Positions 1 to 35,459 of a stretch of 35,459 nt of DNA are shown piece by piece (within the stretch, counting starts at the first letter, position 1; each line of letters starts with the position of its first letter). The notes under the pieces were generated by a model. The model ran no database searches, was not told where the DNA came from, and saw nothing but the letters and a program-made list of their open reading frames with translations. This DNA is from an uncultured Bacilli bacterium (GTDB taxonomy: Bacteria; Bacillota_I; Bacilli_A; RF39; UBA660). Location: NCBI GenBank assembly GCA_947631295.1, contig CANRKU010000012.1, positions 1 through 35,459 on the forward strand, in the 5' to 3' direction. The position numbers were made by a program, and so were the translations under genes.

Positions 1-27
1 ACTAAAATTTTTAGCTCTCTATATAGT

Positions 28-285
28 TCATTTATCATTAGTTTTTGGTTTCACCAACACTACTTGACATTGAACCTTCAACATTTCGTCATACTCGTCT
101 TTGCAGTTTCCTTCGCCTGCTTTTTCTCCAGCTACATAATCAAGCCCTGCTATGTTACATGAGGTTTTAGTAATAGCATCTTTTAAATACCCGCCAAAAT
201 ATTTTACTAAACTAATAATAATGATGGACATTAATGCGATAATTAAAATATATTCTACTAAAGCTTGACCTTTAGTATTTTTCAT
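28..285 (-). CDS. Flp-type (class IVb) prepilin
   Basis: Small pilin subunit of 85 residues. The N terminus MKNTKGQALVEY followed by about 17 hydrophobic residues is the class III prepilin signal: cleavage by a prepilin peptidase after Gly6 would leave a mature chain with Glu at +5, as in Flp/TadE-like pilins. The C-terminal half is soluble and carries three Cys (in TSC, GNC and VQC), which is longer than the shortest Flp pilins. A good ribosome site (AGGTGAT) precedes the ATG. It has its own promoter, which overlaps the promoter of the divergent DUF192 gene. No Tad ATPase, secretin or prepilin peptidase is in the window, so the assembly genes must lie elsewhere, perhaps to the left of position 1. 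The family call is firm; a role in adhesion or uptake is inference. Confidence 0.85.
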   Translation of the reverse strand: MKNTKGQALVEYILIIALMSIIIISLVKYFGGYLKDAITKTSCNIAGLDYVAGEKAGEGNCKDEYDEMLKVQCQVVLVKPKTNDK

Positions 286-306
286 TTAGCATCACCTACT
301 ATTTAA

Positions 307-335
307 AGTGTAGAATAAATTAGAAAGTTTGTCAA
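307..335 (-). promoter_or_regulatory. Sigma-A promoter of the pilin gene
   Basis: On the minus strand there is TTGACA (330-335), a 17-base spacer and TACACT (307-312). The expected start of transcription lies about 15 bases before the pilin ATG. The -35 box shares six bases with the -35 box of the divergent DUF192 promoter. Confidence 0.75.
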
Positions 336-357
336 ATTAAATTTGTTCTGTTATACT
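329..357 (+). promoter_or_regulatory. Sigma-A promoter of the DUF192 gene
   Basis: On the plus strand there is TTGTCA (329-334), a 17-base spacer and TATACT (352-357). Transcription would begin near 363-365, on top of the first possible ATG (362). This argues for translation from the ATG at 374. Confidence 0.75.
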
Positions 358-373
358 GATTATGGTGACTAAA

Positions 374-700
374 ATGTATCTATTATGCAATAAAAAAAAG
401 ATTGAATTAGAATTATGTACAACTTTTCGACAAAGATTAATTGGTTTTATGTTTCAAAAAAAAACAATTACAACAGGAAAAATATTTCCAAAGTGTAATA
501 GTATTCATACTTTTTTTATGTTTCAAAAAATAGATGTTATTGTGACGGATAAAAACAATAAAATTCTAGTATTGTATCCTAGTTTGCGTCCAAATCGCAT
601 TATTTTCCCACAAAAAAACGGATATTATATTTATGAACTTCCACTTGGTATCTGTAAGTACTATCACATTGGTGATTGTTTTCTTATCGAAGATAAATAA
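374..700 (+). CDS. DUF192 (COG1430) family protein
   Basis: The only plus-strand gene in the window, 108 residues. It shows the DUF192 pattern: an early TFRQRLIGFMF block, then SIHTFFMFQKIDVIV, then ELPLGI and a final GD. The biochemical role of the family is not established; members often sit beside Flp/Tad pilus genes, as here. I chose the ATG at 374 rather than 362, because the promoter -10 box at 352-357 puts the transcript start around 364 and GGTGA (364-368) lies five bases before the ATG at 374. The alternative is a nearly leaderless message starting at 362 with four more residues. No signal peptide or membrane segment is evident, so it is probably cytoplasmic. Confidence 0.8.
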   Translation: MYLLCNKKKIELELCTTFRQRLIGFMFQKKTITTGKIFPKCNSIHTFFMFQKIDVIVTDKNNKILVLYPSLRPNRIIFPQKNGYYIYELPLGICKYYHIGDCFLIEDK

Positions 701-718
701 ATATATTCTATTATTTAT

Positions 719-757
719 AAAAAAATCAGAAGCATTAAAATAGATTCTGATTTTTTC
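719..757. terminator. Bidirectional terminator between DUF192 and obgE
   Basis: A 12-bp stem (720-731 with 745-756) around a 13-base loop. A-tracts on the left and T-tracts on the right let it end both the rightward DUF192 transcript and the leftward obgE transcript. Confidence 0.8.
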
Positions 758-762
758 TTTTT

Positions 763-2037
763 TTAATTTCGGTATTCAAACTCAAAATCTAGGATACGAA
801 CCGTATCTCCCTCTTGAGCTCCTAACTGTTCTAATTTATCGTCAACACCCATTTTACGAAGACGACGAGTAAATCTCAATATTCCTTCTTCTGTTGTGAA
901 TTTTGTCATTTTAAATAATTTTTCTAATTCTTCTCCTGATAATACCCAAGTACCATTATCTTCTCTTGTAATAGTATATGGTTCTTCTTTTTTAAATTTA
1001 TAAAGAACATGTCCTTCAAATTGATTTTCCTCAAATAATGGTTGTTCTTTGGTTTTTTCTACTAAATCCCCTAAAGCTACTAGAACTTCATCTAATCCTT
1101 CCCTATTCATTGCACTAATCTCATAAATAGGTAGTTTTACTTTTTTCTTAAATTCTTTCAGATGTTCTTTAGCTGATTCAATATCCATCTTATTAGCTAG
1201 AATAATTTGTGGTTTTTCAATTAATTTTTTACTAAATTGTTCTAGTTCTTGTTGAATGGTTAGATAATCTTGATAAGGATCTCTTCCTTCAAAACCAGAC
1301 ATATCAATGACATGGGCAATTACTTTTGTTCTTTCAATGTGTCTTAAGAATCGATCTCCTAATCCTTCTCCATGACTTGCTCCTTCTATTAATCCCGGAA
1401 GATCTGCCATCACAAAGCTTCTACCCAAACGATCTTTACAAACACCAAGATTTGGAGTTAACGTAGTAAAATGATATGCTGCAATTTTAGGTTTTGCTTT
1501 GGATACTTGAGAAATAATAGTACTTTTTCCTACACTAGGGAGTCCTACTAAGCCAACATCAGCAAGCATTTTTAATTCAACTTTTAGATATTTAATCTCG
1601 CCTGGTTCCCCATTTTCAGAAAAATTTGGTGCTGGGTTATTCTGGGTTTTAAAAGCAGTATTCCCACGACCACCTCTACCACCATAGGCAACAATCACAG
1701 AATCATCTTTTTGTTTTAAATCAGCTAAGATGAGACCTGTATCAGTATCGGTAACTACTGTTCCTTGAGGAACACGGATAATAACATCTTCACTGTTTTT
1801 TCCATTACAGTTTTTTCCAGTCCCATTTTCACCTTTTTTTCCTTTAATAATGCGATTATAGCGTAAATCTAATAAAGTATGTAATCCTTCATCTACTTTA
1901 AAAATGATATTACTTCCTCTACCACCATTTCCACCATAAGGTCCACCCATTGGGATATATTTTTCTCTTCGAAAAGCGCAACATCCATCGCCACCATTAC
2001 CTGCATGAACTTCAATCGTTACTTCATCGATAAACAT
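763..2037 (-). CDS. obgE: GTPase Obg
   Basis: Essential ribosome-associated GTPase of 424 residues, about the size of B. subtilis Obg. The Gly-rich Obg domain (roughly 1-158, with GGxGG repeats such as GGPYGGNGGRG) is followed by the G domain with P-loop GLPSVGKS, DLPGLIEGA (G3) and ANKMD (G4). The C terminus (about 345-424) is an OCT domain, which is found in Obg of Firmicutes. The open frame extends 12 codons upstream, but the near-perfect GGAGGTGAT just before the ATG at 2037 fixes the start there. The known role is late 50S assembly and (p)ppGpp-linked growth control. It has its own promoter and a 113-base leader with a hairpin. In many Firmicutes obg is next to rpmA; here they are about 6 kb apart. 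Confidence 0.97.
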   Translation of the reverse strand: MFIDEVTIEVHAGNGGDGCCAFRREKYIPMGGPYGGNGGRGSNIIFKVDEGLHTLLDLRYNRIIKGKKGENGTGKNCNGKNSEDVIIRVPQGTVVTDTDTGLILADLKQKDDSVIVAYGGRGGRGNTAFKTQNNPAPNFSENGEPGEIKYLKVELKMLADVGLVGLPSVGKSTIISQVSKAKPKIAAYHFTTLTPNLGVCKDRLGRSFVMADLPGLIEGASHGEGLGDRFLRHIERTKVIAHVIDMSGFEGRDPYQDYLTIQQELEQFSKKLIEKPQIILANKMDIESAKEHLKEFKKKVKLPIYEISAMNREGLDEVLVALGDLVEKTKEQPLFEENQFEGHVLYKFKKEEPYTITREDNGTWVLSGEELEKLFKMTKFTTEEGILRFTRRLRKMGVDDKLEQLGAQEGDTVRILDFEFEYRN

Positions 2038-2069
2038 TGTATCACCTCCATTTTTATCAGAAAGAAATA

Positions 2070-2096
2070 GCACTCAATCTATGAGAGACTAAGTGC
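2070..2096 (-). other. Hairpin in the obgE 5' leader
   Basis: A 10-bp stem (2070-2079 with 2087-2096, including two G-U pairs on the minus-strand RNA) around a 7-base loop. It lies 33 bases before the obgE ATG. The bases after it are only weakly U-rich, so it is not a clear terminator. Its function is unknown. Confidence 0.45.
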
Positions 2097-2156
2097 TTAA
2101 CTATCATTTTTATACACCCTAAAACACTTTATAGTATGATCCCTTTTTCTATCCAT

Positions 2157-2185
2157 ACTATATCATAAATTTTTTTAAAAAACAA
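2157..2185 (-). promoter_or_regulatory. Sigma-A promoter of obgE
   Basis: On the minus strand: TTGTTT (2180-2185), 17 bases, TATAGT (2157-2162), with TG one base before the -10 box. It predicts a leader of about 113 bases. Confidence 0.65.
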
Positions 2186-2221
2186 TTATTTTAGTTTGTC
2201 TTTTATGAATCCTCTAAAAAA

Positions 2222-3361
2222 TTACTCATATTGACTAGTAATTCCAAAATATTCTTCTAGAGTAATCCATGCACCATTATTATATAATTTAGTAGCTAGA
2301 TCTTTTCCAACATATCGAAAATGCCATGGTTCATACATATAACCAGTAATATCTTCTCCATCTTTTGGATATCTTAAAATAAATCCATATTGATAACTGT
2401 TGGCACTTAACCATTTTCCTTCATTAGTATTTTCAAAAGAGGTATATAGACTATTAATATCAACTGCCATTCCTGTTTGATGCTCAGAATGTCCAGGACG
2501 CGCTGAATATCTATCAGCAGCTACTTTTCCATCTTTTGCTACATAATTGTTGTAAATAGTATTTTGTTTATCATAAGAACGAAAACCGCTAATAATCTCA
2601 ATATTTAATCCTGCATTTCGAGCTCCTTTTTTCATTTCATCAAAGGCATTAATTGTATCCTGTGTTAAACCATTTCCATAATTAGAAGGAAGGCTATATG
2701 TTTTATTAGCAATTAATATACCATCAATATATGTTACTCCATTTTTGGTATATCCTGAAAAACCTTTGGATGTGGTAAAAGTAGAATCTGGTTTTTGATT
2801 ATTTGATTTTGATTGTACTGCTGGCTTTTTTTCTACTATTAAGGTAAATTCTTTTCTCATCTCATTACCACTTTGATCTTTAGCTACATAAGATAAAGGA
2901 TAAGTATCTGCTTTTTGAAAGTCATAAGTCCCTTCTACTAAAATTTCTATTTCTTGATCTACATCATCGATAGCAGTAACATCTTTTAATAAATCAATTT
3001 CATTTCCTTCAACTGTAGTTAATATTTCTTGATATTCTATTTCTGGTGGGGTAATATCAATAACTGTAATTTCGAAAGATTTCTTTTCCTTTCTACCATA
3101 TTTATTTTTAAAAGATATAGTTATTTTCTTTTTTCCTAGTTTAGTAGTATCTATATTTTTTTCTTTTGTTATTATTGTTCCATTCTTAATATAATCAATA
3201 AAAGATAAATTGGTAACAGTACTCTTATAAGGAACTTGTAAATCCTTTTTTAAAGAAATCTCTATTTTTTCTTCATATAAATACCACCATATTGCGAATC
3301 CTAGCACAAGTAATAAAATTAAAATACTAATGGTTATTATTATTCTTTTTTTTGAGTTCAT
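2222..3361 (-). CDS. VanY-type D-alanyl-D-alanine carboxypeptidase, membrane-anchored
   Basis: Peptidoglycan-trimming enzyme of 379 residues (peptidase family M15B). An N-terminal membrane anchor (about 7-28) leads to two Ig-like/DUF5011-type beta domains (about 35-178, with DITPPEI and YVAKDQSGNE), a Ser/Lys-rich linker and the catalytic domain (about 200-379). The zinc site is visible as SEHQTGMAVD (His294, Asp301) and EPWH (His347), with Glu344 as likely base and the SGFRSYD block before it. It probably acts outside the membrane, removing the terminal D-Ala of stem peptides. VanY domains occur widely without vancomycin resistance, and there are no vanHAX genes here. GGTGAT precedes the ATG. 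It lies between a terminator and the obgE promoter and has no clear promoter of its own. Confidence 0.93.
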   Translation of the reverse strand: MNSKKRIIITISILILLLVLGFAIWWYLYEEKIEISLKKDLQVPYKSTVTNLSFIDYIKNGTIITKEKNIDTTKLGKKKITISFKNKYGRKEKKSFEITVIDITPPEIEYQEILTTVEGNEIDLLKDVTAIDDVDQEIEILVEGTYDFQKADTYPLSYVAKDQSGNEMRKEFTLIVEKKPAVQSKSNNQKPDSTFTTSKGFSGYTKNGVTYIDGILIANKTYSLPSNYGNGLTQDTINAFDEMKKGARNAGLNIEIISGFRSYDKQNTIYNNYVAKDGKVAADRYSARPGHSEHQTGMAVDINSLYTSFENTNEGKWLSANSYQYGFILRYPKDGEDITGYMYEPWHFRYVGKDLATKLYNNGAWITLEEYFGITSQYE

Positions 3362-3376
3362 TATATCACCACTTTC

Positions 3377-3408
3377 TAAAAAAAGAATAAAATTAACATT
3401 CTATTCTT
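3377..3408 (-). terminator. Terminator after the Hpt-receiver gene
   Basis: A 7-bp AT-rich stem (3383-3389 with 3402-3408) followed on the minus strand by a run of seven T. It would partly separate the phosphorelay genes from the VanY gene. Confidence 0.55.
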
Positions 3409-3450
3409 CTTTATTACTCTCTTGTGTTTTTCTTTAACCTGTAGAATTTC

Positions 3451-4251
3451 TTATTGATGATTTTGATTCAAATCACGAACCATAATCAATTTATCTACAA
3501 TATTTTTTACATTTACTTCATTAAATGGTTTTTGTAACATATCTATAATTGGATATTGGTAAGCTTTGTCGACATTTGCTTGCGTACCTTCCCCAGTTAT
3601 AATTGCTACTGGAATTCTTGAAAATAAATTAGCTTGTTTAAAGTAATCTAATACTTGAAAACCATCTACATTTGGCATATTTAAATCTAATAACATACAA
3701 ACAATTTTATCATCAACATTAGAACGAATAATATCTAATGCTTGACTACCATCATTTGCTATTATGACATCATACTGATTACTAAAGATTTTAGATACAA
3801 AGTTACGAACAACATTGGAATCATCTACTACTAAAATGGTCTTATCTTTAATAACTTGAGGTCTTACTACAGATGCATCAGCAGTAGTAGTAGAAATACC
3901 CATATACTGTTTTACTAAAGCAACAATACGATTTGCTTCTTGCATTAATTCATCATAATGATCGGTAACATAATACATATTATTGGCTTTACTTTCCATT
4001 TCATGATTATAAGCAAGTTCTGCTAATTTTTCAAATCCAAAATATTTACTATCGCTTTTTAAAGAGTGAACAAGAATGGCATAATTAGCCATATCACTTG
4101 TTTCTTTGTACATTTTAATTTTTGCGAGCTTTTCATCTATTTCACTTAAAAAGTCATTTAAAGTATCATTATAAGTCTCCATATCACCAAATAGCTCTAA
4201 ACTTTTTTGAATATTTACTCCGTTATTTACTAATAAATTAACATCTTTCAT
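3451..4251 (-). CDS. Hpt-receiver phosphorelay protein without output domain
   Basis: A 266-residue protein. Residues about 1-118 form a histidine phosphotransfer (Hpt) domain with HSLKSDSKYFG, where His62 is the likely phosphate carrier. Residues about 136-258 form a CheY-like receiver with the acidic pair Asp143-Asp144, phospho-acceptor Asp189 (LLDLNMP), Thr219 and Lys241. There is no DNA-binding, enzymatic or other output domain after the receiver. It starts 43 bases after the hybrid kinase gene, so the two are almost certainly co-transcribed. The expected order of phosphoryl transfer is kinase His, kinase Asp, Hpt His62, then receiver Asp189. The final target is unknown; a CheY-like protein contact is the simplest inference. 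Confidence 0.9.
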   Translation of the reverse strand: MKDVNLLVNNGVNIQKSLELFGDMETYNDTLNDFLSEIDEKLAKIKMYKETSDMANYAILVHSLKSDSKYFGFEKLAELAYNHEMESKANNMYYVTDHYDELMQEANRIVALVKQYMGISTTTADASVVRPQVIKDKTILVVDDSNVVRNFVSKIFSNQYDVIIANDGSQALDIIRSNVDDKIVCMLLDLNMPNVDGFQVLDYFKQANLFSRIPVAIITGEGTQANVDKAYQYPIIDMLQKPFNEVNVKNIVDKLIMVRDLNQNHQ

Positions 4252-4294
4252 ATTTAACCTTCTTTCTATCTTAAAATAAGTATATCATAAATTA

Positions 4295-6133
4295 TTATTT
4301 TTGCACTAAGAATTTCGTCAAAACCCTGTATAATTCTTTCTTATCAATCGGTTTTGCTAGATAATCATGAAAGCCTTCTTGTAAATATTTTTCTTTCATA
4401 CCAGAAATAGCATTAGCTGTTAAAGCAATGGTAGGAATAGAAAAACCTGGAATTTGTTGTAACTGATGTAAAGTTTCTACTCCACTTAATTTTGGCATCA
4501 TATCATCCATTAAAATTAAATTATAAGTATTTCCAGCTTTGATTTTATCAATACATTCCAAACCACTTTCTAAAGTTTCTATTTGACAGTGGTAGTCACT
4601 TAATAAACGAGAAGCTACTTTTAGATTAATTTTATTATCATCGACTATTAAAATTTTCATAGTAGATAAATCTAAATTTTCTATCGGTACTTGAGTAGGT
4701 TCTACAACTGTTGTTGGATTGGTAACAATTCTTTGATCAATTGCTACTGTAAACTTAGATCCTTGACCATAAACACTTTGAACAACAACTTGTCCTCCCA
4801 TTAAATCTAGTAATTTTTTGGTAATGGCAAGGCCTAGTCCTGTTCCTTCAATGGTATTATTTTTTTCAATATCAAGTCGCTCAAATTTTGTAAATAACTT
4901 ATCGATACTTTCTGGTTTGATTCCTATACCAGAATCTTCTACTGAAATGATTAAACGACAGACACCCTCTTTTTGAATTGCATTGACTTCAAAGCTAATC
5001 CAACCTTCTTTGGTATATTTTACAGCATTTGTTAATAAGTTTAGGATAATTTGTTTTACGCGAACTTTATCACCATATAGATAAGGTGGAATGGATGGAT
5101 CAAACTTATATTTAAATTCTAATGGTTTTTCTCCTAAACGAGCTTTGGTTAAAGAAACTAGCTCTTCTAATATTAAATTAAAGTTATATTCTGTATTGAC
5201 AATTTCTAGTTTATTGGCTTCAATTTTAGAGATATCCAAGATTCCATTTACAATTTCTAGTAAGGTTTCACTAGCCATCATAATATCTTTGACTTCATCT
5301 TTTGCTTGAGGTGGTAAATCTTCTTCCGTTAAAGCTTGACTAAAACCAACAATTGCATTTAATGGTGTTCTAATTTCATGTGACATACTACTTAAGAAAT
5401 CGCTCTTAGCGTGATTAGCCTTCTCTGCTTGATCACGTGCAATATTTAGCTGTTCAATCATTTTTATATCTGGGTTTTCAATGGTGAAATACATGATTGC
5501 AGTAACTAGAGCAAAAGATGAATTAATTAAAATAATACTAGGATCTACATTTCTTACAATGAAAGCAATTACAAAGAAAATTAGTAATGCAAATAATGGG
5601 ATATTTTTCTTTGTCTTAATATTTTGAAAGTTTTTTAACATACAATATAGATCAATAATCATATATATTCCACATAATATAGTCAAAAAATTAGTTGCTG
5701 GTCCATATGAATAAACAGAATTTTTATCATTATAGTAATATAAAGGTAAAAATAATACACAAAATAAAGATATAGCATAAATAACGCTTATTGTTACTCT
5801 CATCTTATTTTTAGTATCTATACTATCTGTAGTATTTATTTTTTGTTTATCAAAAGAAACATAATAAACATAAACTGTAAAAATAGTAATGTATGTAACA
5901 AAATAAACTAGATACAATCTATTAAATATCATATTTATGAATGGTATCAATTCTAAATTTCTTACTGTTAAGCAACAAATAAATTCTAAAAACAATCCTA
6001 TGATGTTTAATCCTAATAAAATTCCATATAATCTCGTTTCAAAAGTATTAACTTTTCTTTTATTAAAATATACTATTGCAAGTAATACTAAATAGAAAAA
6101 ACTACATGCAATTACTGACATACCAATTTGCAT
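4295..6133 (-). CDS. Hybrid sensor histidine kinase with 7-TM sensor
   Basis: A 612-residue membrane kinase. About seven hydrophobic segments fill residues 5-217, resembling the 7-TM sensor region of some kinases; there is no large extracellular domain, so it may sense a membrane or small lipophilic cue. HisKA follows with SHEIRTPLN (His252), then HATPase with the N box NLLTNAVKYT, DSGIGI and GTGLGLAI, and a C-terminal receiver with ILMDDMMP (Asp543). The frame could start 10 codons earlier (6163), but that ATG lies inside the likely -10 box, while AGGTGG (6144-6149) serves the ATG at 6133. With the next gene it makes up a four-step phosphorelay. Confidence 0.93.
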   Translation of the reverse strand: MQIGMSVIACSFFYLVLLAIVYFNKRKVNTFETRLYGILLGLNIIGLFLEFICCLTVRNLELIPFINMIFNRLYLVYFVTYITIFTVYVYYVSFDKQKINTTDSIDTKNKMRVTISVIYAISLFCVLFLPLYYYNDKNSVYSYGPATNFLTILCGIYMIIDLYCMLKNFQNIKTKKNIPLFALLIFFVIAFIVRNVDPSIILINSSFALVTAIMYFTIENPDIKMIEQLNIARDQAEKANHAKSDFLSSMSHEIRTPLNAIVGFSQALTEEDLPPQAKDEVKDIMMASETLLEIVNGILDISKIEANKLEIVNTEYNFNLILEELVSLTKARLGEKPLEFKYKFDPSIPPYLYGDKVRVKQIILNLLTNAVKYTKEGWISFEVNAIQKEGVCRLIISVEDSGIGIKPESIDKLFTKFERLDIEKNNTIEGTGLGLAITKKLLDLMGGQVVVQSVYGQGSKFTVAIDQRIVTNPTTVVEPTQVPIENLDLSTMKILIVDDNKINLKVASRLLSDYHCQIETLESGLECIDKIKAGNTYNLILMDDMMPKLSGVETLHQLQQIPGFSIPTIALTANAISGMKEKYLQEGFHDYLAKPIDKKELYRVLTKFLVQK

Positions 6134-6161
6134 ATCACAAACACCACCTATTATTAAATTC

Positions 6162-6170
6162 ATTATATCA
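6162..6170 (-). promoter_or_regulatory. Probable extended -10 promoter of the phosphorelay operon
   Basis: On the minus strand TGATATAAT: a consensus TATAAT (6162-6167) with the TG of an extended -10 box. No good -35 box is visible. It overlaps the upstream candidate ATG at 6163, which would exclude that start. Confidence 0.5.
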
Positions 6171-6190
6171 TATTTCTTAAAAAATAAAAT

Positions 6191-6226
6191 AAAAAAAGGA
6201 AGTCTTTTTATAGACCTCCTTTTTTA
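6191..6226. terminator. Terminator after the acyl ligase gene
   Basis: An 8-bp stem (6198-6205 with 6212-6219) flanked by A- and T-runs, overlapping the stop codon of the acyl ligase gene. Confidence 0.75.
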
Positions 6227-8083
6227 TTTTTTCATAATTTTTATATGTTCATCTTCCGCTTCTAAAGTTCTATAATCAATTTTACCTATACTAGTTAATG
6301 GTAACTCTTCTCTAATTTGATAATCATATGGTTGTACATATTCCGGTAATTGCTCTTTACATAGGATTTTTATTTCATTAATTATTTTTTCTTCTTCATT
6401 CTTGAATTGATCCTTTAAAACTATATGTGCTTTAGGGAGTTTACCTTGACTATGCTCTAAATCTTTTATACCAACAACTGTACACAAATCTACGGCCTCA
6501 TGTGAAGAAATAACACTTTCAATTATTGATGGAAAGACTTTAAAACCATCATATCTAATAATCATTCGTTTTAGTCTATCAACGATAAATAAGTTACCAT
6601 CTTCTGTCATATATCCAATATCACCAGAATGTATCCAAACTGTACCATCTGAATGAACTTTTAAGATGTCTTTAGTAGCCTCTTCATTATCAAAATATCC
6701 CAACATGATATTTGGCCCTGTCATACAAACCTCACCCTGTTGATTGTAATGTAATTCTTCATTATTTTCAGGATTAAAGATGGCTACTGTACTTTTTACA
6801 AATGGTGATCCTACACTACCAATTTGATTACTTTGATCTAATGTTCCAACAACTCCACCAGTTACTTCAGTCATGCCATATCCCTTAGTTATTTTGGAAC
6901 TACAATTGTGTTCCATTAAAAATTTATTGGCTTCTTTTTCAAGATTAATATTCATTGCATCTCCACCTACTGTTGGAGCAATCATAAATGATAAATCTTG
7001 TTTTCTCATTTTTTTACTATTAATAATTGTTCCCCAATATGATGGAACACCTACCATATGTACTGGTTTATGTTTTAAAATTAATTTATCAAATTTTTTG
7101 GCATCAAATTGCGGAATTAATATAGTTTCCATACCAATTGTCAATGGTAAATGCAATCCCATTCCAACTCCATATGCAATAAAAGTTGGCATAATATCTA
7201 ACCAAGTATGTTTTCTTTGCATATCGATACCAGTTAGCACGCTTTGTAAAGCAACAGCATTTATGTTTTTATTTGAAAGTTTAACTCCCTTTGGATTTCC
7301 AGTTGTACCACCAGTATGTTCTATTACGACAGCTCTATTTACATCATAATCTGTTTTAATATCCTCTTCATAATTTTTTCCTTTTTCTATAAAATCGACC
7401 CAATTACTTACCTTTTGATTGAATTCTATTTTTTTATTAGAGTCTTTTAATGTTTCGATATAAGTTTTTGCTTTATAGGCAAAATGTAAATTTAAAGGTA
7501 ATGAATCAGCAGGAGATACTGCAATTGCCTTATCTATTGTTTTATTAGCAATTAGATCTTTTATTTTATAGAAATATGAATCTATTATTATCACTAACTT
7601 TGAATCAACCTCTTCTATATATTTTTTTATACCATCTTCGCTAGTTCTTGGGTCTACCATATTAGCAGTTACACCTATTTTGCTGCATGCATAAAATAAA
7701 TATGCTGCTTCAGGAATATTAGGTAGTGACACAGTTATAATATCATTTTCTTTTATACCTATTGCTTTTAATGCCTTGGCAGTAGCATTAATATTATCAA
7801 ATAATTCTTTAAAAGATATTTTTCTACCAAAATAATTCAAAGCACAGTTATTTAAAAATTTTGAATTACACTGGTATAAATAATCAAAGCATGTCATTTC
7901 TGGCAATGTTGTATTTATGCTTTCTTCACTATACCATTGTAACCAAGGTTTATCAATGCTAGCATATCCTGTTGATGGTCCTTGAATTTTTCCTAATGCT
8001 AAATTTCTTAAATATAAATCTCTTAATTTTTGCTCATTAATATCTAAATTAGCAAGTTGAGTTCTGTAATCTTTTAATTCCAT
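6224..8083 (-). CDS. AMP-forming acyl ligase (ANL superfamily)
   Basis: A 619-residue adenylate-forming enzyme. The P-loop-like motif HTGGTTGNPKGV (256-267), GYGMTE (401-406), the ATP-ribose Asp in HSGDIG (Asp488), the hinge VDRLKR (501-506) and the C-terminal catalytic Lys in TSIGKIDYR (Lys601) are all present, so it should activate a carboxylic acid as acyl-AMP. Size and layout fit an acyl-CoA synthetase. A carrier-protein ligase is possible, but no carrier protein or thioesterase gene is near. The substrate cannot be read from the sequence. AGAGGTG lies nine bases before the ATG. The gene has its own strong promoter and terminator, so it is monocistronic. Confidence 0.85.
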   Translation of the reverse strand: MELKDYRTQLANLDINEQKLRDLYLRNLALGKIQGPSTGYASIDKPWLQWYSEESINTTLPEMTCFDYLYQCNSKFLNNCALNYFGRKISFKELFDNINATAKALKAIGIKENDIITVSLPNIPEAAYLFYACSKIGVTANMVDPRTSEDGIKKYIEEVDSKLVIIIDSYFYKIKDLIANKTIDKAIAVSPADSLPLNLHFAYKAKTYIETLKDSNKKIEFNQKVSNWVDFIEKGKNYEEDIKTDYDVNRAVVIEHTGGTTGNPKGVKLSNKNINAVALQSVLTGIDMQRKHTWLDIMPTFIAYGVGMGLHLPLTIGMETILIPQFDAKKFDKLILKHKPVHMVGVPSYWGTIINSKKMRKQDLSFMIAPTVGGDAMNINLEKEANKFLMEHNCSSKITKGYGMTEVTGGVVGTLDQSNQIGSVGSPFVKSTVAIFNPENNEELHYNQQGEVCMTGPNIMLGYFDNEEATKDILKVHSDGTVWIHSGDIGYMTEDGNLFIVDRLKRMIIRYDGFKVFPSIIESVISSHEAVDLCTVVGIKDLEHSQGKLPKAHIVLKDQFKNEEEKIINEIKILCKEQLPEYVQPYDYQIREELPLTSIGKIDYRTLEAEDEHIKIMKK

Positions 8084-8136
8084 GTTTTAAAACACCTCTA
8101 TCTTTCTAATTTCTGATACTGCTTGAAATTGTTGCT

Positions 8137-8165
8137 ATTATATCACATTTTGTTAACCATGTAAA
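8137..8165 (-). promoter_or_regulatory. Sigma-A promoter of the acyl ligase gene
   Basis: On the minus strand: TTTACA (8160-8165), 17 bases, TATAAT (8137-8142) with an extended TG. Confidence 0.75.
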
Positions 8166-8176
8166 GAAAAATGTGC

Positions 8177-8338
8177 TTATTCAAACTTATCAGCTGATTT
8201 TACTATACTATTATTTCTATAAAAAGACAATCTAACTAGACTACATTTTACAGAATTATATCTATTTTCATTACTGATTTGTTCCAATTCTTTTAAATAA
8301 TTTTGATAACCTTCTTCATCTAAATAAATCTTATCCAT
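8177..8338 (-). CDS. Small hypothetical protein, 53 residues
   Basis: An open frame below the usual length cut, ATG at 8338 to TAA at 8177, in the 295-base gap between the rpmA terminator and the acyl ligase promoter. The predicted protein starts MDKIYLDEEGYQNYLKELEQ. It is charged and helical in its first half, faintly like GreA N termini or small WXG-type secretion proteins, and becomes basic later. The amino-acid make-up looks protein-like, but no good Shine-Dalgarno or promoter is visible. It could be a real small gene or the truncated N-terminal piece of a longer lost gene. I do not recognise the family. Confidence 0.4.
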   Translation of the reverse strand: MDKIYLDEEGYQNYLKELEQISNENRYNSVKCSLVRLSFYRNNSIVKSADKFE

Positions 8339-8361
8339 TGCTTTGCTTTCTTATCAAATAG

Positions 8362-8384
8362 AAAAAGAATAGTTTGAACTATTC
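8362..8384 (-). terminator. Terminator of the rplU-prp-rpmA operon
   Basis: An inverted repeat GAATAGTT/AACTATTC (8367-8374 with 8377-8384), folding as a 6-bp stem with a 6-base loop, followed on the minus strand by five T. It overlaps the rpmA stop codon. Confidence 0.65.
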
Positions 8385-8672
8385 TCCTACGGTATATACA
8401 CTAGCTTGTTTCTTATCTTTACCTAATCTTTCGTATTTAACAATTCCATCAATTGTTGCAAATAAGGTATCATCATTTCCACGTTTTACATTTTTACCTG
8501 GCATAATCTTAGTACCTCTTTGACGATAAAGAATAGATCCAGCTGTTACAAATTCACCATCAGCTGCTTTAGCACCTAATCTACGACCAGCAGAATCACG
8601 ACCGTTAGATGTAGAACCTTGTCCTTTATGGTGAGCAAAATATTGTATATTTAAAACTAATCTTTCTAACAT
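8379..8672 (-). CDS. rpmA: 50S ribosomal protein L27 with cleavable N-terminal extension
   Basis: L27 of 97 residues, a component near the peptidyl-transferase centre. The first residues, [13 protein letters not shown], form the Firmicutes-type extension. In that group the protease Prp cuts after the FA-type motif so that the mature protein begins with HHKGQGS and the functional N-terminal tail is freed. The conserved [17 protein letters not shown] core follows. AGGAGG precedes the ATG. It is third in the operon after rplU and prp, 13 bases from prp, and a terminator overlaps its stop. Confidence 0.98.
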
Positions 8673-8685
8673 ATTATTTTCCTCC

Positions 8686-8991
8686 TTACTTAACCATTAT
8701 ATTTTCTGGATAACTTTCTGAAAGCTCTGAAAGTAACGTAAGCATATTTTTAATTAATTTATCACAAATAGTATCTTCTTTTAGTATTGTTAAAATCATA
8801 CCATCTTTTATTTCTTCTACTTTTAGATATTCTTTTTGAATTTCATAAATACCATTGACAGTAGTTGTCACAATACTACTAACACTACTACAAACGATAT
8901 CTTTACCATAATCATCGTAATCGGCATGTCCTACTATTTCTATTTTGTCAATATGCTTTTTATTTTTACTTTCTACCATTACTTTAATCAT
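8686..8991 (-). CDS. prp: Ribosomal-processing cysteine protease Prp
   Basis: A 101-residue cysteine protease that cleaves the N-terminal extension of L27. The catalytic pair is visible as [18 protein letters not shown], with His22 and Cys34. It sits between rplU and rpmA, the standard order in Firmicutes whose L27 carries the extension, and its substrate is encoded next door. The start is five bases after the rplU stop. The family is cytoplasmic and essential where tested, since uncut L27 is toxic. Confidence 0.95.
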
Positions 8992-8996
8992 TTTTA

Positions 8997-9299
8997 TTAC
9001 CCATTAATTTTTTTAATTTCAATTTTTGTATAAGGTTGTCTATGACCAAGTGTTCTACGATTGCTTCTATCTTTTTGGCTATATTTAAACACTCTAATCT
9101 TCTTATGTTTTCCTTGTTTTAGGATAACACCTTCTACACTTGCTTTACTAACGTAAGGATTTCCTACTTTAGAATCAAGCATTAAAACTTCATCAAAAAC
9201 AATTTTGTCTCCTTCATTACCAGCTAATTTTTCTACGAAAATTACGCTTCCTTCAGAAACTAAATATTGTTTTCCACCTGTTTTAATTACTGCGTTCAT
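8997..9299 (-). CDS. rplU: 50S ribosomal protein L21
   Basis: L21 of 100 residues, a 23S rRNA-binding protein. The N terminus MNAVIKTGGKQYLVSEG and the C-terminal KHKKIRVFKYSQKDRSNRRTLGHRQPYT are typical. GGAGGG precedes the ATG. It is first in the rplU-prp-rpmA operon, behind a consensus promoter and a structured leader. Confidence 0.98.
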   Translation of the reverse strand: MNAVIKTGGKQYLVSEGSVIFVEKLAGNEGDKIVFDEVLMLDSKVGNPYVSKASVEGVILKQGKHKKIRVFKYSQKDRSNRRTLGHRQPYTKIEIKKING

Positions 9300-9398
9300 A
9301 ATAACCCTCCTTTTTTATTTTCTAGACTCGCTCTTAAGGTACAAATCATTTTGTTTTAAAACCTAATCAATGCGGTTTGAAACAGGAGTTTCAAACAT
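9300..9398 (-). ncRNA. L21 leader (ribosomal protein autoregulatory leader)
   Basis: About 100 transcribed bases between the promoter and rplU. They contain a perfect 8-bp hairpin, GTTTGAAA/TTTCAAAC (9375-9382 with 9389-9396), directly after the expected transcript start, then conserved-looking unpaired stretches (ACCGCATTGATTAGG on the RNA strand). An L21 leader class is known upstream of rplU in Firmicutes, and position and shape fit it. I did not run a covariance model. Confidence 0.65.
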
Positions 9399-9403
9399 TT
9401 AAG

Positions 9404-9432
9404 ATTCTACCATAAACTTAAGATAAAATCAA
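9404..9432 (-). promoter_or_regulatory. Sigma-A promoter of the rplU operon
   Basis: On the minus strand: TTGATT (9427-9432), 17 bases, TAGAAT (9404-9409). The short palindrome TAGAATATTCTA lies just upstream at 9442-9453. Confidence 0.8.
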
Positions 9433-9469
9433 GTATTTTGATAGAATATTCTAATAAATGAACTTTATT

Positions 9470-11086
9470 TTACTTTACCATACTAATAAATCCATTTAAA
9501 CTGGTATCTTTATAAACAACATATCGAGGTATTGCATATTTATCATCTTTTTGTGTAGCTTTACGATTACCACCAACAAATCCTAACTGAAACCCTGTTT
9601 CTTTTAATGCTTCTACCATCGTATTATTTTTTTGATAGAAGGGATAACAGAATGCTAAATTACTACCAATCTTACGAATCGATGTTTCTAAATCGCTTTT
9701 AATCTCTTCTTTTGATAAGAGTAAACCTTTATAGCCACATTTTCCACTAGCATTACAGTAATTATTATGATGTAATTCATCTCCATGAGAATGGATTTCC
9801 AAATAATTTGATTGATAATTACTAATATCCCACCAACCAGTAATTAAAAATAAAGTAGCTGGTATTTGATACTCCTCCAAAATAGGAATTAATTGATTTC
9901 CATTGATACTACTAGTTCCCATTGCTCCATCATCTATCGTAATTAATACTGATTTTTCAGGTAATATTATTTTTTGATCCATCCAATCATTAAATTCTTG
10001 CATGGTTAATATTTTAAAGTTATTTTGCTTTAAATAATCTAATTGCTGTCTAAAGTTTTTTATATCTAGACAAATAGTCTCATTACAGGATTCACCTTTT
10101 GAACTATCATAGAAGAAATGATAATTAAGTACTGCTACTTTTGGAACCACTGGTTTTATTTCTTTGATACCATTTAACATATCCTTAACACGATCTATAC
10201 TAGTACTGTTATAGATTTCATATTTGTAATACTTGGTATCTCCTATTTTTAATTTGGTATCTCCTGATACAAATTCTATTTGTTCTAAATCTGTATTCAC
10301 TAAATAATTATTTTCTTGTAATAATTGTTTCTTATCATCATCTAATTCTTGATAAGACAACAATAATATTTTATTACTTTCTAAATGAATCATGCCATTT
10401 ATCCATCTTGTAAAATCAGCTATAGAAATAGTTTCTTTCTTTTCTTCTTTTAAAAGATGAATTACTTTTTCCAATTGTTCTAAAGAGATATCATTACTAA
10501 AATTAAGAACACTAATCTCCTGAAGCAAATCCACATGACTTTTTTCTTGTAATTCAAAAGATTCATGAATATCATAAATCTCATTTAAATATTTTACATA
10601 ATACTGATTATTTTTGGTTAATAAAATATCTAATACCATTGGTTCTTCTATTGAAATCATTAATTTCCCATCACGATATAAGTGAGTTGGATTGGTAGTA
10701 ATTTGATGAGTCACAATATATGAATCCAGTTCGGTATTTGGTTGATAATTTTTTACCTCTTTTAAGTTTTGGTAATCTACATAGTAATTGGTTCCTGCTA
10801 TTTGGTAATATACATCTTTGGTACTTTGAATTTCTTTTTTTACTAAAGGAAAGACTACTCCTTTTTCTAAAGTGCCAATTTTCTGATATGTATTGTCCTT
10901 ATGAATATATATTTTTTTTAATTTGGTAGAAGAAACAATTGGAGCATAACTATTTTGAATTTTTAAGAGAAGTTGTTGTTCTTCTCTTTCTTGTTTCTTT
11001 TTTTCATTGATTTGATATCCTATTACCCCTATTCCTGCTAAAACTAATAATACTACAACAACAACTATAATATTATTCTTTTTCAT
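9470..11086 (-). CDS. Membrane-anchored polysaccharide deacetylase (NodB fold)
   Basis: A 538-residue protein with an N-terminal membrane anchor (about 6-24), a short charged coil, beta-rich wall-facing domains (about 45-180, possibly SH3-like), a helical region, and a NodB/CE4 deacetylase domain (about 315-538). Catalytic signatures are ITIDDG (Asp385, Asp386), HSHGDELHH (His434, His439) and FCYPF. The HxxxxHH form is nearer to IcaB/PgaB-type enzymes than to simple PgdA. Likely substrates are N-acetyl groups of a wall or extracellular glycan. Which one is not readable, though the capsule locus in the same window is a candidate. GAGGAAA precedes the ATG. It follows the RNase J-like gene by 26 bases, at the end of the rnc operon, and no clear terminator follows. 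Confidence 0.85.
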   Translation of the reverse strand: MKKNNIIVVVVVLLVLAGIGVIGYQINEKKKQEREEQQLLLKIQNSYAPIVSSTKLKKIYIHKDNTYQKIGTLEKGVVFPLVKKEIQSTKDVYYQIAGTNYYVDYQNLKEVKNYQPNTELDSYIVTHQITTNPTHLYRDGKLMISIEEPMVLDILLTKNNQYYVKYLNEIYDIHESFELQEKSHVDLLQEISVLNFSNDISLEQLEKVIHLLKEEKKETISIADFTRWINGMIHLESNKILLLSYQELDDDKKQLLQENNYLVNTDLEQIEFVSGDTKLKIGDTKYYKYEIYNSTSIDRVKDMLNGIKEIKPVVPKVAVLNYHFFYDSSKGESCNETICLDIKNFRQQLDYLKQNNFKILTMQEFNDWMDQKIILPEKSVLITIDDGAMGTSSINGNQLIPILEEYQIPATLFLITGWWDISNYQSNYLEIHSHGDELHHNNYCNASGKCGYKGLLLSKEEIKSDLETSIRKIGSNLAFCYPFYQKNNTMVEALKETGFQLGFVGGNRKATQKDDKYAIPRYVVYKDTSLNGFISMVK

Positions 11087-11112
11087 ATGATTTCCTCAAT
11101 TCATTTTTTGTT

Positions 11113-12768
11113 TTAGACTTCTTGAATTACAGTAATTATCATTGGTTTTGCTTCTGTCTCTTTATAAAAATACCTTCCCAAAGATTCTCTTACTTCATTT
11201 TTGATTTGTGTGTAGTCGATTTTCTTTTCTTCTACATTTATATTATTATTGATTACTTCTAAGCAAATTTTTTTCGTTTCCTCAATTAAATCTTGATTTT
11301 CTTTTACATAGATAAATCCTCTTGTTAAAACCTCTGGTCCAGCTAATAATTCTTTAGTATTTCTATCCATAGTAGCACTAATGATTACAATTCCATTTTC
11401 TCCTAGCATTTCGCGATCTTTTAATACTAACTCACCAATATCTCCTTGACTTTTTCCATCAATTAAAACATCATCTACCTCAATATGTTCTATCGTATCT
11501 GTTAGTTTTCCATCAATAAATTCAACAACATCACCATTTTGTTTTAGTAGAATATTTTCTTTAGGAATTCCTAATTCTTCGGCTACTTCTGCATTCATAT
11601 ATTGATGACGATATTCTCCTTTTACTGGAAAATAATATTTAGGATTCATTAAATTTATCATTAGCATTAAATCTTCTCTTGATGCATGATGAAGAAGATG
11701 TTTTTTATTGGAAAGAGCTACTACATTTAGATTATTTCTCGCAATATCATCCATAATAACAGCATATCTTTTTTCAATACCATCATAGCTTGCTTCTGTT
11801 AAAAAGATCGTATCTGTTTCTTTTAATTTAATATATTTATCAAAACCTTTTAAAATACGTTCTAAGTTAGCAAATGGTTTTTCTTTTTCATCAGATATTA
11901 AGACAATAACCCCTTTATCATTCAAATTAGATAAATCACCAATGCGATCTTTATCAATAGTTAAATAATTCATATCGATTGCTTTATTTAGTAGATCTTG
12001 TAAACCTTTTCCCATAACTACGATTTTACGATGTGTTTTCATTACTTCATTAAAGATTTCCTGTACTCTATAAATATGGGCAGGCAAAATCGTAGCGATA
12101 ATTCGATCATCATTCTTATGAAGAACTTCTCTAATAAAATCACTTACACGATTATTTGGAGAAGTATGTCCTTTTTTTTCTGCATAAAATGATTCTGATA
12201 GTAAGCATAGAACACCCTGTTTTCCTACATAAGCAAGTTTTCCAATATCTGTCTTATAAGGACCTTTCATGGTAGGATCAAATACAAAATCTCCAGTATA
12301 AACAATTGCTCCATCTTTAGTATATAAAACATAACATACAGCATCAGGAATGGAATGGGTAATGCTAATCGGAAATATATATAAATCATGTGTAAATTCA
12401 ATTTTAGAGTGCGGTCTAATTTCTTTTAAATTAGCTTTCATAATTCCTGCATCTAATAAATCAGTCTTCACAATTTCCATCGTAAATTTCGTTGCATATA
12501 CAGTTATTTCTGGTATCATTTGTACCAAATCACTAATTGCTCCCATATTTGAATCGTGTCCGTGTGTTAAAAATACACCTTTAATTTTTTTTCTATTTTT
12601 TACTAAATAATCCATATTAGGAATAATATAATCTACTCCTAACATTTTATCTGTTCCATATTTTAAACCGGCATCAAAAATAAATAAACTATTATCTACC
12701 TCTACTACATACATATTTTTTCCATTTTCATTTAATCCGCCTAAAGCAAAAATTTTAATTTTACTCAA
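11113..12768 (-). CDS. RNase J paralogue with degenerate metal site (J2-like)
   Basis: A 551-residue metallo-beta-lactamase/beta-CASP protein of RNase J type (FALGGLNENGKNMY N terminus, THSIPDA, YTGDF, HHASREDL, beta-CASP and C-terminal domains, family-normal length). Three of the seven metal ligands of RNase J1 are changed: HGHEDH is HGHDSN here (Ser73, Asn74 for Asp and His), and PVHGEY is PVKGEY (Lys383 for His). His69, His71, His138 and Asp160 remain. It is therefore probably weakly active or inactive, like J2 subunits that pair with an active J1; a J1 gene should exist elsewhere. I chose the TTG at 12768, nine bases after AAAGGA; it overlaps the previous stop codon (TTGAGTAA), which suggests translational coupling. 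A TTG at 12777 is the alternative. Confidence 0.85.
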   Translation of the reverse strand: MSKIKIFALGGLNENGKNMYVVEVDNSLFIFDAGLKYGTDKMLGVDYIIPNMDYLVKNRKKIKGVFLTHGHDSNMGAISDLVQMIPEITVYATKFTMEIVKTDLLDAGIMKANLKEIRPHSKIEFTHDLYIFPISITHSIPDAVCYVLYTKDGAIVYTGDFVFDPTMKGPYKTDIGKLAYVGKQGVLCLLSESFYAEKKGHTSPNNRVSDFIREVLHKNDDRIIATILPAHIYRVQEIFNEVMKTHRKIVVMGKGLQDLLNKAIDMNYLTIDKDRIGDLSNLNDKGVIVLISDEKEKPFANLERILKGFDKYIKLKETDTIFLTEASYDGIEKRYAVIMDDIARNNLNVVALSNKKHLLHHASREDLMLMINLMNPKYYFPVKGEYRHQYMNAEVAEELGIPKENILLKQNGDVVEFIDGKLTDTIEHIEVDDVLIDGKSQGDIGELVLKDREMLGENGIVIISATMDRNTKELLAGPEVLTRGFIYVKENQDLIEETKKICLEVINNNINVEEKKIDYTQIKNEVRESLGRYFYKETEAKPMIITVIQEV

Positions 12769-13255
12769 TTTTATCAATCCTTTCTTTTCGTAATTGTTTT
12801 AATTGTTCGTGATTAATACAAATTTGATTAAAACACAACTCATCTTTATCTAAATAATCTTCCCATTTGTTTTTTAATAATTCAGGTGATAGTTGATAAT
12901 CATCAATAATACTCATGTATTCCATCATATTACCAAAATAGCTATTTACTAAATCAATATTTTCTTTGATATATTCAAATTCGTCTAGTAAATCTTCCAT
13001 AGAATAAAATTGGGAGATATATTCTTTTTCAATTGTATTAATTTCTGTAATTAATTGTTGAAAGTCAAAATTCGTGATATCAAGCAATTCTTGTAACTGA
13101 GCTGTACTTTCTTCTAAATTAATATCTTCTGTAATCCAACGATTGCTAATAAGAGTATATACCATATCCATTTTGATATTAAAAAATTCTATTGCTAGTT
13201 TCACAATCTCTATTTTTAAATTATCATACCAATCAAATTGTAAATTTTTAGTCAT
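12761..13255 (-). CDS. Acidic hypothetical protein between rnc and the RNase J gene
   Basis: A 164-residue protein that I do not recognise. It is acidic, rich in Glu, Asp, Leu, Ile, Asn and aromatic residues, predicted mainly helical, with no signal peptide, membrane span or metal motif. The frame extends 50 codons further up, but GGAGAG lies five bases before the ATG at 13255 (MTKNLQFDWYDN), and the longer form would run into the end of rnc. Its stop overlaps the TTG start of the RNase J-like gene by eight bases, so the two are probably translated in a coupled, stoichiometric way. The position between RNase III and an RNase J paralogue suggests an accessory of RNA decay or of the J complex; that is inference only. 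Confidence 0.8.
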   Translation of the reverse strand: MTKNLQFDWYDNLKIEIVKLAIEFFNIKMDMVYTLISNRWITEDINLEESTAQLQELLDITNFDFQQLITEINTIEKEYISQFYSMEDLLDEFEYIKENIDLVNSYFGNMMEYMSIIDDYQLSPELLKNKWEDYLDKDELCFNQICINHEQLKQLRKERIDKIE

Positions 13256-13298
13256 AAATACTCTCCAAAGAAATATATGGTTTATTATACTATACTTT

Positions 13299-13976
13299 TT
13301 ATTTTTTCTCAAGCAAAGCCATTTTTTCAAGAGCATTTTTAGCTGCTTCTTGTTCAGCTTCTTTTTTGCTTTTCGCTTTACCGATTCCATAAGTAATATT
13401 ATCAATTTTTACAGCTATTGTAAATTCTTTTTGGTGAGCTGGACCTGTTTCTTCTAAAAGTTCATAGTAAAGGCTTCTTTTATCTGTCTGCACTAATTCT
13501 TGCAAAGAACTTTTATAATCGCTAAAGAAAATAATTTTTTCATCTTCAATATAGGGTGTAATAATATCTAATATTACTCTTTTTACTATTTCATATCCTA
13601 AATCTAAATAGATAGCTCCCATAAAAGCTTCAAAAATATCAGCTAGAATTACTTTTTTATAGCGACCTCCTTCTAATTCTTCTCCATGTCCTACTTTAAT
13701 ATAGTTACTAAAATTCAAATTGCTAGCATAAGTAAAACAAGCGTTTTCACATACATAACTAGCTCTAATTTTTGTCATATCCCCTTCTTGTACATCAAAG
13801 TGATTATATAAATAATCGCTTATTACTAATTCTAATACTGCATCTCCTAAAAATTCTAATCGTTCATAACTAGTTTTTAAATGTTTTTCATTTACATAAG
13901 AAGAATGTGAAAAAGCTAATTGATAGAATTTTAGATTATTTGGTTCAATTTTTAATTTTTTAAATAGTTCTTTCAT
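13299..13976 (-). CDS. rnc: Ribonuclease III
   Basis: Double-strand-specific endoribonuclease of 225 residues, which matures rRNA and processes structured mRNA. The signature ERLEFLGDAVLEL (Glu41, Asp45) and the second acidic pair in DIFEAFMGA (Asp113, Glu116) form the Mg site. The dsRNA-binding domain covers about 153-222 and ends with the usual KSKKEAEQEAAKNAL. AGAGGG precedes the ATG. It is first in an operon with the acidic protein (43 bases later), the RNase J-like gene and the deacetylase. In many Firmicutes rnc is instead linked to smc and ftsY. Confidence 0.97.
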   Translation of the reverse strand: MKELFKKLKIEPNNLKFYQLAFSHSSYVNEKHLKTSYERLEFLGDAVLELVISDYLYNHFDVQEGDMTKIRASYVCENACFTYASNLNFSNYIKVGHGEELEGGRYKKVILADIFEAFMGAIYLDLGYEIVKRVILDIITPYIEDEKIIFFSDYKSSLQELVQTDKRSLYYELLEETGPAHQKEFTIAVKIDNITYGIGKAKSKKEAEQEAAKNALEKMALLEKK

Positions 13977-14001
13977 ATCCGGACCCTCTTCAACTATATA
14001 T

Positions 14002-14010
14002 AGTATAGCA
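14002..14010 (-). promoter_or_regulatory. Possible extended -10 promoter of rnc
   Basis: On the minus strand TGCTATACT, that is TATACT (14002-14007) preceded by TGn, 25 bases before the ATG. The -35 region is a pyrimidine tract belonging to the preceding terminator, so this promoter is weakly supported. Confidence 0.4.
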
Positions 14011-14054
14011 AAAAAAAGAAAAAAGAGAAATTCTTTTTCAGAAAATTCCTCTTT
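14010..14054 (-). terminator. Terminator after the 39-residue membrane protein gene
   Basis: An 11-bp stem with one G-U pair (14022-14032 with 14044-14054), followed on the minus strand by a long T-rich run. It lies directly upstream of rnc. Confidence 0.8.
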
Positions 14055-14057
14055 GTT

Positions 14058-14177
14058 TTAATTTTTATGATTATATTCTTCTATTATGTCATCCGCTCTT
14101 TTTGCTGTTACTAACATCGTCCACACTACAAATAAAACAAAAATAGATGTTATTCCTAAAAAGATTAATAGTTTCAT
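14058..14177 (-). CDS. Small single-span membrane protein, 39 residues
   Basis: ATG at 14177 to TAA at 14058. The protein begins MKLLIFLGITSIFVLFVVWT, one hydrophobic span (about 3-24), followed by a short charged cytoplasmic tail containing KRADDIIEEY. GAGGTG (14183-14188) lies five bases before the ATG, and the gene is closed by a strong terminator four bases after its stop, so it looks like a complete one-gene unit. Function unknown; the form resembles small membrane regulators that bind a larger membrane complex. It accounts for most of the gap between the flavin reductase gene and rnc. Confidence 0.75.
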   Translation of the reverse strand: MKLLIFLGITSIFVLFVVWTMLVTAKRADDIIEEYNHKN

Positions 14178-14205
14178 GTAATCACCTCATTTTTTATTTG
14201 TTTGA

Positions 14206-14234
14206 TATCTAAAGTCATTATTATCTTATTTCAA
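14206..14234 (-). promoter_or_regulatory. Possible promoter of the 39-residue membrane protein gene
   Basis: On the minus strand: TTGAAA (14229-14234), 17 bases, TAGATA (14206-14211), about 30 bases before the ATG. The -10 box is weak. Confidence 0.4.
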
Positions 14235-14291
14235 TGTAATAATTTGGTTCCTTTTTAGATATATGTTAGCAACTATATCACATTAGAAAGA

Positions 14292-14325
14292 AAAAGAAAA
14301 ATGGCCATTTTTGCATTTTCCTTTT
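14292..14325 (-). terminator. Terminator after the flavin reductase gene
   Basis: A 12-bp stem with one G-U pair (14292-14303 with 14314-14325) around a 10-base loop, with a pyrimidine-rich tail on the minus strand. Confidence 0.65.
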
Positions 14326-14394
14326 CTTTTTTTGGGGAATTTTTCATTTTATTTCAGTAAATTTCTGAAATTCATCTTTATTTTCTATTTGCTT

Positions 14395-14943
14395 CTATGA
14401 CTTTATTAATTTTTTAATTTCTTCTAATATTTTATTCACTGTTTCTTCTTGTTTAGAAAGGTCATCATATTCTAAGCAATTATTTATTTGTTTATGAAAG
14501 ATTAATTTCATCCCGCTACTATCAGCAAAGCTTCCTAAAGAGGTTAGAGCACCATCTGTTGAATATTCACTTTTTTCTTTTGCACCTATTACTAATGCAA
14601 TCATCTTTTTTCCTTCTAATTTTCTAGATGCATATAAAGGGTTCAAACGATCCATAAATATTTTTAAGTCCCCTGATAAAAGATTCCAACGAGTTGGAGT
14701 AATAAATATTAAATATTCTGCCTCTTTTACTTTTTCAATATTGCTCATCATATCATCTTTAAAATCACATACTCCTGTTTCATCGCAATCCATACAACCT
14801 GTACATAAGTATATTTTTTGATTTCCGGGAGTAATGACTGTATTGGATATACGCTCTTTTTTTAATGTTTCACTAATACGTTTAGCCAAATAAGCACAAT
14901 TTCCTTCCCTTCTAGAACCTATCATAATTAATACTCTTGCCAT
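14395..14943 (-). CDS. NAD(P)H-dependent flavin reductase / iron-sulfur flavoprotein-like
   Basis: A 182-residue flavodoxin-like protein. The N-terminal VLIMIGSRREGNCAYLA is the FMN-phosphate loop, and FITPTRWNLLSGDLKIFMDR is the second conserved block of the FMN reductase family. It has four closely spaced cysteines, C47-x2-C50-x2-C53-x5-C59, the compact pattern of iron-sulfur flavoproteins (Isf), so it may carry a 4Fe-4S cluster beside FMN. A plain FMN or quinone reductase is the alternative. Electron partners are not encoded nearby. GGTGATAAT precedes the ATG, and terminators lie on both sides, so it is monocistronic. It is probably cytoplasmic. Confidence 0.8.
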   Translation of the reverse strand: MARVLIMIGSRREGNCAYLAKRISETLKKERISNTVITPGNQKIYLCTGCMDCDETGVCDFKDDMMSNIEKVKEAEYLIFITPTRWNLLSGDLKIFMDRLNPLYASRKLEGKKMIALVIGAKEKSEYSTDGALTSLGSFADSSGMKLIFHKQINNCLEYDDLSKQEETVNKILEEIKKLIKS

Positions 14944-14972
14944 ATTATCACCATTATTAGAATGGATAAAAT

Positions 14973-15000
14973 AAAAAAATAAATACCTCTCTATTTATTT
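14973..15000 (-). terminator. Terminator after the first VanZ gene
   Basis: A perfect 9-bp stem AAATAAATA/TATTTATTT (14977-14985 with 14992-15000) followed on the minus strand by T7; it overlaps the VanZ stop codon. Confidence 0.7.
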
Positions 15001-15441
15001 TTTTATTTTATATATCAAAAAATTACCAATGGATGCACCCGTTGTATCAATTAAAATATCAACTATTTTTGCTGTTCTTCCTGCTAAAAAAAGTTGATGG
15101 ATTTCATCACTAATTGCATATAGAAAACAAAATAAAATTCCATACAATAATGGTTTAGGAATAGAATAACTATCCAGTGTTAGATACATGAAAATTCCTA
15201 AAATAAAATATAATGTAAAATGAGCAGTTTTTCTAACTAGTATTCTTGTATCCTCAATTAAATTATTTTTTTGTTTTTTAGTAATAGGCTGTTTTAATAC
15301 AGTTGTTACAGTATCGATAATTTTAGATGCTACTTGATCACTAGTTGATTGACTCTTTATCGCATTTTGATTCGAAAATAAAAATATCACAATCATCCAT
15401 GTAATTAGTACGATTGGATAAATTACTTTTTTAAATTTCAT
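14995..15441 (-). CDS. VanZ-family membrane protein (copy 1)
   Basis: A 148-residue membrane protein. About four hydrophobic segments are visible and the family signatures are present: RKTAHFTLYFILG in the middle and DEIHQLFLAGRTAKIVDILID near the end. VanZ domains are known from teicoplanin tolerance, but most members have no established function and occur in envelope gene clusters. The frame opens at 15519, but that start lies inside the terminator of the upstream operon. The ATG at 15441 (MKFKKVIYP) lies behind a consensus promoter with a short leader and only a weak ribosome site. A second VanZ gene lies beyond the sortase operon at 17681-18211. Confidence 0.85.
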   Translation of the reverse strand: MKFKKVIYPIVLITWMIVIFLFSNQNAIKSQSTSDQVASKIIDTVTTVLKQPITKKQKNNLIEDTRILVRKTAHFTLYFILGIFMYLTLDSYSIPKPLLYGILFCFLYAISDEIHQLFLAGRTAKIVDILIDTTGASIGNFLIYKIKK

Positions 15442-15471
15442 AACATCAAATCCGTTTCTCACTTTTTCTTC

Positions 15472-15500
15472 ATAGTAGCATATTTTATAAGATTTTTCAA
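15472..15500 (-). promoter_or_regulatory. Sigma-A promoter of VanZ copy 1
   Basis: On the minus strand: TTGAAA (15495-15500), 17 bases, TACTAT (15472-15477). Confidence 0.7.
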
Positions 15501-15502
15501 CG

Positions 15503-15529
15503 AAAAAAAGTATCATCAAATGATACTTT
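15503..15529 (-). terminator. Terminator of the sortase operon
   Basis: A perfect 9-bp stem AAAGTATCA/TGATACTTT (15507-15515 with 15521-15529) with a 5-base loop, followed on the minus strand by T7. Confidence 0.85.
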
Positions 15530-15547
15530 CTAAATATACTGATTTTT

Positions 15548-16357
15548 TTATTTTTTCGTTTTGAATATTTTCAAAATCACTGTTTCCATGATACCAATTA
15601 TCATAAGGATAATGGCTATTAAATTCAACCTTGATAGTAGTTTACTTAAAATTTCTGTTAAAAAGCTGGATATTTCTTTATTCAAAATCATAATGTTATT
15701 AATATTGATACTATTTTTGAAGAAATAACATCCAATAAAAATTAGAAATGCTGTTGTAAAGAACGGAATAGCAAATACTTCTTTTTTTAGATAGAATTTT
15801 ATAAATAAACTTAGTAATATCGTAGTAATTAGTAAAGCTATTACTGCTATATTAACATAAGTAATTACTTTATTTAATTTTCCTTTTACCAAGTTTAAAT
15901 TTCCAGATAAACTTACTTTAGATTGGTATACATCTGCTATTTGATCGACAAAACGATCTAATGATGTTTGATCAGCAACTTTAATGTTGTTTTTTTCCAA
16001 ATAAGCTGCAACATTATTTTCTAAGTTCTCTTTTAACTCGGTTGTGTCAATATTCATATCTTGATTACGATATATGGAAGTAATAATTGTATGCATATCT
16101 TTTTCAATCATATCTGTTGTATAAATATTATTTAATACTTCTTCATCTAATCCAGATTGAATAATGTAATTAGACATTTCATCCAGAATTGTTTTGGATA
16201 ATTTTTCGAAATATCCTGTTTTTTCGAATTGTTTTAACATATATTTTTCACTCAGGATGGTAAGGCGTAGTGTGGTAAGTAGTACTAATAGTAAGAAAAC
16301 AATTGATAAAATGAACTTACATAAATAATGTAAAATCATACGCATTCTAACTTTCAT
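15548..16357 (-). CDS. Four-span membrane protein of the sortase operon
   Basis: A 269-residue membrane protein of unknown family. A first span (about 12-34) is followed by a predicted extracytoplasmic helical domain of about 130 residues (35-165), then three spans (about 168-188, 196-213 and 242-263). The frame can be read from a GTG at 16366, but GTAGGTGA lies five bases before the ATG at 16357, which is the better start. It overlaps the end of the sortase gene by 11 bases, so the two are translated in a coupled way. A job in presenting or stabilising the sortase or its substrate is plausible from context only. The operon terminator follows. Confidence 0.75.
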   Translation of the reverse strand: MKVRMRMILHYLCKFILSIVFLLLVLLTTLRLTILSEKYMLKQFEKTGYFEKLSKTILDEMSNYIIQSGLDEEVLNNIYTTDMIEKDMHTIITSIYRNQDMNIDTTELKENLENNVAAYLEKNNIKVADQTSLDRFVDQIADVYQSKVSLSGNLNLVKGKLNKVITYVNIAVIALLITTILLSLFIKFYLKKEVFAIPFFTTAFLIFIGCYFFKNSININNIMILNKEISSFLTEILSKLLSRLNLIAIILMIIGIMETVILKIFKTKK

Positions 16358-16991
16358 GTTCTTCACCTACTAACTTTGCATAAACAACATATCTCTTATC
16401 CTTATGCCCTACTACGTTAACTGGATAACATGTATACATAATCAATTCTTCTTTATCTGTCTGGATGGCTAAACTATCCGTATCAGTATCTTTAATAATT
16501 TTAGTATTTGTTACCTCATAAGTATAAGTTCCATAACTAGCATATACGATAACTTTATCTCCTATTTTTAACTGTGGTAATCTCATAAAATGTTGACTAC
16601 TATTATGAGCAGCAAAAATAATGGTAGATCCTTCTCCTGGATAATAGCTTCCTGCATAGTGCCCTATTCCATATTTTATAATATCTAAGGTATCACCCTG
16701 ATATACAGGAGCTTCCATATTGATACTAGGGATGTTTAAAGTAGCCCAAATAGTACCCCAAGATGGATAACTTGCTAATTTCTTTTTTACAGAATCAAAG
16801 CTAATTTCTTGACTCTCACTATCTTCACCTGTTTTATCCATAACTGTAATCATATTGATTAACGATATGTAACGTTGAATCTTATTTCCACATGTTAAAT
16901 TGATGATTACAATCAAGAAACAGGCAAAGAAAAAGGCAACTGCTAATTGCTTAGCAATTACCCCAAATATCTGAATTATTTTCTTAAGCAT
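16347..16991 (-). CDS. Class D-like sortase
   Basis: A transpeptidase of 214 residues. An N-terminal membrane anchor (about 10-33) is followed by the sortase barrel with catalytic His129 (AAHNSS), Cys188 (MYTCYP) and Arg200 (DKRYVVY). Length, single N-terminal span and the TCYP motif fit class D best. It would cut a sorting signal and link the protein to peptidoglycan or to another protein. The ATG at 16991 overlaps the stop of the surface-protein gene (ATGCTTAA), a tight coupling; a TTG at 17003 is the alternative and has no better ribosome site. The gene just before encodes the likely substrate, although that protein lacks LPXTG. Confidence 0.92.
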   Translation of the reverse strand: MLKKIIQIFGVIAKQLAVAFFFACFLIVIINLTCGNKIQRYISLINMITVMDKTGEDSESQEISFDSVKKKLASYPSWGTIWATLNIPSINMEAPVYQGDTLDIIKYGIGHYAGSYYPGEGSTIIFAAHNSSQHFMRLPQLKIGDKVIVYASYGTYTYEVTNTKIIKDTDTDSLAIQTDKEELIMYTCYPVNVVGHKDKRYVVYAKLVGEEHES

Positions 16992-17505
16992 TTGCTTTAG
17001 CAATCTTTCTTGTAGCTACAGCGATTCCTAATACAGAAACGATTCCAGCAACCATTAAGATAGCACTATTATCAGTATATTTGATTAAATCAGTAACTCT
17101 TGACCATTCAGCACCAGTGTTAGGATTGTATACAACTACAGTTCCATCTTCAGCTACATTCATTTTAACAGAAGTATTTGCAGAAATTTCAGCTACTTTG
17201 TCAAGAATTGTGTTTTTAGCAGTAGAGCTTAATTTTTTAACATCTTTTACTCCACTTTCTTCAACAACTTTAACTGCTTCATCAACTTTTTGAGCGATAA
17301 AGTCAGCATCGTCTGCAGAAACTTCGAATGTATCTAAATAATCACTAATTTGCTTAACAACTGATGCGTCAGCTTTGTATTCAACACCATTAATTGTATA
17401 AGTCTTAGTTAATTTAGCTTTTAATTCGCTTTCTGACATTGCACTTACATTAGTAGCTCCTAATACTAGAACTGCTGCTAATACTGTTAAAAATGCTTTT
17501 TTCAT
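16984..17505 (-). CDS. Secreted surface protein, likely sortase partner
   Basis: A 173-residue exported protein. A signal peptide (1-22, ending VSA) precedes a polar, mainly helical region rich in Lys, Val, Asp and Ala. The C terminus has the layout of a wall-sorting signal: LIKYTDNS (140-147), a hydrophobic stretch (about 148-164) and a basic tail RKIAK. LIKYTDNS occupies the place of LPKTGDNS in normal sorting signals, but the Pro, Thr and Gly positions are changed. AAGGAGAGG before the ATG and a consensus promoter suggest strong expression, and its base composition is less AT-rich than its neighbours. It is first in the operon with the sortase. It could be a noncanonical sortase substrate or simply a membrane-anchored protein. 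I do not recognise the mature domain. Confidence 0.8.
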   Translation of the reverse strand: MKKAFLTVLAAVLVLGATNVSAMSESELKAKLTKTYTINGVEYKADASVVKQISDYLDTFEVSADDADFIAQKVDEAVKVVEESGVKDVKKLSSTAKNTILDKVAEISANTSVKMNVAEDGTVVVYNPNTGAEWSRVTDLIKYTDNSAILMVAGIVSVLGIAVATRKIAKANA

Positions 17506-17538
17506 AAAATCCTCTCCTTTTCTTAAATTTACAATTCT

Positions 17539-17567
17539 ATTTTATCCTTATCATTTCTAAAAGTCAA
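17539..17567 (-). promoter_or_regulatory. Strong sigma-A promoter of the sortase operon
   Basis: On the minus strand: TTGACT (17562-17567), 17 bases, TAAAAT (17539-17544), 33 bases before the ATG. An inverted repeat lies just upstream of the -35 box. Confidence 0.75.
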
Positions 17568-17574
17568 GTATTTA

Positions 17575-17608
17575 TTACATAAATTTATATTTTTGTCTAT
17601 TTATGTAA
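17575..17608. repeat. Inverted repeat upstream of the sortase operon promoter
   Basis: A perfect 9-bp inverted repeat TTACATAAA/TTTATGTAA (17575-17583 with 17600-17608) separated by 16 bases, ending seven bases upstream of the -35 box. A possible activator or repressor site; AT-richness means chance cannot be excluded. Confidence 0.4.
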
Positions 17609-17671
17609 AGAAAAATGCCTATCTTTTATAATTTTAAGGTACTATCCATATTAATTTTATACAAAAAATGA

Positions 17672-17719
17672 AAAAAAATACTAAAATAAGCATAATTTTT
17701 CTTGTTTTAGTATTTTTTT
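17672..17719. terminator. Long terminator hairpin after VanZ copy 2
   Basis: A perfect 15-bp stem (17672-17686 with 17705-17719) around an 18-base loop, A/T tracts on both sides, overlapping the VanZ stop codon. It could work in both directions. Confidence 0.8.
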
Positions 17720-18211
17720 CTTGAAATTCAATAATTTATAGCATGATAGATAGAAAATAGTTGCAATCATTGCTCCTGTCATATCAATCATTACATCTCG
17801 AAATTGTCCGGTTCTTCCTAAGATAAATGTTTGATGATATTCATCTAAGCATGCATAGATGAAGCATATAATTAATGATATGATAATGGATTTGGTTAAT
17901 TTTTTATTACCAATTCTAAAAACATTTAATAAAAGTAGCATTAATCCAAAATAAATACTCGCGTGCATACATTTTCTAAGTGGTGGATTTAACCATTCTA
18001 CTACTTGATTAATTCTTTCTTCAGTAGGATGTTTATCGGTTATTCCTATTTTATTAGTCGTTGCTACAGTTGCAATAATAACTTTATTGATTGTTCCTTT
18101 GCTCTTAGAATTTGATTCATAAGTATCCATGTTAGAAAAACAGAATACAATTCCCATCCATAATATAACTAATAAACCTGATATTAATATTTTCACACTT
18201 TTCTTTTTCAT
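17681..18211 (-). CDS. VanZ-family membrane protein (copy 2)
   Basis: A 176-residue membrane protein with the same plan as copy 1: an N-terminal span followed by FSNMDTYESNSKS, then RKCMHASIYFGLM and DEYHQTFILGRTGQFRDVMID. The sequences are clearly related but divergent, so this is an old duplication. The frame opens at 18256, but GAGAGTGAT just before the ATG at 18211 (MKKKSVKIL) marks the likely start. It has its own terminator. Function unknown; it lies immediately upstream of the sortase operon promoter. Confidence 0.85.
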   Translation of the reverse strand: MKKKSVKILISGLLVILWMGIVFCFSNMDTYESNSKSKGTINKVIIATVATTNKIGITDKHPTEERINQVVEWLNPPLRKCMHASIYFGLMLLLLNVFRIGNKKLTKSIIISLIICFIYACLDEYHQTFILGRTGQFRDVMIDMTGAMIATIFYLSCYKLLNFKKKILKQEKLCLF

Positions 18212-18338
18212 GTCATCACTCTCTTTATGATGATTTCTATTTTTAGGATTTCCCATTCTATGGTTTTTATCCTTACTATCATCATATTCATGATAACATA
18301 TTTTTAAGAGTATAGTAAATATTTTTAGTAATTTATTT

Positions 18339-18809
18339 TTATTTTTCGTTTATTTTGATAATTTCTTCTATCGATAAACCTGTACATTCTGAAATAATTT
18401 CTAATTCTATTTTTTTCTTTAACATAGATTTGGCCACTTCTATTTTATTTTGTTCTATTCCATCTTTATGGCCTTTATCGTAGCCTTCTTCTCTAGCTAA
18501 ATTGTTTCGATAATTTTCTTCTATCATTTCATTTACATAGGCGGTTACTATCTCTTTTGCTCTTGAATAATTAATGATATCTTTTCCTACTTCCTCTAAC
18601 ATATAATCTCCCTCCATTATCTTTCTTAATTCTTCTTCGTCTTCTATCAATAGCATTAATAAAGCTTTCTCATAGCGACTCATCTTTTCTTTATTATAAT
18701 ACTTTTGGTTAACATATGCTAGATTTATTTCTACTTTATAGATCTTTTCTTCTCCTACATTTAACTCTTTATCCCAAAATTGCATCTTTACTATTAACTC
18801 ATCATACAT
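18339..18809 (-). pseudogene. Remnant of a PD-(D/E)XK (Rpn/TIGR01784-type) transposase-nuclease
   Basis: The 156 codons match the C-terminal half of the recombination-promoting nuclease/putative transposase family: a YNKEKMSRYEKALLMLL block, EEELRKIMEGDYMLEEV, the Glu/Lys-rich helix with EGYDKGHKDGIEQNKIEVAKSMLK, and a terminal CTGLSIEEI helix. The N-terminal nuclease domain, which holds the catalytic Asp and Glu-x-Lys/Gln residues, is missing. The upstream 135 bases contain an in-frame TGA seven codons before the ATG and no trace of that domain. A degraded mobile-type gene is therefore the best reading. Lack of a ribosome site fits. Expression of a stable C-terminal fragment is the less likely alternative. 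Confidence 0.65.
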
Positions 18810-18909
18810 GAATCTAATCTTTTCATTATTTCAGTACATTTGCTTTTTGAACATACTACTTTTACATTTTTATTTATTTAAAAATTTAGTAACAATATTT
18901 TAAAAAGCA

Positions 18910-18967
18910 AAAAAAAATAAATTCTTGTTAGTAAAATAAAATATTTATTTACTATCCAAGAATTTAT
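18910..18967 (-). terminator. Long terminator after the toxin gene
   Basis: Nested stems, 11 bp (18917-18927 with 18957-18967) and 7 bp (18929-18935 with 18948-18954), followed on the minus strand by about eight T. It overlaps the end of the toxin gene. A shorter alternative hairpin CAAGAAT/ATTCTTG lies at 18957-18974. Confidence 0.75.
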
Positions 18968-19334
18968 ATTCTTGCTTTCTTAATTTTCTTTTAAGCTTAC
19001 TATGTTTATTTATATCGACTTTATATCCTTCATTAGATATTTTTATATAAGTATTTTCCATATTCTTCTTATATTCTGATAATACTTTATTTATCAATTT
19101 ATTTGCATCTTTTAAATTACCAATTATTCTAATGATTCCAAAATGCTTTCTATTCTTATATCTATCGAAATGATGATCTGAAGTTATGATACACATTTTA
19201 TTTTTATAAGCTATATTATAAACTTCTTCATCGGTTATACCTTGAAACTTTTGACTAACATTGATTACCTTATGTTTTGAAGATAAATTGTTGGAAATAT
19301 CTATTGGGATATTTTCATCACATAATAATTTCAT
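18945..19334 (-). CDS. DUF5615 PIN-like toxin
   Basis: A 129-residue protein with the DUF5615/Mut7-C type PIN-like core in residues 1-80. Acidic residues expected at the active site are seen in CDENIP (Asp6, Glu7), GITDEEV (Asp35, Glu36) and TSDHHFD (Asp53, Asp57). Such proteins are predicted Mg-dependent RNases and form toxin-antitoxin pairs with DUF433 proteins, exactly as here. The basic C-terminal tail (about 100-129, many Lys and Arg) is longer than the core family needs and may bind RNA. It starts eight bases after the antitoxin gene. The target RNA is unknown. Confidence 0.85.
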   Translation of the reverse strand: MKLLCDENIPIDISNNLSSKHKVINVSQKFQGITDEEVYNIAYKNKMCIITSDHHFDRYKNRKHFGIIRIIGNLKDANKLINKVLSEYKKNMENTYIKISNEGYKVDINKHSKLKRKLRKQEYKFLDSK

Positions 19335-19342
19335 TTACAATC

Positions 19343-19732
19343 TTATCTGTTACGGTTAAAATTTTTAGAAATATCAAAGATAAAATTCCATTTTCTAGCT
19401 TCATATACAAGAGCAGCTAAAACTTGTTTTTCATCTTTTATCGTAGGAAAATTTTTCAAAACTTCTTCAATATTGTAGTCATCTTTAAGCATACGTATAA
19501 TATCTTTAGTGGAAATTCTAGTACCTTTGATAATTGCCATTCCAGATTTTATATTTTTATCTTTTATGATATTATCTTTTACGATTTCATCAAAGCGTGG
19601 ATCTTTTACTATAACTTTTAATAAAGTAAAATTTCTCCAAAATTCACGAAATCCATTAGCAGAATTGACCTTTTTAATATTGCCTTTATTTGAAAAATAT
19701 TCTTGACCTAATAACATTTCTGCATTGTACAT
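19343..19732 (-). CDS. DUF433 antitoxin
   Basis: A 129-residue protein. The C-terminal part (about 61-115) is a DUF433 helix-turn-helix-like domain with SGMAIIKGTRISTKDIIRML and YNIEEVLKNFP. The N-terminal 60 residues are an extra segment of unknown role, perhaps for DNA binding or toxin neutralisation. The frame opens at 19798, but a strong AGGAGGAG precedes the ATG at 19732 (MYNAEMLLG). It pairs with the DUF5615 gene in one operon. Antitoxins of this kind usually repress their own promoter, and a 12-bp inverted repeat flanks the promoter here. Confidence 0.85.
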   Translation of the reverse strand: MYNAEMLLGQEYFSNKGNIKKVNSANGFREFWRNFTLLKVIVKDPRFDEIVKDNIIKDKNIKSGMAIIKGTRISTKDIIRMLKDDYNIEEVLKNFPTIKDEKQVLAALVYEARKWNFIFDISKNFNRNR

Positions 19733-19761
19733 ATAATCTCCTCCTTTTATGAGATAATTAT

Positions 19762-19839
19762 AACATAAGTTAATCGCATATTCTAGTGATTTTACCAATT
19801 TCTGTCAATCCTTTTTATATATTTGTATTAACTTATGTT
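19762..19839. repeat. 12-bp inverted repeat flanking the toxin-antitoxin promoter
   Basis: AACATAAGTTAA at 19762-19773 and its exact complement TTAACTTATGTT at 19828-19839 lie almost symmetrically around the promoter (19780-19808). The layout suggests paired operator half-sites for autoregulation. Confidence 0.5.
19780..19808 (-). promoter_or_regulatory. Near-consensus promoter of the toxin-antitoxin operon
   Basis: On the minus strand: TTGACA (19803-19808), 17 bases, TAGAAT (19780-19785). A second -10-like TATAAT is at 19757-19762 but has no good -35 box. Confidence 0.8.
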
Positions 19840-19915
19840 GCAAATATATTTTTAGTACTATTATTATTATTTATAAAACTTTAGTAATGTATCATATCTA
19901 AATTATATGATTAAC

Positions 19916-20008
19916 TCAATATTTTATATTATTTCTAACAGTTGTTGCAAAATTTGCAATAACTGAATTGTCTAATTCTTCATATAATGATAACTTCTTT
20001 GCTATCAC
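19916..20008 (-). CDS. Mini-ORF of 30 codons with strong expression signals
   Basis: GTG at 20008 to TGA at 19916, encoding a peptide that starts MIAKKLSLYEELDNSVIANF. GGAGGTG lies just before the GTG, and a good promoter (TTTACA-17-TATAGT) lies 44 bases upstream, so translation is likely. I recognise no family. It may be a genuine small protein, a leader peptide, or the intact 5' end of a lost gene in this remnant-rich stretch. The coding region contains a 27-base palindrome. No terminator is visible between it and the toxin-antitoxin promoter, so read-through into that operon is possible. It occupies part of the gap 19840-20285. Confidence 0.45.
   Translation of the reverse strand: MIAKKLSLYEELDNSVIANFATTVRNNIKY
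19939..19965. repeat. 27-base near-perfect palindrome
   Basis: Arms CAGTTGTTGCAAA (19939-19951) and TTTGCAATAACTG (19953-19965) around one central A, with a single mismatch. The inner TTGCAAA/TTTGCAA is perfect. Another GTTGCAAA occurs at 19837-19844. The odd-centred dyad looks like a repressor site, or a hairpin within the mini-ORF message. Confidence 0.5.
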
Positions 20009-20051
20009 AATTCACCTCCATTCTTTTCTTCTGATTACTGCAATCAACCCC

Positions 20052-20080
20052 ACTATAACAGGAACAAATTAGAATGTAAA
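20052..20080 (-). promoter_or_regulatory. Sigma-A promoter of the mini-ORF
   Basis: On the minus strand: TTTACA (20075-20080), 17 bases, TATAGT (20052-20057). The 14-base palindrome TTTCAATATTGAAA (20090-20103) lies nine bases upstream of the -35 box. Confidence 0.65.
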
Positions 20081-20109
20081 ATGACCATTTTTCAATATTG
20101 AAATAAAAG

Positions 20110-20166
20110 AAAAAAAGAATATTTAAAATTCCCTAAAGAAAATTTCAATATTCCCATTCTTTTTTT
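20110..20166. terminator. Terminator at the end of the polysaccharide operon
   Basis: An 11-bp outer stem (20110-20120 with 20156-20166) enclosing a second AT-rich imperfect stem, flanked by A- and T-runs. It would end the leftward operon about 120 bases after the RmlC-RmlD stop. Confidence 0.65.
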
Positions 20167-20211
20167 ATCTTCATAATTTCATTTTATATTTTTTTATTTT
20201 TTTGTTATTTA

Positions 20212-20233
20212 TTTGTTTAGTGTACTAAACAAA
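20212..20233. repeat. 22-base palindrome downstream of the RmlC-RmlD gene
   Basis: Arms TTTGTTTAGT (20212-20221) and ACTAAACAAA (20224-20233) with two central bases. No T-run follows on either strand, so it is not an ordinary terminator; it looks more like an operator or an RNA-stabilising 3' hairpin. Confidence 0.5.
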
Positions 20234-20285
20234 AATGCCTAAGTACTTATTTTTTAGCAACAATAATAATTTGATGTTAAATTAT

Positions 20286-21731
20286 TTATTTCTTTAATAT
20301 TTTTGCTTTCTTTAATTCTTCACAATAACGATCTGTAGCTGATTGCCAAGATGGTAACTTTGCAAAGCCATTTTCTACTAATTTACTTTTATCTAATCTT
20401 GAATTTCTAGGTCTATATGCTTGTTTCGTGTTAGTTAGTTCTAAATATTCTTCAGTAGTAACGGGATGAATTTTCGTATTTTTTCCGTTACTTTCCATAA
20501 TATATTTCGCAAATTCTGCCCAAGAACAGTATCCTTCATTATTTACATGATAAGTACCATATTTATTTGTTTCAGCCATTTCTACTAATAATTTAGCTAA
20601 ATCAACTGTATAAGTTGGACTTCCAATTTGATCATTTACTACATTTAAATCTGTTTTTGTATCTGAAAGTTTTAACATAGTTTTTATAAAATTATTTCCA
20701 TTAATTCCAAATACCCAAGATATTCTTGTAATAAAATGATTAGGATTTCTTCTAACTTCTTCTTCTCCTAAATATTTGGTTTTACCATAAACACTTTTTG
20801 GATTAACAGGATCATTTTCTAAATAAGGAGTATCTTTTGTTCCATCAAACACATAATCTGTAGACATATAAACAATTTTTGCTCCTACCTCTAAGGATGC
20901 ATCTACTAAATTTTTCGTACCAGTTACATTAACATTAGTTACAATATCTTCTATATCTTCAGCTTTATCAACTGCTGTCCATGCAGCACAATGGAAAATA
21001 ACATCTGGTTTATATTCTTTTACTATTGTTAGAACTTGTTCTCTATTCGTAATATCCATTTGATCAACATCTAAGGCAAGAATATCATATTCTCCTCTAT
21101 TATTTAATTCTCTTACAATATCATATCCTAGTTGTCCTTTCACACCAGTTATCAAATAACGTTTTGATTCTCGTTGAAAATTAATAGTACTATTTTCTAG
21201 TGTTTCTCTTACTTCATCTTTAGAAGATAAAATTGGTTTTTCAATTTCATATTTTTTAAATATTTGATCCCAATTAATGTTTAACTCAGGATCATTCCAA
21301 AGAATTCCTCCTTCTAAGCGTGGCATATATTCATTATCTACATAATACTCAAATATGGTATCTTCTTTTAAAGATATAAATCCATGTGCAAATCCTCTTG
21401 GAACATATAACATTCTTCCATTTTCAGGAGTTAATTCTACGCTTGTCCATTGTTTATATGTTTTAGAATCTTTTCTTATATCTACTACAACATCTAATAC
21501 TGCTCCTCTATGGCATCTAACTACTTTAGCTTGACAATAAGGGTCATTTTGAAAATGTAATCCTCTTACAATTCCTTTTCCACTTAAAGAATCACTTACT
21601 TGAAAAATTCGATTAAATCCAAGTTCTTTTAAATCTTTTTCAGTAATAGATTCAAAATAACCTCTTTCATCCCCAAATCTTTGAGGTTCCAAAATATAGC
21701 AGTCTAATAAATTAGTTTCTATTTTTTTCAT
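20286..21731 (-). CDS. Fused dTDP-4-dehydrorhamnose 3,5-epimerase / dTDP-4-dehydrorhamnose reductase (RmlC-RmlD)
   Basis: A 481-residue fusion. Residues 1-185 are RmlC (RGLHFQ with His59, VVVDIR, VPRGFAHGF, FEYYVDNEY), which inverts C3 and C5 of the dTDP-4-keto sugar. Residues about 190-481 are RmlD, an NAD(P)H Rossmann reductase with TGVKGQLG (195-202), STDYVFDGT and YGKTK (Tyr315, Lys319). Together they make dTDP-L-rhamnose, or a related deoxysugar, from the RmlB product. RmlA and RmlB are not in the window. The fusion is known in some Firmicutes. It is the last gene of the polysaccharide operon but is separated from it by 210 bases holding a gene remnant and a possible promoter, so it may be controlled independently. 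Confidence 0.93.
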   Translation of the reverse strand: MKKIETNLLDCYILEPQRFGDERGYFESITEKDLKELGFNRIFQVSDSLSGKGIVRGLHFQNDPYCQAKVVRCHRGAVLDVVVDIRKDSKTYKQWTSVELTPENGRMLYVPRGFAHGFISLKEDTIFEYYVDNEYMPRLEGGILWNDPELNINWDQIFKKYEIEKPILSSKDEVRETLENSTINFQRESKRYLITGVKGQLGYDIVRELNNRGEYDILALDVDQMDITNREQVLTIVKEYKPDVIFHCAAWTAVDKAEDIEDIVTNVNVTGTKNLVDASLEVGAKIVYMSTDYVFDGTKDTPYLENDPVNPKSVYGKTKYLGEEEVRRNPNHFITRISWVFGINGNNFIKTMLKLSDTKTDLNVVNDQIGSPTYTVDLAKLLVEMAETNKYGTYHVNNEGYCSWAEFAKYIMESNGKNTKIHPVTTEEYLELTNTKQAYRPRNSRLDKSKLVENGFAKLPSWQSATDRYCEELKKAKILKK

Positions 21732-21796
21732 ATGCTATTTTTTTCCTTTCTAACATCATTTATTTCCTTCTCAAAAATAAATTCTATAATGTAATA

Positions 21797-21805
21797 AGTA
21801 TATCA
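21797..21805 (-). promoter_or_regulatory. Possible extended -10 promoter of the RmlC-RmlD gene
   Basis: On the minus strand TGATATACT: TATACT (21797-21802) with an extended TG; only a weak -35 box (TGATTT) lies 17 bases upstream. Confidence 0.45.
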
Positions 21806-21844
21806 TATTCTTAAGATAAAATCATAGTTCCTCAATATTCCTTC

Positions 21845-21943
21845 TTAATCTCTAGTATAAACTTTATCTAAACGATCCTTTATATTTTTATCTATTCTAT
21901 TAGCAACAATTATATCGCTCATCATTTTAAATTTTTCTAAATC
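21845..21943 (-). pseudogene. 3' remnant of a UDP-glucose 6-dehydrogenase gene
   Basis: In one frame, 32 codons before a TAA read as the C terminus of UDP-glucose 6-dehydrogenase: DLEKF, then SDIIVANR, then DKVYTRD at the end. This matches the family's conserved end (SDxIVANR followed by DKVYTRDLF), apart from the missing last residues. Nothing upstream of it is Ugd-like: the frame joins directly onto the 3' end of the acyltransferase gene, whose TGA is at 21942. It has no start codon context or ribosome site. It is best read as the scar of a recombination that replaced the genes to its right while the neighbouring rml gene stayed. Confidence 0.7.
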
Positions 21944-23063
21944 ATGAATTATCTATAACTACTATTTTATCGATATATTTTCCGATATTTTTATCTAATT
22001 TTGTTATTTTAAGAATAGGATTTATAACGTATTTTTCTAATATAATATCTATAATTGAAAAGACAATAAAAATCAATAATGAACTGCATATTAAAACTAT
22101 AAGCAAATATGGTGATGTTGCAAATAATTGAGCATGTAATATTTCATTATACAATAATGTACCTTTATCTGTAATTGGAGTTATAAATAATAAGTTCTCA
22201 TGTAGCACATATACTCCCATGGTAGATTTTGCTATAATATTGATTATTCTATTATTGCTAATATCTAATTTTTTAAACATATACAGCATAAATATTCCAG
22301 CGAAAAGTATTAGAATATTAGAACAACTTCTTAGTCGATATACCCCCCCCAATAGTGAATCTAATTTCGTATAAGAACCAATATAATTGATTACTAAGCA
22401 TGATGAAATTATAATTGATATAGTTAGGAAAAATAAACTACAAGAATGTTTTTCAATAAAATTATTTTCTATTCTCTTTAAGTATGCAATCATAAAAAAT
22501 ATTGTAATAAATATGCTTATTTGACCACAAATTTCATCAAAAAATAAACAATATATTCTTATCAAAATTAATAGTACACATACTTTTTTTAAATTTTTAT
22601 TATTTAGACTATTTATTAATTTTTTTAAAATTGGAACAATTAATAAAAATATGCAATAACAGGTAATAAACCAATATTGTTTTAAATATAATGGTGTTGT
22701 AATTTCTTTAACTATTAATGTAGGATTAATCAAATTTGGTACAAAAATTATTGCTCCAATCAAAATTATAATTGAATAAATCCATGTTTTAAATGCAATT
22801 TTTACAAATTTTAAAGAATTTACAGGTTTATTAGAATCTACCATAAACCACGAAGTTATTGATATAAAACCTGCTACTCCTAATGATCCCCATATTCCAA
22901 ATACCATCATTGGAATAGTATTTTTATTAAAATGAGAAACAAGTATAGATGTAAATTCATGATTGGTATTTAAGTAAATTTTTTCGGCATAATGAGACAT
23001 TATAATTAATATCATACAAACTATTCGCATTATCTCAAAATTGCTTTTTCTTTTTATTTCCAT
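21942..23063 (-). CDS. Membrane acyltransferase (acyltransferase 3 family), with G8 tract
   Basis: A 373-residue integral membrane protein with about ten spans. The N-terminal FEIMRIVCMILIIMSHY carries the family His (His24) in the first span. It probably transfers an acetyl or other acyl group onto the capsule repeat unit or a lipid-linked glycan. The closest pattern is that of O-acetyltransferases in polysaccharide loci. Codons 238-241 contain eight consecutive G on the coding strand (plus strand C8 at 22343-22350); gain or loss of one base would give a stop within a few codons, so expression may be phase-variable. In this sequence the frame is open. It is the last intact gene of the contiguous operon, 30 bases after GT61. 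Confidence 0.85.
   Translation of the reverse strand: MEIKRKSNFEIMRIVCMILIIMSHYAEKIYLNTNHEFTSILVSHFNKNTIPMMVFGIWGSLGVAGFISITSWFMVDSNKPVNSLKFVKIAFKTWIYSIIILIGAIIFVPNLINPTLIVKEITTPLYLKQYWFITCYCIFLLIVPILKKLINSLNNKNLKKVCVLLILIRIYCLFFDEICGQISIFITIFFMIAYLKRIENNFIEKHSCSLFFLTISIIISSCLVINYIGSYTKLDSLLGGVYRLRSCSNILILFAGIFMLYMFKKLDISNNRIINIIAKSTMGVYVLHENLLFITPITDKGTLLYNEILHAQLFATSPYLLIVLICSSLLIFIVFSIIDIILEKYVINPILKITKLDKNIGKYIDKIVVIDNS
22343..22350 (-). repeat. G8 homopolymer in the acyltransferase gene
   Basis: Eight C on the plus strand, eight G on the coding strand, in frame. A 7-base tract gives TAA after three further codons; a 9-base tract gives TAA after eight codons. The frame is on at eight. 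Confidence 0.85.
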
Positions 23064-23093
23064 ACAATAGTCACTTCTTTCTACAAATTAAAA

Positions 23094-24281
23094 CTATGAA
23101 TATTTACTTAAGATTAATTTTATTTTTTTTCTTATTGGATGTAAATAATCACGAATTTTTCTACGAATATATAAAAACATGAATGTTATCCTATTCTTTA
23201 ATTCATATTTTTTTATATTATTTGGTATAAATAATTTTTCATTTTCACAATATTTTTTCATATTATCCGTTAATGTCATTAAAAATGGACCAACACCAAT
23301 ATTTTTCCCTTTATATTTTGGGCTATATATATCAATGTATGTTATGCTATTTTTTATAATATCAATAAAATACATTAAATTCTTATGAAATATTTCTGTC
23401 TTATTAAGAACTATTAAATTTATTGGATGTAAAGCAAAAATAATATTTAGTGGAATAGTACCATTTATGCACACTATAGTTTCACTTGTGTTTATGTAAT
23501 AAATCATTTCTGATAAAGATAATTTTTCGGGAATTAATATTTCATATCCATTTTTTTTAAATATATCTTCATAAATATTTTCACCAATTTCTTTTTTACA
23601 TGCTATATTAAAATGCGTTCTTGTAAAATATATCTTTTTATTATTAGAAGAAATATTAGTGTTCTTCAGCGCATTTTTTGTTACGGTTTTAAATATATTT
23701 TTGAATTCATTTGTATACCATTCGCCAGGTTTTGCTGATTGGTCTGGTATATATATACGATTAAATCTCATTGGTTTATTCACACGTATACATTTTTCTA
23801 TTTTTATTCCTAATAATTTTAAAAATTCTAAAAAATTTCCTGATATATCATTATCAGCAATGTATGCTATGTATATATCATTTAAATTTATGTCGCTATT
23901 TACAAACCATAATCTAGATACTTGATCAATTAAAAAATGACCAAAATGCTGCCCTATATGACCAATATATATTACATCTTTTTTTTCATTAATAATATCT
24001 CTTTTATTGAAATTATATATAGCTCCTTGTTTTAACCATCCACCATCATAAGCGGATTCATTAACAAACTCTAATACATCATTTAATACTCCACCACATC
24101 CTCCATTGGGAAAATCTTTATTTTCATTACTTGATTTATAGGGTAAGATTATTCCATTTTCTATTAATCTTATCTCTAATTTTTTATTTATTAAATGATT
24201 ATTCATTAAATATGCATGTGTTTCATTAATTATTTCCTTGGAATTCACATAATCTAAATTTATCTTTAATTCTTTTTTCAT
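23094..24281 (-). CDS. Glycosyltransferase family 61 (DUF563)
   Basis: A 395-residue cytoplasmic glycosyltransferase. The DUF563 blocks are visible: YIGHIGQHFGHFLIDQVSR (His108, His112, His115 region), the middle FNRIYIPDQSAKPGEWY, KKIYFTRTHFN, and a C-terminal ETIVCINGTIPLNIIFA. GT61 enzymes include xylosyl- and other transferases; the donor here is unknown. The C-terminal 60 residues are very basic (RRKIRDYLHPIRKKIKLIL) and may bind the membrane. The start overlaps the flippase stop by four bases (ATGA), with GGAG seven bases before the ATG. Confidence 0.85.
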   Translation of the reverse strand: MKKELKINLDYVNSKEIINETHAYLMNNHLINKKLEIRLIENGIILPYKSSNENKDFPNGGCGGVLNDVLEFVNESAYDGGWLKQGAIYNFNKRDIINEKKDVIYIGHIGQHFGHFLIDQVSRLWFVNSDINLNDIYIAYIADNDISGNFLEFLKLLGIKIEKCIRVNKPMRFNRIYIPDQSAKPGEWYTNEFKNIFKTVTKNALKNTNISSNNKKIYFTRTHFNIACKKEIGENIYEDIFKKNGYEILIPEKLSLSEMIYYINTSETIVCINGTIPLNIIFALHPINLIVLNKTEIFHKNLMYFIDIIKNSITYIDIYSPKYKGKNIGVGPFLMTLTDNMKKYCENEKLFIPNNIKKYELKNRITFMFLYIRRKIRDYLHPIRKKIKLILSKYS

Positions 24282-25735
24282 ATTATATTCTCCTTTTTCT
24301 TTTTTAATTTTTTTATTATAGATGAAAATAAATCTAAATAATATGTATTTTTAGTAATTTTCCAATAGGTATAACATAGTGTAGAAAAAATTATTGCCCC
24401 TAATATGATTTCAGATAACAATGTATAAATATGAATTCCTAAATAATTTCCATAAATTCTAATAATTATAAACATAATTATTCCAAATAGCACATATATG
24501 CTATTGCCCTTTAAATAATTTGTCATTTTTAACTCTTTCCTTACACCATACATTTGAAAAAATAATACAGAATATTCTGAAATTAATGTTGCAATTGCGG
24601 CTCCAATTGCCCCATATATTGGAATTAAAATTAAATTTACTATTAGATTGATAATAGCACCCATACCAGCTGAAAATAAATATTGTTTGTCCTTAGAAGC
24701 TGGGATTAAATATTGTTCTCTTATTTCTCTAGATAATAATGCTCCTGGCATAGCCATTGCCATAATAATAATTAAATTTGTACAATAGTCAAAATTACTT
24801 CCCCAAAAAATATTGGAAAATTCCTTTGATACTGCAGCAGTTCCAAATGCGAATGCGCTGGATAAAAGAACAATAATATTCGTTGATTTTTTCATTAATT
24901 CATCGAATTTATTAGTTTCTTTATTTTTTAAAATATTTGTCATTTTTGGCATTAGAACAATTGTTATTGAACATATAATTGTTCTAGCTATCAATGCTTT
25001 ATCAGCATTTTCATAAAAACCAACTTCAGATTTTGGTCTCATTATACCTAACATTACTTTATCCATATTAGCATATAAACTTTCAAGTAATACTGGTATA
25101 AATAAAATTAACATTCCTTTCCAATGACTAAATATTCCTGAAATTTTAATATTAGAATTATTAATCTTATTTTTGGCCATAATCCAAAAAATCCAACTAC
25201 CAAAAAAATTACATGAAACCATTAATATAAAATATTTTACAAGTGAGTTATCTCCTCTTACAAAAAAAATTATCAAAAAAAATGCAATTATTTTAAAAGC
25301 CATATCTCTTAAACTAACTTTTTTAAAATCTTCTAATCCAGTAAATAGCCAATTTATATTTATAATATTTCCTATATAAGAGAAAAGGGAAAGAAAAAAG
25401 TATATTTTATATTTTTTTGTAAATAATGAAAATATAAAATAAATTATTCCAATAATAAAGGATATAATTAAATGAAAATACCATATTTCCCAAAATACTT
25501 TACTCATATTATTTTTGTTATCCTTTGTTGCAGCTATTTCACGTATTCCATATTTATATACTCCCATATTTGCAAATAATATAAAATAACTTAATATTGT
25601 ATTAACATATGAGTAAATTCCTATGCCTTCTGGGCCAAGTTGCTTTGCTAACAATGGAGAAGTTATCAAGGGTAGTATCATTGATAACACTTGAAACATA
25701 GTTTGATACATAAAATTTTTTTTAATACTTGACAT
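24278..25735 (-). CDS. wzx: Wzx-type polysaccharide flippase
   Basis: A 485-residue membrane protein with about 12-14 hydrophobic spans, of the MOP/polysaccharide-transporter superfamily. The N terminus KNFMYQTMFQVLSMILPLITSPLLAKQLGPEGIGIYSY is typical of Wzx, with GPEGIGIYS after the first spans. It should flip the undecaprenyl-linked repeat unit to the outer face before Wzy joins the units. It lies beside the Wzy candidate and the transferases that would build the unit. AAGGTGA precedes the ATG. The C terminus is a Lys-rich cytoplasmic tail. Confidence 0.93.
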   Translation of the reverse strand: MSSIKKNFMYQTMFQVLSMILPLITSPLLAKQLGPEGIGIYSYVNTILSYFILFANMGVYKYGIREIAATKDNKNNMSKVFWEIWYFHLIISFIIGIIYFIFSLFTKKYKIYFFLSLFSYIGNIININWLFTGLEDFKKVSLRDMAFKIIAFFLIIFFVRGDNSLVKYFILMVSCNFFGSWIFWIMAKNKINNSNIKISGIFSHWKGMLILFIPVLLESLYANMDKVMLGIMRPKSEVGFYENADKALIARTIICSITIVLMPKMTNILKNKETNKFDELMKKSTNIIVLLSSAFAFGTAAVSKEFSNIFWGSNFDYCTNLIIIMAMAMPGALLSREIREQYLIPASKDKQYLFSAGMGAIINLIVNLILIPIYGAIGAAIATLISEYSVLFFQMYGVRKELKMTNYLKGNSIYVLFGIIMFIIIRIYGNYLGIHIYTLLSEIILGAIIFSTLCYTYWKITKNTYYLDLFSSIIKKLKKKKENII

Positions 25736-25747
25736 TAAAATTCACCT

Positions 25748-26800
25748 TTATTTTCTATACTTAATTTTAGCAAATTGTTTTACAATTAAATAACAATTAT
25801 TAATTGCCAGCATAATAATTAATCTTTTTTGTGGTTTTTCAAAGTGTAATAAATTATATTTTTTGGCAGTATTATAATATTTTTTATAATTATGATTTTT
25901 TATTATTTTTCTAAATCGTTCTTTTTTTACTTGTTCTTTTTCTTTATTTTCATGATGAAAAAAATCATATTTTATAAATAAAATAATATCATTTAATCTA
26001 TACAATGAATAATATGGTAAATATTTTTCAAATTGTAATTTGTTAATCCACTCTAATATAGATTTGTCTTGATTTATTATAATTTCTTCCATATTTGGTT
26101 TGTATTTATTTGTTGCAGATGTTTCATGGTAAAAAAAATTATGGTATAAAATATCTGGAATAAATTTTTTACTTTTTATATAACTATATATGTATAGCAT
26201 AAAAATCATATCTTCACCATAAGAAATATTTTCAGGAAAAAAAATATTATTTGTTTTTACTATTTCCATTTTTATTATTTTTGACCACACTGATCTAAAA
26301 TTATATTTGTATGGTAAAAATGGTTCAATTGAAGCAAAAGTAGATTTAATAATTTGAGAAATTTCAATATTATTTAATAAATTATTAGGAGATGCAATTT
26401 TAATATCAGCTATATTATTATTTTTAGCATCATCTGATTGATATTGACAAAAAATAATATCATAATTAAATTTTATGGTCTCAAAAATTTTTTCTATATA
26501 ATTACTCGATACAAAGTCATCTGCATCGACAAATGTAATATATTTTCCTGATGATTTTTTTATTCCTAAATTTCTTGCTGCTCCTACTCCTTTATTTTCC
26601 TCATAAAAACTTTTTATTTGTCTATATTTTGTGCAATAATCATTATATACATCTTTACTATTATCAGTAGAACCATCATCAATTATTATTACTTCACTTT
26701 GATCATTTAATTGATATGCAATACTTTTTAAACATCTTTCTAAATATTTTGAAGCATTATATACTGGAATTATTATAGTTAATAATATTTTATTTTTCAT
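25748..26800 (-). CDS. Glycosyltransferase family 2
   Basis: A 350-residue inverting glycosyltransferase. The GT-A domain is clear: TIIIPVYNASKYLERCL, VIIIDDGSTDNSKD, ENKGVGAARNLGI and the metal-binding FVDADDF. The C-terminal part is basic and helical with no membrane span. It transfers one sugar of the repeat unit on the cytoplasmic face. The frame can be read from a GTG at 26809, but the ATG at 26800 has AGTGAT at proper spacing. It lies between the Wzy and Wzx genes, 16 and 12 bases away. Confidence 0.92.
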   Translation of the reverse strand: MKNKILLTIIIPVYNASKYLERCLKSIAYQLNDQSEVIIIDDGSTDNSKDVYNDYCTKYRQIKSFYEENKGVGAARNLGIKKSSGKYITFVDADDFVSSNYIEKIFETIKFNYDIIFCQYQSDDAKNNNIADIKIASPNNLLNNIEISQIIKSTFASIEPFLPYKYNFRSVWSKIIKMEIVKTNNIFFPENISYGEDMIFMLYIYSYIKSKKFIPDILYHNFFYHETSATNKYKPNMEEIIINQDKSILEWINKLQFEKYLPYYSLYRLNDIILFIKYDFFHHENKEKEQVKKERFRKIIKNHNYKKYYNTAKKYNLLHFEKPQKRLIIMLAINNCYLIVKQFAKIKYRK

Positions 26801-26816
26801 GTTTATCACTTTACTT

Positions 26817-27977
26817 TCATAATCTTATTCTGATTCTTTTTTTCTTAGTATTTAAATATTCTAATTTTTTGTATTGAATACAACCAATAGTTATATATGC
26901 TATAATCCAGAAATATGTAATATCAAACCAATGTGATGTTAATAATTGTAATAAGCAGAAGGAAATAATAATTAAATTATACCAATTATCTTTTGCTATT
27001 TTTGTAAAATAATATATAGTAGCTATAACTGATAAAATTCCCATCTCAACATAAATCATTGGCAAGTCCATTTCCATACTTCTAAATAATACTGTTGAAG
27101 ACATAAATCCCGTGCTAACAAAGCTTCTTACAATATATCTCATAAAAAAGGAACGCCCCATAGTAAAAGTTTCTAAATTTATGCCTAAATATTTATATGC
27201 TAAGTCTTCTATATTTCCAAGCATTAACTGAATATATACGAAACTAATGATACTAAAACATATTATAAACATTGTAGAAACTACTTTTGGAACTTTTTTC
27301 CATTTTGAAATAATTCCTCCAAATAAAATTAAAAAAATTGCATAAATAACCATTATTCTTTTAAAAGTCATTATAGTAAAAATTACACTCAAATATGTAT
27401 ATAATTTGTTTTTTCTATAATAGCAAAAAAATAAACAAAAGGACATTGCAGCTGGGGAAAAATATGTTGATTCAAATGGCGAATGTGATGATAACAAATT
27501 AATCGTCCTTATATTAGCAAAAGAAATGTTATCTATACATGTAGTTACGTAAGCTATAAACATAATTATTAAAATTATTGCCATAAAATTGTATATATCT
27601 TTTAGAGGCATTATATTTAGTAAAACAAAAGCTACTAAAACTGGTATTAGGAGTTTTATCAATCCCATAGCTGTTTCAAATTCAAAACCATTATTTTTAA
27701 TCATAAAATAACCAGATAATAATCCAAAACAAACGGTAAGTTTAATTATATATTTAAATTCATCAAGAAATATAAACGTAAATTTTTCCTTTTTCTGAAT
27801 ACTGATTATTTCAAATATAAATACAACTACTATTAATAATAAGGTTATGTTTTTTGATAATGTTATAAATTTTATTCCTAGAAATTGTTCTCGACAATAG
27901 TTATCTATAGTTTGCAAAACAAATAGAAGAAAAAATAATAAATAATTTAATCTTCTAGTATATTTTCCTAATTTCAT
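26817..27977 (-). CDS. wzy: Wzy-like polysaccharide polymerase
   Basis: A 386-residue membrane protein with about ten or eleven spans and a larger loop near residues 265-300 (containing TMGRSFFMRYIVRSF). There is no strong sequence signature, which is usual for Wzy. The call rests on size, topology and position between the transferases and the flippase in a Wzx/Wzy-type locus; it is the only candidate in the window. It would join repeat units on the outer face. The ATG follows the previous stop codon directly (TAAATG). Confidence 0.75.
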   Translation of the reverse strand: MKLGKYTRRLNYLLFFLLFVLQTIDNYCREQFLGIKFITLSKNITLLLIVVVFIFEIISIQKKEKFTFIFLDEFKYIIKLTVCFGLLSGYFMIKNNGFEFETAMGLIKLLIPVLVAFVLLNIMPLKDIYNFMAIILIIMFIAYVTTCIDNISFANIRTINLLSSHSPFESTYFSPAAMSFCLFFCYYRKNKLYTYLSVIFTIMTFKRIMVIYAIFLILFGGIISKWKKVPKVVSTMFIICFSIISFVYIQLMLGNIEDLAYKYLGINLETFTMGRSFFMRYIVRSFVSTGFMSSTVLFRSMEMDLPMIYVEMGILSVIATIYYFTKIAKDNWYNLIIISFCLLQLLTSHWFDITYFWIIAYITIGCIQYKKLEYLNTKKKRIRIRL

Positions 27978-28916
27978 TTATAAATACTCCTCTACGATTT
28001 TTCCATATATAGTTTTTTCTCCATTAACTTCTTTCATCAATTTATGTTTATAACTTAGTTTATAAAATATTGTATTTTCATCTAATTTTTTAAAATTCCA
28101 ATTATTTGCAGAAGAATTTAAAATTTTAAATAATTCAAAAACATTAACATTATTCTTAGGAACAGAATTAATTTGATTGTAGCACTCTTCATCATGTTTA
28201 GCGATGTAATTTATTATATAGTCAAACATTATGTAATCAACTATTACATTGTGATTAATCCAATATTTGTAGTGATACTCTAACACTTTTTTAAATAACG
28301 AATTTTTCTTTCTTCCAAACATTAAAAATGTTGTCCATCTTCCATGTGATGGATCTTTTGTATTAATACCAAAATTACATGAATAAAAATTTTTTGTAAA
28401 TAAATCATTTGAAATTGGATGAGTCACATAAACTGTTGCGTCTAACCATAATCCACCATATAAGTATAATAAATTAAGTCTTATCATATCAGATAAATGT
28501 GTTCTACTTATATACCCCTTGTTAAACTTTTCAATTATAAAATCGGGAAGTTTAAAATAATCACAAAAATTTTTTTCTGTAATAACTATAACATTATGGT
28601 TATTACTATTTTTTCTTGCACTATTTATGCAGGTTTTGACAACCTCTGGTGCTTTTTCTTCACCCTGCCACCACATTATCCAAATAGGGTCTTTTGGAAC
28701 ATTTTTATTTGCAAATTCATACTCTTTTTCTAAACTGAATGTTGATTTGTTAAATTCTGTCTCTAAATATCTTTCAATATTGTTTTCATTATATTCATTT
28801 ATCTTCCAGGCCAATTTAGATTGACTTTTATAAAAAAGTCGCCTTATAAGTTTAGATAAGAATATTTTTAAATTTATATCTTGTATATATTCTATTGCTT
28901 TAAAAAATGAATTCAT
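27978..28916 (-). CDS. Capsular polysaccharide synthesis transferase (GT32/Caps_synth type)
   Basis: A 312-residue glycosyltransferase. The motif PIWIMWWQGEEKAPEVVKTC near residue 76 and the later RTHLSDMIRLNLLYLYGGLWLDATVYV block, with its metal-binding WLDA, are hallmarks of the DXD sugar-binding/Caps_synth group related to GT32. It should be a retaining transferase for one sugar of the repeat unit, cytoplasmic or membrane-associated. GAGGTGGAG precedes the ATG. It is followed directly by the polymerase gene. Confidence 0.88.
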   Translation of the reverse strand: MNSFFKAIEYIQDINLKIFLSKLIRRLFYKSQSKLAWKINEYNENNIERYLETEFNKSTFSLEKEYEFANKNVPKDPIWIMWWQGEEKAPEVVKTCINSARKNSNNHNVIVITEKNFCDYFKLPDFIIEKFNKGYISRTHLSDMIRLNLLYLYGGLWLDATVYVTHPISNDLFTKNFYSCNFGINTKDPSHGRWTTFLMFGRKKNSLFKKVLEYHYKYWINHNVIVDYIMFDYIINYIAKHDEECYNQINSVPKNNVNVFELFKILNSSANNWNFKKLDENTIFYKLSYKHKLMKEVNGEKTIYGKIVEEYL

Positions 28917-28942
28917 AACTCCACCTCATCTCTTTTATTATT

Positions 28943-29497
28943 TTATATTGAATTTTTACCTTCATTTGCGCCTATTACTTTTGCGGGATTTCCTGCTATT
29001 ATTACATTATCTGGAAAGGATTTTGTCACAACAGATCCAGCACCAATTATTACATTATTTCCTATTGTTATACCCCCAATTATTATTGCTCCTGCACCAA
29101 CTGTAACATTATCACCTATTATTGGAGTCTTATATTTTGAATGACCAATCGTAATATTATTTCTAATATTAAAATTTTCTCCAATTACTGCTCCTTGACC
29201 AATAACTATACCTCCATAATGATTAATAGTTACCCCCCCCCCTACTGAAATACGGTGACCAATTTGAATACCATATTTTACCTGTAATCTTCTATATTTT
29301 AATCTTTTCAAAATATATATTGGTTTTAACAATGGTTTTGTCTCTAACCATTTACATAATCTCATTGTATATGAAACCTTAAAGCCTGGAGTTTTTATAT
29401 ACCGAATAACAAAGTGTTTTAATTTTACTTGATCAAAAGCTAAGTTGGAATCATAAGCAGAGACATCTTTTTTGATTAATTCAATTAATTGTTTCAT
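28943..29497 (-). CDS. Serine acetyltransferase-like hexapeptide enzyme, with G10 tract
   Basis: A 184-residue left-handed beta-helix acetyltransferase. The helical N terminus (1-70) and the hexapeptide region (about 75-172: IQIGHRISVGGGVTINHYGG, IGENFNIRNNITIG, IGAGSVVTKSFPDN) are CysE-like, but such genes in polysaccharide loci usually O-acetylate sugars. Acetyl-CoA is the likely donor. Codons for Gly86-Gly88 form a G10 tract (plus-strand C10 at 29233-29242). Loss of one G gives an immediate TAA, and gain of one gives TAA three codons later, so the gene may switch on and off. The frame is open here. AGGTGAT precedes the ATG. Confidence 0.88.
   Translation of the reverse strand: MKQLIELIKKDVSAYDSNLAFDQVKLKHFVIRYIKTPGFKVSYTMRLCKWLETKPLLKPIYILKRLKYRRLQVKYGIQIGHRISVGGGVTINHYGGIVIGQGAVIGENFNIRNNITIGHSKYKTPIIGDNVTVGAGAIIIGGITIGNNVIIGAGSVVTKSFPDNVIIAGNPAKVIGANEGKNSI
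29233..29242 (-). repeat. G10 homopolymer in the hexapeptide acetyltransferase gene
   Basis: Ten C on the plus strand, ten G on the coding strand, reading GTA-GGG-GGG-GGG-GTA. At nine the next codon is TAA; at eleven a TAA follows after GGT-AAC-TAT. Confidence 0.9.
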
Positions 29498-29513
29498 ATC
29501 GAATCACCTAAAC

Positions 29514-30611
29514 TTACTTTTTTAAATTTTTTTCATATATATTGATATATAGATTTTCTAATGCTTTAGCATTTTCTTTTATTTGATATTTTTTTATAAT
29601 ATCCAAATGCTTATCATAATACAAGCTTCTATCATTAGTATTAATTTTTGTTTTTAATATAGCATTACTCCATACTGCTGGTTCACTCTCAATCGATAAC
29701 CACTTGATATCACCAAAATCTACTTCCCTAGTTACCTTTTCAGAAACGATGCAAGGAAGCCCAGACATTTGTGCTTCTAATAAGACTATTGGCATTCCTT
29801 CAAATCGTGAAGGTAAAGTAAAAATATCAATAGCTGAATACATTGCAAAGGCTTCGTTGGATTCTCCGTATAGTATAATTCTATCCTTATAAGGGTGATG
29901 AGATATTAATTCAGAAATTTTATCATAATATGGACCAGTACCAACAAATAAAAGTATAGCGTTATCACACTTAGAGGCAACATCTTTAAAGACGTCCAAT
30001 AAATATATTTGATTTTTTGGATAATTAATTCTACCGATGTGTCCAATGATTAAATTATTTTCTAAATTTAGTTTTTTACGAATTCTGTTTCTATCCTCTA
30101 TATTAAATTTAAATTTTTCAGTAATAAATCCATTTGGTATGACATAAAAATTATTTTTTCCATAAATCCATTCTCCTGCTTTAATTCCGCATGCAAATCT
30201 ATGTGTGCATAACATATTAAAGAAAGGAAGTAATATCTTATGTAACAACAAATGATCACATACTGTATTATGAACATGCATTATTCTAATCTTAATTTGA
30301 GCCATAAAACCAACAAATAACTCTATTGAAGAATTAGCACTATTTCCATGAACGTGTAATATATCAAATTTTTCTTTTTTTAATGCTTTATATAAGTTAA
30401 TACAATACTTAAATGTATTTTTATGACGACTTGGTAATGCTATTAATTTTATATCTAAATTATTGAATATTTTTTGATATGTAATGTCTATTGGCATACC
30501 AGCTAAAATTGTTATTTCAAATTTACTTAAATTGATGTTTTCACAATAATTTCTAATGACATTACTTATTCCATTTATACTTAAGCTATTTGTTAGAATC
30601 GCTATTTTCAT
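29514..30611 (-). CDS. Glycosyltransferase family 4
   Basis: A 365-residue GT-B enzyme. The N-terminal acceptor domain begins MKIAILTNSLSINGISNVI; HVHGNSANS, IPNGF, IGHIGRINYPKNQ, FVGTGPYYDKI and the E-x7-E motif in RFEGMPIVLLEAQ (donor phosphate and nucleotide contact) mark GT4. It is a retaining transferase that adds one sugar to the lipid-linked unit on the cytoplasmic side. Sequence gives no donor. It follows the SDR gene by 42 bases, one of the wider gaps in this operon, with GGAG upstream. Confidence 0.93.
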   Translation of the reverse strand: MKIAILTNSLSINGISNVIRNYCENINLSKFEITILAGMPIDITYQKIFNNLDIKLIALPSRHKNTFKYCINLYKALKKEKFDILHVHGNSANSSIELFVGFMAQIKIRIMHVHNTVCDHLLLHKILLPFFNMLCTHRFACGIKAGEWIYGKNNFYVIPNGFITEKFKFNIEDRNRIRKKLNLENNLIIGHIGRINYPKNQIYLLDVFKDVASKCDNAILLFVGTGPYYDKISELISHHPYKDRIILYGESNEAFAMYSAIDIFTLPSRFEGMPIVLLEAQMSGLPCIVSEKVTREVDFGDIKWLSIESEPAVWSNAILKTKINTNDRSLYYDKHLDIIKKYQIKENAKALENLYINIYEKNLKK

Positions 30612-30653
30612 TTTATTTATGTCTCCTATCTTGTATTGAACTCCAATTGTTTA

Positions 30654-31517
30654 TTATTCAATATCTTCATCCCAAAAAGGATTCAAATGATTACCTGCAT
30701 TACAATGAATTATTTCTCCTGAAATACATTTTGAAGCATCACTTAACAAAAAGCATGCTACTTCTGCTATTTCTTCAGGCAAAAAAATTCTATCTGATGC
30801 ACAATTTCTATAGAGATTACCATCTTTTGCATCAGCATAATCACTTGTCATGTCAGTTAAAGTTACACCTGGAGCTATTGCATTTATCCGTATTCCATTT
30901 TTATATTCTCTTCGTGATAGTGCTCTTGTTAATGAATTTAATGCAGCTTTAGTCATTCCATATGGAATATCGTAGCATTGATTTCCTGTTTCAGATGATA
31001 TAAACAACAGGCTAGCATCCACATTTTTTTCTTTTGATTTCATTTCTAAATATTCTTTTGCTAAAAAGTAATTGGCTTTAAAATTAGTATTAAATTGCAA
31101 ATCAAAACCATTTTCAGATACATTTTTATAAATATTTTCATGCAAAGATACACCTGCATTGCATACTAAGCAGTCAATTTTTCCCTTAAACATTTTCATG
31201 CATTTTTCTAAAAAACTTTTTGATTCAGAAATATTAATTACATCATAAACAACATAAGAACAATTAACTCCTAATTCTTTAGATGACTTTTTCAAAGTTT
31301 CTTCATTTCTACCAGAAACAATAACATTAGCACCTTCACTTATAAATTTTCTAGCCATATAATAGCCAAGTCCACGACTACCTCCTGTTATTACAATATT
31401 TTTTCCTTTCAAAATTTCATTATAATTGATTTGTGCAACATTTACTTCTACTCTCTTTTCTGGTTGAGAAGATAAAATAAACTTGGCAATTTTTCGAATG
31501 TGTTTTTTTATGCTCAT
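30654..31517 (-). CDS. Short-chain dehydrogenase/reductase of the MenD-like cassette
   Basis: A 287-residue SDR. The cofactor loop TGGSRGLG, NNAG-type block VCNAG, and catalytic Ser...YGMTK (Tyr and Lys four apart) are complete, with SGR after beta-2 suggesting NADP(H). About 30 extra N-terminal residues precede the fold. It is read directly after the MenD-like gene (14 bases), so it probably reduces or oxidises the product of that enzyme. I chose the ATG at 31517 because GGAG lies seven bases before it; the ATG at 31529 would place that GGAG inside the gene. The substrate is unknown. Confidence 0.88.
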   Translation of the reverse strand: MSIKKHIRKIAKFILSSQPEKRVEVNVAQINYNEILKGKNIVITGGSRGLGYYMARKFISEGANVIVSGRNEETLKKSSKELGVNCSYVVYDVINISESKSFLEKCMKMFKGKIDCLVCNAGVSLHENIYKNVSENGFDLQFNTNFKANYFLAKEYLEMKSKEKNVDASLLFISSETGNQCYDIPYGMTKAALNSLTRALSRREYKNGIRINAIAPGVTLTDMTSDYADAKDGNLYRNCASDRIFLPEEIAEVACFLLSDASKCISGEIIHCNAGNHLNPFWDEDIE

Positions 31518-31531
31518 GATAATCTCCATTT

Positions 31532-33289
31532 TTATTTTTTTAATATTCCTGCTATCTTTTGTGCTTTTTCTTGTCCTATTGTCTTTTTTATTAATTCTTT
31601 GCTATTTCTAATTATTTCTGATTTTGTATCTTTTGGTCTACTTATATCAAAAAAGTTATATATATTTTGAGCATCATCACTCATTTCTGTGAAAACTTCA
31701 AATAATATTGGTTCATCACTATTTAATTTCATAAAAATATTTAAATTTTGATCAAAAGATTTTTTATCTATCGCTGAAATATACTTATAATTATTTTCTT
31801 TTGCCCATCCTTCTGCTTTTGTGCTATGTCTTGCTGTAGTATGCAAATCGCTTGCTTGATTTTTCCACATTTTATTAAAATAAAATTCTGAGCCTCCATG
31901 GTTATTAATCAAAAGAATATGAAGTCTTTTATTCATTTTCTTTATTCTTAATGCATTCATATCATAAAAGAAAGCCAAATCTCCTATTATCAGAAAACTT
32001 TCTTTATTGCTAGCAGAAGCCTGTCCTAAAAAGGATGATAAACATCCATCAATTCCATGTGTACCAATATTCGCATAAACTTTAATATTATCTTTTAATT
32101 TAAAAAAGTTGGTAATTCTTATGCTATTATTAATACTTAAATGTAAAATTGAATTTTCAGGAATATTTTCTACAACATTTTTTATGGCATAAATATGAGA
32201 ATATGGGAATTCTGGAATCACTACTGAATTTACATATTTTTTTAGTTGATTAAAATACATTCTATCATTTTCAATTTTTTCTTCTTCATTACATTTACTA
32301 AAAAAGCATTCAGGTTTACATTCAAATATTGTAGTTATGCTTTTATATAAATCTATTACTTTTCCATCTTCTTGAATTAACCAATGTTCAAATGTTCCAC
32401 AAAATTTTCTAAATTGTTCTTTAATTCCTGAAAAAATATTTCCACCAAAAGATATAATAATATCTGGTAATAGTTCTTTTACTTTTTTATCTGTTACAAA
32501 TCTAGCATCCATACACACATTTAGATTTAAAGTGTTTTCAAATTGAATATTTGACATATATTCTATCGAAATTGCTGAATTATACTTTTTAAAAAATATT
32601 TCTAATTCTTTTTTTAATTCATTGGATGGATTGCTTATTTGTCCACATGTTACTAAAATTCGCTTGGCATTTTTTAATTGTATAATTTTATTATTCCATG
32701 CTTGATTATCATCATAAATTCTTTCAATTTTTGTAACCTCAGGTAATTGTTTTATATTAAATGAATTATTATAAGATTTCATCGGAACATTAATGTGAAC
32801 TGGACCTTTTCCATGATGATCTAATTCCAATAATGCTTCATTAACTAATCTTTGGCAGTAAATTTCATCATCTCTATCATGTATAATTGGTAAATTAACT
32901 GATTTTTTCACATGCCTGTCATACATTCCAACTTGATCAATCATTTGATCTTCCCATTGCCCAAGCATAGCGGGATTTCTATCACTAGTCAATACAATAA
33001 TTGGCACTCCTTGATAAAAAGCTTCAGCAACAGGAGGCCAATAGTTACATGTTGCCGTTGATGAAGTACAAGAGATAACTACTGGTTCATTTAACTCTTG
33101 GGCCAATCCTAAGGCAAAATAACCAGCGCTTCTTTCATCAACAACTGAATAACATTTAAAATACGAATCTTCTTCAATTGAATGAACAAAAGGTACATTT
33201 CTGCTTCCAGCAGAAAGAACACAATGTTTTATATTATACTTTTTTAATAATGCTATTATTATTTGATACGATTTTAATTCTGTATACAT
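31532..33289 (-). CDS. MenD-like thiamine diphosphate enzyme in a polysaccharide operon
   Basis: A 585-residue ThDP enzyme closest in pattern to MenD (SEPHCHC synthase): LSAGSRNVP, VVDERSAGYFALGLA (Glu52, the ThDP-activating Glu), CTSSTATCNYWPPVAEA, LTSDRNPA, NGIDG-like THGIDGCLSS, and the cofactor motif GDLAFFYDMNAL...INN (Gly436-Asn463). The MenD signature RGxxGIDG has Ile408 in place of the Arg, and a 40-residue tail follows the fold, so the acceptor is probably not isochorismate. No other menaquinone gene is near. Its 1-base overlap with the pyruvyl transferase gene (TAATG) and the SDR gene next to it suggest it adds a two- to four-carbon unit from a 2-oxoacid to a sugar or sugar precursor. 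That role is inference. Confidence 0.82.
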   Translation of the reverse strand: MYTELKSYQIIIALLKKYNIKHCVLSAGSRNVPFVHSIEEDSYFKCYSVVDERSAGYFALGLAQELNEPVVISCTSSTATCNYWPPVAEAFYQGVPIIVLTSDRNPAMLGQWEDQMIDQVGMYDRHVKKSVNLPIIHDRDDEIYCQRLVNEALLELDHHGKGPVHINVPMKSYNNSFNIKQLPEVTKIERIYDDNQAWNNKIIQLKNAKRILVTCGQISNPSNELKKELEIFFKKYNSAISIEYMSNIQFENTLNLNVCMDARFVTDKKVKELLPDIIISFGGNIFSGIKEQFRKFCGTFEHWLIQEDGKVIDLYKSITTIFECKPECFFSKCNEEEKIENDRMYFNQLKKYVNSVVIPEFPYSHIYAIKNVVENIPENSILHLSINNSIRITNFFKLKDNIKVYANIGTHGIDGCLSSFLGQASASNKESFLIIGDLAFFYDMNALRIKKMNKRLHILLINNHGGSEFYFNKMWKNQASDLHTTARHSTKAEGWAKENNYKYISAIDKKSFDQNLNIFMKLNSDEPILFEVFTEMSDDAQNIYNFFDISRPKDTKSEIIRNSKELIKKTIGQEKAQKIAGILKK

Positions 33290-34401
33290 TATTCAATTTC
33301 CTCCTTTAGGTATGAAATGGTTTGATTTCTATTTTTCTTAATAATATTATTTGTTTTCTCATAATCTATTTTAAGATTTAATATTTTTGGCATATTACAT
33401 ACATCAGTAATCATCCTATCTTTTAGACCTAGCCTATTTAACAAATCTTCTATTTTTTCTTCATTGCCATAAGAATTGCCCTTACTTTTTCTGACTAATG
33501 TAACAAAGGGTTTATTATTTATAATAGAAAAGATACTACCGTGAAAAGTATCTGTAACTATACATTCAGCTTTTTTAAAATATGCTAATACTTCAAAAGG
33601 TTCACAATCAATGAATTTATCACAATATTTTTGTACACCACCAATAGCATATATTTTTAGATTATTTTGACTAGCATAGTCTTTGATTTTTTTTGCCTCA
33701 TTTTTTGATATTCTTCCAGAATATGCATATAGAATCATATATTTTTCAGTTGGTTTTATTTCTGGTATTAAATTTTTCTGATTCATATAATCATATATTA
33801 AGACTGGATCTAAATTAGAAACTACTTCTTTATTTGTAAGTTTTGATATAATTTTTTCAGAATTCTTATCTCTAACAGATATAGTGTCTATTTTATTAAG
33901 TAAACATGCAATTTCTTTTTCTCTATTAAATTGTTTTAGTTTTTCTAAAGTAGTATTTCCAAATGATGCAGCGTATGTAATTACTTTTTTAGCATTATTG
34001 TTTTTTCCAAATAATTCTAAAGAATATCCTACATTTTTATTAGATTGAATACAATTAAATACTTCATCACTACCAATTACCAGAACATCCAAGTTCGGAT
34101 TATAATTATAAACTGAATTTATTCCTAATACTTTATAATTTTTGGTAAAATTTTTTTTGTATTTAATATATTGAATTTTTTGTTTTAAAGTTGCATCATT
34201 TTTTAAAATTTCTAATATTTTATTTTTACCTTTATCTGTAATTAATGGTTGTTCTATATGATAATCCACGAATTCTACTACTGAATTGGTATTTTCTTCA
34301 ATTAAAGCTTTTAAGGCATATGCTTGCAAAAACGAACCATAATTTTTTATTCTTTGCATTGATAGAATACCAACTTTTTTGATTTTCTGTTTATTTTTCA
34401 T
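33289..34401 (-). CDS. Polysaccharide pyruvyl transferase family protein
   Basis: A 370-residue member of the CsaB/WcaK family (PF04230). Recognisable blocks are GILSMQRIKNYGSFLQAYAL at the N terminus, VIGSDEVFNC, TYAASFGN, the NLDPVLIYD block and the C-terminal CIVTDTFHGSIFSIINNKPFVTL. Members add pyruvate ketals from phosphoenolpyruvate to sugars, giving acidic polymers; some members in loci like this may transfer other groups. It starts at the base after the Alg13-like stop and its own stop overlaps the MenD-like ATG, so the three genes are tightly coupled. Confidence 0.88.
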   Translation of the reverse strand: MKNKQKIKKVGILSMQRIKNYGSFLQAYALKALIEENTNSVVEFVDYHIEQPLITDKGKNKILEILKNDATLKQKIQYIKYKKNFTKNYKVLGINSVYNYNPNLDVLVIGSDEVFNCIQSNKNVGYSLELFGKNNNAKKVITYAASFGNTTLEKLKQFNREKEIACLLNKIDTISVRDKNSEKIISKLTNKEVVSNLDPVLIYDYMNQKNLIPEIKPTEKYMILYAYSGRISKNEAKKIKDYASQNNLKIYAIGGVQKYCDKFIDCEPFEVLAYFKKAECIVTDTFHGSIFSIINNKPFVTLVRKSKGNSYGNEEKIEDLLNRLGLKDRMITDVCNMPKILNLKIDYEKTNNIIKKNRNQTISYLKEEIE

Positions 34402-34896
34402 TTATAACATTCCTTCTATTTCTTTTAGTAAAGCTTGATTAAATTTTTTATTATTAGATGAATTTTTATTATTAACTTTTTTGATTTTTTCATCATAATT
34501 CATAACTGCATCTACTAATTCTTTTTCTGTTTCTACTAAAATTATAGTATTCATTCTTTTTTCTACTTCTCGTGCAAAATCTAATTGATGGTTATTAACA
34601 TGTTCATTAAATTCTTTTTTTCGTGGAACAACTATTGGTACTTTTCCAATTGATAATGGGGCAATAAAACTAGCTGGTCCCCCATGAGTTATCACAATCC
34701 TAGCTTCCTCAATATATTTTTGCATTTTTTCATAACTAATTAATTGATAAGATTCACAATATTTTGGTTCATAATCAGTATATCCTTTTTGAATAATTAC
34801 TTTTTCTTGTATTTTTTTTTCTTTTACCATTGTATCTATCCATTTTAGTAATCTATCAAATGGTTGTTCATGTGTCCCTACTGTAACAAAAATCAT
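34402..34896 (-). CDS. Alg13-like glycosyltransferase subunit (GT28 C-terminal domain)
   Basis: A 164-residue protein with the GT28 C-terminal (donor-binding) half: MIFVTVGTHEQPFDRLL at the start and ITHGGPASFIAPLSIGKVPIVVPR in the middle. In bacterial loci such proteins (EpsF, Cps14G, Alg13 type) work with an Alg14-type partner as a split GT-B enzyme. The frame opens at 34965, but AGGAGG lies just before the ATG at 34896. The partner gene ends 11 bases upstream. Together they would add the second sugar of the repeat unit, often a beta-1,4-linked hexose. Confidence 0.92.
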   Translation of the reverse strand: MIFVTVGTHEQPFDRLLKWIDTMVKEKKIQEKVIIQKGYTDYEPKYCESYQLISYEKMQKYIEEARIVITHGGPASFIAPLSIGKVPIVVPRKKEFNEHVNNHQLDFAREVEKRMNTIILVETEKELVDAVMNYDEKIKKVNNKNSSNNKKFNQALLKEIEGML

Positions 34897-34907
34897 TATT
34901 ATTCCTC

Positions 34908-35387
34908 CTAAAAAATGCTTCCTAAGTTTATTGCTTTTGGATATACCTTTTTCATTTCTTCCCATTGTACAATGAACTTATCTGTTACTGGATATACGAG
35001 CTTTCCTGTCATTGTTGATTTATCTATTCTGTCAAATACTTCAATATAAATTGTTTTTGCACCAAAAAGTTTACCAAAATAGAAAAAGGGAACGGCTACT
35101 GCGGCGCCTGATGATATTATCAAATCCGGTTTTTCTTTTTTAAGAATTTTTATTGCTAAAAACGTATTTTTTATTAAATTTTTAATATTTCTATTTGTAG
35201 GAAAATAGCAATGATATAATTTTTCATTTTCAAGGATACTATTAGCATCTACTTTATCAAATGTCACCCAAAATCTTTTTTTATTTTCCCATAAAGGTTT
35301 TAACATATATAAATGTGTTAAGTGACCTCCACTCGAGCCTACAAGACATATTTTTATTTCTTCCATTGATTTTGACTTTTTCTTCAT
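34908..35387 (-). CDS. Alg14-like glycosyltransferase subunit
   Basis: A 159-residue protein with the Alg14/EpsE/Cps14F fold: ICLVGSSGGHLTHLYML (glycine-rich N-terminal loop), PDLIISSGAAVAVPFFYFGKLFGAKTIYIE and ITDKFIVQWEEMKK-like end (PVTDKFIVQW). It supplies the membrane-associated, acceptor-side half of the split transferase whose catalytic half is the next gene. The ATG at 35387 has AGGA six bases upstream; an ATG seven codons later is possible. It is the first gene of the operon visible in the window. Priming transferase and chain-length genes are not seen and may lie to the right. Confidence 0.9.
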   Translation of the reverse strand: MKKKSKSMEEIKICLVGSSGGHLTHLYMLKPLWENKKRFWVTFDKVDANSILENEKLYHCYFPTNRNIKNLIKNTFLAIKILKKEKPDLIISSGAAVAVPFFYFGKLFGAKTIYIEVFDRIDKSTMTGKLVYPVTDKFIVQWEEMKKVYPKAINLGSIF

Positions 35388-35407
35388 AACTATCCTGGTA
35401 CTATATA

Positions 35408-35442
35408 AGTGTAATAATCAAATGATCATTGATTATTACACT
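35408..35442. other. Strong hairpin upstream of the polysaccharide genes
   Basis: A perfect 13-bp inverted repeat (35408-35420 with 35430-35442) around a 9-base loop. A T-run follows only on the plus strand (CTCTTTTTT), so as a terminator it would point right. On the minus strand it lies about 20 bases before the first gene and could be a leader or attenuation element. The window edge prevents a decision. Confidence 0.55.
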
Positions 35443-35459
35443 CTTTTTTACTATTATGT

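Follow-up and report, generated by a model that had tools for sequence, protein, structure and literature searches.

A MenD-like enzyme and a polysaccharide pyruvyl transferase form a recurrent module in capsule loci of gut bacteria, with a possible role in sugar tailoring

The characterised polysaccharide pyruvyl transferases (PPTs), such as CsaB and Pvg1p, form ketals, not enolpyruvyl ethers, and the residues of CsaB that bind phosphoenolpyruvate (PEP) are Arg148, His308, and Lys328. MurB reduces an enolpyruvyl group to a lactyl ether, and in yersiniose synthesis a thiamine diphosphate (ThDP)-dependent enzyme, YerE, is followed by a reductase, YerF. PPT genes without ketal pyruvate occur in Klebsiella types K8, K22, K37, and K66 (PMC4616057), and Table 1 of PMC6856556 lists no O-lac types besides K22, K37, and K66. 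The K22 chemistry is cited in PMC3857182, and one F420-hydrogenase gene and two nitroreductase genes are given among the Klebsiella types (PMC4616057). In Providencia alcalifaciens O31, 2,4-dihydroxypentanoic acid 2-ethers have been described (Shashkov 2008, as cited in PMC10609480). Among the papers searched for MenD in connection with capsules, exopolysaccharides, or pyruvyl transferases, none described the cassette reported here. We know of no glycan structure for any locus with this cassette.

The window analysed was the whole of a 35,459-nucleotide stretch of contig CANRKU010000012.1, from the genome of an uncultured Bacilli bacterium estimated to be 92% complete. Three genes, each an intact open reading frame on the minus strand, encode a PPT, a MenD-like enzyme, and a short-chain dehydrogenase/reductase (SDR) (Table 1). 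The PPT stop codon and the MenD-like start codon share 1 base in TAATG, with a ribosome-binding site 5' of it (AAAGGAGG), and a gap of 2 bases separates the MenD-like gene from the SDR gene. The tight packing and the capsule-operon location given in a preliminary description of this DNA were thus both borne out, the setting being a Wzx-type polysaccharide operon that also encodes an RmlC-RmlD fusion. The interval assigned to the cassette in that description, 31517-34401, covered the PPT and MenD-like genes but broke off 13 bases into the SDR gene, which runs to 30654. The SDR carries both classical motifs, TGxxxGxG as TGGSRGLG and S...YxxxK as S...YGMTK. By synteny, the PssE/Cps14G-type subunit gene 5' of the cassette is kept in many clade A loci, and the position of the GT4 gene 3' of it is conserved in clade A.

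Table 1. Features of the cassette and its flanking genes in the window.
Feature	Position	Strand	Length	Evidence
PPT (PF04230), GT-B fold	33289..34401	-	370 aa	PF04230 E 2.7e-29; AlphaFold pLDDT 92
MenD-like ThDP-dependent enzyme	31532..33289	-	585 aa	Profiles, aligned residues, model pLDDT 82.8
Classical SDR	30654..31529	-	291 aa	PF13561 1.9e-42, PF00106; TGGSRGLG and S...YGMTK motifs
PssE/Cps14G-type glycosyltransferase subunit	34402..34965	-		NF041548 107 bits (cut-off 120, just missed); PF04101
PssD/Cps14F-type glycosyltransferase subunit	34908..35387	-		NF041549 145 bits (cut-off 110); synteny
GT4 glycosyltransferase, directly 3' of cassette	29514..30611	-		PF00534/PF13692; synteny
Coupled PPT/MenD-like junction	33285..33310	-		AAAGGAGG; Shine-Dalgarno-like sequence and TAATG, read directly from the sequence

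Profile comparison agreed with the assignment to the MenD type: the protein scored 270.8 bits against TIGR00173 (menD), above the curated cut-off of 244.2, whereas the best score against acetolactate synthase (AHAS-family) models was 48.7 bits, far under the cut-off of 538. MenD structures were the top Foldseek matches of its predicted model. The residue readings of the preliminary description were also confirmed by alignment. The ThDP-activating Glu52 corresponds to Glu55, the cofactor motif GDL...NN is intact (GDLAFF...NN), and Ile408, which replaces the Arg of the RGxxGIDG signature, aligns with Arg413 of E. coli MenD and Arg428 of B. subtilis MenD, the position being Ile in 27 of 27 clade A sequences. 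Ile474 and Leu478 of E. coli MenD are likewise replaced, by Glu468 and Asn472, and the hydrophobic patch Ile474/Phe475/Leu478 reads Glu/Phe/Asn in clade A; Arg413, Ile474, and Leu478 are retained by every true MenD aligned. Of the two arginines at the 2-oxoglutarate tail (E. coli R395 and R413), both present in all true MenD aligned, clade A has kept the former and lost the latter. Residue roles were taken from PMC9835592 and from mutagenesis, in which the Arg413-type arginine binds mainly 2-oxoglutarate (PMC2914249). Despite its loss, the acceptor-side and decarboxylation residues are retained in clade A, and Ser29/Arg30, Arg104, Gln115, and Arg391 are kept in the protein of the window. The basal members L113, L040, and L041 retain Arg413 and Ile/Leu474 and may therefore still use 2-oxoglutarate, so that 2-oxoacid donors may differ between MenD-like members. 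Loss of Lys292 was dropped as a clade signature, since most lactobacillus MenDs are also without it.

The MenD-like gene is independent of menaquinone synthesis. Neither a second MenD nor menB was detected in the 92%-complete genome, in keeping with the earlier remark that no other men gene is present, and among 21 other host genomes just 4 had menB above the cut-off. In Bacteroidota belonging to the same families, men operons contain a MenD of their own. In the tree, the MenD-like protein fell outside menaquinone MenD, in a separate clade of 59 rows adjoining Bacteroidota MenD (SH-aLRT 85, or 98 for 58 rows), which comprises the relatives at 62-77% identity described below and more divergent members. 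A true menaquinone MenD (SEPHCHC synthase) that merely sits in a capsule operon is accordingly very improbable, even though the protein exceeds the TIGR00173 cut-off and has the MenD fold in its model; besides the missing menB (17 of the 21 relatives' genomes are also without it above the cut-off), the separate MenD of same-family Bacteroidota, and the position in the tree, the replacement of all three of Arg413, Ile474, and Leu478 stands against it.

Relatives at 62-77% identity are members of polysaccharide loci in several phyla; in 24 loci at 63-77% identity, a PPT gene lay near the MenD-like gene in every case. Cultured lactobacilli are among the carriers of the clade A gene, such as Companilactobacillus insicii DSM 29801 (L021) and Lactobacillus equicursoris DSM 19284 (L007). 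Linkage was assessed in 63 MenD-like loci by permutation of gene order (5000 shuffles). A PPT gene was within one gene of the MenD-like gene in 45 loci (shuffle mean 10.5, maximum 24) and within two genes in 57 (shuffle mean 20). The PPT/MenD-like pairing was confirmed to exceed chance, because its recurrence is far above that in shuffled gene order. A reductase was within one gene in 40 loci (shuffle mean 7.1), and within two genes in 42, leaving about a third of loci without one at that distance; the SDR beside the MenD-like gene is kept in most clade A loci. GT2 and GT4 genes showed no enrichment near the MenD-like gene over shuffled gene order in the 63 loci. The orders PPT-MenD-SDR, MenD-SDR-PPT, and SDR-MenD-PPT were all seen, with linkage kept throughout. 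The three genes thus occur together in most genomes with the MenD-like gene, and the rarity that would have counted against a cassette was not seen; within the trio first described, the PPT proved near-invariant and the SDR frequent but not invariant.

The PPT scored 30.6 bits against the CsaB equivalog TIGR03609, well under its cut-off of 213.1. A search of its profile against PDB sequences gave nothing useful, and the fold was therefore taken from the predicted model, whose top Foldseek matches were GT-B glycosyltransferases and epimerases. R177 and H287, invariant in PPT alignment A2, are conceivable counterparts of the PEP-binding residues of CsaB. Two natural fusions of PPT with the MenD-like enzyme occur in opposite domain orders, PPT::MenD-like in locus L095 and MenD-like::PPT in L141/L183; two apparent 'fusions' of 926 aa, one each in L012 and L025, were dismissed as overlapping frames in GC-rich DNA. 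Among 50 PPT loci, 21 had an FrhB-like gene, 4 a MenD-like gene, none both, and 25 neither, and the neighbours of the last group were mostly GT2s, an acyltransferase, and a radical SAM protein, with no consistent third partner. The PPT tree requires at least 6-7 switches between FrhB-like and MenD-like partners of closely related PPTs, and PPT-FrhB fusions occur as well. Where a MenD-like locus also contains FrhB, at least two PPTs are present, one per partner, the sole exception being L094, in which an FrhB-like fragment lies between the only PPT and the MenD-like gene. The MenD-like loci draw on several PPT subtypes, and a single orthologous clade of MenD-linked PPTs was ruled out. Module, recurrence, fusions, partner switching, and residue changes are all direct observations.

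We give an even chance to the reading that the cassette is a MenD-derived module for tailoring a capsule sugar, in which the PPT forms an enolpyruvyl ether, the MenD-like enzyme extends it, and the SDR reduces the product. With PEP as donor, the PPT would place an enolpyruvyl unit on one hydroxyl of a repeat-unit sugar, giving sugar-O-C(=CH2)-COO-; the product may be O-enolpyruvyl or a related PEP-derived substituent. The MenD-like enzyme would decarboxylate on ThDP a 2-oxoacid other than 2-oxoglutarate bound in the MenD mode, pyruvate being the simplest guess, and would add the acyl carbanion 1,4 to the unsaturated carboxylate, as MenD does on isochorismate, to give sugar-O-CH(COO-)-CH2-CO-R. 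The SDR, or an extended SDR in other loci, would convert the 4-oxo to a 4-hydroxy group, so that pyruvate as donor would lead to a 2,4-dihydroxypentanoic acid 2-ether. The FrhB-like flavoprotein of sister loci, paired with the same PPT type, would reduce the enolpyruvyl group to a lactyl (1-carboxyethyl) ether in the manner of MurB. This reading is favoured by the recurrence and linkage of the genes, the fusions, the alternative partners of one PPT type, the residue pattern, the lactyl-ether types Klebsiella K22, K37, and K66 with their PPT genes but no ketals, and the existence of the predicted product in P. alcalifaciens O31. Weighing against it are the ketals made by characterised PPTs, the third of loci with no reductase within two genes, the basal members that keep Arg413, and locus L094. 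The PPT had earlier been given the task of attaching a finished group; it is indeed a cassette member, but its step seems to precede that of the MenD-like enzyme, whose acceptor it would provide. A new carbon side chain on the capsule sugar is probably built by the MenD-like enzyme. Recruitment of MenD chemistry for glycan work, as first proposed, is well supported, while we infer the exact substrates, as we do every substrate and product of the cassette enzymes.

Of the other readings, one that we consider unlikely follows the logic of yersiniose synthesis, in which a ThDP enzyme precedes a reductase: the MenD-like enzyme would decarboxylate a 2-oxoacid and couple it to an NDP-ketosugar at the keto group, the side-chain ketone would be reduced by the SDR, and the PPT would separately put a plain pyruvate ketal on that sugar. 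The SDR or extended SDR next to the MenD-like gene in 40 of 63 loci and the RmlC-RmlD fusion are consistent with this. The almost constant presence of a PPT, its two fusions with the MenD-like enzyme, and the alternation with FrhB would then go unexplained, NDP-sugar dehydratases are not among the constant neighbours, and the protein scores far under cut-off against acetolactate synthase models; the isochorismate-side residues are retained, which suggests a carboxylate-bearing acceptor. It is also unlikely that the MenD-like enzyme makes a soluble 2-oxo/4-oxo acid (or derivative) that the PPT attaches in place of pyruvate. Tight linkage and PPT/MenD-like fusion are predicted here too, but known PPTs use PEP, neither a kinase nor any further activating enzyme is linked, and closely related PPTs pair with an FrhB-like reductase instead, an alternation easier to square with the processing of one shared PPT product than with two donor supplies. 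Chance co-occurrence of often-transferred polysaccharide genes without a common pathway is highly improbable: PPTs are common in such loci, and half of the 50 have neither partner, but the permutation test, the fusions in opposite domain orders, the linkage kept across permuted gene orders, and the one-PPT-per-partner pattern all argue against it.

A copy of MenD has taken on a new role in the surface-polysaccharide clusters of many gut bacteria, and a large protein group automatically annotated as menaquinone MenD very probably consists of glycan-tailoring enzymes; menaquinone-pathway predictions for such genomes can therefore be wrong. Slightly short of even is the confidence that we place in a wider proposal, an undescribed polysaccharide decoration in which O-enolpyruvyl ethers formed by PPTs are reduced by FrhB to lactyl ethers or else extended through decarboxylative carbon-carbon bond formation by MenD-like enzymes with diversified donors, yielding 4-oxo and 4-hydroxy acid ethers on the capsules of gut bacteria. 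One testable intermediate would then join the lactyl ethers, the dihydroxypentanoyl ethers, and the PPT-FrhB gene pair, all unexplained so far, and the tailoring module would be a rare instance of carbon-carbon bond formation during polysaccharide decoration. The capsules concerned are exposed to phages and to the immune system of the gut.

Compared with MenD, of which the Bacteroidota type is closest (about 37% identical), the MenD-like enzyme has the same fold, ThDP glutamate, cofactor motif, decarboxylation-pocket Ser/Arg, acceptor-side Arg107 and Gln118, and Arg395; it has lost Arg413, Ile474, Leu478, and Ser391, and its gene lies in capsule operons with a PPT and an SDR, in hosts often without menaquinone genes. 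With CsaB (P. alvei), Pvg1p, and WcaK-type PPTs, the cassette PPT shares the PF04230 domain and the GT-B fold, but it falls under the CsaB equivalog cut-off, is partnered with MenD-like or FrhB-like enzymes, and would form an enolpyruvyl ether in place of a ketal. MurA/MurB share the proposed logic, in which an enolpyruvyl group is transferred and its C=C bond then processed, with no homology claimed; on a capsule sugar, the processing would be reduction (FrhB) or acyl addition (MenD-like). Both the YerE/YerF pathway and the cassette would decorate a surface sugar with a ThDP carboligase and a reductase, but YerE is acetolactate-synthase-like, acts on a CDP-ketosugar, and has no PPT. The 2,4-dihydroxypentanoic acid 2-ethers of the P. 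alcalifaciens O31 O-antigen are the product predicted for the cassette with pyruvate as donor.

The minus-strand polysaccharide operon of the window comprised, in order of transcription, PssD, PssE, a polysaccharide pyruvyl transferase family protein (PPT, PF04230), a MenD-like ThDP enzyme, a classical SDR and GT4, followed by a hexapeptide acetyltransferase, Caps_synth, a 386-aa ORF that is unassigned but perhaps Wzy, GT2, Wzx, GT61, an acyltransferase and an RmlC-RmlD fusion. The operon is truncated at its start by the contig end, which lies immediately upstream of PssD. The PPT stop overlapped the MenD-like start by 1 base (TAATG), preceded by AAAGGAGG, and the MenD-like gene was separated from the SDR by 2 bases. 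The preliminary description of this cassette was otherwise exact, including Glu52, the cofactor motif and Ile408 as located by alignment, but its interval, 31517-34401, left out nearly all of the SDR.

Coordinates of the cassette, the fusions and neighboring features
Feature	Locus	Coordinates	Strand	Remarks
PPT	window	33289-34401	minus	
MenD-like	window	31532-33289	minus	
SDR	window	30654-31529	minus	
RmlC-RmlD fusion	window	20286-21731	minus	dTDP-rhamnose synthesis; single 481-aa ORF
PPT then MenD-like fusion	L095	7149-10430		1093 aa, single ORF (Pfam)
N-terminal part of that fusion	L095	7149-7650		weak ILEI match (PF15711, below cut-off)
MenD-like then PPT fusion	L141	142-3153	minus	1003 aa, single ORF (Pfam); again in L183
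Tandem or clustered MenD-like genes	L002	5106-8666		
Tandem or clustered MenD-like genes	L099	7804-11195		
PPT with radical SAM protein beside or near it	L199	2575-3747		SPASM type
PPT with radical SAM protein beside or near it	L234	4708-5880		

The MenD-like protein of the window (the window protein below) is not a menaquinone MenD. It scored 270.8 bits against the curated menD model (TIGR00173, cut-off 244.2), and because this cut-off is exceeded pipelines will label it MenD; with the cut-off passed by a non-menaquinone enzyme, automated annotation can wrongly predict menaquinone synthesis. The lack of other men genes noted earlier was checked for menD and menB in the source genome (1.1 Mb, 92% complete), where the window protein was the sole MenD and menB was absent. 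Among 21 genomes with a close relative, menB was over its cut-off in only 4. In a quick tree with some long branches, the polysaccharide-linked MenD-like proteins formed one group beside Bacteroidota MenD (SH-aLRT 85 with 59 rows, 98 with 58), separate from menaquinone MenD, the placement that had been proposed as a check. Near-base members (L113, L040, L041) still carry R413 and Ile/Leu474, which suggests that a Bacteroidota-type MenD was duplicated or transferred and then changed step by step.

Residues were compared across about 109 aligned sequences using E. coli numbering. True MenDs keep S391, R395, R413, I474, F475, and L478; all 27 proteins of clade A (the window protein and close relatives) carried N, R, I, E, F, and N. 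Mutagenesis of B. subtilis MenD assigned Arg428 (R413) mainly to 2-oxoglutarate, and Arg409 (R395) and Arg106 (R107) also or mainly to isochorismate (PMC2914249); Ser33/Arg34 of S. aureus MenD were assigned to the decarboxylation pocket (PMC9835592). Taken with these roles, the clade A pattern indicates an altered donor-tail site alongside a retained decarboxylation site and a partly retained acceptor site. By alignment, a glutamate and an asparagine are new in the clade A pocket. Position 408 is Ile in clade A versus mostly Thr or Val in the more divergent clade C, and residues at 472 also differ, which suggests that the two clades may use different 2-oxoacid donors.

One scan of GTDB genomes yielded 24 loci (63-77% identity). 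They belonged to Bacillota, Bacteroidota and Actinomycetota, as well as to MAGs with Elusimicrobia or Saccharibacteria labels, which may reflect contamination. Matches occurred in only 2 of 395 genomes of the window's class, the source included, and the sampled genome of the source's genus had none; horizontal acquisition is therefore likely. Wider searches added clades B and C, which are more divergent and come from the families of Eisenbergiella, Lactobacillus, Xylanibacter, and Bifidobacterium. Among 63 non-menaquinone loci, 45 had a PPT no more than one gene away from MenD-like (5000 shuffles: mean 10.5, maximum 24) and 57 no more than two genes away (mean 20.2); for reductases, meaning SDR or extended SDR, the one-gene count was 40 (mean 7.1). 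Because the loci are related, these shuffle figures are not strict probabilities. The trio is thus not rarely together elsewhere, a point that the preliminary description had left to be checked. GT2 and GT4 showed no enrichment in the same test. PPT-MenD-SDR, MenD-SDR-PPT, and SDR-MenD-PPT orders all occurred with linkage kept. The two fusions of opposite order are the strongest evidence that PPT and the MenD-like enzyme share one pathway. The cassette is a recurrent, mobile module, and almost certainly a functional one.

Two or three MenD-like genes per locus, in tandem or clustered and some of them frameshifted, were seen in L002, L099, L088 and L089/L090, which suggests duplication and decay. 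A Bifidobacterium-family cluster (L166, G1549:C3:8000-27900) held both clade A and clade C genes. Plasmids of Ruminococcus albus 7 (pRUMAL01, L027; pRUMAL02, L235) and Pseudobutyrivibrio xylanivorans (pNP95, L234) carried polysaccharide clusters that include MenD-like/PPT or PPT/FrhB sets (FrhB, FrhB/FdhB-type Fe-S flavoprotein reductase); the annotation of PPT near FrhB on pRUMAL02 and pNP95 was split into two pieces. Faecal 'Bacteriophage sp.' records (MT835729, MT835934, MT837954, MT835535) encoded MenD-like proteins of 31-34% identity, perhaps from bacterial capsule DNA in virus-like-particle preparations.

FrhB was the other recurrent neighbor of PPT. In a control set of 12 Eisenbergiella-family PssD loci without MenD-like genes, PPT was present in 3 and adjoined by FrhB in each. 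Across 50 PPT loci (160 genomes), FrhB adjoined PPT in 21, including four single-ORF PPT-FrhB fusions (L197, L203, L214, L222), MenD-like in 4, both in 0, and neither in 25. PPT was likewise paired with F420-dehydrogenase-like proteins of this type in polysaccharide loci L170, L178, L180, L234, and L236. The PPT tree required at least 6-7 switches between FrhB and MenD-like partners, and the MenD-like-partnered PPT of L. equicursoris was sister to an FrhB-partnered one. In MenD-like loci containing FrhB, each partner had a PPT of its own, giving two or more PPTs per locus; the exception was L094, whose FrhB piece is fragment-like. The plain reading is a single PPT product processed by either FrhB or the MenD-like enzyme. 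Radical SAM proteins beside or near some PPTs are perhaps a further processing partner.

A flavoprotein reductase would have no obvious task on a finished ketal and could turn an enolpyruvyl ether into its lactyl counterpart by reduction. In a survey of 79 Klebsiella capsule loci, PPT genes occurred in four pyruvate-free types, K8, K22, K37, and K66 (PMC4616057); a structure table gives O-lac, expanded there as 'O-lactose', only in K22, K37, and K66, and enters K8 as pyruvylated (PMC6856556). The K22 residue is 4-O-[(S)-1-carboxyethyl]-GlcA according to a title cited in PMC3857182. Three other genes counted in the survey encode a coenzyme F420 hydrogenase (one) or nitroreductases (two) (PMC4616057); we guess that they belong to K22, K37, and K66. 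As PPT-family genes go with lactyl ethers, an enolpyruvyl-type intermediate is suggested. The PPT-FrhB set of polysaccharide loci is probably a lactyl-ether pathway, of which no description was found in the literature searched.

As a glycan-tailoring module the cassette is genuine and widespread, and no description of it was found in the literature searched; the recruitment of MenD chemistry proposed in the preliminary description is well supported. The predicted chemistry of the cassette is a strong hypothesis. The MenD-like enzyme fairly likely acts on a PPT-derived product. An O-enolpyruvyl group is an unsaturated carboxylate, an acceptor of the same kind as isochorismate; MenD-type 1,4-addition would join an acyl carbanion to it and so yield a 4-oxo acid ether, in which the SDR would then reduce 4-oxo to 4-hydroxy. 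The chances of this enolpyruvyl/Stetter route are evenly balanced, and pyruvate as the clade A donor is somewhat less likely than not. A pyruvate donor would yield 2,4-dihydroxypentanoic acid 2-ether, which is known from the O-antigen of Providencia alcalifaciens O31, as cited in PMC10609480.
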